This document shows, in pieces, positions 1 to 64,000 of a DNA stretch of 64,000 bases. The notes beneath the pieces are model-generated. The model saw only the letters and a list, made by a program, of their open reading frames with translations. It did no database searches and was not told the origin of the DNA. The translations under genes were made by a program, and so were the position numbers. Location: contig NZ_KB904680.1 of assembly GCF_000380165.1 (NCBI RefSeq), positions 1-64,000 on the forward strand. Reading direction: 5' to 3'. Positions within the stretch are counted from its first letter, which is position 1. Every line of letters begins with the position of its first letter. This DNA comes from Wenjunlia vitaminophila DSM 41686. GTDB taxonomy: Bacteria; Actinomycetota; Actinomycetes; Streptomycetales; Streptomycetaceae.

Positions 1-434
1 TCCCCGATCACCGCCACCACATGCCGATCCCGCCGCCCCAACACCTCATTCGCCTTCGCCAAACCATCCGCCCACCCCAACACCGTCGACGCATGCGAAT
101 TCTCAATCACATCATGCACCGACTCCCCCCGCGACGGATAACCCGACAAACCACCCCGACACCGCAACCCCGAGAAATCCTGCCGACCCGTCAACACCTT
201 GTGCACATACGACTGGTGCCCCGTATCAAACAACACCCGATCCCGCGGCGACTCAAACACCCGATGCAACGCCAACGTCAACTCCACCACACCCAAATTC
301 GGACCCAAATGCCCCCCAGTCCGCGACACCGCCTCCACCAGAAACGCACGAATCTCCCCCGCAAGCTCAACAAGCTGCTCCGGCGGGACCTGCTTCAGGT
401 CGTCCGGTCCTTGGATCTTCTCCAGCAGTGTCAC
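1..434 (-). CDS. dxs: 1-deoxy-D-xylulose-5-phosphate synthase, N-terminal part (runs off the window)
   Basis: Thiamine-diphosphate enzyme that condenses pyruvate with glyceraldehyde-3-phosphate, the first step of the MEP isoprenoid pathway. The 144 visible residues hold the diagnostic N-terminal blocks [27 protein letters not shown] and [12 protein letters not shown], followed by [14 protein letters not shown]. The GTG start has GGGGGTGG just upstream. The gene is cut by the left edge of the window. It follows hpnH in the same direction, as expected for a precursor-supply gene in a hopanoid locus. From codon 21 onward synonymous codon choice changes abruptly: only 4 of the next 124 codons end in C, and TTG, GAT, TTT and CAT replace the usual CTG, GAC, TTC and CAC. 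Confidence 0.95.
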
Positions 435-533
435 GGTCCACCCCCTGCTCGTGCGGCACGCACGGTACGTCAGGTCGTTCGTCTTCTTCGATTCGCGGGT
501 CGTTCGGCGGTGCTGTCGGTACGGGGCCACGCC

Positions 534-1559
534 CTACTTGTGGCTGCCCGACACGGTCGCCCTGGCGGCGCGCAGCGACTCCTTCAGGGACGACGTGGTC
601 GCCAGGACCGCCGTCGGCTCGTAGCCGCAGTGCGCCATGCAGTTCGCACAGCGCGGGTCCTTGCCCCGGCCGTACTTGTCCCAGTCGGTCTCCTCGACCA
701 ACTGCCGGTAGGTCGGCACGTACCCGTCACTCATCAGGTAACAGGGGCGCTGCCAACCGAACAGCGAGTAGTTGGGGATGGCCCACGCGGTGCACTGGAA
801 ATCGATCTTCCCCTCGAGGAAGTCCAGGAACAGCGGGCTGTGGTTGAGCCGCCAGCGCTGCCGGTTCCCCCCGGAGAACGCCTTCCGGAACAGCTCCCTG
901 GTCTGCTCGACCCCGAGGAAGTGCTCCTGGTCCGGCGCCTTCTCGTAGGCGTACGCAGGCGAGATCATCATCTCGTCCACCTGCAGTTCGTCGTTGAGGT
1001 AGTTGAGCACCTCCACCACCGTCTGCGGGGTGTCGGTGTTGAAGAAGGTGGAGTTGGTGGTCACCCGGAAACCCCGTCGCTTGGCTTCCTTGATCGCCTC
1101 CACCGCCTCGTCGAAGACGCCTTCCTTGGCCACCGAGGCGTCGTGCCGCTCGCGCAGTCCGTCGATGTGCACCGCGAAGGCGAAGTACGGGGAGGGCTGG
1201 AACAGGTCGAGCTTCTTGCGCATCAGCAGCGCGTTGGTGCACAGGAAGACGAACTTCTTCCGCTCCACGAGCTGGCGCACGATCTCGTCGATCTGCGGGT
1301 GCATCAGTGGTTCCCCACCGGCGATGGAGACCATGGGGGCACCGGACTCCAGCACCGCGCCGACCGCCTGGGCGACGGGCATGCGCTGCTTGAGCACCCC
1401 GGCCGGGTGCTGGATCTTGCCGCAGCCCTCGCACTTCAGGTTGCACGCGAAGAGCGGTTCGAGTTCCACGATCAGCGGGAACTTCTCGCGCCGCCGGATG
1501 GTCTTCTGTTCAAAGAGGTAGGTCCCGACACGGATGGTCTGACGCAGCGGCATGGCCAT
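534..1559 (-). CDS. hpnH: Hopanoid radical SAM protein HpnH (adenosylhopene synthase)
   Basis: Radical SAM enzyme known in the family to join the 5'-deoxyadenosyl group to diploptene, giving adenosylhopane, the first extended hopanoid. The 341-residue product has the iron-sulfur motif CNLKCEGC (Cys39, 43, 46), the SAM-binding stretch SIAGGEPLMHPQI, and a C-terminal Cys cluster (Cys304, 307, 311) in RCANCMAHCGYEP. The start MAMPLRQ is chosen because GGAGGTGA lies about 6 bases upstream and because this is the usual family N terminus. It overlaps the 3' end of hpnG by 50 bases, which implies translational coupling. Very sure. Confidence 0.96.
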   Translation of the reverse strand: MAMPLRQTIRVGTYLFEQKTIRRREKFPLIVELEPLFACNLKCEGCGKIQHPAGVLKQRMPVAQAVGAVLESGAPMVSIAGGEPLMHPQIDEIVRQLVERKKFVFLCTNALLMRKKLDLFQPSPYFAFAVHIDGLRERHDASVAKEGVFDEAVEAIKEAKRRGFRVTTNSTFFNTDTPQTVVEVLNYLNDELQVDEMMISPAYAYEKAPDQEHFLGVEQTRELFRKAFSGGNRQRWRLNHSPLFLDFLEGKIDFQCTAWAIPNYSLFGWQRPCYLMSDGYVPTYRQLVEETDWDKYGRGKDPRCANCMAHCGYEPTAVLATTSSLKESLRAARATVSGSHK

Positions 1560-2352
1560 TCGGCTCACCTCCGGGGAGAGCGGACGATGCGGTGGGGTTG
1601 ATCGGGTGGATGGGGTCTCGCCGGGCGTCGGCCAGCGTGTCGCGCCAGGCCGTGAAGGCCGGGACGAGGGCGCGAAGGGTCCGGTAGGCGACGAGGCCGG
1701 AACGGAGCGTGCCGGGTCGCAGGAGTTCGTGGTCCGGGGTGTCCACCACCACGCGGACGGCGGCCACCGGCCGGGGCCCGGTGGCGAGGGCGGCGCGCAC
1801 CACCGCCGCGGACTCCATGTCCACGGCGAGCGCGCCGGCCGCGCGCAGCTCCGCCCGCTCCCGGCCGCGCACCACGTGGTCCGCGCCGGCGAGCAGCCCG
1901 GTGTGCACGGTCCCGCGCGTGCCGGCGCGGGGTCCGGGGACGGCACCGCCCGCGCCCGCCGCCGGAGAGGACCGGGACAGCACCTCGGCCACGATCCCCG
2001 CCAGGGGGGCTGCCCGCGGGCAGGGCACCGCCCCCTCGGTGTCCAGCACGGCCCCCTCGACGCCGGCCCGGGCTCCGGTCGTCCCGGTCCACGGGCACAG
2101 TTCGGTGGCGACCACCACGTCCCCGGGGGCCAGGCCGGGTGCCAGACCCGCGCAGAAGCCGGTGACCAGGACGGCGGTGCGACCGTCCGTTGGGCGCAGG
2201 GCCGCGCGGGTGGCCGCCTCCGCGGCGCGGGGGCCCATGCCGGTGCGCAGCAGGCGCAGCGTCCCCCGGGCGGCGCGCAGCGCCCGCTGCTCGGTCCGCA
2301 GGGCGCAGACCAGCAGCAGTCCTGGCGGGCCCGGTGAGGGTGGCTCGGTCAT
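1510..2352 (-). CDS. hpnG: Hopanoid-associated nucleoside phosphorylase HpnG
   Basis: Purine-nucleoside-phosphorylase-like enzyme that, in the known pathway, removes adenine from adenosylhopane to give the ribosyl or phosphoribosyl hopane. About 280 residues; the N-terminal part GLLLVCALRTEQRAL followed by TGMGPRAAEAA matches the phosphorylase fold, and AVDMESAAVV is the family's substrate-ribose motif near the C-terminal third. ATG overlaps the shc stop by one base (TGATG). The C terminus runs 50 bases into hpnH and its last 40 residues are low in recognisable motifs. Confidence 0.88.
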   Translation of the reverse strand: MTEPPSPGPPGLLLVCALRTEQRALRAARGTLRLLRTGMGPRAAEAATRAALRPTDGRTAVLVTGFCAGLAPGLAPGDVVVATELCPWTGTTGARAGVEGAVLDTEGAVPCPRAAPLAGIVAEVLSRSSPAAGAGGAVPGPRAGTRGTVHTGLLAGADHVVRGRERAELRAAGALAVDMESAAVVRAALATGPRPVAAVRVVVDTPDHELLRPGTLRSGLVAYRTLRALVPAFTAWRDTLADARRDPIHPINPTASSALPGGEPNGHAAASDHPCRDLPL

Positions 2353-4418
2353 CAGGCTCCCTTCGCGGCGCCCTCCGGCCGGCCTCCGTGGACGTACCGG
2401 CCCAGCGCGGTGACCGGGAACACGATCCGGTACAGGTGGTAGTTGATGGAGAAGTCCCAGGGGAAGCCGGTGCCGGTGAAGTACGGCTCGTCCCAGCCAC
2501 CGTCCTCCCGCTGGTTCTCGGCGAGCCAGCGCACCCCGCGTTCGGTCGCCGGGCCGCGCTCCCCCGCCGCGAGCAGGGCCATCAGCGCCCACGCGGTCTG
2601 CGAGGCGGTCGAGGCCCCCCGCCCGGCCCATGAGGGGTCGCGGTAGGAGCGCAGGTCCTCTCCCCAGCCCCCGTCCTCGTTCTGGTGCTGCTCCAGCCAG
2701 CGCACGGCGCGGCGGATCGCCGGGTGGTCGGTGGGCAGCCCCGCCTCGACCAGTGCGGGGACGACGGAACCGGTGCCGTAGACGTAGTTGACGCCCCACC
2801 TCCCGAACCACGAGCCGTCGGGTTCCTGCTCGGCCAACAGCCAGCTCACCCCCCGGCGGGTGCGCGGGTCGTCGGCCCTGCCGACCGCGGCCAGCATCTC
2901 GACGACATGGGCGGTGACGTCGGCCGACGGCGGGTCGATGACCTCACCGAAGTCGCAGAACGGGAGCCGGTTGGGGAACGGACTCGTGTTGTCCACGTCG
3001 AAGGCGCCCCAGGCGCCGTTCTTCGACTGCATGCCCAGGTTCCACTCGACGCCGCGGCGCACCGCGGTGTCCACCCGCTCCGGATCGGGGTGCTCGACGC
3101 GTTTGAGGGCCAGCACCACCTCGGCGGTGTCGTCGATGTCCGGGTAGTTCTCGTTGTGGTACTCGAAGGCCCAACCCCCGGGGCTCAGCGAGGGCCGGCG
3201 CACCGACCAGTCGCCCCGGCGCAGCACCTGTTCGCCCAGCATCCAGTCGGCGGCCCTGACCAGCGCGGGGTGGTCCGCCGGCACACCCGCGTCCACCAGC
3301 GCGATGGTGGCCAGACAGGTGTCCCACACCGGGGACTGGCACGCCTCGAGCCAGCGCATCCCGTCGGGGGTGTGCACGGTGAAGTCGTCGAAGGCCTTGA
3401 GGCCCTTGGCCATCACCGGGTGGTCCAGCGGATAGCCCAACAGGTGAAGGGCCATCAGCGAGTACACCGCGGGCGGCTGGATGCCTCCCCAGCAACCGTC
3501 CGCCTCCTGTCGCTTGATGATCCACTGGGCGGCGCTCTTCATCGCGGCCCTGCGCAGGGCGCGCGGGGCGAACCTGTGGTAGACGTGCAGCGCCTTGTCC
3601 AGCCGCTGGAACACGCCGTCCCAGCTCGCCAGCGGCGCCGGCCGGCGCCTGGGGTTGGGCTGCTGGGGATCGGTGTGCAGCTCCTCGAGGGAGAACGGCG
3701 CGGGACGCACGGGACGGAGCGCGGAGACGATGGTGAGCGGCACGATGGTCTGGCGGGCCCAGCAGCCGAACGAGTAGATGTTCAGCGGCATCCACTTGGG
3801 CAGGTAGATCACCTCGGGCGGGACTTCGGGCAGGTCCTCCCACCGCCACCAGCCGAACAGGGCGAGCCAGATCCGGGTGAAGACCCGGGCCGAGGCGATG
3901 CCGCCCTGTTCCCGCACCCATTTGGCGGCGATGGCCATGTGCTCGTCCTGGGGCGAGTCCCCGGCCAGCCGGAGCGCCACGTAGGCCTCCACCGTGGTGG
4001 ACAGCTCGCCGGGTCCGCCGTGGAACGTCGCCCAGGTGCCGTCCTCCCGCTGCTGCGAGCGAATCCACCGTGCCGTGGCCCGGGTCTGTTCCTCGGTGCG
4101 GATTCCGAGGAACTGTCGGAGCAGCAGGTCCTCGGCGTCCATGGTGACGTTGGTCTCCAGGTCGCCCTTCCACCAGCCGTCCTGGTGTTGCAGTGACAGC
4201 AGGTAAGCTGTGGCCCGTTCGGTGGCTCGGGATGCCAACTCTTCGCTGCTCAGGCGTCGTTGGGGGACCCGCGATTCCTTGCGCGCGGGTGTCCGACCGC
4301 CCGGGTCCTCCTCGTCCGCGGGCCGACCCGCCACCTCGGTGGCCCGGTCTGTGGTGTCGGTGTTCAGGTCCGTGCGGCTGTCGTCGTCCTGGGCCTTGCC
4401 GTCGGTCTTGGCTGTCAT
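2352..4418 (-). CDS. shc: Squalene-hopene cyclase
   Basis: Membrane-associated cyclase that converts squalene to hopene and hopanol in one polycyclisation. The catalytic acid motif DxDD is present as DIDD (residues 427-430), and several QW repeats (QREDGTW, QEADGCWGG, QSKNGAWG, QNEDGGWG, QREDGGWD) are visible. I place the start at MTAKTDG because GGGGGAG lies 6 bases upstream; ten extra codons are open further upstream. The 688 residues are longer than the roughly 630-residue bacterial cyclases because of an N-terminal charged, probably disordered tail of about 55 residues rich in Asp, Glu and Arg. Followed immediately by hpnG. Confidence 0.97.
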   Translation of the reverse strand: MTAKTDGKAQDDDSRTDLNTDTTDRATEVAGRPADEEDPGGRTPARKESRVPQRRLSSEELASRATERATAYLLSLQHQDGWWKGDLETNVTMDAEDLLLRQFLGIRTEEQTRATARWIRSQQREDGTWATFHGGPGELSTTVEAYVALRLAGDSPQDEHMAIAAKWVREQGGIASARVFTRIWLALFGWWRWEDLPEVPPEVIYLPKWMPLNIYSFGCWARQTIVPLTIVSALRPVRPAPFSLEELHTDPQQPNPRRRPAPLASWDGVFQRLDKALHVYHRFAPRALRRAAMKSAAQWIIKRQEADGCWGGIQPPAVYSLMALHLLGYPLDHPVMAKGLKAFDDFTVHTPDGMRWLEACQSPVWDTCLATIALVDAGVPADHPALVRAADWMLGEQVLRRGDWSVRRPSLSPGGWAFEYHNENYPDIDDTAEVVLALKRVEHPDPERVDTAVRRGVEWNLGMQSKNGAWGAFDVDNTSPFPNRLPFCDFGEVIDPPSADVTAHVVEMLAAVGRADDPRTRRGVSWLLAEQEPDGSWFGRWGVNYVYGTGSVVPALVEAGLPTDHPAIRRAVRWLEQHQNEDGGWGEDLRSYRDPSWAGRGASTASQTAWALMALLAAGERGPATERGVRWLAENQREDGGWDEPYFTGTGFPWDFSINYHLYRIVFPVTALGRYVHGGRPEGAAKGA

Positions 4419-4682
4419 CTCTCCCCCTGGCAGTGGTGGTTTCTGCAATGGGTGAGGCGGCTGGTGAGCCGTCTTCCGTGGGTACTGCCCGGCGCTAGGT
4501 GACTAACTCCTTTCCCATGGGCCTCATTCCATGGATTCCGTCACACGCGTTTCGTCTCTCACACATCCGTCTCGTTCACCCGTCTCGCCCTCCCAGGGCC
4601 GCGCGGTGGAGTCGGTCTCAGGATCGGTCGTTGGGGTGGGCGCTCGGTGTCACCACCAGGCGCCGTCGGGACATGACCACAG

Positions 4683-4699
4683 GATCAGATCATCTGATC
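4683..4699. repeat. 7-3-7 inverted repeat at the polyprenyl synthase stop codon
   Basis: GATCAGA and TCTGATC with a 3-base loop TCA; the stop codon of the upstream synthase lies inside the second arm. It stands at one end of the 279-base gap before shc, the only sizeable gap inside the hopanoid operon apart from 58 bases after hpnE. It could be a weak transcription attenuator or an operator for a separate shc promoter. The rest of the gap shows no convincing promoter or coding sequence. Confidence 0.4.
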
Positions 4700-5762
4700 A
4701 CTTCTGGCGTACCACAACGAAGTCGGCGAGCGCGACCAGATTCCTGCGGACCCGGTCCGGCATCGCGACGCGGTCCAGGACCGTCAGGGCCCTGGCGTGC
4801 TGCCGTCTTGCCTCGTCCGCGGTCCAGGTCCGGCCGCCCGCCTCCTCGATCAGCTCGGCGCGCAGGGCGAACTCCGCCTCGTCGAAGTCGGCGGACTCCT
4901 CTCCCAGCGCCGCCCGCGCCTTGGCGTCGGCGGCGAGCAACTCCGCCAGCCGCCGGGCCGCGGGGCCCTCGGCCGCCAGCGCCGCCACCACGGGCAGGGA
5001 CTTCTTGCGCTGGCGGAGGTCGCTCCAGGCCTGCTTGCCGGTCGCCTCCGGGTCGCCCCAGATGCCCAGCAGGTCGTCCACCGCCTGGAACGCCAGGCCG
5101 AGGTGGTGACCGTACTCCTCCAGGGTGTCCGCGGTGGCCTCGTCAGCGCCGCCGAGCACCGCGCCGATGGAGACCGCGCAGGCCAGCAGGGCGCCGGTCT
5201 TGTTCCCCTCCATCTGGAGGCACTCCTGCACGGTGACCCGGTCACGGTGTTCGAACGCCAGGTCCTGGGCCTGCCCGTCGATGAGCTTGCGGCTGGCGGA
5301 GGCGAGCCGCCGGGCGGCCCGGCCGCCCTCCACGGAGCCGGACTCCAGCAATATCTCGTTGGCGAGCGCGAACAGGGCGTCGCCCACCAGGATCGCCTGC
5401 GCCGGGCCGTGCACCTTCCACACCGTGTCCCGGTGCCTGCGCTGCTCGTCGCCGTCCATCAGGTCGTCGTGCAGCAACGAGAAGTTGTGCACCAGCTCCA
5501 CGGCGACCGCACCCGGAACCCCGACCTCCGGCGGACTGCCCGGTACCTCCGCGGAGAGCAGGGCGAGCGCCGGGCGCACCGCCTTGCCTCCGTCACCCGC
5601 CGATGGCCTGCCCTCGGCGTCGATCCAGCCGAAGTGGTAGGCGGCCACCGTGTCCATGGGGGCGGCCAGCCGGTCCACGGCGGCCCGCAGCACCGGAGCG
5701 GCCAGGGTCCGGCCGCGTTCCAGTAGCGCCGCGATGTCCAAGTCGTCCTGCGCGGGACTCAC
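4698..5762 (-). CDS. Polyprenyl diphosphate synthase (trans-isoprenyl family)
   Basis: All-trans prenyl diphosphate synthase that extends allylic diphosphates with IPP; in this position it most likely supplies farnesyl diphosphate for squalene synthesis. The first Asp-rich motif is DDLMD (residues 99-103) and the second is DDLLGIWGD (from 229). Length 354 residues is normal for the FPP/GGPP family. GTG start. It sits between hpnE and shc, the same place as in known actinomycete hopanoid clusters. The chain length cannot be settled from the sequence alone; GGPP is possible. Confidence 0.92.
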   Translation of the reverse strand: MSPAQDDLDIAALLERGRTLAAPVLRAAVDRLAAPMDTVAAYHFGWIDAEGRPSAGDGGKAVRPALALLSAEVPGSPPEVGVPGAVAVELVHNFSLLHDDLMDGDEQRRHRDTVWKVHGPAQAILVGDALFALANEILLESGSVEGGRAARRLASASRKLIDGQAQDLAFEHRDRVTVQECLQMEGNKTGALLACAVSIGAVLGGADEATADTLEEYGHHLGLAFQAVDDLLGIWGDPEATGKQAWSDLRQRKKSLPVVAALAAEGPAARRLAELLAADAKARAALGEESADFDEAEFALRAELIEEAGGRTWTADEARRQHARALTVLDRVAMPDRVRRNLVALADFVVVRQK

Positions 5763-5820
5763 CGTGTCTCCTTCTGCCCTGCCCGGGCTTGTTCGTGGGG
5801 GCCTGTCAATGCCCTGCCTT

Positions 5821-7326
5821 TCACACTGCCCTGCCTTGGTTGTCCGCCGGGGAACGATGGATCTGGCGCAGCGCCTCCTCGGCCGCCTGCTGGCCGCTGC
5901 GCACGGCGCCCTCCATCGTCGCCGGCCACCCGGTGTCCGTCCATGCTCCGGCCAGGTACAGGCCGGGCACCCGCGTCCTGGGGCGGGGCCGCAGCCGGCC
6001 CACCCCGGGCCGGGGAGCGAAGGTGGCCGTACGCTCCCGGGTGACGAAGAAGTCCCGTACCCGGGCGCTCCGGGCCGGCGGCAGCAGCCTGGACAGCTCC
6101 GGCAGGTAACGCGCCCGCAGCCCGGCCGTGGGCCGGTCGATGTCGTCCTGCGCCGCGGACTGGGACAGCACCAGGTACTGGCCGCCGTCGAGACCCGAGG
6201 ACTCCGTGCGGTCGAAGACCCACTGCACCGGGCTGCCGAGCGCGGCGAAGAACGGGCGCCGCAACACCCTGCGGTCGTAGACGACGTGGATGTTGAGGAT
6301 CGGGGAGTGGCGCAGCTCGAGCAACCGCTCCGGGTCGGTCAGCGCGCCCTCGGGCAGCAGCGGGCGGGCGTGCTCCTGGGGCACCGCGAGGACCACCGCG
6401 TCCGCCGGAAGCTCGGCGGGCCGGTCCGGGCCGTGGCCGGAGGTCCGCACGCGGTGCCCGTCGCGGTGGGGGACCACGGCGGTGGCCCGGGTGCGCAGCA
6501 GCACCCGCACCCCGGCGCGGTCCAGCGCGGCCCCCGCCACCTCGTGGTGGAGGCGGCCGAGCGGAACACTGGCCCAGCCGATGTCGGCCGCGCCGGGGTC
6601 GGTGAGCAGCCCGGTGCGGAACACCATCGCCGCGAGCTGGAGGGAGATGTCGGCGCAGCGGGCGTTGAGGGTGGCCACCGCGACCAGGTCCCACACCGCG
6701 CGGACGGTGCGCGGTGACTGGCCCCGGGCGTGCAGCCAGCTCGCGAAGTCCTGGCGGTCGAGCGCCGGGTCCTTCGGGTCCAGGCCGCGCAGCGCCAGGG
6801 CGGCGCGGCCCACCGAGAGCCGCTCGGACGCCGACAGGTGCGGGTACGTGGACAGACTGCCGGCCAGGTGCAGCGGAACGGGCAGCGCGGCGCGCCGCAG
6901 CGTGCCCAGCCGGCCCGTCCCGGCGTCGAGCACCGGAACCTCGAGCCGGTCCTGGAGCGTCACCAGGCCGCTGGCGCCGATGCGGTCGAGGAACGCCCGG
7001 TAGGCGGTGCAGCACCGCAGGAAGACGTGCTGGCCGTTGTCCACCCACAGCTCGCCCCGGCGGAAGGAGAAGGCCAGGCCGCCCAGGCGGGGCCGTCCCT
7101 CCAGCAGGGTCACCCGGGTCCCGCGGTCGGCCAGGTGCAGCGCGGCGGTGATCCCGGCGAGTCCGCCGCCGATCACCACCGCCGTGGGTCGCTGCCCGGA
7201 ACGGCCGCTCCCGGGGTCTCCGGCTCCCGGCTCCGGGGTGCCGGGGAGGCCGGACTCCGTCCGTTCAGGGCCGCGGCCGGCCGGCACCTGGCCGGCGGAG
7301 GTCTGGTCGCTGGGGCTCGTGGTCAC
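5821..7326 (-). CDS. hpnE: Hydroxysqualene dehydroxylase HpnE
   Basis: FAD-dependent amine-oxidase-fold enzyme that reduces hydroxysqualene to squalene, the last step of the HpnCDE route. The dinucleotide-binding motif VIGGGLAGITAALHLAD begins near residue 50, followed by LLEGRPRLGG; the C-terminal FAD motif LYLAGAWTDTGWPATMEGAVRSG is intact. I chose the GTG start that overlaps the hpnD stop (GTGA). That leaves about 45 Pro/Gly-rich residues before the FAD motif, so a start further in is possible. Confidence 0.93.
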   Translation of the reverse strand: MTTSPSDQTSAGQVPAGRGPERTESGLPGTPEPGAGDPGSGRSGQRPTAVVIGGGLAGITAALHLADRGTRVTLLEGRPRLGGLAFSFRRGELWVDNGQHVFLRCCTAYRAFLDRIGASGLVTLQDRLEVPVLDAGTGRLGTLRRAALPVPLHLAGSLSTYPHLSASERLSVGRAALALRGLDPKDPALDRQDFASWLHARGQSPRTVRAVWDLVAVATLNARCADISLQLAAMVFRTGLLTDPGAADIGWASVPLGRLHHEVAGAALDRAGVRVLLRTRATAVVPHRDGHRVRTSGHGPDRPAELPADAVVLAVPQEHARPLLPEGALTDPERLLELRHSPILNIHVVYDRRVLRRPFFAALGSPVQWVFDRTESSGLDGGQYLVLSQSAAQDDIDRPTAGLRARYLPELSRLLPPARSARVRDFFVTRERTATFAPRPGVGRLRPRPRTRVPGLYLAGAWTDTGWPATMEGAVRSGQQAAEEALRQIHRSPADNQGRAV

Positions 7327-8282
7327 GGCCGCCCCCTGGTGGCCGGGGTGCCGGCGCGCCGGCCGGTGAGGCCGCGCAGCGCCACGTACGCCTTCTCCCG
7401 CCCCGGCAGGGACACCCGGCCGCGCAGGACCGCCGCCGGGTCGGCGGTGATCCGGGTCAGGAGCCGCAGGTAGATGCCGGCCATGGCGGAGACGCAGGCA
7501 CCGCTGCGCCGGTCGAGCATGGGCAGCAGCCGCAGCCCGTCGTCGAACAGGGCCCTGGCCCGCCCTGCCTCGAACCGCACCAGGCCGGTGAAGTCGGACC
7601 CGGGCGGTAGTTCCGCGGAGGCGAAGCCGTCCTGGCAGCCGAACTTGGCCAGGTCCTCCGCCGGCAGGTACGTCCGCCCGTTGAGCGCGTCCTCCCGGAC
7701 GTCCCGCAGGATGTTGGTCATCTGCAGGGCGAGGCCGAGGGTGTCGGCGATCTCCGGGGCGTGCTCGGCGTCGGCGGCGCCCGGCACCGTGCCGAAGACC
7801 CCCAGGGAGAGCCGGCCGATGGACCCGGCGACGCACCGGCAGTACTCCCGCAGGTCCTCCCAGGACTCGTAGCTGGTGCCCCGCACGTCCATCAGCACGC
7901 CGTCGATCAGCTCGTCCAGGGCGCGCAGCGGGATGGGGAACCGCCGTGCCGCGTGCCCGAGCGCCACGGCCACCGGGTCGATGTCGTCCTCGCGCACCTC
8001 TCCCCGGCGGATGCGCTCCAGCAGCGCCCTGGCCTCCTCGAGCCGCACGGCCTTCCGCTCCGTGTCGTCCCGGGTGCCGTCGCCGATGTCGTCGATCCTG
8101 CGCGCGAAGGCGTAGATGGCGGACATCGCCTGACGTTTGGCCAGGGGGAGCAGCTTGATGCCGTAGGCGAAGTTGCGCGCCTGCTGTCCCGTCACCACTT
8201 CGCAGTACTCGTAGGCCGCGAGGACGGGCAGCGACGGCCGTGGGCCGCTGGGAGAACGGGGGGCCTCCACTCGCCGATTCAC
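7323..8282 (-). CDS. hpnD: Presqualene diphosphate synthase HpnD
   Basis: Joins two farnesyl diphosphates into presqualene diphosphate, the first committed step of the HpnCDE route to squalene. The 319-residue protein has the first Asp-rich motif RRIDDIGDG and the second NILRDVREDALNGRTYLP, both typical of squalene/phytoene synthases. GTG start overlaps the hpnC stop by 4 bases, and its own stop overlaps hpnE by 4 bases, so translation of the three squalene genes is coupled. HpnC and HpnD are paralogues; order and sequence support this assignment. Confidence 0.94.
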   Translation of the reverse strand: MNRRVEAPRSPSGPRPSLPVLAAYEYCEVVTGQQARNFAYGIKLLPLAKRQAMSAIYAFARRIDDIGDGTRDDTERKAVRLEEARALLERIRRGEVREDDIDPVAVALGHAARRFPIPLRALDELIDGVLMDVRGTSYESWEDLREYCRCVAGSIGRLSLGVFGTVPGAADAEHAPEIADTLGLALQMTNILRDVREDALNGRTYLPAEDLAKFGCQDGFASAELPPGSDFTGLVRFEAGRARALFDDGLRLLPMLDRRSGACVSAMAGIYLRLLTRITADPAAVLRGRVSLPGREKAYVALRGLTGRRAGTPATRGRP

Positions 8283-9271
8283 CTCTTCCTTCGCAGGGTC
8301 GCCAGCACTTCGCGCAGCACGCCGAACTTCGAGGCCCTGGGTGGTCCGGGCAGCACATCGTGGTCCGCTGCGGCGATGGCGTCGAGCGCGGCGTTCCCGC
8401 CCGCGACGAAGCCCGCGAGCAGCAACCTGAGCCTGCCGTGCACGCTACCCACCAGGGGGGTGCCTTCATGCAGTAGTTCGCGTGCTCTGCCGGCCTCGAA
8501 GGCGATCAGTTCCCGGACCGCCGGGCTCGCGCTGCGGCGGGCCAGGTCTGCCTCGGTCACCCCGTACCTGGCCAGGTCCTCCGCGGGCAGGTAGATCCGG
8601 TCCCTGGTGAGGTCCTCCGCGACGTCCTGGAGGTGCTCGACGATCTGCAGGGCGGTGCAGACGGCGTCGGAGCGGCGGACGCGTTCCGGGCTCTCCGCTC
8701 CGGCGACCCGCAGCACCAGGTGCCCCACCGGATTGGCGGACAGCTCGCAGTAGGCCTCAAGCTCGGCGAAGCTCGCGTATCGCCGTACCCGCTGGTCCTG
8801 GCGGTTGGCCTCGATCAGTTTGACGAACGGCTCCGGGGTGAGCCGGTGCCGCAGCACGGTGGGCCGCAGCGCCCGCAGCAGCGGGTGGCCCGGGGTGCCG
8901 GTGAAGACCCGGTGCAGGTCCTGTTCGAACGCGTCCAGCAGGGCGAGCCGGTCCTCGGTGGGGCCTTCCAGGCCCAGCCAGACCGCGTCGTCCCGGCCGG
9001 GCGGCAGGTCGCCGTCGCCGATGTCGTCCACCAGACGGGCGTAGCCGTAGACGGCCATCAGGTCCTGGCGCGCCGCGGCGGGCAGGAAGAAGGGGGCCAC
9101 CGGGAAGTTCTCCCCGCCGGCCTTGGCCAGCACCTGCCGGGACTGCGCCGCGGCGCCTGGTGCGGGAGGACCGTTGGAGGGGGTGCCGGGCAGGTCGCGC
9201 TCGTCCTCGAGCGTCACAGCGGATGGCCCGGAGGGCAGACGTGGACCGCGTTCCGACACCGGACCGGGCAC
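8279..9271 (-). CDS. hpnC: Hydroxysqualene synthase HpnC
   Basis: Converts presqualene diphosphate to hydroxysqualene. Squalene/phytoene-synthase fold with ARLVDDIGDGD and EHLQDVAEDLTRDRIYLP as the paired Asp-rich motifs, 330 residues with the GTG start given. The first 40 residues are Pro/Gly-rich and not conserved, so a start further in is possible. This is the first gene of the hopanoid operon. The 300 bases upstream contain two related palindromes and no other gene. Confidence 0.92.
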   Translation of the reverse strand: MPGPVSERGPRLPSGPSAVTLEDERDLPGTPSNGPPAPGAAAQSRQVLAKAGGENFPVAPFFLPAAARQDLMAVYGYARLVDDIGDGDLPPGRDDAVWLGLEGPTEDRLALLDAFEQDLHRVFTGTPGHPLLRALRPTVLRHRLTPEPFVKLIEANRQDQRVRRYASFAELEAYCELSANPVGHLVLRVAGAESPERVRRSDAVCTALQIVEHLQDVAEDLTRDRIYLPAEDLARYGVTEADLARRSASPAVRELIAFEAGRARELLHEGTPLVGSVHGRLRLLLAGFVAGGNAALDAIAAADHDVLPGPPRASKFGVLREVLATLRRKR

Positions 9272-9577
9272 CCGGCTCCGGCGGGAACGCTGGAGATGGT
9301 CCGTCGAGCCATTGCCGCCACATCCCCGTTCTACACCGTCTCCCAGGACCAGCGCGCTGCGGACACGCCGCGCCGCCAGGTCCCGGCCCCGGCAAGCCAG
9401 CCCCCTCGTGACCTGGGCACCAGACCGAAACGACCAGCGCGCGCTGGATCAGTACCGGTACAGCTTACGGGTGCCGCGCCTCCCGCGTACGCCGGGGCGC
9501 GTTTCGGGTGCAAACGCTCCTTTCGCGGGGGATGGCCACGATCACGAACGCGGTGAGGCCGAACGGGGGACGTTTCA
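9272..9577 (-). promoter_or_regulatory. Leader and promoter region of the hopanoid operon
   Basis: No gene is visible. The stretch holds CAGCGCGCTG at 9350-9359, a perfect 14-base palindrome CCAGCGCGCGCTGG at 9434-9447, and the palindrome GTACCGGTAC at 9452-9461. Reading on the minus strand, TAAGCT near 9463-9468 could serve as a -10 element, but I see no good -35 partner. The palindromes share the core CAGCGCG...CTG, which is what a dimeric regulator would bind. Confidence 0.4.
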
Positions 9578-9618
9578 CGGGCCCCCGCGGTCCGCGTCGC
9601 GCGGTCCGCGGGGGCCCG
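9578..9618 (-). terminator. Strong hairpin terminator after the glycopolymer operon
   Basis: A 13-base perfect stem, CGGGCCCCCGCGG (9578-9590) with CCGCGGGGGCCCG (9606-9618). The intervening 15 bases contain a further CCGCG/CGCGG pair separated from the outer stem by one T-T mismatch. It starts 8 bases beyond the stop of the exporter ATPase gene. There is no T run, which is common for terminators in high-GC actinomycetes. Confidence 0.75.
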
Positions 9619-9626
9619 GTCCCGAC

Positions 9627-10424
9627 CTACTTGCCTCTGATCTTGGCCTCGTACGCCTTGACCACTTCTTCCGTGGGGCCGTCCATGACCAGCCGCCCGG
9701 CCTCCAGCCAGAGCACCCGGTTGCAGGTGTCCCTGATCGACCTGTTGTTGTGGCTGACCAGGAAGACCGTCCCCGCCTCCCGCCGCAACTGGCGGATCCG
9801 CTCCTCGGAGCGCTTCTGGAACTGCCGGTCACCCGTGGCCAACGCTTCGTCGATCATCAGGACGTCATGGCTCTTGGCCGCGGCGATGGAGAAGCGCAGC
9901 CTGGCCGCCATGCCCGACGAGTAGGTGCGCATCGGCAGCGAGATGAAGTCGCCCTTGTCGTTGATCCCGGAGAAGCTGACGATGTCGTCGAACTGGGCGC
10001 GGATCTGCTCGTTGGTCATGCCCATGGCCAGACCGCCGAGGATGACGTTCCGCTCCCCGGTCAGGTCGTTCATCATCGCCGCGTTGACCCCGAGCAGCGA
10101 GGGCTGACCGTCGGTGTACACCTTGCCGCGCTCCGCCGGGAGCAGGCCGGCGATGGCCTTGAGCATGGTGGACTTCCCCGAGCCGTTGGACCCGATCAGA
10201 CCGATGGCCTCACCCCGGTAGGCGGTGAAGGTCACCCCCTTGACCGCGTGCACCTCGCGGATGTTCGGCGACGCCTTCCGCCGGACGATCCGGCTGAGCG
10301 CCGCCGTCGCACTGCCCCTGCCGCTGCCGGCGCCGTGCACCCGGTAGACGATGTGCAGGTCGTCCACGATGATCGTGGGGATGCGGTCGCCGGTGCCCTG
10401 CGCACCGGTGTTGTCGTCAGCCAC
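9627..10424 (-). CDS. Polysaccharide/teichoic-acid-type ABC exporter, ATP-binding subunit
   Basis: ATPase of an ABC-2 exporter of the TagH/Wzt type, energising export of a lipid-linked glycopolymer. The 265-residue protein has Walker A GSNGSGKST, the signature YSSGMAARL, Walker B VLMIDEALATGD and the switch His in VFLVSHNN. It lacks the C-terminal carbohydrate-binding domain seen in many Wzt proteins, so substrate recognition must lie elsewhere. GTG start, overlapping the permease gene by 8 bases. Last gene of the operon. Confidence 0.9.
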   Translation of the reverse strand: MADDNTGAQGTGDRIPTIIVDDLHIVYRVHGAGSGRGSATAALSRIVRRKASPNIREVHAVKGVTFTAYRGEAIGLIGSNGSGKSTMLKAIAGLLPAERGKVYTDGQPSLLGVNAAMMNDLTGERNVILGGLAMGMTNEQIRAQFDDIVSFSGINDKGDFISLPMRTYSSGMAARLRFSIAAAKSHDVLMIDEALATGDRQFQKRSEERIRQLRREAGTVFLVSHNNRSIRDTCNRVLWLEAGRLVMDGPTEEVVKAYEAKIRGK

Positions 10425-11355
10425 GGCCGTAGGACTCCTCAGCCTTCCAGAAGTACACGAAACCGAACACCGCCATCACCACGGCCCAACCCGCGGCCAA
10501 CGCCCACTCGTGGGTCGGCACCGTGCTGGAGTTCACCGACTCCATCAGGGCGAACCGCATCAGGTCGATGTAGATCGCCGCCGGGTTGAGGTCCAGCACG
10601 ATCTCCGCCCAGCGCGGGGCGTCGTCCACCACGTGGTCGATGCTGTAGAAGACCCCGGACGCGTAGAGCCAGGTCCGGGTGATGAAGGGCATGAGCTGCG
10701 TCATGTCGCGGATCTTGCTGCCGACCCGGGCCATCGCCATGGCCAGGCCCGTGTTGAAGAGCGCCTGGAGGCACAGCGCGGGGAACAGCAGCAGCCAGGC
10801 CAGCGTGGGCACCTCACCGGTGAGGACCACCACGACGAGCAGCACCCCCATCGACACCAGGAGCTGCTGGAGCTGGATCAGGGTGAACGCGATCGGCAGA
10901 CACGCCCGCGGGAAGTGCAGCGCCCGGATCAGCCCGAGGTTGTCCGCCACCGAGCGGGTGCCGGAGAGCACCGACTGCTGGGTGAAGGTGAAGATGAACA
11001 CCCCGGTGATCAGGAACGCCGGGTAGTTCTCCACTCCGCGGTCCGTGCTCAGCAGCAGACCGAAGATGAGGTAGTACACCCCGGCGTTCATCAGTGGGGT
11101 GAGCACCTGCCAGAGCTGCCCCAGGCCCGCCTTGGTGTACATCGCGGTGACCCGGGCCCGGGAGTAGGCGGCAATGAAGTGCCTGCGGCTCCAGAGCTGC
11201 CGGACGTAGTCCGGCAACGAGGGTCGGGCGCCGCTGACCGCCAGACCGTACTTCGCCGCCAGCTCGGCCGGGGACAGACCGTCGTCGGGCGACTTCGCCG
11301 GTCGGTCGCCGAGGGCGACCGCACCGTCGTGCGTTGTCTCGCTCACAGTTGACAC
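10417..11355 (-). CDS. Polysaccharide/teichoic-acid-type ABC exporter, permease subunit
   Basis: ABC-2 type permease (TagG/Wzm family) with about six hydrophobic segments, for example AGVYYLIFGLLLS, AFLITGVFIFTF and LVSMGVLLVVVVLTG, and a cytoplasmic N-terminal extension of about 60 residues. I choose the GTG at 11355 because GAGG lies 6 bases upstream; TTG 11367 and ATG 11361 are also open. It pairs with the ATPase encoded directly downstream. The substrate is inferred to be the product of the upstream glycosyltransferase and CDP-alcohol transferases. Confidence 0.88.
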   Translation of the reverse strand: MSTVSETTHDGAVALGDRPAKSPDDGLSPAELAAKYGLAVSGARPSLPDYVRQLWSRRHFIAAYSRARVTAMYTKAGLGQLWQVLTPLMNAGVYYLIFGLLLSTDRGVENYPAFLITGVFIFTFTQQSVLSGTRSVADNLGLIRALHFPRACLPIAFTLIQLQQLLVSMGVLLVVVVLTGEVPTLAWLLLFPALCLQALFNTGLAMAMARVGSKIRDMTQLMPFITRTWLYASGVFYSIDHVVDDAPRWAEIVLDLNPAAIYIDLMRFALMESVNSSTVPTHEWALAAGWAVVMAVFGFVYFWKAEESYGRG

Positions 11356-11418
11356 TTTCATCCTCAAGGGGCGGGGCCAGGACGGCCCGGTGCGCCCGAT
11401 GCTCTCAGGTCGAGCTTG

Positions 11419-12363
11419 TCAGATGATCGGAGGGCGGCCCAGTCGAGTCAGTCGCCACACGGTGCGCCAGCGCATGGGACGACGGGCGCCGCAGGGGGTG
11501 CGCCACCCCTCCCAGAAACCGCCGAACCACGCAGCCAGGGCCTGCCGGGGAGGCCTGCGGACCAGCGTCAGCACGATCCAGGTGCTCAGGTAGGCGGGGA
11601 CCAGGAGCCAGGGGAGGTTCCGCCGGGCCAGCCACACCCGGTTGCGGGCGACCATCCGGTGGTACACGGCGTGCCGACTCGGTTCGGTCGTCGGATGGTG
11701 CAGCACCATGTCGGACCGGTAGTCGATGGACCACCCCGCGTCGAGCGCCCGCCAGGCCAGGTCGGTCTCCTCGTGGGCGTAGAAGAACTCGCCCGGCAGC
11801 CCCCCGACCTCGGCGATCACGGCCGTGCGCACCGCGTTGGCGCCGCCGAGGAACGTGGTGACCCGTGACGAGCGCATCGGGTCGGACGCCCGCAGCCGGG
11901 GCACGTGGCGACGCTGGGTGACGCCGGTGTCCGGATCGGCGATCCGGAAGGTAATGATGCCGAGCCCAGGGTCCGCGGCGAACGCCTCACGGATCAGGGC
12001 AGCGGTGTCGGTCCTCGGGAGCAGCCCGTCGTCGTCGAGGAAGAGCAGGGCGTCGACTTCCTGACCGTTCGGACCGAACGCCTCGATCCCGACGTTCCGC
12101 CCGGCGGGGATGCCGAGGTTCTCCGGCAGTTCGACGGTGCGGATGCCGTCCGGCAACTCGGGCAGCGGGGCACCGTTGCCGACCACCACCACCTCGACCC
12201 GGGGGCCGACCTGCGCGGCCACCGAGTCCAGCAGGGCACGCAGCTCCGCCGGGCGGTTGCCCATGGTGAGCACGACCGCACCGAGCGTCATGGTGGAGTC
12301 GGGGGCGGAGCCCGCGGAGGGCGACGGCTGGACGGCCGGCCGACCGGCCTCGGCGGCGCTCAC
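11419..12363 (-). CDS. Family 2 glycosyltransferase
   Basis: Inverting GT-A glycosyltransferase. The nucleotide-sugar site is visible as VVLTMGNRPAELRALLDSV, the DxD-like metal motif as FLDDDG, and the acceptor/catalytic region as EFFYAHEETDLAWRALDAG. The C-terminal 90 residues include a hydrophobic stretch, LLVPAYLSTWIVLTLV, that may anchor it to the membrane. 314 residues from the GTG start that overlaps the preceding gene by 4 bases (GTGA). It resembles rhamnosyltransferase-like GT2 proteins; donor and acceptor are unknown. Confidence 0.87.
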   Translation of the reverse strand: MSAAEAGRPAVQPSPSAGSAPDSTMTLGAVVLTMGNRPAELRALLDSVAAQVGPRVEVVVVGNGAPLPELPDGIRTVELPENLGIPAGRNVGIEAFGPNGQEVDALLFLDDDGLLPRTDTAALIREAFAADPGLGIITFRIADPDTGVTQRRHVPRLRASDPMRSSRVTTFLGGANAVRTAVIAEVGGLPGEFFYAHEETDLAWRALDAGWSIDYRSDMVLHHPTTEPSRHAVYHRMVARNRVWLARRNLPWLLVPAYLSTWIVLTLVRRPPRQALAAWFGGFWEGWRTPCGARRPMRWRTVWRLTRLGRPPII

Positions 12364-13145
12364 CGCAGCCTGCTCGAGGCGAGGATGCTGACCAGGTGCA
12401 GCAGGGTCTGGAGCACCGCGATGGCGGCGAGTGTGGCCACCGCGATGCGGGTGTACAGCAGGCCGCCGTCGAAGGCGTCGAGGATGCCGGCCAGCAGGAT
12501 GAACAGCGACGCCTCGACCCCTCCGACCAGCCGGTGGAACTTCAGCCCGGAGGCGAGCCTGCGGGCGACGGCCATCCCGGAGGAACGGGGAACGGAGGCG
12601 GAGTCCTGCACCGCGGCCAGACCGCTGCGGGAGCGGGCCACGTCCACCAGGTCGGTCTCCGCCTTGATGAGTATGGCGCCCAGGGCGGCGACGGTCCCGA
12701 TGAACGCCCACTGCCACTGGGTGGTGGCGTCCTCCCGGTGGAAGAGGTCGGCCGCCCTCAGGCCGGCACCGACCAGCAGGGCGGCCTCGGCCAGGTAGTG
12801 GCCTATGCGGTCCAGGTACACCCCGGTGACGGAGGTCTGGCTGCGCCAACGGGCGACCTCCCCGTCCACGCAGTCCAGGAGCAGGTAGACCTGGATGAGG
12901 ACGGCGCCGAGGACGGCGCCGGTCAGGCCGGGCACCAGCAGGCACGCGCCCGCGCCGATCCCGGTGAGGACCATGAGGTGGGTGAGCTGGTTGGGGCTCA
13001 CCCGGGCGTTGACCAGGTGCCGGGTGATCCGCAGCGAGACCTCTCGCATGTAGATCCGCCCGGCCCAGTGTTCACCGCTCCGGCGGTCTTTCAGCCCGGT
13101 CGGATGCACGACCGGGCGCAGCTCAGCTACTGAGGGCTTTGGCAT
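12360..13145 (-). CDS. CDP-alcohol phosphatidyltransferase family membrane protein
   Basis: Integral membrane enzyme that would transfer a phospho-alcohol from a CDP-alcohol to an acceptor. The signature D-xx-DG-xx-AR-x8-G-xxx-D-xxx-D is present as DCVDGEVARW ... GVYLDRIGH, so the first three aspartates are there but the fourth, usually the general base, is His. About five hydrophobic helices are seen in 261 residues. It overlaps the upstream dehydrogenase gene by 23 bases and the downstream glycosyltransferase by 4. Product and acceptor are unknown. Confidence 0.85.
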   Translation of the reverse strand: MPKPSVAELRPVVHPTGLKDRRSGEHWAGRIYMREVSLRITRHLVNARVSPNQLTHLMVLTGIGAGACLLVPGLTGAVLGAVLIQVYLLLDCVDGEVARWRSQTSVTGVYLDRIGHYLAEAALLVGAGLRAADLFHREDATTQWQWAFIGTVAALGAILIKAETDLVDVARSRSGLAAVQDSASVPRSSGMAVARRLASGLKFHRLVGGVEASLFILLAGILDAFDGGLLYTRIAVATLAAIAVLQTLLHLVSILASSRLR

Positions 13146-14184
13146 AGTCGGTGTAGACGTCCCGAATCGCGTCGTGGTCCAGGTTGAGGTGTTCCAAGAT
13201 GGTGTACCGCCCCGGGCGTGTCTGCGGGGCGAACTCCACGGCCCGCACGAACTCGGCGTCGCTGAAGCCGATCTCCTGGGGCAGCACCGGAAGCCCGTGA
13301 CGGGCCAGGCACTCGACGATGAGCGCGGAGTCCTGTTTGGCCCCGCGCAGGTACATGGCGAACGCGGCCCCGATCCCCACCTGCTCGCCGTGGAGCGCGG
13401 CCCTACGGGGGTAGAGCAGGTCCAGGGCGTGCGAGATCTCGTGGCAGGCCCCCGAGGAAGGACGGGTGTGCCCGGCGATCGACATGGCGATGCCGGAGAG
13501 CACCAGCCCCTCCGCCAGCACCACGAGGAACTCGTCGTGCTGGCAGCTCCCCGGGTGGCGCAGCACGGACTCCCCCGCGGTGCGGGCCATGGCCGCGGCG
13601 AGCCCGTCGATGGGGTCGCCGGTCTCCCGGTGGGACAGCTCCCAGTCGGCGATGGCGGAGATGTTGGAGACCGCGTCGCCGACGCCGGAGCGGACGTAGC
13701 GCGCCGGGGCGTTGCGGATCACCTCCAGGTCGATGACGAGGCCGATGGGGGTGGGCACCCCGTAGGAGCCGCGGCCGGCGTCGTTGTCCAGGATGGACAC
13801 CGGGGAGCAGATGCCGTCGTGGGAGAGGTTGGTCGCCACTGCCACCATGGGCAGTCCGACCCGCGCGGCGGCGTACTTCGCCACGTCGATGATCTTCCCT
13901 CCGCCGAGGCCGACCACCGCGTCGTAGTGGTTGCCCCGCATGGAGTCGGCGAGGGCGACCGCGGCGTCGATGGTCCCGTCGGCCACCGGGTACCAGTCGG
14001 CGCCCGGCAACTGGGGGGCGAGCCGGTCCCGCAGCGCGGCCCCCGAGCGGGTGCTGATCGCGACGGCGATCTGCCCCGACGTGGAGATGCGCTGGTCGGC
14101 CAGGAGGGTGGCGAGGTCGGCGAGGGCCCCGTCCCGGATGTCCACCACGGCCGGCGAGGGGATGAGTCGGGTCAGTACCGGCAC
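13123..14184 (-). CDS. Glycerol-1-phosphate-dehydrogenase-like, iron/zinc-containing alcohol dehydrogenase
   Basis: NAD(P)-dependent, metal-containing dehydrogenase of the G1PDH/AraM/glycerol dehydrogenase group. The nucleotide motif is VVGLGGGKIIDVAKY; the metal site residues are visible in HTRPSSGACHEISHALD and AALHGEQVGIGAAF. Known members reduce dihydroxyacetone phosphate to sn-glycerol-1-phosphate or act on related sugar phosphates. I take the GTG at 14184, which overlaps the upstream nucleotidyltransferase by 13 bases; 353 residues. Next to a nucleotidyltransferase and CDP-alcohol transferases, it probably makes the alcohol phosphate that becomes CDP-activated. The substrate is an inference. 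Confidence 0.82.
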   Translation of the reverse strand: MPVLTRLIPSPAVVDIRDGALADLATLLADQRISTSGQIAVAISTRSGAALRDRLAPQLPGADWYPVADGTIDAAVALADSMRGNHYDAVVGLGGGKIIDVAKYAAARVGLPMVAVATNLSHDGICSPVSILDNDAGRGSYGVPTPIGLVIDLEVIRNAPARYVRSGVGDAVSNISAIADWELSHRETGDPIDGLAAAMARTAGESVLRHPGSCQHDEFLVVLAEGLVLSGIAMSIAGHTRPSSGACHEISHALDLLYPRRAALHGEQVGIGAAFAMYLRGAKQDSALIVECLARHGLPVLPQEIGFSDAEFVRAVEFAPQTRPGRYTILEHLNLDHDAIRDVYTDYAKALSS

Positions 14185-14909
14185 GCGATCTCCCGGCCGC
14201 GGTCCAGGTCGTCGTGGTTGTCGATCTCGACCCACGGCACCTCGCCGATGGCGGCGGTGTCGATGGTGAAGCCCCGGTCGACCAGTTCCTGGTAGCCGTC
14301 CTCGTAGTAGAGGTCCGGATCGCGTTCGAAGGTGGCCTTCAGCGCGTCCGCCAGGGGCGCGGCGGCGGCGGGCTCGATGAGGGTGACGCCGATGTACTCA
14401 CCGCTGGCGTCGGCCGGGTTCATCAGCTTGGTGATGCGGCGCATCCCGCGTCCGGGCTCGACGACGACCTTCATCTCCTCGTCGGCGAGCTTCTTGACGG
14501 TGTCGAGCGCCAGGATGATCTGCTTGTCACCGCCGCGGGCGTCGAGCAGCGTCCGCTCGACGGAGACCGGGTGCACCGTGTCACCGTTGGCCAGGATGAC
14601 CCCGTCGGTGAGCACGTCCCTCGCGCACCACAGCGAGTAGGCGTTGTTCCACACCTCGGCCTTGTCGTTGTCGATCAGGTGCAGGGTGACGCCGTACTTC
14701 TTCTCCAGGACGGACTGCCGCTCGCGCACCGCCTCCGCGCGGTACCCGACGACGACGGCCACGTCCCGCAGCCCGACCTCGGCGAAGTTGCCGAGCGTCA
14801 GGTCCAGCACCGTCCGTTCGCCGTCCACCGGCACCAGCGCCTTGGGGAGGGTGTCGGTGTAGGGACGAAGGCGCCGTCCGGCGCCGGCCGCCAACACGAG
14901 GCCGATCAT
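14172..14909 (-). CDS. Sugar/alcohol-phosphate nucleotidyltransferase (LicC-like)
   Basis: Nucleotidyltransferase of the GT-A fold. The N terminus LVLAAGAGRRLRPYTDTLPKAL is the NTP-binding signature, ILANGDTVH carries the metal Asp, and NNAYSLW resembles LicC-type CTP:phosphocholine cytidylyltransferases. 245 residues. ATG overlaps the stop of the preceding CDP-alcohol transferase gene by 4 bases. In this operon it would activate the alcohol phosphate made by the neighbouring dehydrogenase as a CDP derivative. A sugar-1-phosphate substrate cannot be excluded. Confidence 0.84.
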   Translation of the reverse strand: MIGLVLAAGAGRRLRPYTDTLPKALVPVDGERTVLDLTLGNFAEVGLRDVAVVVGYRAEAVRERQSVLEKKYGVTLHLIDNDKAEVWNNAYSLWCARDVLTDGVILANGDTVHPVSVERTLLDARGGDKQIILALDTVKKLADEEMKVVVEPGRGMRRITKLMNPADASGEYIGVTLIEPAAAAPLADALKATFERDPDLYYEDGYQELVDRGFTIDTAAIGEVPWVEIDNHDDLDRGREIACRY

Positions 14910-16714
14910 GCGGGAACTCCTGTTTCGTCGGGTGCAGCGGGAGCGTGCGAGGACGTCCAGAACTGGACGCTCTCGGTGAGTACCACCAGGGCCAGGGCCC
15001 CGGCCAAAGCCGCCAGCGCGATCCGCAGAGCGCCTTCGTGCCCGTACGTGACCGCGGCCACGGCGGTGACCAGCAGCAACCGGCCCTCGTGCCCCCCGAT
15101 CACGCGGACCAGTCGGCGTGGAGGTGCGCCGGTGCCGCCGCGGATGCGGTACACCGTGTCGTAGTGATGGTATGCGACGGCTGCCACCAGGCCGAAAGCG
15201 GCCGGTACCGCACTGTTCACCCCGGAGTCACCGGCCGTCGCGGCCAGGGCGAGTACGGTCAGGTACTCGGCGGCGCGGAACAGGGGGGGCACCAGCCAGT
15301 CCACCGGGCCGGTCAACGGGCGGGCGACGGCGGCACCCGCACAGAGGGCGTAGCCGACGGCGGCCACCAGCGGCCACCAGCTCCCCGCCGGCGCCCACCA
15401 GGCGGTGCAGGCCAGCGCGGCGCTGCCGGCCGCGGCGAACAGCGGTGCGGGCACGCGGGGGAGCCAACGCGCCCGTTCTTCCGGGCCCGTTCGCTCCGCG
15501 ACGGCCTCGGCCAGTGGCCCGGAGTCGGCGAGGTCGGCGAGCGACCGCGCGGCACGCACGGGAGCCGCGCCGCGGCCCCGGGAACGCAGCAGGCGTCCCG
15601 TCAGCGTGTAGCAGCCGGCGACGGCGCTGGCGGCGAGCAGGGCGACGAAGACCACCCGAGGGGTGGTCAGCGCGGTGAGCACGGCGATGACCGCCCAGCG
15701 TTCACCGATGGGCAGCACCACGACCCGACGCGCCCACACCGTCCAGCCCACCGCGTCCAACCGTTCCGACAGGGCGGCGGCGGCACCGTCACGGCCGCCG
15801 CGCCCGGACTCGTTGAACGAGGAGTCCACGATGTGACGCACCGACTGCACGGCCATGGCACCCAGCGCGAGGGCCCACACGTCGTCGCCGCCGCGTGCCG
15901 AGCCCAGGGCCAGGCCGGCGTAGAAGGCGTACTCCTTGACCCGGTCGCAGGTCGCGTCGAGCCAGGCCCCGAGGGTGCTGTACCGCAGTGCGTAGCGGGC
16001 GAGCTGACCGTCCGTGCAGTCCAGGACGAAGGAGCCGAGCAGCAGCACGCCCGCGGCGACGTACCCGCCGCGGTCACCGGTGGCGGCGCAGCCCGCCGCG
16101 GCGAGCGCGACCAGCAGCGAGGAGAGGGTGACCTGATTGGGGGTCAACCCGCAACGGGCGCACCAGCGGGCGAGGTACCGCGAGTAGGGACTGACGCAGA
16201 AGGTGGTGAAGAGCCCGTCCTGGGGCTTGACCGAGCAGCGCAGTCGCACCGCCTCGTCGTCCACGGCGGCCACCGCGCGTTCCGCGGCGGCCCGGGCGAC
16301 CGGGCCCTGGGGCACGGCGGCGACCAGGGCGCCCAGGGCCGGCCGGTGGACCTCGACGGCCGCGGCGAGTGCGTCGGTGAGCCGGCCGGTGTCCGGCTGG
16401 GCGTCCCGGGCGGCCTCGGCCTCGGCGGCGCGCAGCAGCGCCGGACGGGCCGCCGGGTCCACGGCGAGCAGGCCGGGTGCCGCCGAGGCGCGGAACCTGG
16501 GGTCGGTCAGCGTCAGCCGCAGTGCGTGGCGGTGTCCGACGAAACGGCGGTCCACCACCGCGACACGCCCGTGGTCGGGGGCGTCGGCGAGCCGGGCCAC
16601 CAGGTCGGCGCTGTCCTTGGCCGCCACGACGTCGAAGCCCAGCACCCGCAGGTCCTCTTCGACAGCGGGTGCCGCCGCGTCCGGCGGCGGTCCGGTGAGG
16701 ATGACGATCGACAG
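14906..16714 (-). CDS. Large CDP-alcohol phosphatidyltransferase with N-terminal extra domain; probable CTG start
   Basis: About 600 residues: an N-terminal soluble region of about 190, then a CDP-alcohol transferase domain with DCTDGQLARYALRYSTLGAWLDATCDRVKEY, which has all four signature aspartates, then several hydrophobic helices to the C terminus. The first standard start in frame is GTG 16645. The frame stays open upstream and encodes LSIVILTGPPP before EEDLRVLGFDV, which fits the family N terminus, and GGGAGTGAG stands about 6 bases before CTG 16714. I therefore propose the CTG start. First gene of the glycopolymer operon. Confidence 0.8.
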   Translation of the reverse strand: MSIVILTGPPPDAAAPAVEEDLRVLGFDVVAAKDSADLVARLADAPDHGRVAVVDRRFVGHRHALRLTLTDPRFRASAAPGLLAVDPAARPALLRAAEAEAARDAQPDTGRLTDALAAAVEVHRPALGALVAAVPQGPVARAAAERAVAAVDDEAVRLRCSVKPQDGLFTTFCVSPYSRYLARWCARCGLTPNQVTLSSLLVALAAAGCAATGDRGGYVAAGVLLLGSFVLDCTDGQLARYALRYSTLGAWLDATCDRVKEYAFYAGLALGSARGGDDVWALALGAMAVQSVRHIVDSSFNESGRGGRDGAAAALSERLDAVGWTVWARRVVVLPIGERWAVIAVLTALTTPRVVFVALLAASAVAGCYTLTGRLLRSRGRGAAPVRAARSLADLADSGPLAEAVAERTGPEERARWLPRVPAPLFAAAGSAALACTAWWAPAGSWWPLVAAVGYALCAGAAVARPLTGPVDWLVPPLFRAAEYLTVLALAATAGDSGVNSAVPAAFGLVAAVAYHHYDTVYRIRGGTGAPPRRLVRVIGGHEGRLLLVTAVAAVTYGHEGALRIALAALAGALALVVLTESVQFWTSSHAPAAPDETGVPA

Positions 16715-16948
16715 TCGAAACTCACTCCCTCACGGGGTGTGCGGCGCACAGCACTGGACGTCCTGGACGCGCCCGACACGGCTTGGTCTCACGCCCCCCG
16801 TCGGCACGACGACAGAGAGTATCCGATTGCCGGGGCCGCGTTGGTGTCCCGGCGCGGTCCGCGGGGCACCCGGCGGCTTGATCATCATGACCCGGGGAGC
16901 GCCGGCCGGCCAAACCGGCGGGGTGGCCGGGGCCGTAAGGTTCGGTCC

Positions 16949-17932
16949 ATGACGTGGTTGATTACGGGTGGAGCCGGATACATCGGTGCCCACGTGACCC
17001 GAGCGATGACGGAGGCCGGGGAGCGTGTGGTGGTGCTGGACGACATGTCCTCCGGCCGGGCGAACCGGCTGCCCGACCAGGTCCCGGTGGTGACCGGCTC
17101 GGTACTCGACCGGGTGGAGCTGGACCGGGTACTGCGTGGGAACGGGGTGACCGGAGTGGTGCACCTGGCCGCGCGCAAGCAGGTGGAGGAGTCGGTGCAG
17201 CAGCCGTTCCGCTACTACCGGGAGAACCTGCTGGGCCTCCAGACGCTGCTCGAGGCGGCGGTGGACGCCGGGGTGGACCGGTTCCTGTTCTCCTCGTCCG
17301 CGGCCGTGTACGGGCTGCCTGACGTGGAGCTGGTCAGCGAGACGACGCCGTGCGTGCCGATGAACCCGTACGGCGAGACCAAGCTGGCCGGCGAGTGGCT
17401 GGTCCGTTCGGTGGGCCGGGCCCACCGGATGGCGACGGCCTCGCTGCGGTACTTCAACGTGGCGGGGGCCACCGCGCCCGAGCTGGCGGACACCGGGGTG
17501 TCCAACCTGGTCCCCATGGTGTTCCAGCGGATCGCCGCCGGGCTGCCGCCGGTGATCTTCGGCGACGACTACCCCACCCCCGACGGCACCTGCGTGCGGG
17601 ACTACGTCCACGTCGCTGACGTCGCGTCGGCACACCTGGCGGCGGCCCGCCACCTGGTCGAGGCCGGTCCCGGCACGGAGCTGACCGCGAACGTCGGCCG
17701 GGGTGAGGGCGTGTCGGTGCGGGAGATGGTCACCCTCATCGGTGAGGTCACCGGGCTGACCGAGCCGGCGCCGGTGGTGGAGCCCCGAAGGGCCGGGGAC
17801 CCCGCGCGGGTGGTCGGCTCGGCGGAACTGATCACCAAGGAGCTCGGCTGGACCGCCCACTACGGACTGCGGGACATGATCAGCTCCGCCTGGGAGGGGT
17901 GGCGGAGCAGGTCTCGTGCGCTTCCCGCCTGA
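16949..17932 (+). CDS. galE: UDP-glucose 4-epimerase family NAD-dependent sugar epimerase
   Basis: Extended short-chain dehydrogenase that epimerises UDP-sugars at C4. NAD motif TGGAGYIGAHV at the N terminus, catalytic SSSAAVYG and YGETK (Tyr-xxx-Lys), and the family motif LRYFNVAGA. 327 residues. It is divergent from the glycopolymer operon and probably supplies its sugar donor, for example UDP-galactose. The 234 bases between 16715 and 16948 hold both promoters; TAAGGT ends 7 bases before the ATG, so a very short or leaderless transcript is possible. Confidence 0.9.
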   Translation: MTWLITGGAGYIGAHVTRAMTEAGERVVVLDDMSSGRANRLPDQVPVVTGSVLDRVELDRVLRGNGVTGVVHLAARKQVEESVQQPFRYYRENLLGLQTLLEAAVDAGVDRFLFSSSAAVYGLPDVELVSETTPCVPMNPYGETKLAGEWLVRSVGRAHRMATASLRYFNVAGATAPELADTGVSNLVPMVFQRIAAGLPPVIFGDDYPTPDGTCVRDYVHVADVASAHLAAARHLVEAGPGTELTANVGRGEGVSVREMVTLIGEVTGLTEPAPVVEPRRAGDPARVVGSAELITKELGWTAHYGLRDMISSAWEGWRSRSRALPA

Positions 17933-17958
17933 GTGACATCGCCGCAGGTCAAGCGGTA

Positions 17959-17973
17959 TGACAACCGTTGTCA
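17959..17973. promoter_or_regulatory. Candidate Zur box upstream of the zinc exporter
   Basis: TGACAACCGTTGTCA is a perfect 7-1-7 palindrome, 26 bases after the galE stop and 113 bases before the exporter ATG. Its pattern (TGA-n-AA ... TT-n-TCA) is that of actinobacterial Zur sites. In Streptomyces coelicolor, Zur is known to activate the zinc exporter gene zitB, which lies next to idi as here. Zur binding is inferred, not shown. Confidence 0.6.
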
Positions 17974-18085
17974 GTGCTGAGTTGCCGGCGACCTCCCGGC
18001 GATGTTCACTGGGCTCTGGCCAGCCCGCCCGGGCGGCTGCGGGCGGTGCGCCCGCCGGTGTCGGCTACCGGAGGGAAACGTTTCC

Positions 18086-19033
18086 ATGGGCGTAGGCCAC
18101 GGGCATGGACACGGCCATGGTCACGGAGGCGCCGCCGGGCGCGGGACCGCGGGCTCGGCACACCGGGGGCGGCTGCGGATCGCCCTGGCGCTGACCCTGA
18201 CCACGTTGGCCGCCCAGGTCGTGGGCGGCGCGCTGTCCGGGTCGCTGGCGCTGTTCGCCGACGCGGGCCACATGGCCACCGACGCGGCCGGCATCACCAT
18301 GGCGCTGGTGGCGATCCACATCGCCAACCGGCCCCCGACCGAGCGCAGGACCTTCGGCTACGCCCGGGCGGAGATCCTGGCCGCCGTGCTCAACGCACTG
18401 CTGCTGATCGCCGTGGGGGCCTACATCGCCTACGAGGGGGTGCGGCGGCTGGTCGAGCCGACGGAGGTGGAGGGCGGCCTCACCGTGGTGTTCGGCTCGG
18501 TCGGCCTGGTCGCCAACCTCGTGGCGCTGTCCCTGCTGGCGCGCGGGCAGAAGGAGAGCCTGAACGTGCGCGGCGCCTACCTGGAGGTGCTCTCCGACGC
18601 CCTGGGTTCGCTGATGGTGGTGCTCTCGGCGGCAGTGATCATGGCCACCGGCTTCACCCGGGCCGACGCCATCGCCTCCCTGTTGATCTCCGCCATGATC
18701 ATCCCGCGCACCTGGCACCTGCTGCGCGAGGCGCTCGACGTGCTGCTCGAGGCCGCCCCCAAGGACGTGGACATGGCCGAGGTCCGGGCCCACCTGCTGG
18801 CCCTGCCCGGGGTGCAGGGCCTGCACGACCTCCACGTGTGGACCATCACCTCGGGGCTGCCGGTGCTCTCCGCGCACGTGGTGGTGGACGAACGGACCCT
18901 CGCCGAGCGCGGGCACGAGGACGTGCTGCACGGCCTCCAGGACTGCCTCGGCGACCACTTCGACGTGGCGCACTGCACCTTCCAACTCGAGCCCGCCGGG
19001 TACGCCGCCCGGGAGGCCGGCCTGTGCCACTGA
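18086..19033 (+). CDS. zitB: Cation diffusion facilitator, zinc exporter (ZitB-like)
   Basis: Proton-coupled efflux pump for Zn2+ in the cytoplasmic membrane. The N terminus is a His-rich metal loop (GVGHGHGHGHGHGG), followed by six membrane segments. The two metal-site motifs are FADAGHMATDAAG in TM2 and VLSDALGSL in TM5, with HxxxD and SDxxxS-type ligands. A C-terminal cytoplasmic domain contains DLHVW. 315 residues from ATG 18086 with GGAGGGA upstream; an ATG 28 codons earlier has no good ribosome site. A Zur-like palindrome stands 113 bases upstream. Confidence 0.92.
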   Translation: MGVGHGHGHGHGHGGAAGRGTAGSAHRGRLRIALALTLTTLAAQVVGGALSGSLALFADAGHMATDAAGITMALVAIHIANRPPTERRTFGYARAEILAAVLNALLLIAVGAYIAYEGVRRLVEPTEVEGGLTVVFGSVGLVANLVALSLLARGQKESLNVRGAYLEVLSDALGSLMVVLSAAVIMATGFTRADAIASLLISAMIIPRTWHLLREALDVLLEAAPKDVDMAEVRAHLLALPGVQGLHDLHVWTITSGLPVLSAHVVVDERTLAERGHEDVLHGLQDCLGDHFDVAHCTFQLEPAGYAAREAGLCH

Positions 19034-19129
19034 CCCGCGCACGCCGGGTGATGCAGACTATGACTGCTGGTGATCCCACTCCCGCACCTTCCGTCGTCAG
19101 CCGCACGATGTCTCCCGCTAAGGACTTCC

Positions 19130-19738
19130 ATGCCGACCTGTTCGTCCACCCCCTCCGCCGCCAGTGACCTCTCCGGTGACCCGAGGCCGGACGGGGCGAC
19201 CGGTGAGATCCTGCTGGAACTGGTCAACGAGCAGGGCACGACCATCGGCACCGCGGAGAAACTCGCCGCCCACCAGCCCCCCGGGCAGTTGCACCGGGCC
19301 TTCTCGGTGTTCCTCTTCGACACCCGGGGTCGCCTGCTCATCCAGCGCCGGGCACTGGGCAAGTACCACTCCCCCGGGGTGTGGTCCAACACCTGCTGCG
19401 GCCACCCGTACCCGGGCGAGCCGCCCTTCGTCGCCGCGTCCCGGCGCACCGCGGAGGAACTCGGGGAGGCCCCGTCGCTGCTGGAGGAGGCCGGCACGGT
19501 CCGCTACAACCACCCGGACCCCCTGTCCGGTCTGGTCGAGCAGGAGTACAACCACCTGTTCGTGGGGCGGGTCAACCCGACGCTCCGCCCGGACCCGGAC
19601 GAGATCGCGGAGACCGCGTTCGTCAGCGCCCCGGAGCTGGCCGGGCTCCAGCAGGAGGCGCGGTTCTCGGCGTGGTTCCCCACGGTGCTCCGGGCGGCGT
19701 TGCCCGCCATCCGGGACCTCACCGGGGCTGCCTGGTAA
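19130..19738 (+). CDS. idi: Isopentenyl-diphosphate delta-isomerase, type I
   Basis: Nudix-fold enzyme that interconverts IPP and DMAPP, balancing precursors for the prenyl synthase of the nearby hopanoid locus. The active-site Cys is in SNTCCGHPYPGE and the Nudix region spans ASRRTAEELGEAP; the EQEYNHLF block carries the second catalytic Glu. 202 residues from ATG 19130, which has AAGGA 5 bases upstream; an in-frame ATG at 19070 is the alternative. It follows the zinc exporter by about 95 bases and may be cotranscribed. Confidence 0.93.
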   Translation: MPTCSSTPSAASDLSGDPRPDGATGEILLELVNEQGTTIGTAEKLAAHQPPGQLHRAFSVFLFDTRGRLLIQRRALGKYHSPGVWSNTCCGHPYPGEPPFVAASRRTAEELGEAPSLLEEAGTVRYNHPDPLSGLVEQEYNHLFVGRVNPTLRPDPDEIAETAFVSAPELAGLQQEARFSAWFPTVLRAALPAIRDLTGAAW

Positions 19739-19789
19739 AGCGCGCCGACCGTGGGGGCCGCCACCGACCGGAGCGGCGGCCCGCACGGG

Positions 19790-19857
19790 CCGTGGGGAAC
19801 CGTCGCGCCCCGGCCCGTGGGGAACCGTCGGGCCCCGCCGTGGGGAACCGTCGCGCC
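19790..19857. repeat. Three tandem copies of a 20-base unit between convergent genes
   Basis: CCGTGGGGAACCGTCG followed by CGCC or GGCC occurs at 19790-19809, 19815-19834 and 19838-19857, with spacing of 25 and 23 bases. It fills the 126-base gap between idi (plus) and the DUF4235 gene (minus). It may act as a bidirectional transcription end or be slippage-generated sequence; the unit itself has only a weak inverted symmetry (GGTTCCCC on the other strand). Confidence 0.7.
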
Positions 19858-19864
19858 GCGCCGG

Positions 19865-20134
19865 TCAGGTGGCCGGCCACACACCGGTGAGCCGGCGCAC
19901 CCCGGTGGCACCGCCGCGCTGCACCGCCGCCCGGACGACGGCGAAGATGGCCCCGTGGAGCGCCGCCGCGAGCAGCACCTCCCGCCAGGCGGAACGCTCG
20001 TCCGTGGGCTCGGGAGCCTGCTCCTCGGACCCCACCCACTTCCAGACCTGGTTGAACGCCACGCCGGCCAACGCACCTCCGAGTGCGCCGAGGCCCACCC
20101 CGACCGGCTTGTAGAGAACCTTGCTCGCCTGCAT
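19865..20134 (-). CDS. Small membrane protein of the DUF4235 family
   Basis: 89 residues with two hydrophobic segments (VGVGLGALGGALAGVAFNQVW and VLLAAALHGAIFAVVRAAV) joined by an acidic loop. The N-terminal KxLYKPVGxxxG pattern and the WKW motif match actinomycete DUF4235 proteins, whose function is unknown. The start at MQASKV is chosen because AGGAGG lies 8 bases upstream; the frame is open for 32 more codons. It reads in the same direction as the ROK kinase 155 bases upstream. Confidence 0.8.
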   Translation of the reverse strand: MQASKVLYKPVGVGLGALGGALAGVAFNQVWKWVGSEEQAPEPTDERSAWREVLLAAALHGAIFAVVRAAVQRGGATGVRRLTGVWPAT

Positions 20135-20289
20135 CGGAACACCTCCTGCGACCGCCGCGAACAAGTGCCCCCGCACGGACACCGACAAACCCGCCGGTCC
20201 GCCGGACGGCCCGCCCCCGGTGGTCGGCACACCGGGGGTGCTCGCTGGTCAGGCCGGGCACACCCCGGGGGCGGCGGGCACCGGACCGG

Positions 20290-21306
20290 TCACGCCGCGC
20301 CGGCCTCGGCCGTGCCCGGCGACTCCGCCGCCTCCGGCCGGGCCGGAGCCCGCGGGGTGGCGGGGGCCTGGCGGGATGACGGGGGGAGGAGCGTGCGTGC
20401 GGCCAGCGCGGCGGCGCCCCTGGCCGCCGCCGCGCGGGTGAGCCGGGGGCGGCGGAGCGGAACGTCACGCAGCAGGGGCAGCGCGGCGGCGCGCACCCCC
20501 CGGCGCAGCGGCTCCCACCAGTGGTCGCCGCACGAGGCCACTCCCCCGCCGATGACGACCAGCGCCGGGTCCAGGACACTGACCAGCCCGCCGACCGCCT
20601 CCCCCAGCGCGCTTCCGGCGACGGCCAGGGCCGTCTGGGCACGGGGGTCCCCCTCAGCGGCCCGGCGGGCTATCTGCGAGGTGCTCAGCTCCGCCCCCCC
20701 GGCGGCGGTGTAGGCCCTGGCTATGGCCGTGCCGCTGGCGACGGCGTCCAGGTGCCCCTCGGCGCCGCAGGAACAGGGCAGCCCGGCGGCGGCGGCCACC
20801 GGCGCGTGGCCGAGTTCCCCGCCGGAACCGTGCTCGCCCCGCAGGAGCCGCCCGTCGGTGATGACGGCGCCGCCCACCCCGGTGCCCACGGTCACGAAGA
20901 GCAGGTCCTGGTGGCCCTGCCCCGCGCCGAACGCCATTTCGGCGTAGGCCAGGACGTTGACGTCGTTGTCCACCACGACGGGGAGCCCGAGCTCCTCCTC
21001 GACGGCGCGGCGCAGCGGGGTGCCCGTCCAGCCCGGCAGCGCTCCGGAGGCGAGGGTGACGACGCCGTCGTGGTGCGAGACCACGCCGTGGGTGCCCAAC
21101 CCGACGCCGACCACGGGGAGCCCCGCCGGCGCGTGGCCCCTGAGCTCCGCCAGCAGGGTGAGCAGGGCCCCCAGGACGGCGTCCCGCCCCTCCCGCGCCG
21201 GTGTCGGGACGCGGTGGTGGGCGAGGACGGTGCCGTCCGCTGCCACCAGGACCCCTTCGATCTTCGTCCCGCCGATGTCGGCGCCGAGGTGGAGGGGGCC
21301 GGTCAC
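20290..21306 (-). CDS. ROK-family sugar kinase
   Basis: ATP-dependent hexose or N-acylhexosamine kinase. Phosphate-binding motif GADIGGTKIEG at the N terminus, catalytic Asp in VVDNDVNVLAY, and the ROK zinc motif variant CSCGAEGHLD. 338 residues; the last 40 are Pro/Ala-rich and extend beyond the usual domain. GTG start overlaps the stop of the M81 hydrolase gene (GTGA), and that gene overlaps the ROK repressor gene, so the three form one operon. The substrate is unknown; an amino sugar released by the hydrolase is an inference. Confidence 0.87.
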   Translation of the reverse strand: MTGPLHLGADIGGTKIEGVLVAADGTVLAHHRVPTPAREGRDAVLGALLTLLAELRGHAPAGLPVVGVGLGTHGVVSHHDGVVTLASGALPGWTGTPLRRAVEEELGLPVVVDNDVNVLAYAEMAFGAGQGHQDLLFVTVGTGVGGAVITDGRLLRGEHGSGGELGHAPVAAAAGLPCSCGAEGHLDAVASGTAIARAYTAAGGAELSTSQIARRAAEGDPRAQTALAVAGSALGEAVGGLVSVLDPALVVIGGGVASCGDHWWEPLRRGVRAAALPLLRDVPLRRPRLTRAAAARGAAALAARTLLPPSSRQAPATPRAPARPEAAESPGTAEAGAA

Positions 21307-22829
21307 GGCCGGTCCCCTCGGAGAGCGGCGCTCCTGGGTGGCACGAGACGTGGTGTCAGGTCCGGGTCGGTCAGCTCCGGGTCGAACGGGTGGAGGGGCC
21401 TGGCCAGGCGTCGGTGGCCGAGGCGGAGCAGGTCCTGGTCGACGCCCCCGGGGGTGAGCGCGATCATCCAGTCAGCGGCGAGGGCGCGGAGCTCCGGCTC
21501 GAGGTAGCCGATCTTGACCACGACGATGTCGGCGCCGAAGGGGTCGAGGCCCAGCCGGGTGAAGTCCTCGATGTGGTGGAAGGGCTGCCGTCGGCTGGTG
21601 AGGATCGTGTGGACGCCGCCGCTCGTCACCACGGCGGTGCGTCCGCCGGGAGCGTCGCTGTCGGAGAGGAAGTCCACCCGGCCGACGAGTTCGGCGGGTC
21701 GGCCGTGCAGGACGTCCATCCGCCCGCCGACCGCCAGCCTCACGGTGGAGCCGGCCCCGGAGCGGACGCACTCCGCCACGGCTTCCGGGTCCACGATCGA
21801 GGCGTAGATCGTCTCCAGCCCGCCTTCGGCGAGTCGGGCGTCGTCGAGCAGCGTCTGGAGCAGGCCCGCGACGTCCCCGGCCCCGCCGGCGGTGGGGTTG
21901 TCCCCGGAATCGCTGATCACGAAGGGCCGCCGGACCGCCGACACGGCGGCCGACACCGCCTCCTGGGGAGTGCCGGTGGGTCCCACGAACACGAACTCGT
22001 CGCGGGCGTTCCAGTAGCGTTCGGCGATCCTGCCGGCGTGCGTCACCGCCGCCTGCTCGTCGGTTCCCAGCACGACGGCCGCGGCGGCGCCGCGCGGTTC
22101 GTCCGCCCAGGCGTACCCCACCCACAGGGCGGCGTCCAGGACTCCGGGGGCGGCCTCCACCTCGGCCAGTGAGGCGTACAGCCCCCGGCCGGGCTCCACC
22201 TGGGTGCTGGTCTTCTCGCCGGGGAGCAGCACGGGGATGCGCACCCACGCCTTGCTGGGGCGCTGCCCGGTGCGCAGGCAGTGGACCAGCAGGCGGGCGG
22301 CGCGCTCCCGGGTCTCCCACTCGTCCTCGTGGGGGGCGAGGCGGTGAGCGGTGATCAGGTCAACCTGTGTCACCAGTGCCTCGGTGATGCTGCCGTGCAG
22401 GTCGGTCGGGCAGGAGATCAGGCAGTCCGCGCCGACGGTGCGTGCGACGTCGGCGGCGAGCGCCGCCTCGATGTCGTCGTGGCCGGGCACGTGCATGGCG
22501 CCGTGCAGGTCGAGCAGGAGGCCGTCGAGCGGACCGGCGCCAGTGAGCCGGTCGAGCAGTTCGTCGCGCAGCCGTTGGTAGGTGGCGGGGGCGACGGGCC
22601 CTCCCGGTACGGCGCGGGCGTGGACCAACGGCACCCACTCCACCTGCTCGGCCCACGCGGCGGCACCGCGCCTGGTGAAGTCGAAGAGGTCGAGCAGCCC
22701 TTGGCCGCGGCGCACCGTGAAGTCCTCGTCGTGGGTGGTGTGCGGGCTGAAGGTGCTGCACTCGATGTGCAGCCCGGCGACGCCGACGCGCAGCGGGCCG
22801 CTGATCGGCCGGTCGAGGGGGCTGGTCAT
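21303..22829 (-). CDS. M81 family (MlrC/microcystinase C-like) metallohydrolase
   Basis: Zinc-dependent amidohydrolase of the family named after MlrC, which cleaves a linear microcystin-derived peptide. The N-terminal domain (DUF1485-like) holds HIECSTFSP and the metal ligands in LDLHGAMHVPGHDD and PTDLHGSI; the C-terminal domain has ISDSGDNPTAGGAGD. 508 residues, normal for the family. Overlaps both neighbours by 4 bases. No signal peptide, so it acts in the cytoplasm on something imported, presumably by the divergent ABC transporter. Natural substrates of most M81 proteins are unknown. Confidence 0.85.
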   Translation of the reverse strand: MTSPLDRPISGPLRVGVAGLHIECSTFSPHTTHDEDFTVRRGQGLLDLFDFTRRGAAAWAEQVEWVPLVHARAVPGGPVAPATYQRLRDELLDRLTGAGPLDGLLLDLHGAMHVPGHDDIEAALAADVARTVGADCLISCPTDLHGSITEALVTQVDLITAHRLAPHEDEWETRERAARLLVHCLRTGQRPSKAWVRIPVLLPGEKTSTQVEPGRGLYASLAEVEAAPGVLDAALWVGYAWADEPRGAAAAVVLGTDEQAAVTHAGRIAERYWNARDEFVFVGPTGTPQEAVSAAVSAVRRPFVISDSGDNPTAGGAGDVAGLLQTLLDDARLAEGGLETIYASIVDPEAVAECVRSGAGSTVRLAVGGRMDVLHGRPAELVGRVDFLSDSDAPGGRTAVVTSGGVHTILTSRRQPFHHIEDFTRLGLDPFGADIVVVKIGYLEPELRALAADWMIALTPGGVDQDLLRLGHRRLARPLHPFDPELTDPDLTPRLVPPRSAALRGDRP

Positions 22830-24010
22830 CGTGCGGCCTTCTCACTTCCGGACTGGGACGGGGACAGGACGTGCTCAAGGACCATCAGTCCGGCACCGGT
22901 GACACCCGCGTTGGGACCGGTGGCCGCGGCGTCGATCTCCAGGGAACCGGTGGCCAGCGGGAGGCACCGCTCGTAGATGACGCCCCGGACCCCGGCGAGC
23001 AGTGGCTGCGCACCGCCCAACACCCCGCCCAGGACCACCAGGTTGGGGTTGAAGAAGTTCACGACGGTGGCCAGGACCTCACCGAGGCTGCGGCCGGCGT
23101 CGCGGACCAGCGTGGTGGCCTCGACGTTGCCTTCCTCCACCAGTCGAACTATGTCGGTGGGTCGGTCCACCCTGATGCCGCGGGCGTTGAGGCCCCGGGC
23201 GATCGCGGCCCCGCTGGCCACCGTCTCGAGGCAGCCGGTGTTGCCGCAGGCGCAGGAGGTGTCACCCGCCGAGGGGACGCGGACGTGGCTGATGTCCCCG
23301 GCCGCTCCCATGGCTCCGTGGTGCAGGCGGCCGGCGGAGATGACTCCGCAGCCGATGCCGGAGCCGACCTTCACGATCAGCAGGTGGTCGGCGTCGGCGC
23401 GGGCGGTGAGGTGTTCACCCACTGCCATGAGGTTGGCGTCGTTCTCCACCATGACGGGGAGGGAGAGCCGCTGGCTGAGCTCCTCCCGGATGGCGGCGCC
23501 GTGCCATCCGGGCATGCGGGAGGGGAGCACGACCTGACCGCGTCGGTGGTCAACGGGCCCGGGCAGACCGACACCCAGCCCCCGGGCGGGCACCTGGCCC
23601 ATGGACGGTGACGCCAACAGCTCCTCGCACCGTTCCACCAGCCAGTCAACGGTGCGCTCCGGCCCCTCGGTCACGTCCCAGTCGTACTCCTGGACCAGGT
23701 GCACCGCGCCGGCGACGTCAACGGCCGCGAGCCGCGCGTGGCGGGCCCCGAAGTCCGCGGCGAGCAGCATGCCGCCGTCCGTGCGGATCTCCAACAGCCG
23801 GGGGCGGCGCCCGCCGTGTGAGCGGCCGTTGCCCGACTCACGCAAGTAGCCGCGTTCCAGGAGGAACTCGACCCGGGCGGAGACGGTCGAGGGCGCCAAC
23901 TTCACCAGACGCACCAGGTCGGAGCGGGACTCCGCCTCGCCCCGTGCCACGAGGCGCAGCAGGTGCGAGGCGGACCCCCAGTCCGGGACATGACCCACGT
24001 GAAAGTGCAT
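22826..24010 (-). CDS. ROK-family transcriptional regulator
   Basis: Repressor with an N-terminal winged helix (SRSDLVRLVKLAPSTVSARVEFLLERGYL) and a C-terminal ROK sugar-sensing domain. The zinc motif is complete: CACGNTGCLE, with GAAGDISHVRV before it. I choose ATG 24010 (MHFHVGHVPDWG); the frame is open 19 codons further but without a ribosome site. It is divergent from the ABC transporter genes and the first gene of the hydrolase-kinase operon, the usual place of an autoregulating local repressor. The ligand is probably a sugar or sugar phosphate. Confidence 0.88.
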   Translation of the reverse strand: MHFHVGHVPDWGSASHLLRLVARGEAESRSDLVRLVKLAPSTVSARVEFLLERGYLRESGNGRSHGGRRPRLLEIRTDGGMLLAADFGARHARLAAVDVAGAVHLVQEYDWDVTEGPERTVDWLVERCEELLASPSMGQVPARGLGVGLPGPVDHRRGQVVLPSRMPGWHGAAIREELSQRLSLPVMVENDANLMAVGEHLTARADADHLLIVKVGSGIGCGVISAGRLHHGAMGAAGDISHVRVPSAGDTSCACGNTGCLETVASGAAIARGLNARGIRVDRPTDIVRLVEEGNVEATTLVRDAGRSLGEVLATVVNFFNPNLVVLGGVLGGAQPLLAGVRGVIYERCLPLATGSLEIDAAATGPNAGVTGAGLMVLEHVLSPSQSGSEKAAR

Positions 24011-24114
24011 GCCCCATAGATAGCACAGCAATATTTTCGGAACGACCCCCTTGACTTTGTTCGACACCTGGACTTTTCATACAGGTCACTCGACTCAATC
24101 GATGGGAGTTGTCG
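24011..24114. promoter_or_regulatory. Divergent promoter/operator region between ROK repressor and ABC transporter
   Basis: This short region is clearly less GC-rich than its surroundings (TATTTTCGG, CTTTTCATAC). For the plus direction TTGACT (24051-24056) is a candidate -35 with a TTTTCA or CATACA element downstream. An inverted repeat ACCTG (24066-24070) and CAGGT (24082-24086) overlaps that -10 area and is a candidate ROK operator. GGGAG at 24104-24108 is the ribosome site of the ATPase gene. Confidence 0.5.
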
Positions 24115-24888
<774 letters not shown>

Positions 24889-24905
24889 CGCACAAGGACA
24901 CCGCC

Positions 24906-25844
24906 ATGCGCCCCCTCCCCACCCGCCGCGCCTTCGTCCTCCTCGCCGCCGCGACGGCCACGGTCCTCACCGGCTGCGGCAGCGGCTCCTCCCCCGCCAG
25001 CCCCTCCGGCCCTGACAAGAAGCCCGCGGCGGCCGACGTCAAGGGCGCTCCGACGGCTGCCGCCGCCGCCATGCCCGACGGCTCGACCATGGACCGGATC
25101 CGCGAGCGCGGCTACCTGATCGTCGGCGGCTCCTCCGACGCTCCCCTGCTGTCCCAGAAGAACCCGCTCACCGGCAAGTACGAGGGGTTCGACGCCGACA
25201 TGGGCCGCCTGTTGGCCACCTACATCCTCGGTGAGCCCAAGGTCCGCATCGTCAGCTCCGCCACCCAGACCCGGGAGGCACTGCTGAAGAACCACACCGT
25301 CGACGTGGTCTTCCAGACCTACAGCATCACGCCGGAACGGGCCGAGCAGGTCACCTTCGTCGGCCCCTACCTCTCCAGCGGCTTCCAGATCGCCACCCGC
25401 AAGGACGCCACCGACATATCCACCCTCGCCGACCTCAACGGCAAGACCGTCATCGCCGGCGCCAACACCCCCGCCATCCCCGCCATCAAGAAGGCCGCCC
25501 CCAAGGCGAAGATCCTCACCTTCGACAGCGACCCCGCCTGCATCCAGGCCCTCAAGCAGGGACGCGGCAAGGCCTACGTGCAGGACAACATCACCCTGGC
25601 CGGCAGCATCGACAGCGCCCCGGAGCTGAAGGTCGTCGGCAAGCCCTTCGCCGAGGGTGACATGGGCATCGGCGTCCCCAAGGACCAGGCCGACATGGCC
25701 GCGTTCGTCGACACCTGGCTCAAGAAGGTGATCAAGGACGGTTACTGGACCGAGGTCTGGAAGGCCAACTTCGGCGCCTCCCTCGGCGACCACGAGCCGC
25801 CCGTCGTCGGCTCCGTCCCGGACGTCTACACCGCGAAGGACTGA
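24906..25844 (+). CDS. Family 3 solute-binding lipoprotein of the ABC importer
   Basis: Extracellular substrate-binding protein, anchored by a lipobox cysteine in VLTGCGS after a twin-arginine-containing signal (PTRRAFVLLAA). The mature part begins with a low-complexity linker and then MDRIRERGYLIVGGSSDAPLL and GKYEGFDADMGRLLA, the classic family 3 opening. 312 residues. The family binds amino acids, opines and related small zwitterions, so the transported molecule probably has an amino acid moiety. Followed by the first permease after 8 bases. Confidence 0.92.
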   Translation: MRPLPTRRAFVLLAAATATVLTGCGSGSSPASPSGPDKKPAAADVKGAPTAAAAAMPDGSTMDRIRERGYLIVGGSSDAPLLSQKNPLTGKYEGFDADMGRLLATYILGEPKVRIVSSATQTREALLKNHTVDVVFQTYSITPERAEQVTFVGPYLSSGFQIATRKDATDISTLADLNGKTVIAGANTPAIPAIKKAAPKAKILTFDSDPACIQALKQGRGKAYVQDNITLAGSIDSAPELKVVGKPFAEGDMGIGVPKDQADMAAFVDTWLKKVIKDGYWTEVWKANFGASLGDHEPPVVGSVPDVYTAKD

Positions 25845-25852
25845 CCCTCCAG

Positions 25853-26497
25853 GTGTCCGTACTCACCCAACACCTCCCCCAACTACTCGACGGGCTGCTG
25901 TCCACCTGCCTGCTGATGGTGCTCTCCTTCGCCGGGTCCCTGGCGATCGGAGTGCTGGTGGCGGCCGCCCGGGTGAGCCCGGTCCGCTCGCTGCGCGCCG
26001 CCGCCACCGGCTACGTCGAGCTGTTCCAGAACATCCCGCTGCTGGTGTGGCTGCTGCTGTTCGTCTTCGCCCTGCCCGAAGTCGGGGTGATCTTCCCCCT
26101 GTTCACCACGGCAGTGATCGTCCTCGCCCTCTACGAGGCGGCGTACATGGCCGAGGCGATCCGCAGCGGCATCAACAGCGTGGGCAGGGGTCAGGCGGAG
26201 GCGGCACGCTCCCTGGGGCTCACCACACCGCAGACCCTGCGCCACGTCGTCCTCCCGCAGGCGCTGCGGTCCGTGGTCCAGCCCATCGGCAACGTGCTCA
26301 TCGCCCTCACCATGAACACCTCCCTCGCCGCGGCCGTCGGTGTCGTCGAACTCACCCACGCCGCCAACGAGGTCAACCTCGCCGAAGCCCAGCCCATCCC
26401 CGTCTTCGTCGGCGCCGGCCTCGCCTACATGGCGGTCACCCTGACCATCGGACTGACGACGGGCCTCATCGAACGGAAAGTGGCGATCGTACGATGA
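25853..26497 (+). CDS. Amino-acid-type ABC importer, permease subunit 1
   Basis: Inner-membrane permease of the HisMQ type, 214 residues with about five membrane segments. The cytoplasmic coupling motif EAARSLGLTTPQTLRHVVLPQALR (EAA loop) is clear, as is the N-terminal ELFQNIPLLVWLL block. GTG start with AGG just upstream. Its stop overlaps the ATG of the second permease gene (ATGA), so the two subunits are probably made in equal amounts and form a heterodimer. Confidence 0.9.
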   Translation: MSVLTQHLPQLLDGLLSTCLLMVLSFAGSLAIGVLVAAARVSPVRSLRAAATGYVELFQNIPLLVWLLLFVFALPEVGVIFPLFTTAVIVLALYEAAYMAEAIRSGINSVGRGQAEAARSLGLTTPQTLRHVVLPQALRSVVQPIGNVLIALTMNTSLAAAVGVVELTHAANEVNLAEAQPIPVFVGAGLAYMAVTLTIGLTTGLIERKVAIVR

Positions 26498-27402
26498 GCC
26501 AGCACGAATCCACCGTCCTGTTCGACGCCCCCGGCCCCCGGGCCCAGCGCAGACAACGCATCCTGAGCGTCGCCGTGGGCATCGCCGGGCTCGCCCTGCT
26601 GGCCGTCGCCGTGCACCGCTTCGCCGAACGGGGCCAGCTCGACAGCGCCAAGTGGGAGCCGTTCACCGCGTGGGGCACCTGGCGCTTCCTCCTCAACGGC
26701 GCCTGGTACAGCCTGCTCGCCGCGGCGGGCGCGGCGGCGATCGCGGGGCCCCTGGGGCTGCTCCTCGCGGTCGGCCGGCTGTCCCCGCGCCGCGCGGTGC
26801 GGTGGGCGGCCGGAGCGTACGTCGAGATCATGCGCACCGTCCCGGTGCTGCTCCTGATCTACATCACGCTATTCGCGCTCCCCCAGTACGGCGTCAACCT
26901 GTCGCTGTACTGGAAGCTGGTGGCCCCGCTGGCCCTGTCCACCGCCGCCTCCACCGCGGAGATCTTCCGCGCCGGACTGCTCTCCCTGGACCGGGGGCAG
27001 CGCGAGGCGGGGCTGTCCCTGGGCCTGACCAACGGCAGGACGATGCGCCTGATCCTGCTCCCGCAGGCCCTGCGCCGGGTCATCCCGTCCCTGGTCAGCC
27101 AGTCGGTCGGGCTGATCAAGGACACCTCGCTCGGCTACATCGTCAGCTACTACGAGCTCCTGTTCAGCGCGCAGGTCTACGCCACCTACAGCCACCTGCT
27201 CATCCAGACCTTCCTGGTGGTCGCGGCGGTCTACCTGGTGGTCAACGGCAGCCTGTCCAAGCTGGGACGCGAGCTCCAGCGGCGCGACCCGTCCGCCCGA
27301 CCACGCCTGCGGAGGGCGCCGGTGCCCCCTGCCCTGACCGATCCGGCCACGGTGGCACCGCCCCGGCCCCCCGTGGACTCCCTCCAGGGGGACGAGCGAT
27401 GA
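26494..27402 (+). CDS. Amino-acid-type ABC importer, permease subunit 2
   Basis: Second HisMQ-type permease, 302 residues. It has an N-terminal extension of about 50 residues with one extra hydrophobic segment (LSVAVGIAGLALLAVAV), then EIMRTVPVLLLIYIT and the EAA loop EAGLSLGLTNGRTMRLILLPQALRR. The C-terminal 50 residues are Pro/Arg-rich. ATG overlaps the stop of permease 1 and its own stop overlaps the cutC start, both as ATGA, tying the CutC protein to the transporter. Confidence 0.9.
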   Translation: MSQHESTVLFDAPGPRAQRRQRILSVAVGIAGLALLAVAVHRFAERGQLDSAKWEPFTAWGTWRFLLNGAWYSLLAAAGAAAIAGPLGLLLAVGRLSPRRAVRWAAGAYVEIMRTVPVLLLIYITLFALPQYGVNLSLYWKLVAPLALSTAASTAEIFRAGLLSLDRGQREAGLSLGLTNGRTMRLILLPQALRRVIPSLVSQSVGLIKDTSLGYIVSYYELLFSAQVYATYSHLLIQTFLVVAAVYLVVNGSLSKLGRELQRRDPSARPRLRRAPVPPALTDPATVAPPRPPVDSLQGDER

Positions 27403-28169
27403 CGCTCTTCGAGGTGTGCGTCGACTCCGCGGAAGGCGCCCGGGCCGCCCGGGACGCCGGAGCGCACCGGGTCGAACTGTGCTGCGCACTGCTGGAAGGC
27501 GGCCTCACCCCCAGCCCCGGACTGCTGGGGACCACACTGGAGACGGCCCCGGGCATCGAGGTGAACGTCCTGATCAGGCCGCGCGGCGGGGACTTCGTCT
27601 ACGACGCGCGGGAAGTACGCGCCATGGTCAGCGACATCGCCACCGCGTCCGCCATGGGCGCGCACGGCGTCGTCATCGGCGCCCTGACCGCAGACGGCGA
27701 TGTCGACATGGGCATCTGTCGCGAGCTGGTGGACGCCGCCGCAGGACTTTCGGTCACCTTCCACCGGGCCTTCGACATGGCCAGGGACCCGTTCGCCGCC
27801 CTGGAGTCCCTGGTCGAACTGGGAGCGGACCTGGTACTGACGTCGGGTCAGGAAGCCTCGGCGCTGCAGGGCGCACCCCTCCTGGCCCAACTGGTGGAGG
27901 CCGCGGGCAACCGCATCCGGATCATGCCCGGAGCCGGCGTCACCCGGCACAACGCCCGGCGCATCCTGGACCTCACCGGTGCCTGCGACCTCCACTTCAG
28001 TGCCAGCGCCACCGAGGACGGCCCGATGCGCCACCGCAACCCCCGCCCGGCGATGGGCGGCCGCCTGCGCGGCGACGAGTTCGCCCGCCGGGTGACCAGC
28101 GTGACCGAGATCCGGGCCATCGTCGCCGCCGTCGGCGGGTCCACCTCCCCGTGCACCCAGCGGGGGTGA
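27399..28169 (+). CDS. cutC: CutC family TIM-barrel protein
   Basis: CutC-family protein, 256 residues, recognised by FEVCVDSAEGARAARDAGAHRVELC, GGLTPSPG, EVNVLIRPRGGDFVY and IMPGAGV. The family was first linked to copper tolerance, but many members have no shown copper role and the fold is that of an enzyme. Here its start overlaps the stop of a permease gene and no other copper gene is near, which favours a catabolic role on the transported compound. The usual conserved His and Arg residues of the barrel mouth (TFHRAFD) are present. The function is inferred from context only. Confidence 0.88.
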   Translation: MTLFEVCVDSAEGARAARDAGAHRVELCCALLEGGLTPSPGLLGTTLETAPGIEVNVLIRPRGGDFVYDAREVRAMVSDIATASAMGAHGVVIGALTADGDVDMGICRELVDAAAGLSVTFHRAFDMARDPFAALESLVELGADLVLTSGQEASALQGAPLLAQLVEAAGNRIRIMPGAGVTRHNARRILDLTGACDLHFSASATEDGPMRHRNPRPAMGGRLRGDEFARRVTSVTEIRAIVAAVGGSTSPCTQRG

Positions 28170-28343
28170 GCTCGGCCGCCCCCGCCTCCGGCCCCGCCCC
28201 GGACCCGCGGGCGCCGGGCCGGGGCGATTCGGTGACCGGCTCGTCGTCGACCGGCTCACCGATCGCGTTCCCGACCGCGGCGGCGCTCCGTCCGATGACG
28301 TCCGGGCCCCCGTGCGGTCCGCGCCCGTTCGGTCCCGACCCGT

Positions 28344-28940
28344 TCAGTCCGTGCCCAGGCGGCGGGCGATCCGGGCGCGCATGCTGGTCATGGAGAAGCC
28401 CCTGGGGTCGATCTTCGTGTTGGTCCACTCCCGGTGACCGATCACCGACCGCTCGGTCCAGCCGTGGGCCCGGCACACCGCGGCAGCGGCCCTCGCCACC
28501 GCGTCGAGCTGTGCTTCGGGCCAGTTATCTGACCCGTCCCCACGGTTGACGCACTCGAACCCGTAGAAGTGCGGGTTGCCGTCGGTGTTGTTCTCGTTGG
28601 CCGTCGGCAGGGCGCGCTCCTCCCGGACCGCGCGGAGCACGTCGTCGTCCCCCCAGCCGGCGTGGTTGGCCCGCCCGTGGCCGACGAGGTGGATGGTGCC
28701 GTCCTTGGCGACGACGCCGTGGCACAGCGGCCCGGGGAGCTCCGGGGACCCCTCGTAGCAGAACCGCACGGTGTTGGCCGTGCCCGAGCTCGCGGTGTGA
28801 TGGATCATCACGCCGTGCACCGGGCCCCAGGGGCCTCTGCTGTTGCGGTTGTGGTTGCGCCAGTCCCGGCACTCGACGACGCTCAGCCCTTCGTCCCGCA
28901 ACACGTCCAGCACTCGACCGGCGGTCAGCGGAGTGGCCAT
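28344..28940 (-). CDS. N-acetylmuramoyl-L-alanine amidase (Amidase_2/PGRP type)
   Basis: Zinc amidase of the T7-lysozyme/PGRP fold that would cut the bond between muramic acid and the peptide of peptidoglycan. Zinc ligands are visible in VMIHHTA, NHAGWG and VIGHREWTNTKIDPR; ECVNRGDG is also typical. 198 residues from the ATG with GGGGGAGGG upstream. No signal peptide is seen, as in phage-type endolysins and some Streptomyces amidases. It stands alone, divergent from a secreted carboxypeptidase. Confidence 0.85.
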   Translation of the reverse strand: MATPLTAGRVLDVLRDEGLSVVECRDWRNHNRNSRGPWGPVHGVMIHHTASSGTANTVRFCYEGSPELPGPLCHGVVAKDGTIHLVGHGRANHAGWGDDDVLRAVREERALPTANENNTDGNPHFYGFECVNRGDGSDNWPEAQLDAVARAAAAVCRAHGWTERSVIGHREWTNTKIDPRGFSMTSMRARIARRLGTD

Positions 28941-29363
28941 GTCCCTCCCCCTTCGTTCGCCCTCACCTGATATCCGAACCACAGCGATCAGCCGCAATGG
29001 TGCGGTGTGAACGCACGTCAAGCAGCATTGATGACGACACGAAAACACGGCAACCGCATTTCAGGAAACGGCCACAAAAAGAAGAGAAGTCCACGGCGTT
29101 TTCACAACCTTGCGAATTGATTAGCTTTTCATCGTCTTATCGCACCTTTATTGGCGCGCTGCCGCGGCGCGCCTCCGCAACGCCGGAACCGGCCGGGAGG
29201 CCGCGCGTCGAACAGGGGTCTTGAATGCGGTCTTGACGCGCTCATGCCACTAGGGCACTGTGCCACTCGCGGCACCATGCCGTCCGGGCGTTGCTCGCCC
29301 CACCCCGTTCCGGCACCGCCCCCGCACGCACCGTCCCGTCCGACACGAACGGAAGGACGTTCC
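28941..29363. promoter_or_regulatory. 423-base divergent intergenic region with an AT-rich island
   Basis: No gene. Bases 29000-29150 are clearly AT-richer than the surroundings (CACAAAAAGAAG, GAATTGATTAGCTTTTC). On the plus strand TTGATT near 29117 followed by TATCGC or CTTTATT could form a promoter for the carboxypeptidase. On the minus strand TTGACG near 29010 is a candidate -35 for the amidase. A hairpin GGCGCGC ... GCGCGCC lies at 29153-29173. Confidence 0.4.
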
Positions 29364-30689
29364 ATGCGACTCGCCACCCGAGGACGACGGGCATCGGCCA
29401 CCGCCGCGCTGCTCGCACTCGCCCTCACCGCCTCGTTCGCCGCCCAGGCGGACGCCTCGTCCTCCTCCCCACAGGATTCGGCGAAGGCCGCCTCCGAACA
29501 GGTGAGGCAGTACACCGTGCACGGCGCCGACACCGCGGCCGAGCGCACCCGCGTGGCCGGGACGGGCGCGGCCATCGACGAGGTCCAGTCCGGCGCCGTG
29601 GTGATCACGGCCGACGCCGAGCAGGCGCGGCAGGTCCGTGCCCTCGGCTACGAGCTGACCGCCATCGCGGCCCCCCGGACCAGCGGCGACGTGACCCCGA
29701 TGGACTTCCCGTCCAGCGACTCGAACTACCACAACTACGCGGAGATGACCTCGGCCATCAACAACCTGGTCGCGGCCAACCCCTCCATCATGAGCAAGCG
29801 GGTCATCGGGAAGTCCTACGAACAGCGCGACATCGTCGCGATCAAGATCAGCGACAACGTCGCCACCGACGAGGCCGAACCCGAGGTGCTGTTCACCGCC
29901 CAGCAGCACGCCAGGGAGCACCTCACCGTCGAGATGGCCATCTACCTGATGAAGGAGCTCACCAGCAAATACACCACGGACAGCAGGATCAAGAACGCCG
30001 TGGACAGCCGGGAGATCTGGATCGTGCCGACCATGAACCCGGACGGCAGCGAGTACGACATCGCCAGCGGCAGCTACCGCAGTTGGCGCAAGAACCGCCA
30101 GCCCAACAGCGGCAGCTCAGCCGTCGGCACGGACCTGAACCGCAACTGGGGCTACAAGTGGGGCTGCTGTGGCGGCTCCTCAAGCACGCCGTCCAGTGAG
30201 ACGTACCGCGGGTCGGGCGCGGAGTCGGCACCCGAGGTGAAGACGGTCGCCAACTTCGTCCGCACCCGGGTGGTCAACGGCGCCCAGCAGATCAAGGCGG
30301 CCATCGACTTCCACACCTACAGCGAACTGGTGCTGTGGCCGTACGGCTACACCTACTCCGACACCGACACCGGGATGACCCAGGACGACCGCAACGCCTT
30401 CGCCACCCTGGGCCAGCAGATGGCGAACACCAACGGCTACACCCCGGAGCAGTCCAGCGACCTCTACATCACCGACGGAACGATCGACGACTGGCTGTGG
30501 GGCAGCCAGCGGATCTTCAGCTACACCTTCGAGATGTACCCCACGTCCTCCTGGGACGGCGGCTTCTACCCGCCCGACGAGGTCATCAGCCGGGAGACCA
30601 GCCGCAACCGCGCCGCGGTGCTCCTGCTGCTCGAGGCCGCGGACTGCGTCTACCGGGTGATCGGCAAGGAGAGCCAGTACTGCTCCTGA
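29364..30689 (+). CDS. Secreted M14 zinc carboxypeptidase
   Basis: Metallocarboxypeptidase of the carboxypeptidase A/T type, exported by an Ala-rich signal peptide ([24 protein letters not shown]). A propeptide of roughly 90 residues follows, then the catalytic domain with zinc ligands in QQHAREH and DFHTY, substrate Arg/Asn in [10 protein letters not shown], and the catalytic Glu in FSYTFEMYP. 441 residues. A Cys pair in WGCCGG and one near the C terminus (ADCVY ... YCS) may form disulfides. It stands alone; a perfect 13-base hairpin follows. Confidence 0.93.
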
Positions 30690-30730
30690 CCGCGCCGCCG
30701 GGCCGGTGCCCCGCGCCGGCCCGGGACGTC

Positions 30731-30763
30731 CGCCCCGCGGGCTGGGTGACAGCCCGCGGGGCG
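30731..30763 (+). terminator. Hairpin terminator after the M14 carboxypeptidase
   Basis: CGCCCCGCGGGCT (30731-30743) pairs perfectly with AGCCCGCGGGGCG (30751-30763) around a 7-base loop, 42 bases after the stop codon. TTCCCCTTCCC follows instead of a T run. It lies between convergent genes and may serve both. Confidence 0.8.
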
Positions 30764-30858
30764 TTCCCCTTCCCGGCACACGCGCACCGCTCGACCGGGT
30801 CGCCGCCACCGGCCCCGTCGTGGCCCGGTGACGGCGGCCCGGTCCCGTCCGCAACGGC

Positions 30859-32283
30859 TCAGCCGTCCCCGGAGGTCAGCCGCCGGTGGTGCCGCAGCGC
30901 CCGATCGACGAGGGCGCCGGCCGCCCCCAGGTAGCCCTCCGGGTCGAGCAGCCCCGCCAGCTCCCCGGCGGGGAACCCACCGGCGAGCTCGGGCGCCATG
31001 GCCAGCGACTCCGCCAGCGGACGGCCCTGCGCGACCTGCGCCCCGGCCAGGCGGGTCATCACCTGCCTGGCCTCCGCCCGGCCCAGTCGCGGGGTGAGCA
31101 CCGCGGCGACGCGCTCGGTGACCACCGCTCCCTCCGTCAGCTCCAGGTTGCGTCGCATCCGCTCGCTGTCGACGGTCAGCCCCTCGGCGAGTTCGGCCGC
31201 GGTGTGCGCGGCCCCACCGGCAAGGCGCAGGCACTCGCGCAGCGGCTGCCACTCGGCGTGCCAGGCGCCGCCGGAACGCTCGTCCTCGTTGAGCATGCAG
31301 GAGGTGAGCACCCCGGCCAGCGGCGGCAGTTGCAGGGCGGCCGAGCGGACCATGGTGGCCAGCACCGGGTTGCGCTTCTGCGGCATCGCCGACGACGCCC
31401 CGCGTCCGGCGACGGCTGGCTCGGCGACCTCGGCGACCTCGGTGCGGGTCATGGACTGCACGTCCACGGCCATCTTGCCCAGGGCGCCGCCGGCCACCGC
31501 GAGCGCCCCGGCCAGCTCGGCGAACGTGCCGCGGGTGGTGTGCCAGGGCAGCACGGGTTCGGCCAGCCCCAGCTCGGCCGCGTACCCGGCGATGAGCCGG
31601 GTGGCGTACTCGTCCAGGGACGTGATTCCGTCCGGCAGCGCCCCGCGAACCTGTTCCAGGTATCCGGCGAGGGTGCCGGCCGCGCCGCCGATCTGCACCG
31701 GCAGCGTCCCGCGGACCTGCCGCAGGCGCTGCCGGGCGTCGTTCACCCCCTGGAGCCAGCCGGCGGCCTTCAGGCCGAAGGTGGTGGGCACGGCGTGCTG
31801 GGTCAGCGTGCGCCCCACCATGGGGGTGTCCCGGTACCGCTCGGCGAGCCCGGCCAGGGCCACCGCGACGCGGTCCAGGTCGGCGAGGACCAGTCGCAGG
31901 GCCCGCGAGGCCACCAGCACCGCCCCGGTGTCCAGGATGTCCTGACTGGTGGAGCCGCGGTGCACGTACTCGGCCGCCCCGGGGTCGGTCTCCGCGACCA
32001 CCCCGGTGAGCATCCGCACCAGGGCCACCACCGGGTTCGCGGCCTCCCGGGCCTGGTGGGCGAGCTCCACCAGGTCCAGGTTCTCGGCCCTGGCGGCGGC
32101 GGTGATGGTGGCCGCCGCCCCGGCGGGCACGCTGCCCAGTGCGGCCTGCGCCCTGGCCAACGCCGACTCGGCGTCGAGCATCGCCTGGAGCCAGGCCCGG
32201 TCGGAGACCTCGGCGTGGACCGGCGTGGCGGCGGACACCGTGCTCAGCAGCCCGGCATCGGTCTCCGGTAGGTGGGAGGACAT
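30859..32283 (-). CDS. 3-carboxy-cis,cis-muconate cycloisomerase-like lyase (aspartase/fumarase superfamily)
   Basis: Superfamily of homotetrameric lyases. The signature loop SSAMPQKRNPVL is complete, and STSQDILDT and the TQHAVPTTFG block are those of the PcaB/adenylosuccinate-lyase branch. 474 residues from the ATG at 32283. PcaB normally sits among protocatechuate genes; none is visible here, so either it is a lone pathway member or it acts on another substrate. The downstream M14 gene converges on it. Family sure, exact substrate not. Confidence 0.8.
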   Translation of the reverse strand: MSSHLPETDAGLLSTVSAATPVHAEVSDRAWLQAMLDAESALARAQAALGSVPAGAAATITAAARAENLDLVELAHQAREAANPVVALVRMLTGVVAETDPGAAEYVHRGSTSQDILDTGAVLVASRALRLVLADLDRVAVALAGLAERYRDTPMVGRTLTQHAVPTTFGLKAAGWLQGVNDARQRLRQVRGTLPVQIGGAAGTLAGYLEQVRGALPDGITSLDEYATRLIAGYAAELGLAEPVLPWHTTRGTFAELAGALAVAGGALGKMAVDVQSMTRTEVAEVAEPAVAGRGASSAMPQKRNPVLATMVRSAALQLPPLAGVLTSCMLNEDERSGGAWHAEWQPLRECLRLAGGAAHTAAELAEGLTVDSERMRRNLELTEGAVVTERVAAVLTPRLGRAEARQVMTRLAGAQVAQGRPLAESLAMAPELAGGFPAGELAGLLDPEGYLGAAGALVDRALRHHRRLTSGDG

Positions 32284-32409
32284 GACCTCACTTCCCTTCA
32301 AACGGCGTTGTGAGGTTTCAGCATCCCCGCCACGCCTCGCGCCGGACCGGTGCGCCGCTGTTCCCGCCCGGGCAGCCGCCTGATCCGCGTCCCGCGACGG
32401 GTCAGCGGG

Positions 32410-33120
32410 TCAGCGGCAGCCGTCGTTGCCCGCGCCGGCGACGAGGCAGCGGCGGCGCACCGAGACCAGCCAGTCGTCCACCCGCGCCACGTCGGGGTCC
32501 GCCGGCAGCGGGCTGTGTCCCAGGGCGGCGTCCAGACGGGTGGACAGCAGGTCCTGCCACGCCAGGACCTCCTCCCAGGTCAGCTCACCCCTACGTACCG
32601 CCAGCAGCCGTTCGCGGTGCGCCCCGACGTCGAGCTGGACGTCCCCGCTCTCCAGGATCGCGGCACCGCTGATCAACAGGCGCAGCAGGTGCATGACGTG
32701 CTTCCACCGGGGCTCGCCCTCCCGTTCCCGGCGGGCCCGCGCCTTGCCGAACTGGGCCCGCGCGTAGCGCGCGTACGTCCGGTGGACGCGGCGGGAGAGG
32801 AACGCGGGGGCCAGCTCGCGGAGCTCCTCTCCGAGCGGCGTGCACCGTTCGACCAGCGGGCTGTGCAGGACCTCCAGCAGGTTCGGGTTGGCGGCCAGGG
32901 CGAGCGCGCAGAACCGCTCGACCTCCCAGTTGAACTGCTCGGGCAACGGGCCGTCCAGGTGCGGGGGCGGCTTCTCCAGCCTCCAGAACTCCTCGGTCGG
33001 AGCGACGTAGACGCCGCGCCGATCGGTGTCCGACGTGGCGAGGGCGAGTCCGAACGCCCTGGAGCCGACGACCACCGACAGGATCGTGTGCTGTTCGACC
33101 AGGTACCGTGCCTGCGACAT
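32410..33120 (-). CDS. Nucleotidyltransferase of the DNA polymerase beta-like superfamily (RlaP-like)
   Basis: 236 residues with the nucleotidyltransferase signature VVGSRAFGLALATSDTDRRGVYVAP near the N terminus (GSR ... SDTD metal aspartates). The rest is helical with RWKHVMHLLRLLISG, which resembles RlaP-type proteins linked to RNA repair; no RNA ligase or other repair gene is near. The start at MSQARYL is taken over an upstream alternative MGRMSQ three codons earlier. The biological role is unknown. Confidence 0.72.
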   Translation of the reverse strand: MSQARYLVEQHTILSVVVGSRAFGLALATSDTDRRGVYVAPTEEFWRLEKPPPHLDGPLPEQFNWEVERFCALALAANPNLLEVLHSPLVERCTPLGEELRELAPAFLSRRVHRTYARYARAQFGKARARREREGEPRWKHVMHLLRLLISGAAILESGDVQLDVGAHRERLLAVRRGELTWEEVLAWQDLLSTRLDAALGHSPLPADPDVARVDDWLVSVRRRCLVAGAGNDGCR

Positions 33121-33234
33121 GCGTCCCATCGTCGTCGGGGCACGCGCCGCCGCGCCACCGCAATACCGCACCGCCCGGGACGGACGGGCGCCGGGCCGGG
33201 AGTGCGCCCCGACCCGGCGGTGTCACGGCCGCCC

Positions 33235-35241
33235 TCACGGCTCCCGCCCGGCCACCCGCCGCGCCACGCGCAGCAGGTACTCCTTGCGGTCCAGCGGGTT
33301 GTGGTCGGTGCGGTCCCTGGCGGGAGGCGGACCGACGACCGGCTGGTAGCGGTCGAACGCGCACTCAAGGACCCCTTCGCCACGGGTCAGCCCCGGCAGT
33401 TGCTGCTCCAGCGCGTGCACCATGGCCGCCGGTACCCGTCCCTGGAGCAGGTAGGACTCCCCCCGCGGCTCCGGCGTCCCGGGGACCGCCCGCAGCCGCC
33501 CGAGGGCGGGCAGCACCACGCCGAGGGCGTCCGCCGGGACCTCCAGGTGGAACCGGTGCATCGGCTCGTGGACGGTGGTCCCGGCCCGCCGCAGCGCGTC
33601 CACCAGCACCAGGGGGGTCAGGTTCCGGAAGTCCCCGGCGGTGCTCGACATGCTCTTGTCGAAGGTGCCGTGGGCGTGGCTCTGCCGCGCCCAGTACCCG
33701 GCGTGGGTCATGGTGACCCGGCAGTCGGTGACCTCCCAGCCGTGGACGCCCTGGAGCAGCGTCGCCCGCACGGACTCCTCGACCGCCGTGAAGAACGCCG
33801 AGGGCATCGACCCCGGCTCGACGCCGAGACGGAAGTCCACCCCGGTGCCGACCGGGGCGGGTTCCACCCGCAGGCCGACGGTGGCGAGGAACGGGTTGGG
33901 CTCCCTGTCGATGAACTCGACGGCCTCGCCGGTGCCGTCCGGCCGTTCCCGGCAGATCGTCGTGGTGCGGCGGAAGGTGACGTCCACGCCGAAGTCGTCA
34001 GCCAGCGTGGCCTGGATGACCTCCTTCTGCACCTCGCCGTAGAGCGAGACGTGCACCTCCTGACGCTGGTCGTCCTGGCGCAGGTTGATCAACGGGTCCT
34101 GCTCCGCCAGTTGGGTGAGCGCGGCGTGCAGGGCACCCCGGTCGCCGGGACGGCGGGGCACCACCGCCGTCTCCAGTGTCGGCGGGGCGAAGAACCGGCC
34201 CGCCGGGGCGGCCGGCTCCCCCTCGGCACCGAGGGTGTCGCCGATCCGGACGTCACCCAGCCCCCAGAGCCTGCCGATCTCTCCGGCCCGCGCCTGCGGC
34301 CTAGGCTCGGCCGTGCCGCGGTCGAAGACGCTGATCGCGGTGACCTTCCCCGCGCCGCCCCGCCCCAACCGCAGCCGGTCGCGCACCCGCACCGTGCCGG
34401 AGAGCATCCGCACACAGGCGATCCGCTCCCCCGCCGGTCCTCGTTCCACCTTGAACACGGTGCCCGCCACCGGCCCCCGCGGGTCCCCCTGGGCCGCCGG
34501 CAGCAGCTCCCGGACACCGGCGAGCAGGTCCCGCACCCCGGCGCCGGTGATCGCCGAACCGAAGAACACCGGGTGCACCAGCGACCGTGCGGTCTGCGCC
34601 GCGAGTTCCGCGCGGAGTCGCCGGTACGGCACCGCGGACTCCTCCTCGACGTACGCCGCGAGCAGGGCGTCGTCGTGGTCGCAGAGCACCCCGAGGAGGT
34701 CGGAGACGAAGTGGGCGTCCGCACCGGTCCACGCGGTGCACCGGGCGCCACGGGTGCCCTCCGCGCGGACCGTCCCCATGGCCAGCACGCCGGGGGTCAG
34801 CTTCGCGGCGAGGTCCCGCAGGGCGCGTCGGCAGTCCGCCCCCCTGCTGTCGATCTTGTTGACGAAGAGCAGGGTCGGGATGCCGAGTCGGCGCAGCGTC
34901 CGCATGAGCACCCGGGTCTGCGCCTGGACCCCCTCCACCGCGGACACCACGAGCACCGCGCCGTCGAGTACCCCGAGGACCCGCTCGACCTCGGCGATGA
35001 AGTCCGGGTGGCCCGGTGTGTCGATGAGGTTGACCGTGACCCCTTCGGTCACGAAGGACACCACGGCGGACTTGATGGTGATGCCCCGTTGCCGTTCCAA
35101 CGCCAGGGTGTCGGTGCGGGTGGTGCCGTCGTCGACCCGCCCGACCTCGTCGATGACCCCGGCGACGTGGAGCAGCCGTTCGGTCAGGCTCGTCTTGCCG
35201 GCGTCAACATGGGCCAGGATGCCCAGGTTCAGTGTGCGCAC
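33235..35241 (-). CDS. Tetracycline-type ribosomal protection GTPase (OtrA/TetM family)
   Basis: EF-G-like translational GTPase that, in the family, dislodges tetracycline from the ribosome. G1 AHVDAGKTSL, G2 RGITI, G3 DTPGH and G4 NKID are visible, and domain IV/V regions end in a C-terminal helix as in OtrA. 668 residues, close to the usual 640-665. GTG start; the AAGGA upstream lies 11 bases away and an out-of-frame ATG stands between. Adjacent and divergent is an aminoglycoside-kinase-like gene. It may be intrinsic self-protection; no tetracycline biosynthesis gene is visible in the window. Confidence 0.9.
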   Translation of the reverse strand: MRTLNLGILAHVDAGKTSLTERLLHVAGVIDEVGRVDDGTTRTDTLALERQRGITIKSAVVSFVTEGVTVNLIDTPGHPDFIAEVERVLGVLDGAVLVVSAVEGVQAQTRVLMRTLRRLGIPTLLFVNKIDSRGADCRRALRDLAAKLTPGVLAMGTVRAEGTRGARCTAWTGADAHFVSDLLGVLCDHDDALLAAYVEEESAVPYRRLRAELAAQTARSLVHPVFFGSAITGAGVRDLLAGVRELLPAAQGDPRGPVAGTVFKVERGPAGERIACVRMLSGTVRVRDRLRLGRGGAGKVTAISVFDRGTAEPRPQARAGEIGRLWGLGDVRIGDTLGAEGEPAAPAGRFFAPPTLETAVVPRRPGDRGALHAALTQLAEQDPLINLRQDDQRQEVHVSLYGEVQKEVIQATLADDFGVDVTFRRTTTICRERPDGTGEAVEFIDREPNPFLATVGLRVEPAPVGTGVDFRLGVEPGSMPSAFFTAVEESVRATLLQGVHGWEVTDCRVTMTHAGYWARQSHAHGTFDKSMSSTAGDFRNLTPLVLVDALRRAGTTVHEPMHRFHLEVPADALGVVLPALGRLRAVPGTPEPRGESYLLQGRVPAAMVHALEQQLPGLTRGEGVLECAFDRYQPVVGPPPARDRTDHNPLDRKEYLLRVARRVAGREP

Positions 35242-35573
35242 GGTGCGTCATGTCCTTCGAGTCGGCGGTGGGTCGCTTCTCTTCGAGGTGGGACATGAAC
35301 GCGGTGCGCATCCTCGGTCTCCTGTTCACAGGGGTGGTCATCAGTGCCGGCGTAGTCCAACAGAGGCGTCGGCGGCGGTCAACGCATTTCCGCCGGCGAG
35401 CAGGGGAACCCGCCGGTGCGCGAGTCACCCGACCGGCACGGCTCCTCGCGGAACCGGGGGTCCGCAACCGGTAGGCTCAGGGGATGCTTTGACGCCTGCC
35501 CGGACCCCGGGCGCCCCCGCGCACTCCTTCGTCCCCGCGAACGCACACCCGCACCCACGAAGGAGGCATCACC
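35242..35573. promoter_or_regulatory. 332-base divergent region between two resistance-type genes
   Basis: Holds promoters for the ribosomal protection gene (minus) and the phosphotransferase (plus). TAGGCT near 35474-35479 is a candidate -10 for the plus gene and AAGGAGG at 35560-35566 is its ribosome site. A short open frame at 35295-35474 is listed separately. On the minus strand a 15-codon frame (ATG at 35251, ending at 35204) overlaps the first codons of the ribosomal protection gene. Confidence 0.4.
35295..35474 (+). CDS. Possible small membrane peptide
   Basis: 59 codons beginning MNAVRILGLLFTGVVISAGVV, one hydrophobic segment followed by an Arg-rich tail (QQRRRRRSTHFRRR). GAGGTGGG stands directly before the ATG. 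I do not recognise it. It could be a real small membrane protein, a leader for the phosphotransferase gene 100 bases downstream, or chance. Confidence 0.25.
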   Translation: MNAVRILGLLFTGVVISAGVVQQRRRRRSTHFRRRAGEPAGARVTRPARLLAEPGVRNR

Positions 35574-36515
35574 ATGGGCACGTCGTCGTTTTCCCTGGAC
35601 GTTCCCGACGCGCTCGCCGCGTCGTACAGCAGGAGCAACGGCGCGTCCGGACGCGCCTGGATCGCCGCCCTGCCGGCGCTGGCCGCGGAGTTCCTCGACC
35701 GCTGGTCCCTGCGGCCGGACGGCCCGGCGGGGCACGGCATGGCCTCGCTGGTCCTGCCGGTCGTCCGCGGTGACGGCACCCCCGCGGCACTGAAGCTCCA
35801 GCAGGTCACCGAGGACAACGCGGGGGCCGTACTGGGCTTGCGGACCTGGAACGGCCGCGGCGCGGTGCTCCTGCTCGACCACGACCCGGACACCGGGACC
35901 GTGCTGCTGGAACGGCTGGACGCCGACCGGCCGCTGTCGTCGGTGGCCGACGACACCGCGGCGCTGCAGATCCTCGCGGAGCTGCTGGCCCGCCTGGTCG
36001 CGGTCCCGGCGCCCCCGGGTCTGCGCCGCCTGGCCGACGTCGCCGCCGCCATGGTGGAGCGGGCGCCGGACGCCGTGGTGGAGCTGCGCGACCCGGCCGA
36101 GCGACGACTGGTGCGTACCTGCGCCCGCTCCGTCGCCGAACTGGTCGGCGAGGCCGGCGACCGCCTGCTCCACTGGGACCTGCACTACGACAACGTCCTC
36201 GCCGGCGAGCGGGAGCCCTGGCTGGCGATCGACCCGGAGCCCCTGGCCGGCGACCCCGGCTTCGACCTGCTCCCGGCGCTGTGCAACCGGTGGGACGAGG
36301 TGGTGGGGACCGGCGACGTCAGCCGCGCCGTGCTCCGGCGCTTCGACCTGCTGACCGAGGTGCTGGGCCTGGACCGGCAGCGGGCGACCGGCTGGACCCT
36401 CGGCCGCGTCCTGCAGAACGCCCTGTGGGACATCGAGGACGGCGAGGACGCCCTCGAACCCGCCCAGGTCGCCATCGCCACGGCCCTGCTGGGCCGCGCG
36501 GCCGGCACCCCGTAG
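35574..36515 (+). CDS. Aminoglycoside/hydroxyurea-type antibiotic phosphotransferase (APH(6)-like)
   Basis: Small-molecule kinase of the APH fold, 313 residues. The catalytic loop is HWDLHYDNVL (HxD-x4-N) and the metal-binding Asp is in AIDPEPLAGDPGFD. The opening WxAxLPALxxEFLDRWSL and the ALKLQQV phosphate-anchoring Lys match streptomycin 6-kinase and hydroxyurea phosphotransferase relatives. AAGGAGG stands 8 bases before the ATG. Back to back with a ribosomal protection gene. The substrate is uncertain; many actinomycetes carry silent members. Confidence 0.87.
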   Translation: MGTSSFSLDVPDALAASYSRSNGASGRAWIAALPALAAEFLDRWSLRPDGPAGHGMASLVLPVVRGDGTPAALKLQQVTEDNAGAVLGLRTWNGRGAVLLLDHDPDTGTVLLERLDADRPLSSVADDTAALQILAELLARLVAVPAPPGLRRLADVAAAMVERAPDAVVELRDPAERRLVRTCARSVAELVGEAGDRLLHWDLHYDNVLAGEREPWLAIDPEPLAGDPGFDLLPALCNRWDEVVGTGDVSRAVLRRFDLLTEVLGLDRQRATGWTLGRVLQNALWDIEDGEDALEPAQVAIATALLGRAAGTP

Positions 36516-36600
36516 TGCGTGGGCGGCCGCCGGCAGGCCCGGGTGCCCGCGCCGGCCGGCGGCCCCCGCACCGTCCGTTCTCAGGCGGCCCGGCGCCGCC

Positions 36601-37644
36601 TCACGCCTGCTGGCCCAGCTCCGCCGCGGTCACCGGGGCGCTGAACGGCAGGCCGCCGCACCACCGTTGCAGCTCGTCCAGCGCGAAATCCGCCAGGCGG
36701 TGCAGCTCGTTGCCCATCGACCCGGCGACGTGCGGGGTGAGCAGCACGTTGGGGAGGTCGTACAGGGGGGAGTCGGGCGGCAGCACCTCCGGCTCGGTGA
36801 CGTCCAGGACGGCCCGCAGCCGCCCGCTGACCAGCTCGCGGGTCAGCGCGTCGTGGTCCACCAGGGAGCCGCGCGCGGTGTTGACCAACAGCGCGCCGTC
36901 ACGCATCAGCGCCAGTCGGGGGCCGTCGAGCAGGTGCCGGGTCTCCGGCAGCGCCGGGGCGTGCACGCTCACCACGTCACTGCGTGCGCACAGCTCGTCG
37001 AGGCCGACGGGCTCCGCGCCCAGGGCCTGGGCGTCGGCGTCCGCCAGGAAGGGGTCGGCGAGCAGCACCTGGAAGTCGTGCGGCCGGAGCAGCTCAAGCA
37101 CCCGGCGCCCCACCCGGGACGCCCCGATGACGCCCACGGTGCGCCGGTAGTTGCCGTACCCGGCCAGCTCGGCGTGCCAGTCCGCGGGGCCGCGCAGCCT
37201 TCGGTAGCGCTCCCTGGCGTCCAGGACGCCCTTGTTGGCCAGGAGGATCACCGCCAGGGTGTACTCGGCGACCGGCAGGGCGTTGATCTGGACGGCCGAG
37301 GAGACCTCGATCCCCCGTCGCCAGCACTCGGCGCCGACGATGCCCTTCACCGAGCCCGCGGTGTGCACCACGGCGCGCAGCCGTGGCGCGGCGGCCAGTG
37401 CCCGGTCGTCGATCAGTGGGCAGCCCCACCCGGTGACCAGCACGTCGACCCGCTCCAGCGCGGCCCGCGCGGTGGGCGTGGTGAGGTCGTCGAGCGGGGC
37501 CGGGTGGACCAGCTCGACGAGGCCCGCGAGGCGTTCCATGGCGTTCGGGGTGAACAGACCGGCGGCCACCTCGGGGCTCATGGCCAACGCGGCCGGTGGA
37601 CGACCTGAGCGGGAACCCTCACCACTGCCGGGTGTCTCGGCCAC
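36601..37644 (-). CDS. D-isomer-specific 2-hydroxyacid dehydrogenase family protein
   Basis: NAD-dependent dehydrogenase. Nucleotide motif VGVIGASRVGRRVLELLRP; the catalytic Arg is in VNTARGSLVD, Glu in the DVTEPEVLPPDSPL block, and His in LTPHVAG. 347 residues from the GTG with GGGAGGG upstream. The glycine motif is GxSxxGR rather than GxGxxG, seen in some actinomycete paralogues. The substrate cannot be told. It is divergent from the next gene with 186 bases between. Confidence 0.85.
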   Translation of the reverse strand: MAETPGSGEGSRSGRPPAALAMSPEVAAGLFTPNAMERLAGLVELVHPAPLDDLTTPTARAALERVDVLVTGWGCPLIDDRALAAAPRLRAVVHTAGSVKGIVGAECWRRGIEVSSAVQINALPVAEYTLAVILLANKGVLDARERYRRLRGPADWHAELAGYGNYRRTVGVIGASRVGRRVLELLRPHDFQVLLADPFLADADAQALGAEPVGLDELCARSDVVSVHAPALPETRHLLDGPRLALMRDGALLVNTARGSLVDHDALTRELVSGRLRAVLDVTEPEVLPPDSPLYDLPNVLLTPHVAGSMGNELHRLADFALDELQRWCGGLPFSAPVTAAELGQQA

Positions 37645-37830
37645 GCGCCCTCCCTTCGACGAGGCCCACGACGGGCCGTGGAGCCAGCGGAGAGGATAGT
37701 TGACGAGGTTGGCTTCCTCCCCCCGTCCGGCAGCACCCCGCGCGAGGCGCCACCCCGGTGCCCCCGAGGTGATCTCCCTCACGGGGAGATCCGCTCCGGC
37801 CCCGCCCCACCCGTTGATAGCTTGATCGGC

Positions 37831-38514
37831 ATGGAGCAACGCCGCGTGCTGGAAGCGTTCCGTCTCGAGGCCGGGGAGCTCTCCCGGGCGGTTGCGGGGC
37901 TGTCCGAGGCCGAGTGGGATCGTCCGACGCGGTGTGAGCCCTGGTCGGTTCGCGACCTGGTGGGGCACGTCCGCGTGGGGATCGCGTGGTTGCCGCGGAT
38001 GCTGGACGGTCCCGCTCCGGACAGGGCCGAGGTCGGTGCGGCGGAGTACTACCGGCCCGACGACCGGTTCAGCCCGCGGACCAACGCTGCCCGCATCGGC
38101 CTGGCCCAGGACCACGCGGCCGGACACGCCAGCGGTGCCGCCCTCGCCGAGGACTTCGCCGCGACGTGGCAGCAGGTGGATCAGATGTGCCGGGCCGAGG
38201 CTGAGGACCGTGTGGTGCGCACGCGTCACGGCGACGCGATGCTGCTCTCGGAGTTCCTGCTCACCAGAGTGGTGGAGGCCGCGGTTCACGGCCTGGACCT
38301 GGCGGACGCACTGGGACGCGAACCGTGGCTGACCACGGAGGCCGGTGCGGCGGTGCTGGAACTGCTGCTCGGACCGGGTCGGTTGGACGGGGCGCGGGAA
38401 CTGGGCTGGGACGTACCGACCCTCCTGGCCAAGGTCACCGGTCGCGCGGCACTCGACGCGACGGAGACCGCCCAGGTCGAGCAGCTCGGCATGCGATGGA
38501 TCACGTTGGGCTGA
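37831..38514 (+). CDS. Mycothiol-dependent maleylpyruvate-isomerase/DinB-type metal-binding protein
   Basis: 227 residues of the MDMPI/TIGR03083 four-helix-bundle group. The N-terminal helix carries LSEAEWDRPTRCEPWSVRDLVGHV, where the conserved W-RDLV-H region supplies a metal His; two further histidines (VVEAAVHGLDLAD) complete the usual site. Members use mycothiol and divalent metal in isomerase or transferase reactions. The function here is not known. TAGCTT ends about 9 bases before the ATG, so a short-leader transcript is likely. Confidence 0.78.
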   Translation: MEQRRVLEAFRLEAGELSRAVAGLSEAEWDRPTRCEPWSVRDLVGHVRVGIAWLPRMLDGPAPDRAEVGAAEYYRPDDRFSPRTNAARIGLAQDHAAGHASGAALAEDFAATWQQVDQMCRAEAEDRVVRTRHGDAMLLSEFLLTRVVEAAVHGLDLADALGREPWLTTEAGAAVLELLLGPGRLDGARELGWDVPTLLAKVTGRAALDATETAQVEQLGMRWITLG

Positions 38515-38579
38515 CCACCGCGCGGGCCCCGGCACCGACCGCCTGCCGCGCGGAACCCGGGCCGCCACGCCCCAGGTGA

Positions 38580-39269
38580 TCACGCGGGGTGACGGTCAGC
38601 CCCGACGGACCGTGCGATGCGGAAGCCCACGTCGTCCACCTGGAAGGTCGGATGGCTACGGCGGCGCACGGAGGCCCGACAGCTCCAGTGCTCGTCGAAC
38701 CAGCCACCGCCGCGCAGCACCCGGTAGGTGCCGTAGACCTCGGCGTCGTAGACGTCCCAGCACCACTCCCACACGTTACCGAGCATGTCGTACAGGCCCC
38801 ACGGGTTGGGCCGCTTGCCGCCCACGTCGTGGACTCGTTCGTGCGAGTTGCCGCGGTACCAGGCGATCTCGTCGAGCGGCCCGTAACGCGGTCCGCTCAT
38901 CCCGGCCCGGCAGGCGTGTTCCCACTCGGCCTCGGTCGGCAGCCGGTACCCGTCGGCAGAGGTGTCCCACTCGATGCCCACGCCCCCGGCGTCGAAGTGG
39001 TAGGCGGGTACGAATCCGTCGCGCCGCGACAGGGCGTTGCAGAACCGGACCGCGTCCCACCAGGAAACCCCCTCGACGGGCGACTCGTCCCCCTCGGAGG
39101 TTCCCGGCCACTCCCCGGTGACCTGTGCGTACAGCGCCTGGGTGACCTGGTACGCCGCCAGTTGGTAGGGCGCGAGCTCAACCGACCAACGGCGTTCTGT
39201 CCGCCGGTCCGAAAGGGTCACCTGGCCCGGTGGGACGGCAATCATCGTGATTCCTGCGCCAGCGTCCAT
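38580..39269 (-). CDS. SUMF1/formylglycine-generating-enzyme-fold protein
   Basis: 229 residues of the SUMF1 (FGE-sulfatase) fold: PVEGVSWWDAVRFCNALSRRDG, YRLPTEAEWEHACRAG, DMLGNVWEWCWD and VLRGGGWFD. True FGE has two active-site cysteines four to five residues apart near the C terminus; here only one is seen (WSCRASVRRRSHP), so copper-dependent formylglycine formation is unlikely. No sulfatase gene is near. A role in binding or as a different oxidase remains open. The ATG has only a weak ribosome site. Confidence 0.82.
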   Translation of the reverse strand: MDAGAGITMIAVPPGQVTLSDRRTERRWSVELAPYQLAAYQVTQALYAQVTGEWPGTSEGDESPVEGVSWWDAVRFCNALSRRDGFVPAYHFDAGGVGIEWDTSADGYRLPTEAEWEHACRAGMSGPRYGPLDEIAWYRGNSHERVHDVGGKRPNPWGLYDMLGNVWEWCWDVYDAEVYGTYRVLRGGGWFDEHWSCRASVRRRSHPTFQVDDVGFRIARSVGADRHPA

Positions 39270-39416
39270 GAGCAGGTGATCCTAGGGCCTGGCCTGGTCG
39301 CACCGGGACGCGCCAGCGGAGCCCGGCCGCGTTCGACGCGGCCCGCTGGTCGCCGGCGTCCCGAACGGACCTCGGGAACGCGGACGGACCTCGGGAACGC
39401 GGACGGGGGTCGGACC

Positions 39417-40322
39417 TCACTTCCGTGGTGGGAGCGCGAAGAGGCGGGCGGCGTTGTGGTGGCAGACGCCGCGGAGCCAGTCGTCGCCGAGGTCGAGGTC
39501 GGCGAGTCCCCGCAGGGCGTGGGCGTAGCCGTGCGGGATGTTGGGGAAGTCGCTGCCGAACAGGATGCGGTCCCCCAGGTCCGTCAGACGGGGACGCTCC
39601 GCGGTGGGGAACGGCGCCAGCTCCCTGCTGTGGTCGGTGAAGGCCATGGTGGTGTCCAGGTGCACGCGTGCGAAGCGGCAGGCCAGGTCGAAGAAGTCGC
39701 GGTACTCGGGCATGCCCAGGTGGGCGATGACCAGGCGCAGGCGTGGGTGCCGGTGGAGCAGGCGGGCGACGGGCTCGGGGCCGGTGTGCTTGCCCGGCAC
39801 CGGGCCGGAACCGCAGTGGGTGACGACGGGGGTCCCCGTCTCGGCGAGCAGCCCCCAGACCGGGTCGAGCCGGGCGTCGTTGGGGTCGTAGCCGCCGACC
39901 TGGACGTGGCACTTGAACACCCGGGCGCCCGCCTCCACCGCCTCCCGCACGTAGTCCGCCGCCCCGTCCTCCGGGAAGAACGTCGCGGTGTGCAGGCAGT
40001 CGGGCGTGCGTGCGGCGAAGTCCGCCGCCCAGGTGTTCAACCACCGGGCCATGCCCGGTTTGTGCGGGTAGACCAGCGAGGTGAAGGCACGGACTCCGAA
40101 CACCCGCAGGGTGGCGAGTCCCCGGTCCTGCTCCGGGCGGTAGACCAGGGGCCAGCTCCGGCCGACCAGCGGTCCTCCCGCCGCGAAGTACGCCCGCACC
40201 TTGGCCATCACCCGGTCCGGCATGAAGTGCGTGTGCACGTCCACCAGCCCCGGCAGCCCCAGGTCGGTCCAGAACCGGGTCACCACGTCGGCCTCCGCTC
40301 CGGCCGGCAGGTCCTCCTCCAC
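39417..40322 (-). CDS. Amidohydrolase family 2 (ACMSD-like) TIM-barrel hydrolase
   Basis: Metal-dependent amidohydrolase or decarboxylase. Metal ligands are visible in LVDVHTHFMP, PVVTHCGSGP, LVIAHLGMPEY and LFGSDFPNIPHG, the order typical of the amidohydrolase_2 family. 301 residues from the GTG at 40322, which has GGGAGGG upstream; the ORF extends further but without a start signal. Its substrate is unknown. It is about 150 bases downstream of proline dehydrogenase, possibly a separate unit. Confidence 0.84.
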   Translation of the reverse strand: MEEDLPAGAEADVVTRFWTDLGLPGLVDVHTHFMPDRVMAKVRAYFAAGGPLVGRSWPLVYRPEQDRGLATLRVFGVRAFTSLVYPHKPGMARWLNTWAADFAARTPDCLHTATFFPEDGAADYVREAVEAGARVFKCHVQVGGYDPNDARLDPVWGLLAETGTPVVTHCGSGPVPGKHTGPEPVARLLHRHPRLRLVIAHLGMPEYRDFFDLACRFARVHLDTTMAFTDHSRELAPFPTAERPRLTDLGDRILFGSDFPNIPHGYAHALRGLADLDLGDDWLRGVCHHNAARLFALPPRK

Positions 40323-40473
40323 GTGCCCTCCCTGACGTCCACGGGTCCACCGCTGGCCAGCACCAGCGGCTCGCGCTGCTGGCTCTCCGAACCCGGGCAG
40401 CGGTCGCACACGGGTACGGGTCAGTGCCCCAGCGTATCCACGGGTGGCGCGGGGAGGGTCGAGCCCGGGTCGG

Positions 40474-41424
<951 letters not shown>

Positions 41425-41483
41425 CGGGGCCTCCGGTGGACGGGACCAGAAGGGTGTTCCTCGACCGTAGGCTGCGGGCGGAA

Positions 41484-41499
41484 TGTCCCTCCATGGACA
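41484..41499. promoter_or_regulatory. Inverted repeat, candidate operator of the proline regulator
   Basis: TGTCC and GGACA separated by 6 bases (CTCCAT) in the middle of the 139-base region between putA and the divergent PucR regulator gene. The placement suits a regulator site serving both genes. Short, so it may be chance. Confidence 0.35.
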
Positions 41500-41563
41500 A
41501 GCGTCACGTCCTTCAGGCAGCCGACTTGTGCGACTGTATGAACGACGAGACGGGGTGAACGAC

Positions 41564-42832
41564 GTGCACGGCGACTACCAGGACCTGGTGGAAGAGGCGG
41601 CGGGGCTGCTGGGGGCTCCGGCGACGCTCGAGGACCGCGACTTCACCCTGTTGGCCTTCTGCGCCCATGAGGGTGAGCCGGACCCGGTGCGGGCCCGGTC
41701 GATCCTCAGCCGGCGGTCCACCGCCGGGGTGCGGAGCTGGTTCGAACAGTTCGGCATCGGCCGCGCGACGGGGCCGGTGCGCATCCCGCCGTGGCCGGAG
41801 ACCGGCGTGCTGGGACGGCTCTGCCTCCCGGCGCGGCACGACGGGGTGACCTACGGGTACCTGTGGTTGCTCGACCACGACCCTCAGGGCCCCGGCTGGA
41901 ACGAGGGCGTGCTGCGGGCCGGGATGGCGATCGCGGCCCGGGCCGGGGCGCTGATGGCCGGGGAGGCCCACACCGGTTCGGTGCTCGGCACCGAGCTGGG
42001 GCGGCTGCTCACCGGGGCGGCGGCGGAGCGGGTGGCCGCCGCCGCGGTGCTCGCCGCCGAGCTGCGACTGCCCGAGGGCGCCCCGTACGCGGTGGTCTCG
42101 GTCCGCGCCGCCGCCTCGTGGGACGGGCCGCCGCACGGGGTGCGCGCGCTGCCCGGCCGTCCGGTGGTGTGGAACCCCCCGGCGGCGCCGGCGGCCCCGG
42201 CCGCGGAGGAGCCCGAAGAGGGCGGCCCCCCGACGGCCGCGGCCCAGGACGGAGCCCGCGCGGACCTGGCGCCGGCAGAGTGGACCGAAACGGTTCTTCT
42301 GGTGCCGTCGCGGCTCGCCGGGGACGCCCGCCAGGCGGTCGGCACCGCCGGGCGCCTGGTGGAGCTCCTCGGGCGTGGGGACGGAGGGGGACACCCGCCG
42401 GTCGCCGGGGTCAGCGACGTGTGGCACCACCTGCCCCACGCCCGGGTCGCCCTGCGGCAGGCCAGGACCGCCGCTGCCTGCGCCGCGGGCGACCCGGCAC
42501 GGGCACCCGTGGCGACCTGGGACGCCCTCGGCCCCTACCGCCCGCTCTCCGAGCTGTCACCCGAGGCGGCCCTGGACCCGGCCGTGGCCCCGCTGCTGTC
42601 TCCCGCGCACACGGTGCTGGCCCGCACCGTGGAGGTCTACCTGGACCACGCGGGCCACGCGCAACAGTCAGCCGAGGCCCTGAGCATCCACCGCCAGACC
42701 CTCTACTACCGGCTCTCCCGGGTCGAACAGCTCACCGGCCTCGACCTGGACCGCGGTGAGGACCGCCTGCTGCTGCACCTCACGCTGAAGGCCCGGCGGC
42801 TCCACCGCCTCCATGATCCGCAACTTCGCTGA
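41564..42832 (+). CDS. PucR-family transcriptional regulator of proline dehydrogenase
   Basis: Regulator with an N-terminal ligand-sensing region, a GGDEF-like middle domain, and a C-terminal helix-turn-helix (SAEALSIHRQTLYYRLSRVEQLTG). The Pro/Glu/Ala-rich loop around residues 200-240 is an insertion in the middle domain. I use GTG 41564 (VHGDYQDLVEEAAGLLGAPATLEDRDF), which matches the family start; GTG 41555 is possible. Divergent orientation from putA indicates that it controls proline catabolism. 422 residues. Confidence 0.87.
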   Translation: MHGDYQDLVEEAAGLLGAPATLEDRDFTLLAFCAHEGEPDPVRARSILSRRSTAGVRSWFEQFGIGRATGPVRIPPWPETGVLGRLCLPARHDGVTYGYLWLLDHDPQGPGWNEGVLRAGMAIAARAGALMAGEAHTGSVLGTELGRLLTGAAAERVAAAAVLAAELRLPEGAPYAVVSVRAAASWDGPPHGVRALPGRPVVWNPPAAPAAPAAEEPEEGGPPTAAAQDGARADLAPAEWTETVLLVPSRLAGDARQAVGTAGRLVELLGRGDGGGHPPVAGVSDVWHHLPHARVALRQARTAAACAAGDPARAPVATWDALGPYRPLSELSPEAALDPAVAPLLSPAHTVLARTVEVYLDHAGHAQQSAEALSIHRQTLYYRLSRVEQLTGLDLDRGEDRLLLHLTLKARRLHRLHDPQLR

Positions 42833-42844
42833 CGATGAGAGCGT

Positions 42845-42859
42845 TCCACTGACAGTGGA
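42845..42859. repeat. Perfect 7-1-7 palindrome after the PucR regulator gene
   Basis: TCCACTG A CAGTGGA, 12 bases after the regulator's stop codon and between two convergent genes. It could be a short terminator stem or a protein site. The surrounding 115 bases hold no gene. Confidence 0.45.
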
Positions 42860-42947
42860 TTGGAGGATCCGCGATCCCGTTGACCATGGCCACGTTCCGC
42901 AGCGGGCATGGTCAGAAGCGGCGGCCGTCAGACCTCCCAGTGGCCGG

Positions 42948-43340
42948 TCAGCACTCGAGGTACACGCCGGATGACGCCTTGACCCGGGACCCACCCGAAT
43001 TGGGATAGCCCACTGTCCAGGTTCTGAACGCACCGCGTGTCGGGCACGCCACGGTCACAGCGATATTGCCGCCCGTGTTGCGGGGGTCCGTGCAGTAGCC
43101 CTTCAGTGACACCCACCCCGACAGGGTCTGCCCCTGGAGTTCGACACAGATCTTCCTGAACCTGCCGGCGTACTCCATCATCGCCCAGACCTCGCCCCGC
43201 GACACGTAGGGGCTGCGGACCGCCAGGGAAGCCGTGACGGAAACATCGCCGCCCGGCTGGGCAACCGCGTGAGATGTCGAAGTCAGGGCCAACACGGATG
43301 ACATGCCAGCCAGAATTCCGATCAATTCTTTTCTGCGCAC
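42948..43340 (-). CDS. Small secreted cysteine-containing protein, unknown
   Basis: 130 residues with a signal peptide (RRKELIGILAGMSSVLALTSTSHAVA) and a mature part of about 100 residues with four cysteines in CVELQGQTLSGW, KGYCTDP, VACPTRG and the C-terminal VYLEC, likely two disulfides. GTG start with GAGG about 8 bases upstream. I do not recognise a family. Its GC content is lower than its neighbours, which may point to acquisition. Confidence 0.65.
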   Translation of the reverse strand: MRRKELIGILAGMSSVLALTSTSHAVAQPGGDVSVTASLAVRSPYVSRGEVWAMMEYAGRFRKICVELQGQTLSGWVSLKGYCTDPRNTGGNIAVTVACPTRGAFRTWTVGYPNSGGSRVKASSGVYLEC

Positions 43341-43648
43341 TACTACCTCAATCTCGCACCTGATCGAGAATGGTCCTCCGCGCTTGCCGAGAATTCTTCT
43401 GAGCGACGATCGTCATGTCAACGAGAACACACCGGCCCGGACCCGGCATGCGGCGGTCGCGTGATCCCCACACCGCCCCGCGGGGCCCACCGGTCCGTGC
43501 GCGCGTGCGGCGGCCCCCCGATTGGGGCAGCCGTCCCCGGGTACCCACTGGGGCGTCCCCGGTCTGTCCGGGAGCCGGCCACCACCGGCACGCACACCCG
43601 ACAGCCGTGGGCCGGCCGCGGCCCCGGCGACGCAGAAGTGGAGAAACC
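43341..43648. promoter_or_regulatory. 308-base divergent intergenic region
   Basis: Separates the small secreted protein (minus) from the SDR gene (plus). The left 80 bases are AT-richer and probably hold the promoter of the secreted-protein gene; the rest is GC-rich with no recognisable gene or operator. GTGGAG 7 bases before the SDR ATG is its ribosome site. Confidence 0.3.
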
Positions 43649-44419
43649 ATGCCACGGCTCGCAGAGAAGGTCGCACTCGTCACCGGAGGGGCGCACGGGA
43701 TCGGCGCGGCCACCAGCAGGGCGCTCGCCCGCGAGGGCGCAGCCGTCGCGGTCACCGACCTCCTGCCCGACGAGGGGGAGCGGATCGTCGAGGAGATACG
43801 CGGCTCCGGGGGGAAGGCCCGCTTCTGGGCCATGGACGTGACCGACGAGGGGGCGGTGCGGAAGGTCATCGGCGAGGTGGTCGAGGCCTTCGGCAAGCTG
43901 GACGTGCTCGTCAACAACGCCGGCATCTCCGGGGTGGACAAGCCCACGGACGAAATCACCGTCGAGGAGTGGGACCACGTCATCGATATCAACGTCCGGG
44001 GCGTGTTCCTCTGCACCAAGCACGCCATCCCCCACCTGCGGCGTGCGGGGGGAGGTTCCATCGTCAACCTCTCCTCGATCTACGGCATCATCGGCGCCGA
44101 GGACCTCCCGCCCTACCACGCCTCCAAGGGTGCGGTGCGGCTGATGTCCAAGACCGACGCGCTGCTCTACGCCAAGGACCAGATCCGGGTCAACTCGGTC
44201 CATCCCGGGTTCATCTGGACGCCTCTGGTCGAGGAGATGGCCAGGAACTCGTCCGAGGGGGTGGAGGGCTTCCACCGGGTGCTCGACGGCCTGCACCCCC
44301 TCGGGCACGTCGGGGAGCCCGAGGACATCGCCGCCGGGATCGTCTACCTCGCCTCCGACGAGGCGAAGTTCGTCACCGGAAGTGAACTGGTGATCGACGG
44401 TGGCTACACCGCGCGGTAG
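43649..44419 (+). CDS. Short-chain dehydrogenase/reductase (glucose-1-dehydrogenase-like)
   Basis: Classical SDR of 256 residues. Cofactor motif TGGAHGIGAATSRAL with an acidic residue at the end of strand 2 (VTDLLP), suggesting NAD; NNAGISG; catalytic Ser in NLSSIYG and YHASKGAVRLM. C-terminal VTGSELVIDGGYTAR is the usual end. Substrate unknown. Single gene, followed by three 8-base tandem repeats. Confidence 0.9.
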   Translation: MPRLAEKVALVTGGAHGIGAATSRALAREGAAVAVTDLLPDEGERIVEEIRGSGGKARFWAMDVTDEGAVRKVIGEVVEAFGKLDVLVNNAGISGVDKPTDEITVEEWDHVIDINVRGVFLCTKHAIPHLRRAGGGSIVNLSSIYGIIGAEDLPPYHASKGAVRLMSKTDALLYAKDQIRVNSVHPGFIWTPLVEEMARNSSEGVEGFHRVLDGLHPLGHVGEPEDIAAGIVYLASDEAKFVTGSELVIDGGYTAR

Positions 44420-44478
44420 CCGGTGACCAGGAGGAGCCACGGCCCCGCGCGGACAGGCACCCACCCGGCTCGCGGACC

Positions 44479-44502
44479 GGCGGACGGGCGGACGGGCGGA
44501 CG
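44479..44502. repeat. Three tandem copies of GGCGGACG
   Basis: Perfect 8-base repeats at 44479, 44487 and 44495 in the 95-base gap between the SDR gene and the convergent gene at 44515. Likely slippage product in intergenic sequence. Confidence 0.8.
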
Positions 44503-44514
44503 GGGCGGCGGGGA

Positions 44515-45522
44515 TCACTGCATGACGCTCAGCGGGGTGTGGTCCACCGACGTGACGCAGACGTGGACCTGGAGGTTGTAGCCGCGCCCCATGGATATCT
44601 CCGTGGGCTCGTGCAGCGGTGGGTGGACCGGCCGGTGCGCGGCCTCGGCGGCGCTGTCCTCCACCGGGCACCAGTCCCCTTCCCCGTCCCACTCGCTGCT
44701 CGCCGCGGTCAGCAGCGGGCGGACCGGCCCGCCGCAGTCCGGACACTCCATGGGCCAGGGATCGCAGAAGCTCCACGGGCCCCAGCCGCCGAGCTTCCAG
44801 CCGCAGGCGACCGACAGCGCGAGCTGGTAGCTGAGCCCGCTGGACTCCTCCCAGGCGTGGACGCGCTGGACGAGGGGGCGTGGCAGCTCGTGCGGGGCGG
44901 GGTACTCGGTGACCTTCTCGGGGTGCAGGACGCACGGCGAGGGAAGGTGACCGCCGGCCTCGATGACGTCCGGCTCCGGTGCCCGCGGCAGCGGCCGGCC
45001 GACCTCCGCGGCGACGCGCCACCGCAGGTGGGCCTCGGGCACGCCGTCGCCGTGCATGAACGGACACCACAGGACCTGGAGCACGTCGGTCCCCCGCGGG
45101 CCCGGCCACCCGGGGGCACCGGGCGGGAGGTCCCGGGCGAACAGTTGCAGGGCCCCGAGCAGGGGAACCGGACCGTCCTGGGCGATCCGGCGACCGGTGT
45201 GGCCGACCCGATCGACGGCCTCCCGCTCCTGCGGCGTGAGGGACAGGCGCCAGTCCCGCGCCCTGGCCCACCCGGCGCTCAACGCGCTCCGCCGGGCCCT
45301 GACCTCCCTCGGCGAGAAACCGACGTGCCAGGGCCCGGCGTGCTCGGCGCACCTGGGCCACGGCTCGTCCTCCGGCCACAGCAGGGGCCCGCCGATCGAA
45401 CTGTCGTGCGCGGTGGGCGTGCCGGGCCGCGGGTGCAGCCGCACCGCGGTGCGGGCCAACGGGGCGAGCTCCGGAAAGACCGCGGCGATGTCCACCGGCC
45501 GAGGAGGTGTCGTACGAGACAT
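44515..45522 (-). CDS. DUF1963-like (YwqG-type) hypothetical protein
   Basis: 335 residues, soluble. The opening ARTAVRLHPRPGTPTAHDSSIGGPLLWPEDEPWPRC and the internal LLGALQLFARDLPP ... DVLQVLWCPF resemble DUF1963 proteins, which bind in a beta-sandwich fold of unknown role. A C-terminal CPDCGGPVRPL motif may bind zinc. ATG 45522 is chosen; the frame is open for about 75 codons upstream, through a tandem repeat and without a ribosome site. The family assignment is tentative. Confidence 0.6.
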   Translation of the reverse strand: MSRTTPPRPVDIAAVFPELAPLARTAVRLHPRPGTPTAHDSSIGGPLLWPEDEPWPRCAEHAGPWHVGFSPREVRARRSALSAGWARARDWRLSLTPQEREAVDRVGHTGRRIAQDGPVPLLGALQLFARDLPPGAPGWPGPRGTDVLQVLWCPFMHGDGVPEAHLRWRVAAEVGRPLPRAPEPDVIEAGGHLPSPCVLHPEKVTEYPAPHELPRPLVQRVHAWEESSGLSYQLALSVACGWKLGGWGPWSFCDPWPMECPDCGGPVRPLLTAASSEWDGEGDWCPVEDSAAEAAHRPVHPPLHEPTEISMGRGYNLQVHVCVTSVDHTPLSVMQ

Positions 45523-45578
45523 GGGGCCAGCGTAGGGAAACCCACTGACAGCGCGGCGTTCCCCGGCGGGACGGCGCC

Positions 45579-45626
45579 CCTTTCCCCAGGTGCTCCTTTC
45601 CCCAGGTGCTCCTTTCCCCAGGTGCT
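45579..45626. repeat. Three perfect 16-base tandem repeats upstream of the DUF1963-like gene
   Basis: CCTTTCCCCAGGTGCT is repeated at 45579, 45595 and 45611 and a fourth, diverged copy starts at 45627 (CCTTCCCC). The array is 57-104 bases upstream of ATG 45522. Copy number could vary between strains and shift promoter spacing. Confidence 0.85.
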
Positions 45627-46088
45627 CCTTCCCCGGGGCGCCGCGTCGGATCTGCGGATCGGGCAGTCCGGCGAAGTGCGGGTGGGGTTTCGGCCGCCGT
45701 TTACCTGTCGAAGAAAAACAGATCAGCGGATTATTCGACAATAACATCCGTCTCTTTACTCAAGGACAAGAGGTGCTCTGTCGGCGAGTGCCTGAAAGAC
45801 CGCAATCCGGCACCTTGACAGCTCCTCACCGCTCACAGACCATGAGTAACGCAACCAGCGGGAAAATTCTCCCGCGTTTCGGCTCATCACCGCGACCGCG
45901 CGCCTTATCCGTCCGAGTGACCGCGAAGAGCACGACACCGCGGAACCGGCAGCGTGAATACGCGTCATCAAGCGGCGCCATTGACGTACCACGTGCACGC
46001 GAGAAATGCCCGCGAGCAGGAGTGCCGCGGGGACACGCACCGCTCGACCAGCCAAGCCCCTGAGACGCCTCCCGAGAGGAATGTCGCC
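45627..46088. promoter_or_regulatory. Intergenic region with low-GC island and hairpins
   Basis: No convincing gene in 460 bases. Bases 45700-45880 are AT-rich for this genome. TTATT and AATAA form a 5-4-5 inverted repeat at 45731-45744; GCGGGA and TCCCGC pair around AAATTC at 45858-45875. TTGACA at 45815-45820 is a good -35 but lacks a clear -10 at the right distance. GAGAGGAA before 46089 is the ribosome site of the next gene. Confidence 0.4.
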
Positions 46089-46604
46089 ATGACCAACCAG
46101 TCGCATGTGGACCCACCGCCGGCTCCCACCGACGAGCGGGAGCAGCTCGGCGAACGCGCCAGGGGGGTCAACGAGGACGGCTGCCAGGAAGGGCCCTGCA
46201 CGGACAGGCAGCCGACCCTGTACCGCGCCGACCTGTTCACCCTGACCGGCGACGGGGACAACAAGGACCACGACACCGGCATCTACATCACCGTCAAGAC
46301 CCGTGACGACAGGACCCTGCTGGCGTCGATCAACAACGCGGACAGCTCGGGCAAGGACATGACCACCTACAACGACGACTCGCACCACATCGTGCCCCTG
46401 GTCGTCGAGGCGCCCGGTGCGACCAAGTCGAACTGCGACGGGTTCAAGGTGCGGATGTGGATCAAGACGAACGGCAACGACACCTGGACCATCGACGACG
46501 CGCGCGTCACCCTGTTCTTCAGTGACGGCACGACCCTGGTCGCGGAGAAGCTCGGATTCAGTCTCACCGACGACGGGGACAGCGTCGAGTTCTGCTCCCC
46601 CTGA
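46089..46604 (+). CDS. Hypothetical acidic beta-rich protein
   Basis: 171 residues, very acidic and rich in Asp, Thr and Asn, with no signal peptide. The core LYRADLFTLTGDGDNKDHDTGIYITVKT and the closing WIKTNGNDTWTIDDARVTLFFSDGTTL suggest a beta sandwich of PLAT/C2-like type, but I do not recognise a family. Three cysteines near the N terminus and one before the end. It has a long AT-rich leader of its own. Confidence 0.6.
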   Translation: MTNQSHVDPPPAPTDEREQLGERARGVNEDGCQEGPCTDRQPTLYRADLFTLTGDGDNKDHDTGIYITVKTRDDRTLLASINNADSSGKDMTTYNDDSHHIVPLVVEAPGATKSNCDGFKVRMWIKTNGNDTWTIDDARVTLFFSDGTTLVAEKLGFSLTDDGDSVEFCSP

Positions 46605-46702
46605 TCCCGGCCGGCCGGAGCGGCGGCCAACACGTTCCGGACATGACACCGGGGACCGGTGCCGGGGCGGGTCACCCCCGCCCCGGCTTCCCTGGCGCCC
46701 GA

Positions 46703-47647
46703 TCAGTCCCAGACCATGTTCACGGTGTGCTGCTCGCTGACGTACCCGGCTCGGCGGAAGGCGTTGGCCATGGGGACGTTCCCCAGGTCGGTGGCCGCCC
46801 GGATGCGGGGCACGCCCTGCTCGGCCAGGATGCGGGTGCCCTCGGCGAGGAGGTCGTTGATGTACCCGTGGCCACGGTGCTCCGGCACCACGCCGATGTA
46901 GCTGATGACCGCGTTGTAGTCGTTGCGGCCGGGGAGGACGAATCCCACCAGCTCACCGTCGGGCAGTGCGGCGAGCCGCCACCACCCCCTGGGGCTGGGG
47001 AGGGTCTTGAGGTACTCCTCGTAGAGCTGGACGGCCGCCTCGCGGGGGGACATGTGGGTCAGGGCGGCGACGTCGTGCGCGTCGAGAGTGCCGTGCACCA
47101 CGCGGGTCATGGCGGTGAGCAGTTCCTCGGTGTCCTCGACCTGCCGGAACACCAGGCGTCCCGCCGGAGGCGGTACGGGGGTTCCCGGGCGCCACTCCAG
47201 GGACAGCCGCTCCACGAGGAGCCGGGCGCCGGCACGTTCCAGCACCGCCATCCGGTCCTCGACGACCTGTCTGGTCGCCGCGGTGTCGCGCCAGTCGGCC
47301 GGAACGAAGCGGATGTACTCCGGAGGGGTCGTCCCCGCCGGCAGGGTCGCGTCGATCGCTGTGCGCAGCAGCCGCGCGCCGATGTCCACCCGTTCTGCGG
47401 CTGGCGCGTCGTCGTCGACGTCGAGTATGTCGAGCATCTTCGGTTCGTCCGCACCCGTAGTGGTCCACCAGGCGAGCCTGGCCAGCACGCGGTCCCCCCG
47501 CAGGGCGAGCCACATCCACTCCGGCCGGCGGCGTCCCTCGTCGAGGTCCGTCGCCAGTTCGTCGTTGCGGACGTAGGGGAGGGTGAGGAAGAGGTCGAGT
47601 TCGGAGCGTCCGGCGAGCGGACGCACGGTCAGGTCGTTCTGTTCCAC
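46703..47647 (-). CDS. Two-domain GNAT acetyltransferase
   Basis: 314 residues. The C-terminal half carries the acetyl-CoA motif VPEHRGHGYINDLLAEG and the motif B region NVPMANAFRRAGY; the N-terminal half looks like a second, degenerate GNAT domain without the pyrophosphate loop. GTG start, with AGGAG about 11 bases upstream. It is preceded by a 17-codon open frame with a strong ribosome site. Substrate unknown. Confidence 0.85.
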   Translation of the reverse strand: MEQNDLTVRPLAGRSELDLFLTLPYVRNDELATDLDEGRRRPEWMWLALRGDRVLARLAWWTTTGADEPKMLDILDVDDDAPAAERVDIGARLLRTAIDATLPAGTTPPEYIRFVPADWRDTAATRQVVEDRMAVLERAGARLLVERLSLEWRPGTPVPPPAGRLVFRQVEDTEELLTAMTRVVHGTLDAHDVAALTHMSPREAAVQLYEEYLKTLPSPRGWWRLAALPDGELVGFVLPGRNDYNAVISYIGVVPEHRGHGYINDLLAEGTRILAEQGVPRIRAATDLGNVPMANAFRRAGYVSEQHTVNMVWD

Positions 47648-47689
47648 GGTCTAGGCACTCCTGTGCGCGGGCGCCCGGCCGTTCCGGGG

Positions 47690-47743
47690 TCAGACGAGGT
47701 GCGTTCCCCCGGAGGACACGAGCGCGATGATCATGCGGATCAT
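47690..47743 (-). CDS. 17-codon open frame, possible leader peptide of the GNAT gene
   Basis: Encodes MIRMIIALVSSGGTHLV. AGAGGAGGA lies 8 bases before the ATG, a better ribosome site than that of the GNAT gene itself, whose GTG is 42 bases downstream of this stop. The peptide is hydrophobic with a Ser-Ser-Gly-Gly-Thr-His end. It may act as a translated leader that controls the GNAT gene, or be a functional micropeptide. I do not recognise it. Confidence 0.5.
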   Translation of the reverse strand: MIRMIIALVSSGGTHLV

Positions 47744-47887
47744 GGGCTACGTCCTCCTCTCCGTACGTGCGTTCCTGGTGGGTCCCCGGCCTGTCGGCGG
47801 AGGCAGGGGCAAGGATGACCTGATCGGCACCGCATGGTCAAACCCTTTTCCCCAGGGCGGGTGCGGGACCGGCTCGCCACGGCGTGG

Positions 47888-48418
47888 TCAGGCGGAGTGC
47901 TGGCCCATGGTGAGGGAGAAGGTCGACGGGTCGGTGGTGAACCCGCGGACCAGGGCGTGGAACGTCCAGATCCCGGAGGCCGTCCTGGAGAACTCGGCCA
48001 CGGTCGCCGCGGTGCAGTCCCGCACCCCGCCGAAGTCAACACTGGCCAGTTCGGTGTAGCCGTCGAGGACCCTGGCGCCGCAGTTGACGATGTCGCCGAA
48101 GGTCTTGCGGCCCGCGTGCTGCTGGATGGCCACGCCGACGACGACCCGCACGTACTCGTCGGCGAGCCGGTCGAGCTCCAGGGTCATGTCCTCGTCGGCA
48201 CCGAGCCCCTGGCCGGTGTGGCTCTCCCGGTTGAGGATGATGGTGCCGTCCGGGGAACGGCTGTCGAAGTGCACCAGGTAGGCGGGGGCACCGAACGGCG
48301 CCTCGGCCCGGTAGGTGCCGGCGACGAGGTCCAGGTCGGTGTCCGGCTCGCCGAGGGCACTGGGGTCCCACTTCAGCGTCACCTTGATCTTCCCGAGTCC
48401 CTTGTTGAGTCCGCCCAA
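47888..48418 (-). CDS. TerD-family (tellurium resistance/CABP) protein
   Basis: 176 residues of the calcium-binding TerD fold: LNKGLGKIKVTLKWDPS, TDLDLVAGTYRA, DGTIILNRESHTG, GADEDMTLELDRL and VRVVVGVAIQ. Members bind Ca2+ and are linked to stress or morphological control in actinomycetes. TTG start supported by GGAGGGG upstream. It stands alone; no other ter genes are near. Confidence 0.87.
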   Translation of the reverse strand: MGGLNKGLGKIKVTLKWDPSALGEPDTDLDLVAGTYRAEAPFGAPAYLVHFDSRSPDGTIILNRESHTGQGLGADEDMTLELDRLADEYVRVVVGVAIQQHAGRKTFGDIVNCGARVLDGYTELASVDFGGVRDCTAATVAEFSRTASGIWTFHALVRGFTTDPSTFSLTMGQHSA

Positions 48419-48542
48419 CGGAACATCCCCTCCCCGGAACCGACCGTTCTCCCAACGGCGTGACGTCGCTCAACCAACATATCCCAGGGACCCGTTCTCG
48501 GCCCTTCACCTGCGCCCACGGCCGAGGGACAGGTCCGCCGGG

Positions 48543-49580
48543 TCACGCCCCGGGACCCACGTGTCGGGCCCCGTACTCGACCAGGGTGGTGGGCACGACC
48601 GTGCGCCGGGGAGCGGCCGGTGTGCCCTTGCTGTGCCGCATGCGGTCCAGCAGGAGGCGGGCCGCCTCACGGCCGAGTTCGTCGCGGTCGTAGGCGACGA
48701 GGGTCAGCGGAAGGCCCAGGGCGTCCGCGAGTTCGAAGTCGTCGAAGCCGGCCAGGGCGGTGTCGGTGGCGGCGGCGCTGATCGCCCGGAAGGCCCCGAT
48801 GGTGTTGCGGTTGTTGGAACAGAACAGCGCGGTGGGCGGGTCGGGCAGGGCCAGCAGTTCACCGGCCGCCGCCGCGGCCTCCGCGGTCTCCCGTTGCCCC
48901 TGTCGGACGTACCGCTCGTCCACCGGCACGTCCGCGTCGCGCAGCGCCGCGCGGTAGCCGCGCAGCCGCTCGGTCCCGGTGTAGACGGCGGGCGGGGAGC
49001 CGAGGAAGCCGATGCGGCGGTGGCCCATGGCCAGCAGCCGTTCGGTGCCGGCCCGGGCCCCGCCGAAGTCGTCCACCAGCACGCAGTCGGCGTCGAAGCC
49101 GACCGGTGGGCGGCTGGCCAGCACCACCGGCACGCCCTCGGCCGCGGCGGCGGCCAGGTGGCGCTGGTCGGCTCCGGCCGGCACCGCGATGATCCCGTCA
49201 ACCCGACGGGCGACCAGGTCGGCGACGAGGCTGCGCTCCCGGTCGGGGTCCTGGGCGGTGTTCCCTATCACCGTCTTCAGGTCCTGCTGGCCGACCACCG
49301 AGTCCACGCCGAGGGCGAGCCGGGAGTAGAAGGGGTTCGCGAGGTTGGTGACCACCACCCCGACCAGGCCGGTGCCGTGTCCGAGCCGCAGGCTGCGGGC
49401 GACCTTGTTCGGCCGGTAGCCGAGTTCGGCGACCGCTGCCAACACCCGTTCCCGGGTCGCCGGCAGCACCCTCGGGTCCTCGCGCAGCGCACGGGAGGCG
49501 GTCATCGCACTGACCGCCGCGCGTTCCGCCACGTCGCGCAGCGTCGGCTGCCCGGCCCTGGACGCTCCTGGTTTCGCCAA
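48543..49580 (-). CDS. LacI-family repressor of the mannoside operon
   Basis: DNA-binding domain QPTLRDVAERAAVSAMTASRALREDPRVLPATRERVLAAVAELGYRPN with hinge ARSLRLG, then the periplasmic-binding-like effector domain (VGVVVTNLANPFYS, LVDDFGGARAGTERLLAMGHRRIGFLG). 345 residues from TTG 49580, which has GAGGAGG upstream. Last gene of the seven-gene operon, 11 bases after the ROK kinase stop, so it probably represses its own transcription through the operator at 58667. Confidence 0.9.
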   Translation of the reverse strand: MAKPGASRAGQPTLRDVAERAAVSAMTASRALREDPRVLPATRERVLAAVAELGYRPNKVARSLRLGHGTGLVGVVVTNLANPFYSRLALGVDSVVGQQDLKTVIGNTAQDPDRERSLVADLVARRVDGIIAVPAGADQRHLAAAAAEGVPVVLASRPPVGFDADCVLVDDFGGARAGTERLLAMGHRRIGFLGSPPAVYTGTERLRGYRAALRDADVPVDERYVRQGQRETAEAAAAAGELLALPDPPTALFCSNNRNTIGAFRAISAAATDTALAGFDDFELADALGLPLTLVAYDRDELGREAARLLLDRMRHSKGTPAAPRRTVVPTTLVEYGARHVGPGA

Positions 49581-49591
49581 ACCCGACCTCC

Positions 49592-50443
49592 TCACCCTCC
49601 GGCGACGGCGAGGGCCGCGCCGATCAGAGCGGCCTCGTCGGCGAGGTCGCTGGTCAGCACCGCGACGGGGGCGTCGCCCAACCCGCCGCGCAGGCCCGGG
49701 CCGACCACGTCCCAGGAGGCGGCCATGGAGCCGCCCACGACCAGGACGGTGGCCCCGAACGACGCGAGGAACGGCCCCAGCACCTCCCCCAGAGCCCCGA
49801 ACGCCTGGTCGAGCACCTGACGGGCCCGCGGGTCCCCCGCCCTGGCCCGCTCCGCGATGTCCCGCACGTCGGCGTGCGGGTCCCCGTAGCCGGCCCGGAT
49901 GGCCCGGCGGGAGACGGTGTCCTCCAACGGCCGCCCGCCCACGCGCACCAGGTCGATCCGGCCCTGCGGGGGGACCCCGACGCCGTCCCGGCACGCCCGC
50001 CCGTCGGCCAGGAACGCCGACCCCACCCCGGTGCCCAGGGTGATGCCGACGCAACGCCGGTGGCCGCGGGCGGCTCCCGCGTGCCACTCCCCGGCGAGGA
50101 AGGCGTGCGCGTCGTTGCGGAACACCACCCGGCCGGGCCGCTGGGGCAGCCTGGCGCGGAGTGCCGCCCGGACGTCCGTCCCGCGGAGGCTGTCGAACTT
50201 GCCGACTCCCTCGAAGAGCGCGACCCCCCGGTCGTAGTCGAAGGGACCGGGGACGGCCACCGCCCAGGGGGCTCCCGGGGGCACCGGCAGCGTCCGCGCG
50301 CAGCCGACGATGGCGCCCAGGATCTCCTCGGCGCTGCCCTGCGCGTCCAGCGACCGGCGGACCCGTCCGCCCACCCGTGTGGCCGCCGCGTCCGTCCAGG
50401 CGGCAGTGACGTGGGTGCCGCCGATCTCGAGAACCGGGATCAT
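49592..50443 (-). CDS. ROK-family kinase of the mannoside operon
   Basis: 283-residue sugar kinase with phosphate loop LEIGGTHVTAAW, catalytic Asp in VFRNDAHAFLAGEWH and ITLGTGVGSAF. The ROK zinc-binding CxCGxxGC motif is missing, as in some glucokinases. ATG overlaps the stop of the upstream isomerase-like gene (ATGA). In this operon it most likely phosphorylates mannose freed by the GH38 mannosidase, feeding the isomerase-like protein. Confidence 0.85.
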   Translation of the reverse strand: MIPVLEIGGTHVTAAWTDAAATRVGGRVRRSLDAQGSAEEILGAIVGCARTLPVPPGAPWAVAVPGPFDYDRGVALFEGVGKFDSLRGTDVRAALRARLPQRPGRVVFRNDAHAFLAGEWHAGAARGHRRCVGITLGTGVGSAFLADGRACRDGVGVPPQGRIDLVRVGGRPLEDTVSRRAIRAGYGDPHADVRDIAERARAGDPRARQVLDQAFGALGEVLGPFLASFGATVLVVGGSMAASWDVVGPGLRGGLGDAPVAVLTSDLADEAALIGAALAVAGG

Positions 50444-52128
50444 CTGACGAGCGCCTTCACGACCTTGACCGGGCCGCCCGGGGCGTGGATCTGGTAGGGC
50501 CCGACGGCGGCGGGCACGGTGAGGGTCTCGGCGAACGCCAGCTCGTGCCGGTCGCCGGCGGCCGTCCGCACGATCACACCCTCGCCCTCCACCACGTTCA
50601 GCACGTGGAAGCGCCCTGCCGTGTCGTCCTCTGCGACACCGTTCGGCTCCACAGCGTAGCGCCGCACCTCGTAGAACATCTCGTCGAGCGCCCCGAGGAG
50701 TTCCTCCCGCCAACCGTCGCCGCTGCGCAGGGTCCGCGGCTGCTGGACCAGGTCCCGCTCCACCGCCTCCCCGCGCCGTTCGGCGTCCAGGTTGGCCAGG
50801 CCGTGCTGGTACGGCAGAGGCCTGGGGGTGCCGTCGATGCCCGGCCGCAGCCAGTCGTAGAAGCGCAGGCTGTACAGGTAGGGCGTGGCGCTGATCTCCA
50901 GCACCAGGTTCCCGGCTCCGCTGGAGTGCGGGGTGCCCGCCGGGATCATGAAGAGCTGGCCGGGTTCCCCGGGGAAGGTCATGATGTGGTCGGCGGGTTC
51001 CATGGGCACCCCGTCGGAGGCCGCCGCCTCCACTTCCTTGCGGAAGCGGTCCACGTCGGCGTCCTGGCGCAGTCCGAGGTAGACGGTGGTCCGCGCACCG
51101 CCGCGCATCATGTAGTACGTCTCGTCCTGGGTGTAGGTCCAGCCGAAACGCTCCCGCATGTACGCCTGCCGTGGGTGGCAGTGGATCGACAGGTTGCCCC
51201 CGCCGACGGTGTCGAGGTAGTCGAAGCGGATGGGGAACGACGAGCCGAAGGTGGCGTGCACCCGTTCTCCCAGCACCTGCTCGGGGAACAGCACGCACAT
51301 CAACTGGAAGGGCACCTCGACCTGGGCCTCCGGTCCGTGGCCCACGAGGATGCCGGACTCGGGGGCGATCAGTTCGTAGCCGAGCGCGGTGTTGCGCGCG
51401 CCGGGGTTGAACCCGAGCTCCCGCTGTGCCCAGTGCCCGCCCCACGGGGTCGAGTTGAAGTACGGCCGGGTCCGCACCGGCCGTCGGGCCAGCGCGGCGA
51501 GGGTGTCCCGCATCCCGTCGCCGTCCAGCAGGGCGGGGCGGTCCGGCTCCTGGACGTCGAGCCAGCCGGCGATGCGGGTGGCCAGCGCGTCCCGGTGCCG
51601 GTCGAGCATCGGCCAGTCCACGTAGAACAGCCGCCTGAGCTCCCCCGGCTGGCCGGGCAGCCCGAGGTTGACGCCGGTGCCCGCGCCCACCGCGGCCTCG
51701 GCGTACCGCTTGGGCAGGTCGGCGTACCAGAGCAGGTCGTGGGCGACCAGGGCGGCGCCGGGGCCGTACGCCAGCAGCAGCCCCTCAGTGGGCCGCTCGA
51801 CCCGCGGCACCTGGTCGAAGAGGTCGCTGAGGGGGTTCTCGGCGAGCCGGTGGTAGTGGGGGTCGGGGGCGGCCCCTGGCTCCACGGTGCGGTCGGTGAC
51901 CGCGGCCGGCGGTGCGTAGTGCTCGCGGACGTCGAGCACCCGCACCGCCGTGCCGCGGGCGGCCAGCTCGTCCCGCAGGCCGCGGACGAGCCGGTCCCAG
52001 TCGACGGACGGGGGACCGTCCACTGCCACGGTCGCCGGTCCATCGGGGAGCTGCGCGGCGACGCGCTGCCAGCCGGCGACCAGGGTCGCCTGCGGTGCCG
52101 GGGGGTAGCGCGGGTCGAGCCGGTACAC
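50440..52128 (-). CDS. Class I mannose-6-phosphate-isomerase-like protein with an N-terminal kinase-like region
   Basis: 562 residues. The C-terminal half (from about 215) matches type I phosphomannose isomerase cupins: RPYFNSTPWGGHW, LSIHCHPRQAYM with zinc ligands, DETYYMM, and PAGTPHSSG. The N-terminal 210 residues resemble a uridine-kinase-like P-loop domain but no GxxxxGK[ST] motif is visible, so it should not phosphorylate. GTG start with AAAGGAG 6 bases upstream. Expected role: mannose-6-phosphate to fructose-6-phosphate. Confidence 0.85.
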   Translation of the reverse strand: MYRLDPRYPPAPQATLVAGWQRVAAQLPDGPATVAVDGPPSVDWDRLVRGLRDELAARGTAVRVLDVREHYAPPAAVTDRTVEPGAAPDPHYHRLAENPLSDLFDQVPRVERPTEGLLLAYGPGAALVAHDLLWYADLPKRYAEAAVGAGTGVNLGLPGQPGELRRLFYVDWPMLDRHRDALATRIAGWLDVQEPDRPALLDGDGMRDTLAALARRPVRTRPYFNSTPWGGHWAQRELGFNPGARNTALGYELIAPESGILVGHGPEAQVEVPFQLMCVLFPEQVLGERVHATFGSSFPIRFDYLDTVGGGNLSIHCHPRQAYMRERFGWTYTQDETYYMMRGGARTTVYLGLRQDADVDRFRKEVEAAASDGVPMEPADHIMTFPGEPGQLFMIPAGTPHSSGAGNLVLEISATPYLYSLRFYDWLRPGIDGTPRPLPYQHGLANLDAERRGEAVERDLVQQPRTLRSGDGWREELLGALDEMFYEVRRYAVEPNGVAEDDTAGRFHVLNVVEGEGVIVRTAAGDRHELAFAETLTVPAAVGPYQIHAPGGPVKVVKALVR

Positions 52129-52201
52129 GGAATCTCCTTTGCCCCGCGGTCGTCACGGGGGCGGGTAGGGGTGGGGTCGGACGGTGGGGGCCGGTGCCGG
52201 T

Positions 52202-55200
52202 TCAGTCGCGGCGCAGGAGCACGGCGGTGGTGCCGAGCGCCGGGACGTCCACGGTCAGCCGCCCGTCGGTGACGGGCAGTTCGGTGGCCGGGGCGCCGGT
52301 CCTGTCGGTGGCGCCGAGGTAGTCGCTGCGGTGGGCGGTCGTCACCGGGAACAGCGCCCGCACCGGGCAGGTCACCGGTTCCTCGGCGAACGACTGGAGC
52401 CGCAGCAGCACCGCGCCGTTCGCGTCCGGCGTGGTGGCGCCGACGAGCCGCACCCTGGGGTCGCCGACCTCGACGAAGGCCAGCGTCCTCGGGGCGTCCT
52501 GGCTCTCGTCCCCCCGGGCCCGCACCGCGTGCAGCGGGCGGCTCCAGGCGGCGGAGGTCCGGGCGCCGAGGCCCGCCGAGGCGTCCCGCGGGGCGCAGGC
52601 CACGCTGTACCTGAACGTCAGCTCGAAGCCCTGCTCGCTGGGGAAGTTGGTGTCCCACAGGTTGTTGTGGACCCAGGAGAAGACCGTCGCCGGCTCGTCC
52701 TCCAGGGTCTTGGGGAACGGCGCGTACGGCAGCGCGATGTTGCCGAACTGCACCAGCGGGGCGTCCTGGGTGGACCAGGCGACGGTGAGGTCGTCCTGCT
52801 CCAGGGTCACCCAGCGTCGCACCGCCCGCATGTGCAGCGCCGAGCCCGGGACCACCGGCAGGCCGCTGCCGGTGACGCCGCCGGACGCCTCCATGCGCAC
52901 CGTCGGGGCGTCGAAGGCGAACGGGAAGGCGAAGTAGGCGCTCTCCTTGCCCAGGGTGGCGTCCTTGTCCAGGCAGTTCTCGATGTCGAGGCGGGCCACG
53001 CCGTGCCGCAGGGTCAGCGTGGTGCGCAGCCGGTTGGCGCCGGCCGGCCGGGTCTCGTAGGTGAGGATCTCCGCGGTCGGCGTGGAGCGGCGGGCGACGA
53101 GCGCCGCGGGCGGGGCGACGGCGCGGGCGCCGAGGTGTTCGAGGCGGTCCGACGCGGTGGTGCGGCTGGAGTTGTGGTTGAAGGCCCCGGCGGTGGTGTA
53201 GCTGTCGTGGATGTACCCGTTGAAGCCGGCGACGGCGTCCTGCCCCACCAGTTCCCGACCGGTGGCCCTGTCCACGATGGAGGCGACGCAGGCCCTGGCG
53301 AGGTCCACGCGCACCACCAGGTGCTCGTTCTCCAGCAGCGTCGGGTCGGGGTGCGCGTGGGCCTCGGCGGCGAGCCGGGCCGGGTCGCCCTGCCCGGTGC
53401 CGCCGGTCGGGTTCCAGCCGGTGGCCGCCTTCAGCACGGTGTCCTCGGCCGGTCCGGTCGCGGGCTCCGTGTCCGCGACGACGTCCAGGCGCACCGAGCC
53501 GGCCGCCGGCACGTCGTCCACCCGCACGCGCAGGAAGCGCCCGGCGTCCCGGTGGTCGGGGTTGACCTGCGGACGCTCCTCGTGGTCCAGGCGACGCCCG
53601 GTGCGCGCGTCGTGGACCGCGACCGGCTGCTCCAACGGGACGCTGCTCTCCGGGAGGAACACCTCCGCCACGTCGGTGCGCGGCCAGGAGCAGGTGTTGA
53701 CCACGTGGTAGGAGGCGGCGGTCCCGGCCTGGCGGGGCAGTCGCTGGCCGAGCCTGGCCGTGGCCCGGTTGAGCAGGGACTGCGCGTCGTCGTGGCCGCG
53801 CATCGCCTGGCCGTACTTCCAGTGCCACTGGTGCTCGCCGGAGTGGGCGTGGTCATGGCCGTGGGTCCACGGGTCGCCCGCGCCCCAGGTGTGCTCGTCG
53901 AACAGCGAGACCGCCTCGTAGACCCCGTTCGCGTCCCGGGTGTCGTCGGCGGCGCCGGGCGCGCCGAGGACACCGGCGAAGGTGCCGAGGGTCTGGGCGT
54001 CGGCGACCACCGACTGGGCGGTGCGGGCCAGGGACATCGGCTGGGCGCCGGAGCCCACGCCGTCCACCCACCAGTCGGTCCAGTCGCCGTCGAAGGTGCG
54101 GATCTGGTCGCCGAGCCGGGACTCGGCGTCGGCGAAGAAGTCCTCGTTGCGGGACAGCCGTAGCTGCGGGTAGGCCCAGGTCTCGTTCCACCGGCGCACG
54201 GTGTCGGCGATGATCCGTCGGGGCGGGGCGTTGTCCCCGAACTTGCCCTGCACCCGCAGGTGGAGCACGTCCCACGGGTAGGGTTCGCGTTCCACCTCGG
54301 CCTTGTCCATGGCCCAGCCGAAGACCCCGCCCTGGTACGGGTAGGGGTTGGTGGCCAGCGACGTCAGGTAGGCCGGCAGCAGGTCGTCCACGCTTCCGTA
54401 GTCGGTGTCGAAGCCGAGCAGCGGCCCTTCCATGTAGGCCAGGCCGTGCGGGGTGTCGGTCACCCAGACCAGCAGGCTGTTGCCGCTGGGGGCGCGCCAG
54501 CGGAACAGGCGCGGCAGTTTCTCCCCGCCGACCAGGTGCGGCACCGAGCGGCCGGCCCAGTTGTGCGCCACGGACAGGTACTTCACCCCGGCGGCGGCGA
54601 GCGCGTCCACCAGGCCGACGACCGAGCCGGGGACGTCGGTCTGCATCGCCGAGGTGAAGGTGACGCCGTACCTGCCGCGCACGTCGTCGGCGAGGCGCAG
54701 CAGTTCGTGCAGCTCGTCGGTGGAGCAGGTCTCGGTGTGCAGGTTGAACGGCATCGCGGTCAGCTCGATGCGTCCCTCGCGGACCCGCCGCACGAACTCC
54801 TCGACCTGTTCCACGGGCCTGGCGTCGGCCCACTGCTGGAACGACCACAGGGACTCCACGCACCAGCGGAACCGTGACTCGGCGGGCCAGTCGTCGGTGG
54901 CGCGGGTGAGCTCCAGGCAGGAGTCGAGGAAGGACAGGTGCTCGGCGAGGACCCGGCCCTGCGGGTCGGTGTAGCCGATGTCCAGGTGCGAGTGGTGCAC
55001 CAGGTGGATGGTCCACTGCCGTTGCGGGGTGAGGGGGACGGTGACGCCCCCGTCGCCGTCCCCGCCGTCCCCCGTCCCGCCGGGCAGGCCGACCACGACC
55101 CGCCGGGGGGTGTCCACGGCGGGCAGCAGCAGCCGCACCGAGCCGTTGGGGCCGGGTACCGGCTCCACGGGCAGGGCGGCACCGGAGTCGGTGCGCACGG

Positions 55201-55414
55201 TGAACGCCTCCGGCAGCGCGGAGCCGTCGGCCGTCTCCACCCGCAGCGACTGGAGCAGCCCCCCGCCGGTCGCGCGGCGCATCAGCGGCTCCTCGGTGAA
55301 CCGCAGGGCACGGCCGTCGAGACTGCCCTCCGCGGTGACCACGGAGCCGCGCAGGCTCTGACGTATGCGGTCGTTGTCCCAGTCTGTCGTGCGGACGAGG
55401 GCACGGGTTGTCAT
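52202..55414 (-). CDS. Glycoside hydrolase family 38 alpha-mannosidase
   Basis: 1070 residues. The catalytic domain has zinc ligands in HHSHLDIGYTDPQ and the nucleophile region TSAMQTDVPGSVVG, followed by the acid/base-side loop LVWVTDTPHGLAY and the C-terminal beta domains (KDATLGKESAYFAFPF). No signal peptide, so it acts on imported mannosides in the cytoplasm. It is encoded between the MalG-type permease and the isomerase-like protein. It would remove terminal alpha-mannose units; linkage preference cannot be told. Confidence 0.93.
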   Translation of the reverse strand: MTTRALVRTTDWDNDRIRQSLRGSVVTAEGSLDGRALRFTEEPLMRRATGGGLLQSLRVETADGSALPEAFTVRTDSGAALPVEPVPGPNGSVRLLLPAVDTPRRVVVGLPGGTGDGGDGDGGVTVPLTPQRQWTIHLVHHSHLDIGYTDPQGRVLAEHLSFLDSCLELTRATDDWPAESRFRWCVESLWSFQQWADARPVEQVEEFVRRVREGRIELTAMPFNLHTETCSTDELHELLRLADDVRGRYGVTFTSAMQTDVPGSVVGLVDALAAAGVKYLSVAHNWAGRSVPHLVGGEKLPRLFRWRAPSGNSLLVWVTDTPHGLAYMEGPLLGFDTDYGSVDDLLPAYLTSLATNPYPYQGGVFGWAMDKAEVEREPYPWDVLHLRVQGKFGDNAPPRRIIADTVRRWNETWAYPQLRLSRNEDFFADAESRLGDQIRTFDGDWTDWWVDGVGSGAQPMSLARTAQSVVADAQTLGTFAGVLGAPGAADDTRDANGVYEAVSLFDEHTWGAGDPWTHGHDHAHSGEHQWHWKYGQAMRGHDDAQSLLNRATARLGQRLPRQAGTAASYHVVNTCSWPRTDVAEVFLPESSVPLEQPVAVHDARTGRRLDHEERPQVNPDHRDAGRFLRVRVDDVPAAGSVRLDVVADTEPATGPAEDTVLKAATGWNPTGGTGQGDPARLAAEAHAHPDPTLLENEHLVVRVDLARACVASIVDRATGRELVGQDAVAGFNGYIHDSYTTAGAFNHNSSRTTASDRLEHLGARAVAPPAALVARRSTPTAEILTYETRPAGANRLRTTLTLRHGVARLDIENCLDKDATLGKESAYFAFPFAFDAPTVRMEASGGVTGSGLPVVPGSALHMRAVRRWVTLEQDDLTVAWSTQDAPLVQFGNIALPYAPFPKTLEDEPATVFSWVHNNLWDTNFPSEQGFELTFRYSVACAPRDASAGLGARTSAAWSRPLHAVRARGDESQDAPRTLAFVEVGDPRVRLVGATTPDANGAVLLRLQSFAEEPVTCPVRALFPVTTAHRSDYLGATDRTGAPATELPVTDGRLTVDVPALGTTAVLLRRD

Positions 55415-55499
55415 CGGGGGGTCTCCACTTCGAGGGGTGGGTGGTTGTGCGGTCGTGCGGAACGTCGGTGGTGCGGGCGGCGCCGGGCCCGGGGCGCGG

Positions 55500-56348
55500 T
55501 CAGCGGGCGGTCGCCGCGATCCCCCGCAGGAACAGGCCGCGGAAGACCAGGAACACCAGCAGGGTCGGCAGTGACACGATCAGCGCACCGGCCAGGATGA
55601 CCGGCGGCCCCGAGGAGCTGTACGCGTTGTTGAGGGTGGTCAGGGCCGCCATCACCGGCTGGACCTCGGGGCTGCGGCTCAGGGTGATGCCGAAGAGCAG
55701 GTCGTTCCAGACGGCCGTGAACTGGAAGATGAACGCGGCACCGAGGCTGGAGCTCATCAACGGCACGTGGATGCGCCAGAAGATCCGGCGGAACGAGGCG
55801 CCGTCCAGCATCGCCGCCTCGGTGACCTCCGGGGGCATCGTGGTCATCTGGTTGCGGATGAGGAAGAACGCGAACGGGACCGCCCAGGCGGCGTAGACGA
55901 GCATCAGTCCGAGCCGGGTGTCGTACAGGTTGGCGTCGGCGTACATCCCGAAGAGCGGCGCCAGGAAGATCTGGAGCGGGAACAGCGTCCCGGAGTAGAT
56001 CACCCAGAACCACAGGGACGGCTTGGGGATCGGGAGCACCACCACGGCGAACGCGGCCATCGCCGCGACCACCACGGCTGCGAGCCCGCAGACCGTCGCG
56101 TAGAGCATCGAGTTCAGGAAGCTGTCGCCGATGCCGGCCTGGTCCCAGGCGACCTCGAGGTTGTCGAACAGGGCGAACCCCTGGGGGGACCAGTCGGGTT
56201 CCCCCGTGTACGAGGTCGGCGGCGTCATGGCGTTGACCAACAGCAGGTACACCGGTACCAGCCAGAGCAGGACGCAGCCGACGATGAACAGGTTCCGCAG
56301 GGCGTGGCCGGCGGAGGACCTCGACGGCGCCTTCGGCGCTTGTCTCAT
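55500..56348 (-). CDS. Sugar ABC importer permease, MalG type
   Basis: 282 residues with six membrane helices; the EAA motif is EAAMLDGASFRRIFWRIHVPL. N-terminal ALRNLFIVGCVLLWLVPVYLLLVNAM and C-terminal RGLFLRGIAATAR are typical of the carbohydrate CUT1 permeases. ATG with GAGAGGAG 6 bases upstream. It pairs with the MalF-type permease encoded 12 bases upstream. No ATPase gene is in the operon, so it must use a shared ATPase (MsiK-like in streptomycetes). Confidence 0.92.
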   Translation of the reverse strand: MRQAPKAPSRSSAGHALRNLFIVGCVLLWLVPVYLLLVNAMTPPTSYTGEPDWSPQGFALFDNLEVAWDQAGIGDSFLNSMLYATVCGLAAVVVAAMAAFAVVVLPIPKPSLWFWVIYSGTLFPLQIFLAPLFGMYADANLYDTRLGLMLVYAAWAVPFAFFLIRNQMTTMPPEVTEAAMLDGASFRRIFWRIHVPLMSSSLGAAFIFQFTAVWNDLLFGITLSRSPEVQPVMAALTTLNNAYSSSGPPVILAGALIVSLPTLLVFLVFRGLFLRGIAATAR

Positions 56349-56360
56349 GGGGTGCTCCTC

Positions 56361-57323
56361 TCAGTCCCGGCCCGAGCTGGGCATCTGGCGACGCAGATAG
56401 AGCCAGGAGGAGGCCACGACGATGACGGAAAGGACGAGGGCGATGGCGGAGCCGTAGCCGACGTGGAACAGCCGGAAGGTCTCGCGGTACATGGTCAGGG
56501 CGAGGGTCTCCGAGGACCTGGACGGGCCGCCCTTGGTGAGGATCCAGATCATGTCGAACGCCTTGAGGCTGTTGACGATGGCCATGCCGACCACCACCAC
56601 CGTCACGGCCCGCAGTTGCGGGAGGGTGACGTAGCGGAACATCCGCCAGCCGGTGGCGCCGTCGAGTTCGGCGGCCTCGACGGTCTCCCGGGGGATCGCC
56701 CGCAGCCCGATGGCGAAGAGCACCACGTTGAGCCCGGTGGCCTGCCAGGTACTGGCGACGATCATCGAGATGGTGTTCTCCGGCCACTCCAGCAGCCAGG
56801 GACGGGCCAGGGAGTCCAGGCCCACCCCGCGCAGCACCTGGTTGACGGCGCCGTCGGAGGTGAGCATGAAGTTCCACAGGACGGCGGTGGCGGTACCGGA
56901 GATGGCGTAGGGCAGGACGATCACCAACTGGGCCCACCCGCCCAGGCGCACCCGGTGGGTGGCCACGGCGATCAGCAGTCCGGCGAGCACGGGGAGCAGC
57001 AGGGTCCCGATCACCCACATCAGGGTGTTGAGGACGGAACGTCCGAAGATCGGGTCGTCGGCGAGCCGGCTGTAGTTGTCGAACCCGGTGTAGCTGCTGG
57101 TGAAGCCGTTGTCCTGGAAGAGACTGCCGTAGGCGCTGCGGAAGAACGGGTAGACCAGGAGGACGCCGACGAGGCCCAGGGCGGGCGTCGCCCACGGGAT
57201 GCCGGCGAGCGAGCCGCCGTACTTCTTGGCGCTGTTCCCGGCACGGACCGCCTGGTGCGGTGTCCGGGTGGGTATCCGGCGCGGTGTGCGCACCGGTCCC
57301 GCGCTGCTGACCGTGCCGCTCAT
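56361..57323 (-). CDS. Sugar ABC importer permease, MalF type
   Basis: 320 residues of the CUT1 family with six helices and the EAA motif EAAELDGATGWRMFRYVTLPQL. An N-terminal cytoplasmic Arg-rich tail of 35 residues precedes the first helix. ATG 57323 overlaps the stop of the binding-protein gene (ATGA). Together with the MalG-type subunit it forms the channel for the mannoside. Confidence 0.92.
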   Translation of the reverse strand: MSGTVSSAGPVRTPRRIPTRTPHQAVRAGNSAKKYGGSLAGIPWATPALGLVGVLLVYPFFRSAYGSLFQDNGFTSSYTGFDNYSRLADDPIFGRSVLNTLMWVIGTLLLPVLAGLLIAVATHRVRLGGWAQLVIVLPYAISGTATAVLWNFMLTSDGAVNQVLRGVGLDSLARPWLLEWPENTISMIVASTWQATGLNVVLFAIGLRAIPRETVEAAELDGATGWRMFRYVTLPQLRAVTVVVVGMAIVNSLKAFDMIWILTKGGPSRSSETLALTMYRETFRLFHVGYGSAIALVLSVIVVASSWLYLRRQMPSSGRD

Positions 57324-58639
57324 ACCTTCTCCGCCTCCCGCCAGACCTTCCATGACTCGTCCGCCCGGTCCTGCATGGTCCGCAGCACCTTGCGGTACGA
57401 GGACGGGTTGAGCAGGAAGCCGGCCAGGTCGTCGACCGTGGCCTCGACCAGTTCGGGAGGGCCCAGTTCCCAGAACCTGTTGAGCAGGGTGAGGTTGTCC
57501 CTGCGCACCCTGCTGGCCAGGCCGGCGAGCATGGGGTTGGCGGGTTCCACCGTGGGGTTGGGGCAGCCGTCCTGGAGGGTGTGGGCGAAAGCCCGCATCA
57601 CCTCGGGGTGGGTCCACGCCCCGGCGGCCTCGAGGGCCTCGGTGTGGTCCTGTCCCTTGTTGGTGGTGACCAGCGCGCTGGACTCGAAGATCATGCAGGG
57701 GCGTGCCGCGGGGTTGGCCATGGGCAGGATGAAGGCGTCGATGTTCCCGCCGGGTTTGCCGCCGGCAGCGACGAAGTTGGGGGTGAAGAACGTGCCGCCG
57801 GGCATCATGCCGACCTTGCCGTGCACGACGCCGGCCGCCGCGTCGGCGTGGTTCATGTCCATCGCGGTGAACCAGTCGTTGTCGAAGAACGTCACGATGG
57901 TGCGCAGTGCCTCTTCGGCCCGCGGGTCGGTGTACCGCTCCCTGCCGTTCATCAGGTCGTCGTAGAACGTGGGGTCCTGCCGGCTGAGGACCTCCATGAA
58001 CCAGATGAACGAGGGCCACCGACCGTCGGCCGTGCCGTGCAGTGGAACGACGCCGTTGCCCTTCAGCCGCTCGCACGCGGCGAGGAACTGGTCCCAGGTC
58101 GTGGGTGCCCGCAGGCCGTGCTCGGCGAAGACCTCGGTGTTGTAGAAGAACACCCAGTAGGCCAGGTTCATCGGCAGGCCGTAGACCTTGCCCCGATAGG
58201 TGAAGGCGCCGCGCATCGCGGGATCGACCCAGCCCCGGTCCTCCGCCCGCTTCCAGTACCCGGTCATCTCCGTGATGCCACCGGTCCTGGCGAGGTCCTG
58301 GAGCCGGTACCCGGACCAGTACTTGAGCATGTCGGGCGTCTTGCTGGTGCGCAGCGACGACTTCACGATCTGCTCGAACGACTCCAGCGAGGGGATCACC
58401 TCGGGGACCAACTGGACGCCGGCGACGGACTTCATCGCCTTCCCGGCGGCGGCCAACGGCGGTTCCCAGGAGGAGTTGTCACCGTGGACGCCGACCTTCC
58501 CGGGCGGCTGTCCGGCGGCTGTTCCACAGGCGGTGGCGAGTGCCCCGGCCCCGGCGGCGAACAGCAGGGAACGACGGGTGAGGGGGGACCTCGGCGTCGG
58601 GAGTGAGACGGATTCTGGTGGGTGGCGACGACCTGGCAT
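57320..58639 (-). CDS. Family 1 sugar-binding lipoprotein
   Basis: 439 residues. Twin-arginine signal peptide (LTRRSLLFAAGAGALATACGT) with lipobox Cys, so the protein is folded before export and then anchored. The mature part has the family 1 pattern: PDMLKYWSGYRLQDLARTGGITEM, YGLPMNLAYWVFFYNTEVFAEHGL and the closing WKVWREAEKV. First gene of the mannoside operon. A LacI-type operator lies 28 bases upstream of the ATG. Confidence 0.92.
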   Translation of the reverse strand: MPGRRHPPESVSLPTPRSPLTRRSLLFAAGAGALATACGTAAGQPPGKVGVHGDNSSWEPPLAAAGKAMKSVAGVQLVPEVIPSLESFEQIVKSSLRTSKTPDMLKYWSGYRLQDLARTGGITEMTGYWKRAEDRGWVDPAMRGAFTYRGKVYGLPMNLAYWVFFYNTEVFAEHGLRAPTTWDQFLAACERLKGNGVVPLHGTADGRWPSFIWFMEVLSRQDPTFYDDLMNGRERYTDPRAEEALRTIVTFFDNDWFTAMDMNHADAAAGVVHGKVGMMPGGTFFTPNFVAAGGKPGGNIDAFILPMANPAARPCMIFESSALVTTNKGQDHTEALEAAGAWTHPEVMRAFAHTLQDGCPNPTVEPANPMLAGLASRVRRDNLTLLNRFWELGPPELVEATVDDLAGFLLNPSSYRKVLRTMQDRADESWKVWREAEKV

Positions 58640-58666
58640 GAGGGCGGCTCCCTTTGAGCTCATGCA

Positions 58667-58680
58667 TGTTATCGTTAACA
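58667..58680. promoter_or_regulatory. LacI-type operator of the mannoside operon
   Basis: TGTTA and TAACA around the central TCGT form a 14-base inverted repeat with the central CG common to LacI-family sites. On the minus strand it overlaps TAACAT, a likely -10 element, so binding would block transcription of the operon whose last gene encodes a LacI regulator. Confidence 0.65.
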
Positions 58681-59070
58681 CACGCCAGGGAGCTTCCACC
58701 CGCGCTCATCCGAAAGTCAAGGGTCCGGAAGCAACCAATCGTGATCCGCGTCGCAGTCGGTCGCCGCAGGCCACGGGCGTTTTCGGGCTGCCCGCAGGGG
58801 ACCTCTCACGGAGACGGCTGGCCCCTCGGGAAACGGCCGGCCCAGGGCGTCACTTTCGGACACCTTCCGCACGGCGTCCACGCCCCACCCCGGCGACACG
58901 CGGGCCGCGGCCGACGTTCGAGCCGTTCCCCTCCAGGACCCCACCGTGGCCCCGGCTGGTTCACCCACGGACCCGCCCCGGGCCGATAACGTCTACCGCT
59001 CACGCCCCTCCGGACCGGCACCCCGCCTCCGGTCGGGCCCGAGGCAGGGAAGGCGAGGAAACACATCACC
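58681..59070. promoter_or_regulatory. Intergenic region between mannoside operon and lipoprotein gene
   Basis: About 390 bases with no gene. TTGACT (reverse strand, near 58715) is isolated and not well placed for the mannoside promoter. Bases 58950-59013 (CCCCGGCTGGTTCACC onward to GCTCACGCCCC) recur in diverged form at 60161-60224. GGAAGGCGAGGAAA upstream of 59071 provides the lipoprotein ribosome site. Confidence 0.4.
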
Positions 59071-59883
59071 ATGGTCATCAGACGGAGCCTGGCCGTGACA
59101 TCGGCGCTGTTTGCCGTGTTAGCCGCAGCGGTGGGATGCGGAGGTGAGGACACCTCCGAGGAGCGGGCCTCGGACACCTCCGGCAAGCGGGCGTCAGTCC
59201 CCTCCAGTCAGCGGGACCGGCCGACCCCTTCGCCCACCCCGACCAAGGAACAGCCGAAGCCCAACGGCGTGGCGGAGCTGCCCGCCCAACAGATCGCCGA
59301 GACGGCGATCCGTTCCTACCGGAACGCGTCGTCCGTGCGTCAGGTCACCAAGGCACCAGACGCATACATGGACATCACCCTGGACGACAGGGGCAACTGC
59401 CGGGCCACCGAGGTCATAGGGGACATGGAGGTGAGGTGGCTGCTGAAGGGAGACCAGTTCTGGGTGAAACCCAACTACGCGATGTGGAAGCGGATCTGGG
59501 GGCCGAAGGCGAGGGTCACCCAGGAGCTCATCGGTGACCGCTACGTGCTCGTCCCAACGGACGACCCGCAGTGGGGGCAACTGACTAAGTCGTGTGAGCT
59601 GAGGAAACAGGCGACCCTCATGACATCGAACGAGCTCGAGGCCAGGTTCACCAAGGGCAAGGCCACCAAGGTCAACGGCGTGCCGGCCATCACGCTGCCC
59701 TACACCCACGGCAAGAAGAGCGGAACCCTTTACGTCTCCACCACGGGCAAGGTCAACCTGCTCCGCATGGACAGCACGTATCCCACGCACTCCTCCGTGG
59801 TGGTCGTCTCCGACCACAACGAGCCGGTGAGCATCCAGCCGCCGCCGGACAACGAGGTACTGGACATCTCGAAGCTCAAGTAG
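59071..59883 (+). CDS. Secreted lipoprotein, unknown (LppX/LolA-fold-like)
   Basis: 270 residues. Signal peptide RRSLAVTSALFAVLAAAVGCGG with a lipobox Cys, then a Ser/Pro/Thr-rich linker of about 50 residues, then a globular part (LPAQQIAETAIRSYRNASSVR ... YVSTTGKVNLLRMDSTYP) that looks like actinobacterial lipoproteins of the LppX/LolA-like group. Function unknown, perhaps lipid carriage. Its stop codon lies at the start of a 71-base direct repeat, and a fragment resembling its LPAQQIAE region occurs at 63747. Confidence 0.7.
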   Translation: MVIRRSLAVTSALFAVLAAAVGCGGEDTSEERASDTSGKRASVPSSQRDRPTPSPTPTKEQPKPNGVAELPAQQIAETAIRSYRNASSVRQVTKAPDAYMDITLDDRGNCRATEVIGDMEVRWLLKGDQFWVKPNYAMWKRIWGPKARVTQELIGDRYVLVPTDDPQWGQLTKSCELRKQATLMTSNELEARFTKGKATKVNGVPAITLPYTHGKKSGTLYVSTTGKVNLLRMDSTYPTHSSVVVVSDHNEPVSIQPPPDNEVLDISKLK

Positions 59884-59952
59884 CGGACCGGGGACGGCCA
59901 GGCACGGTGACGTCACCGCGTCGCCTCCGGCGGGCCGCACGCGCGACGGCCC
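59882..59952. repeat. 71-base direct repeat, copy A
   Basis: Identical at 70 of 71 positions to 62360-62430. In both places it begins AGCGG[A/G]CCGGGGACGGCC and ends with GCGCGACGGCCC. It marks one edge of the duplicated DUF305 segment; here it directly abuts a DUF305 gene remnant. Confidence 0.95.
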
Positions 59953-60121
59953 CGGGGGCGAGGTCGGCCATGTCCACCGCCTGCCGGTGGTGCGGGATCA
60001 TCCCCTGCGCGAACTGCACGTCCTGAGCGTTGTGGGCGTCGTCCACGGCCCGCGAGGCCGAACGACCCGCGGCGTTGGACGGCGTGTCGGACGCCTCGTC
60101 CTCGTCCCCGCCACAGGCGGC
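59952..60121 (-). pseudogene. Remnant of a DUF305 lipoprotein gene
   Basis: 170 bases that align without gaps to 62857-63026, the 5' half of the intact DUF305 gene, with about nine differences. It preserves the codons for CGGDEDEAS ... AVDDAHNAQDVQFAQGMIPHHRQAVDMADLAPG, but both the signal-peptide start and the C-terminal half are missing. It joins copy A of the 71-base repeat at GGCC, which in the intact locus lies 426 bases away, so an internal deletion at a short homology is likely. Confidence 0.9.
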
Positions 60122-60160
60122 CCCTTCTGGGATCTCGCCGTGGACCCGGACGCGGCTGCC

Positions 60161-60224
60161 CCCCGGCTGGTTCACCGACCGCCCGGGGCCGGGCCGATGA
60201 GGCCTACTGCTCACGCCCCCGGTC
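60161..60224. repeat. Diverged copy of the lipoprotein upstream region
   Basis: CCCCGGCTGGTTCACC, GGGCCGAT and TACTGCTCACGCCCC follow in the same order and spacing as in 58950-59013 upstream of the lipoprotein gene. Similarity stops at the stop codon of the fusion gene (60223). No gene copy follows it here; instead the fusion gene begins. Confidence 0.6.
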
Positions 60225-61797
60225 AGGAGTCCCGCCGTAGCGCCCTCCGCGGAGTCCCAGCAGGCACCCCCAACGCCTGTACCTCCGCGTAGGACAGGGT
60301 CGCACCCTCCACCGGTAGGCCGTCGCGGACGGCGGTCGCAGTGGTCACGGCCGCCGCCAGGGCGTTGCGGTAGAGCAGAGAGCCCAGGCTGATCCTGCGC
60401 ACGCCCAGCGCGGCCAGGTCGGCGAGGGTGGGTCCGGTCGGCGTGTACAGGATGTTCAGCGGCACGGTGAGGGTCGCGGTCAGGGCGGCGATCTGCTCCG
60501 GATCGGACAGCCCCGGCACGAACACCCCGTGGGCGCCGGCCTGTTCGTACACCGCGAGGCGTGTCTCGGTCTCCTCCTCCTGGCGTCCGAGCCAGTGGGT
60601 GTCGGTGCGGGCGTTCACGAACAACGCGGGCACCGCGGACCTGACCGCGGCAATCTTCGAGGCGTGCAGCTCCACTGGGGCGAGGGTGCCGTCGGGCCGC
60701 CCGTCCTCGAGGTTGATCCCCGCGGCGCCCACGTCGTACAGCCTTCCAGCCAGCTCGGCCACCTCCTCTGGGTCATCACTGAAACCGCCTTCGACGTCCA
60801 CGGTGAACAGGAAGGAGCCCCGTCCCAGCCGGCGGGCCAGAGCCAGGGTCTCCTCGACGGTCGCCGCCGCCCCGTCCGGCAGTCCGGCAGCCGCCGCCAC
60901 GCCGAGACTCGTGGTGCCGACCGCTTGGAAACCCCGCGCCACCAGCATGGCCGCGGAGGCGTGGTCCCAGGCGTTGGGCAGCAGCAGCGGGGCGGTCTGG
61001 TCATGCAGCCGGGCGAAGGCGGTCCGCGGGCGCCGGAGCAGACCGTCGGCCATGGCGAGGGCGTGGGCCCGACCGGGGCACACCCGCGGCGGCGCACCGA
61101 AGGTGAGGGGCACGGGGTGCGCACGGTTGGCGGTCGAGAGGTCCAGGAGCACCACATCACCCTCGGCGATCTCTCGCCCGGCGACCCGGGTGGCACGGGC
61201 GGCCACCCGACGCATGGCCGCCACCGGCGGAGCCTCCCGGAGCACCCGGGCCAGCGGCGCGTCGCTTCCAGCCGCGGCCTCCACCAGCGCAGCCGTCGCC
61301 GCGCAGGCCTGCACCAGCAGCCCGATGCGGTTGGCGGCAGTCTCCAGGGCGGCTTCGTCCGTGGCTCCTGGCACCAGCAGCGCCACCAGCCGGGCCACCG
61401 CCTCGTCCGCGGCTGCGTCCACCGCTGCGGCTCCGGCTCCGAAATACGCCCCGGCGACCACGGTCACCCCCTCAGCGACCGCCCCGGGCTCCGGCATCCC
61501 CAGAGCCTCGGCAAGGGCACGCACCACCCGTACCCGGACCTCCCCCTCGGGTCCTGCCGCGACCGCCCGCCGGAGTGCGGCGGGCTCCAGCCGGGCCAGT
61601 TCCGCCTCCACCAGGGCCCGCCGCCGCCGGTGGGACTCACCGGAGCTGAACCGGGCCACGGTGGCGCGCAGCCACGCGACGCTGGCCCCGGCCGGACCAC
61701 CGTCCGCAGCCGACGGCAGCTCCGGGACGAGCGCCGGGTCGGCGAGCGCCGCCGCGATATCCGCATGGTGGGTCAACTCGTGCATCGTGTGCGCCAT
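60223..61797 (-). CDS. Fusion of a truncated P450-like domain with a PEP-mutase/isocitrate-lyase-family domain
   Basis: One uninterrupted frame of 524 residues. Residues 1-255 look like a shortened cytochrome P450: VAAMRRVAARATRVAGREIAEGDVVLL matches the K-helix-to-sheet region and LTFGAPPRVCPGRAHALAMA (Cys240) the heme-thiolate loop, but the ExxR Glu is replaced (R184-VL-R187) and about 150 N-terminal residues of a normal P450 are absent. Residues 258-524 are a PEP-mutase-superfamily barrel: LLLPNAWDHASA, DVEGG (334-338), INLEDG. The C-terminal domain family typically cleaves or forms C-C or P-C bonds in 2-oxo acids. Divergent from a broken ArsR-type gene. The two halves are usually separate proteins. 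Confidence 0.8.
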   Translation of the reverse strand: MAHTMHELTHHADIAAALADPALVPELPSAADGGPAGASVAWLRATVARFSSGESHRRRRALVEAELARLEPAALRRAVAAGPEGEVRVRVVRALAEALGMPEPGAVAEGVTVVAGAYFGAGAAAVDAAADEAVARLVALLVPGATDEAALETAANRIGLLVQACAATAALVEAAAGSDAPLARVLREAPPVAAMRRVAARATRVAGREIAEGDVVLLDLSTANRAHPVPLTFGAPPRVCPGRAHALAMADGLLRRPRTAFARLHDQTAPLLLPNAWDHASAAMLVARGFQAVGTTSLGVAAAAGLPDGAAATVEETLALARRLGRGSFLFTVDVEGGFSDDPEEVAELAGRLYDVGAAGINLEDGRPDGTLAPVELHASKIAAVRSAVPALFVNARTDTHWLGRQEEETETRLAVYEQAGAHGVFVPGLSDPEQIAALTATLTVPLNILYTPTGPTLADLAALGVRRISLGSLLYRNALAAAVTTATAVRDGLPVEGATLSYAEVQALGVPAGTPRRALRRDS

Positions 61798-61818
61798 GGT
61801 CCCGACGCTAGGGCCGGA

Positions 61819-61842
61819 ACGGTTCGGTATCCCCCGAACCGT
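61819..61842. promoter_or_regulatory. 9-6-9 inverted repeat, likely ArsR-type operator
   Basis: ACGGTTCGG (61819-61827) and CCGAACCGT (61834-61842) around TATCCC, perfect in both arms, in the 60 bases between the fusion gene and the divergent regulator pseudogene. The position and size fit the operator of that regulator. Confidence 0.7.
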
Positions 61843-61856
61843 CCCTGCGCCATCAT

Positions 61857-62350
61857 GGCGTCAAGACTCCACTCGCGGAGCCCGCCGGCCTGTTCGCCGA
61901 CCGCACCCGGGCCGCCTTCTGTCAGGCGCTGCTCGACGGCCGCGTCTGGACGGCGGGCGAGCTCGCTCGGCACGCGGGGGTGCGGCCCTCGACCGCCAGC
62001 GAGCAGCTCTCCCGGCTCGTCGCCGGCGGACCGCTGACCGAAGAACGCCAGGGCCCGGCACCGCTACGTCCGGCTGGCCGGACCGGAGGTGGCCGCCCTG
62101 GTCGAAGCCCTCGCCCCGTACGCCCCGCGGACCCCGCACCCACGGAGTCTGCGCGAGTCGGTCCGGTTCAGCGCCGAAGCACACGCCCGCACCCGTGACG
62201 ACCACCTGGCGGGGCGGCTGGGCGTGGCCCTGGCCGACGCGATGGTCACCCGGGGCCTGGTCGCCACCGTCTCCGGGCTCGCCGTCACCCCGGAGGGCCG
62301 GGCCGCGCGAGGTCGAAAGAACCGACCCGCGTCCCGCGCTCCTCAACCGC
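61857..62350 (+). pseudogene. ArsR-type winged-helix regulator, frameshifted and truncated
   Basis: The first frame gives VKTPLAEPAGLFADRTRAAFCQALLDGRVWTAGELARHAGVRPSTASEQLSRLVAGG, a clear winged helix, but no ATG or GTG precedes it in frame. At about 62053 one extra C shifts the frame; the other frame continues with RHRYVRLAGPEVAALVEALAPYAP ... GLVATVSGLAVTPEGRA, the family's middle. The usual C-terminal third is lost just before copy B of the 71-base repeat. Relatives are normally divergent to PEP-mutase-like genes, as here. Confidence 0.8.
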
Positions 62351-62359
62351 ACTGCAGAG

Positions 62360-62430
62360 GAGCGGGCCGGGGACGGCCAGGCACGGTGACGTCACCGCGT
62401 CGCCTCCGGCGGGCCGCACGCGCGACGGCC
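62360..62430. repeat. 71-base direct repeat, copy B
   Basis: Same sequence and orientation as 59882-59952 with one mismatch. It forms the 3' flank of the intact DUF305 gene and the boundary at which the ArsR-type pseudogene ends. Confidence 0.95.
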
Positions 62431-62450
62431 CACCGGAGGACACCAGCGAC

Positions 62451-63098
62451 CTACCCGTCCAGCAGGTCGTTCATGACGGCGATCTCGTCGGTCTGCGCGG
62501 TGACGATGGCCTTGGCGAGGTCCTTGGCGGGCTGGTAGGCGCCCTCGGACCGTTCGGTGGTGGCCATGTCCACGGCGCCCTCGTGGTGTTCGACCATCAT
62601 TCGCAGGAAAGCGGCGTCGAACGCCTCACCGGACAGCTTCTCCAGCTCGCCCATCTCCTTGTCGCTCATCATCCCCGGCATGCTGTCGTGACCGGAGTGG
62701 TCCATCCCGTGGGAGCCCTCCCCCCCGGCGTCCGCCGGGTCCTGCGGGACCTCCTCGCCCCAGCTCGTCAACCACCCGGACATGGTGGTGATCTCCGGGT
62801 CCTGCGCCTTCTTGATCTGCTCGGCGAGGTCCTTGACCTCCTTGGACGCGGCCCGGCCGGGGGCGAGGTCGGCCATGTCCACCGCCTGCCGGTGGTGCGG
62901 GATCATGCCCTGCGCGAACTGCACGTCCTGGGCGTTGTGGGCGTCGTCCACGGCCTGCGAGGCCGAACGACCCGCGGTGTTGGAGGGTGTTCCGGATGCC
63001 TCGTCCTCGTCCCCGCCACAGGCGGCGAGCACCACGGAGGCAGCGGCGAGGGCGATGGCGAGGGCGGCCCGGCGAACCCGGGAACGGTGTGTGGTCAT
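62451..63098 (-). CDS. DUF305 lipoprotein (ferritin-like, His/Met-rich)
   Basis: 215 residues. Signal peptide ending in the lipobox VVLAACGG, then two DUF305 repeats: FAQGMIPHHRQAVDMADLA and LRMMVEHHEGAVDMATTE, each with the HH-x5-M pattern, joined by a Met/His-rich loop (GMDHSGHDSMPGMMSDKEMGE). The family is exported and often found with copper genes, and such residues suit copper binding. I choose the ATG at 63098; upstream frame lacks a start signal. It follows a DUF6153 gene in the same direction. Confidence 0.9.
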   Translation of the reverse strand: MTTHRSRVRRAALAIALAAASVVLAACGGDEDEASGTPSNTAGRSASQAVDDAHNAQDVQFAQGMIPHHRQAVDMADLAPGRAASKEVKDLAEQIKKAQDPEITTMSGWLTSWGEEVPQDPADAGGEGSHGMDHSGHDSMPGMMSDKEMGELEKLSGEAFDAAFLRMMVEHHEGAVDMATTERSEGAYQPAKDLAKAIVTAQTDEIAVMNDLLDG

Positions 63099-63249
63099 GG
63101 TGTGGCAACTCCTGGGTGCACAGCGGTGCACGTCGGTGCCCCCGGCGTTGGCGCGAACGCGCGTCTACACCGGACGGGCACGCATGGTCGAAGGCAGCTC
63201 GGAGCACGGCCCGCCCCGGTGACGACCGGAGGCAGGCGTGCGGGTGCCT

Positions 63250-63663
63250 CTAGATCCGCAGGAGTTGCAGTTGCGCCAGATCGGGCGGTGCCCGAACGGC
63301 GGCGTGGGGTACGGCCGGCCACCCGGCGGGCACGGCGACCGCGGCGGGGTCGAACGGCGCCGGGGCGAGGTCCGGCACGGCCGGGGCCGCACCGAGGCCG
63401 CTGGCGGCGCAGGTCGCGTCCGCGTGGTGCGGGTGACCTCCGGTGTCGTGGGAGCAACTGGCCCCGGCCCGGTGCACGTGGGCCACGTCGTCGTCCGCGT
63501 GCGCCGTCGCCGTGGCGTGCCGCGCCATCCCGCCGCCGAGCCCCGCTGCACCGGGTGCGAGCCCGTGCATCCCCACGAGTCCGGCCAGCAGCACCAGGAC
63601 CAGCGACACCAGGACCCCGGGCGCCCCGGGGCGCCCGTTCACCTGTGGTGGTCGGCCGGTCAC
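63250..63663 (-). CDS. DUF6153-like secreted or membrane protein, His-rich
   Basis: 137 residues with one N-terminal hydrophobic segment (VLVSLVLVLLAGLVGMHGLAPG) and a His/Cys-rich stretch (ARHATATAHADDDVAHVHRAGASCSHDTGGHPHHADATCAA). The pattern matches actinomycete DUF6153 proteins that often precede DUF305 genes, suggesting a shared metal role. GTG start. It is 151 bases upstream of the DUF305 gene and is probably cotranscribed. Confidence 0.7.
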   Translation of the reverse strand: MTGRPPQVNGRPGAPGVLVSLVLVLLAGLVGMHGLAPGAAGLGGGMARHATATAHADDDVAHVHRAGASCSHDTGGHPHHADATCAASGLGAAPAVPDLAPAPFDPAAVAVPAGWPAVPHAAVRAPPDLAQLQLLRI

Positions 63664-63746
63664 GCCGCCATCCTAGGGGTGTCCGCATCCCCGCCGGAGC
63701 ACTACCCCAGGCCCCGACCGAATGACACCGTCGAGCGACTGTCCGA

Positions 63747-64000
63747 CTCCCCGCCCAGGAGATCGCCGACAGGGCAGTGGACGCCTCCGGCCACGCCAGG
63801 TCCGTGCACATGACCTTCAGCGCGGAGGACGAGCTGTTCGAGGAGTTCACCTCGTTGTGCGAACTCAAGGGCCATCAGGAGGACCTTGCCGAGTGGCACG
63901 AGGGATGGTTGTACAGCAGGGGCGGGGCCACCGAGGTCGACAGCACACCCACAGGGGGGCTCAACTACCCCGGCAACGAGGACACCGGCCGCATCCACGT
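63747..64000 (+). pseudogene. Start-less fragment related to the lipoprotein at 59071 (runs off the window)
   Basis: The frame reads LPAQEIADRAVDASGHARSVHMTFSAEDELFEEF ... and remains open to the edge. LPAQEIADRAV aligns with LPAQQIAETAI of the lipoprotein, but the signal peptide, lipobox and linker are missing and a TGA lies upstream in frame with no ATG or GTG between. GTG 63777 or ATG 63810 could start a shorter protein. Probably a decayed paralogue from the same duplication. Confidence 0.5.

Follow-up and report, generated by a model that had tools for sequence, protein, structure and literature searches.

A compressed P450-like domain fused to a PEP-mutase-family barrel recurs in actinomycetes downstream of a shared operator-like element

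Introduction

P450 fusion proteins, in which a P450 module and another catalytic domain share one chain, have been described in literature, with CYP116B and CYP5619 as examples (PMC8449657, PMC5919972). Departures from the canonical P450 sequence are known as well, as CYP157 comprises Streptomyces P450s without the canonical ExxR motif (PMC3599690). Within the PEP-mutase superfamily, DFA0005 (2ze3), 4mg4, 4lsb and 2qiw are single-domain as solved and none of them carries a P450 domain; 2ze3 was solved with alpha-ketoglutarate.

Here, we describe a gene of Wenjunlia vitaminophila DSM 41686 that joins both kinds of domain, found in a window of 64,000 nucleotides, which is the whole stretch of DNA analysed. 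P450 fusions as such are already known; in this one, the P450 part is unusually reduced. The initial annotation, made from the sequence of the window, knew of no described enzyme with this architecture, and a search of open-licence full texts indeed yielded no paper on it, nor anything relevant on a P450 with a PEP mutase, on a truncated P450 in Streptomyces or on the regulon discussed below.

Architecture and recurrence of the fusion

The fused gene is located on the minus strand at 60223..61797, with its ATG at 61797, and encodes 524 residues. As annotated initially, one frame spans both halves, without a stop between them. The compressed P450-like domain (residues 1-256; 61030..61797, minus strand) is recognized by Pfam p450 matches in relatives and by an AlphaFold2 model; the PEP-mutase-family barrel (residues 257-524; 60226..61029, minus strand) by Pfam, structure matches and conserved metal and substrate residues. 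Comparison with unfused relatives, in which the PEP-mutase gene starts with M-T-P-F at this very point, places the junction at residues 253-261 (LLRRPRTAF; 61015..61041, minus strand).

A first survey covered 61 relatives and was then extended to 395 genomes from the same family. The N-half family was present in 49 of the 395, several of them with the same fusion; the one congener examined lacks the fused gene. In a wider scan, taking one genome per species over 84,980 species, 102 relatives were found and 80 loci retained. Both domains lie in one open frame at 41 of these 80 named actinomycete loci, so that the joined architecture does exist in other genomes and homologues do not always separate at residue 255. 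At another 23 loci the domains are encoded separately, with the PEP-mutase gene following at a short distance downstream (from a few bases to approximately 800), and at 16 no such PEP-mutase-family gene was found within the fetched flank. Fused members occur in Streptomyces, Planomonospora, Actinomadura, Rhizohabitans, Allonocardiopsis, Kitasatospora, Herbihabitans, Amycolatopsis, Saccharothrix and a Geodermatophilaceae MAG. In addition, three Streptomyces plasmids of approximately 1.2 Mb (NZ_CP108269.1, NZ_CP108310.1 and NZ_CP109331.1) carry an unbroken, unannotated match of 89% identity to residues 156-513, junction included.

In unfused relatives, the downstream protein often opens with M-T-P-F-A-A-L-H; at the same place, the window clade has (L/R)-T-(A/P)-F-A-R-L-H without a break in the frame, which suggests that a former start codon of the second gene now lies inside the joint reading frame. 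The C-domain tree (77 rows) and the N-domain tree (83 rows) are each explained most parsimoniously by five switches in the fused state, of which at least three are forced by supported branches. The window clade is wholly fused in both trees (36 rows with an SH-aLRT support of 97, 37 rows with 99). Other linkers are found in L113, L117, L136/L140 and L137, as is expected of separate fusion events. Pairwise dN/dS within the fused clade ranges from 0.22 to 0.49 for the N half and from 0.18 to 0.33 for the C half, which indicates that both halves are maintained by purifying selection. The P450-derived/PEP-mutase-family fusion is a genuine two-domain protein.

The N-terminal domain: a predicted, compressed P450 fold

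By itself, the N half of the window protein gives weak P450 signals and stays below the cut-off of Pfam PF00067. The N domains of relatives score above the Pfam P450 cut-off (8.4e-14 for L005, 1.5e-13 for L041, 8.3e-12 for L046 and 1.2e-8 for L043), and a profile of nine members retrieved 369 PDB sequences at E ≤0.001, the best 60 of which are all P450s. AlphaFold2 predicted the structure with a pLDDT of 92.4 and a pTM of 0.89 for residues 1-260 (60-row alignment), and of 92.2 and 0.90 for the whole protein. As a search with the full-length model listed barrel matches only, the N domain was modelled and searched separately, and P450s were found throughout its best 50 matches. The best of these is P450BioI, with residues 2-260 of the model lying on residues 35-364 of the chain (Z 22.5, rmsd 3.5 over 256 residues). 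Compared to P450BioI, the N half lacks approximately 34 residues at its start, approximately 70 within the chain, the meander among them, and the part that follows the L helix, i.e., the C-terminal sheet. The meander is gone in both alignment and model. Moreover, the predicted I helix (148-175) is followed after only six residues by the K helix (182-188), which leaves no room for a J helix. The N-terminal third was initially thought to be absent; since the model aligns from residue 2 onward, model and alignment rule out an N-terminally truncated remnant. The N half is, as modelled, a P450 fold compressed throughout.

Less reduced relatives adjoining a PEP-mutase gene (L013, L016, L121 and L139) retain the meander, the ExxR motif and the C-terminal strand region. 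A series of reduction stages leading from such proteins to domains of 250 residues is plausible. In a further group (L089, L096-L100, L102, L103, L106, L111, L114, L116 and L131), the P450-like protein has an extra C-terminal domain of approximately 140 residues, which occurs in many Kitasatospora and Streptomyces, has sub-threshold similarity to the mycothiol maleylpyruvate isomerase N-terminal domain and DinB_2, and is not present in the fused clade.

Heme shell and catalytic residues

The C-helix heme-propionate motif His56-x-x-x-Arg60 (61618..61632, minus strand) is invariant in the 60-row alignment, and Cys240, the expected heme thiolate ligand (61078..61080, minus strand), is invariant wherever aligned and lies within FGAPPRVCPG, as had been noticed earlier. 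Invariant in the 60 sequences are L43, R44, R49, F50, H56, R60, Y118, A133, L137, A155, L161, Q163, A164, L171, R196, R197, F233, C240 and P241. Of these, H56 and R60 (C-helix HxxxR), R197 (beta1-4), F233 and C240, together with R/H238, are presumably heme contacts. From the Cys-loop consensus FxxGx[H/R]xCxG, the window protein has F233, R238, C240 and G242, with a Pro instead of the expected Gly at 236. The Cys-loop flank is degraded in one fused member (L120).

The K-helix ExxR position (61237..61248, minus strand) reads R184-V-L-R187; the Glu has indeed been lost, as initially annotated, being replaced by Arg184, and Arg187 is retained. Both Glu and Arg are present in 19 of the 83 N-domain rows, with nine changes at Glu184 along the tree; a long meander is found in 13 rows, with seven changes. 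S. smyrnaeus and S. spirodelae, the earliest branches of the fused clade in the N-domain tree, retain ExxR, so that loss of the Glu probably followed the fusion. The I helix of the window protein reads Q163-A-C-A-A-T168 and lacks the acid-alcohol pair. Almost all members have Ala167 in place of the Thr of this pair, and 17 of the 37 window-clade rows have Ala at the acid position 166. As most of the window clade is without the ERR triad and nearly half of it without the I-helix acid as well, heme affinity is possibly low.

The contrast between an invariant heme shell and repeatedly eroded ExxR and oxygen-activation residues points to a putative heme-thiolate role other than monooxygenation. 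This pattern suggests that the domain has been kept for something else than ordinary P450 chemistry. The earlier suggestion of a non-heme regulatory leftover becomes less likely, given the invariance of the heme shell.

The C-terminal domain: a PEP-mutase-family barrel

The barrel had been annotated as complete, which is borne out by a full-length Pfam PEP_mutase match over residues 261-490 (E 1.9e-70); against PF13714 the C half scores 237.6 bits, with a cut-off of 31.5. Its closest structures are 4mg4 (Z 31.9), 4lsb, DFA0005 (2ze3) and 2qiw, with Z values of 29-32 and 32-39% identity. D308, D334, E336, E364, D365, N395 and R397 are invariant in 77 C domains, and we take them, from what is known of the superfamily, to form the site for a divalent metal and a 2-oxo-acid.

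The C half scores 52.2 bits against TIGR02317 (2-methylisocitrate lyase; equivalog cut-off 354.4) and 23.9 bits against TIGR02320 (phosphoenolpyruvate mutase; equivalog cut-off 319.55). In addition, the C half lacks the catalytic K-R/K-C-G-H loop of 2-methylisocitrate lyase, as seen in its alignment to petal death protein, where this loop reads K-K-C-G-H. With scores approximately 300 bits short and the catalytic loop missing, a canonical PEP mutase or methylisocitrate lyase is ruled out, and with the lyase Cys loop gone, the isocitrate-lyase-type function initially considered for the barrel is not supported. Judging from its conserved residues, the C half would belong to the uncharacterised DFA0005/4mg4 branch as an active metal enzyme, probably with a 2-oxo-acid or enolate-type substrate.

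An operator-like element and its putative regulon

Upstream comparison revealed an operator-like palindrome, TTCGG-N6-CCGAA (61823..61838, minus strand), followed by a -10-like hexamer, TAGCGT (61805..61810, minus strand), 7 nt before the ATG, a spacing that is conserved in 41 sites. An exact palindrome is present in 60 of 79 upstream regions, compared to none of 1580 shuffles. Its long form, TTCGG-N6-CCGAA-N12-TAnnnT, was found in 21 of 22 genomes with the P450-like gene vs. 5 of 22 without; a reversed control pattern gave no matches in the same genome comparison. In the genomes without the P450-like gene, the sites precede two flavin-reductase genes and one ArsR gene, besides two ambiguous sites.

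The genome of the window has two copies, the second of which (L142, G000:C17:273-306) precedes a flavin-reductase-domain gene by 7 nt. This pairing is repeated in eight further genomes with the P450-like gene, which makes nine with that of the window. When the 41 sites in the window genome and the 22 genomes with a P450-like gene were classified by the downstream gene, which starts 6-8 nt away, this gene was P450-like or fused in 22 cases (with one site, at a contig end in G070, scored from its first 22 residues, and two of the 41 sites assigned by coordinates alone), flavin-reductase-domain in nine, PEP-mutase-family in four and phosphotriesterase-family in three; the others are one MFS, one OsmC and one ArsR gene. 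In four Catenulispora-type genomes, the element precedes a separate PEP-mutase gene, with its ATG at +7, and the P450-like gene stands alone elsewhere, which argues for a partnership kept in trans; among the 16 loci without a nearby PEP-mutase gene, the PEP-mutase promoter was checked in Catenulispora only. Among all these occurrences, those in single genomes or in Catenulispora are before L168, L180 and L181 (phosphotriesterase family), L178 (MFS), L164 (OsmC), and L173 and L183 (ArsR), which outlines a small regulon. The mix of exporter, OsmC, phosphotriesterase, flavin reductase and ArsR would suit the removal of a toxic or electrophilic compound.

A divergent upstream gene of the ArsR family (Pfam HTH_20, HTH_5) is present at 43 of the 80 loci; the element may be under ArsR control. 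In the window, sequence comparison shows this gene (61866..62307, plus strand) to be frameshifted near residue 63 and shortened; a relative without stops and with 62% identity lies at C2:290551 in the same genome. Two DUF305 copies, i.e., the gene at 62451-63131 and a partial copy across the fused gene from it, flank the fused gene together with the defunct ArsR gene, with direct repeats 59952-60121/62857-63026 (95%) and 59879-59991/62358-62470 (81%). These flanking repeats suggest insertion through recombination or duplication.

Proposed function and alternatives

We propose, at a probability of roughly one half, that the fused protein is a two-domain enzyme that belongs to a detoxification regulon under ArsR control and in which the heme-thiolate and PEP-mutase-family domains act jointly. 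The N domain would be a compressed P450 fold that probably binds heme via Cys240, although the residues of the ERR triad and of canonical oxygen activation are gone. The C domain would be a metal-dependent enzyme of the PEP-mutase/isocitrate-lyase superfamily, with a 2-oxo-acid or an enolate-type compound as its probable substrate. Both domains may serve one pathway, given that the fusion arose repeatedly, that the genes are otherwise mostly adjacent and that in Catenulispora the same operator is found when they are apart. Most likely, this pathway would remove a toxic or electrophilic metabolite under ArsR control, with the co-regulated flavin-reductase-like protein as a possible electron source. 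The proposal is weakened by the possibly low heme affinity, the broken ArsR gene of the window, the 16 loci without a nearby PEP-mutase gene and the degraded Cys-loop flank of L120.

Such a heme-thiolate partner enzyme is favoured over other readings of the N domain. It is rather doubtful that the domain has decayed to a P450 scaffold without catalysis of its own, whether heme-bound or not, which would stabilise or oligomerise the PEP-mutase-family enzyme or sense a ligand or redox state for it: the loss of the ERR Glu, the meander and the oxygen-activation Thr and acid would fit this idea, as would a model devoid of J helix and meander and the fact that Catenulispora and Kribbella encode the domain alone, but the heme shell including Cys240 is invariant across divergent, independently shrinking lineages, so that heme seems to have been kept. 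A role as heme-bound sensor is possible. Quite improbable is a working mini-P450, i.e., a monooxygenase or peroxygenase for some small compound, whose oxidised product the PEP-mutase-family domain would then cleave. Such activity would agree with the less eroded relatives L005, L013, L016, L121 and L139, which have ExxR, the meander and the I-helix acid, and with the presence of the same element before a flavin-reductase-like gene. However, the catalytic Thr position is Ala167 nearly throughout, the acid is lost in the window protein and the F-G lid region is short. Finally, the frameshift in the neighbouring ArsR gene could raise the thought that the fused frame is a chance product of sequencing or assembly error, or a recent pseudogene. 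This is hardly credible, as in-frame junctions, the same or different ones, recur at 41 loci, the trees place several changes to or from fusion, and both halves are under purifying selection; an artefact or pseudogene was rejected on these grounds.

Besides the heme-thiolate partner enzyme itself, a wider proposal can be made, if only tentatively: that actinobacteria harbour a widespread family of mini-P450 heme-thiolate proteins without the ERR triad, dedicated to a PEP-mutase-family partner, fused or in trans, in an ArsR-controlled detoxification regulon that includes a flavin-reductase-like protein. If true, bond cleavage would here be coupled to a new heme chemistry or to heme sensing. The natural series from near-complete P450s to domains of 250 residues offers a direct test of what the P450 fold minimally needs. 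Moreover, the recurrent fusion and the shared operator-like element suggest a definite pathway, open to testing, for a branch of the PEP-mutase superfamily that is uncharacterised and present in many genomes under uninformative names.

Comparison with known systems

In known P450 fusions such as CYP116B and CYP5619, the partners are redox domains or a peroxidase/dioxygenase; a PEP-mutase partner was not found in the open-licence literature. The C half shares with DFA0005, 4mg4, 4lsb and 2qiw the barrel, the metal-site residues and a short loop after the Glu-Asp pair. PrpB, PEP mutase and petal death protein have the same superfamily fold, but their K-K-C-G-H loop has no counterpart here.

For the N half, the nearest solved folds are the cytochrome P450s P450BioI (3ejd/3ejb), CalO2 (3buj) and StaP (2z3t). 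Common features are the fold over 256 of 260 residues, the Cys loop apart from the Pro at 236, the C-helix HxxxR and the beta1-4 Arg. In contrast, the N half has approximately 250 residues compared to approximately 400 in P450s, is without J helix, meander and C-terminal sheet, shows no ERR triad in most window-clade members and has QACxAT instead of AGxxT in the I helix. CYP157 offers a parallel in that ExxR can be dispensable in a P450-family protein (PMC3599690). However, CYP157 loses the Arg (EVLW or EQSLW), whereas the clade described here loses the Glu as well as the meander and is far shorter.
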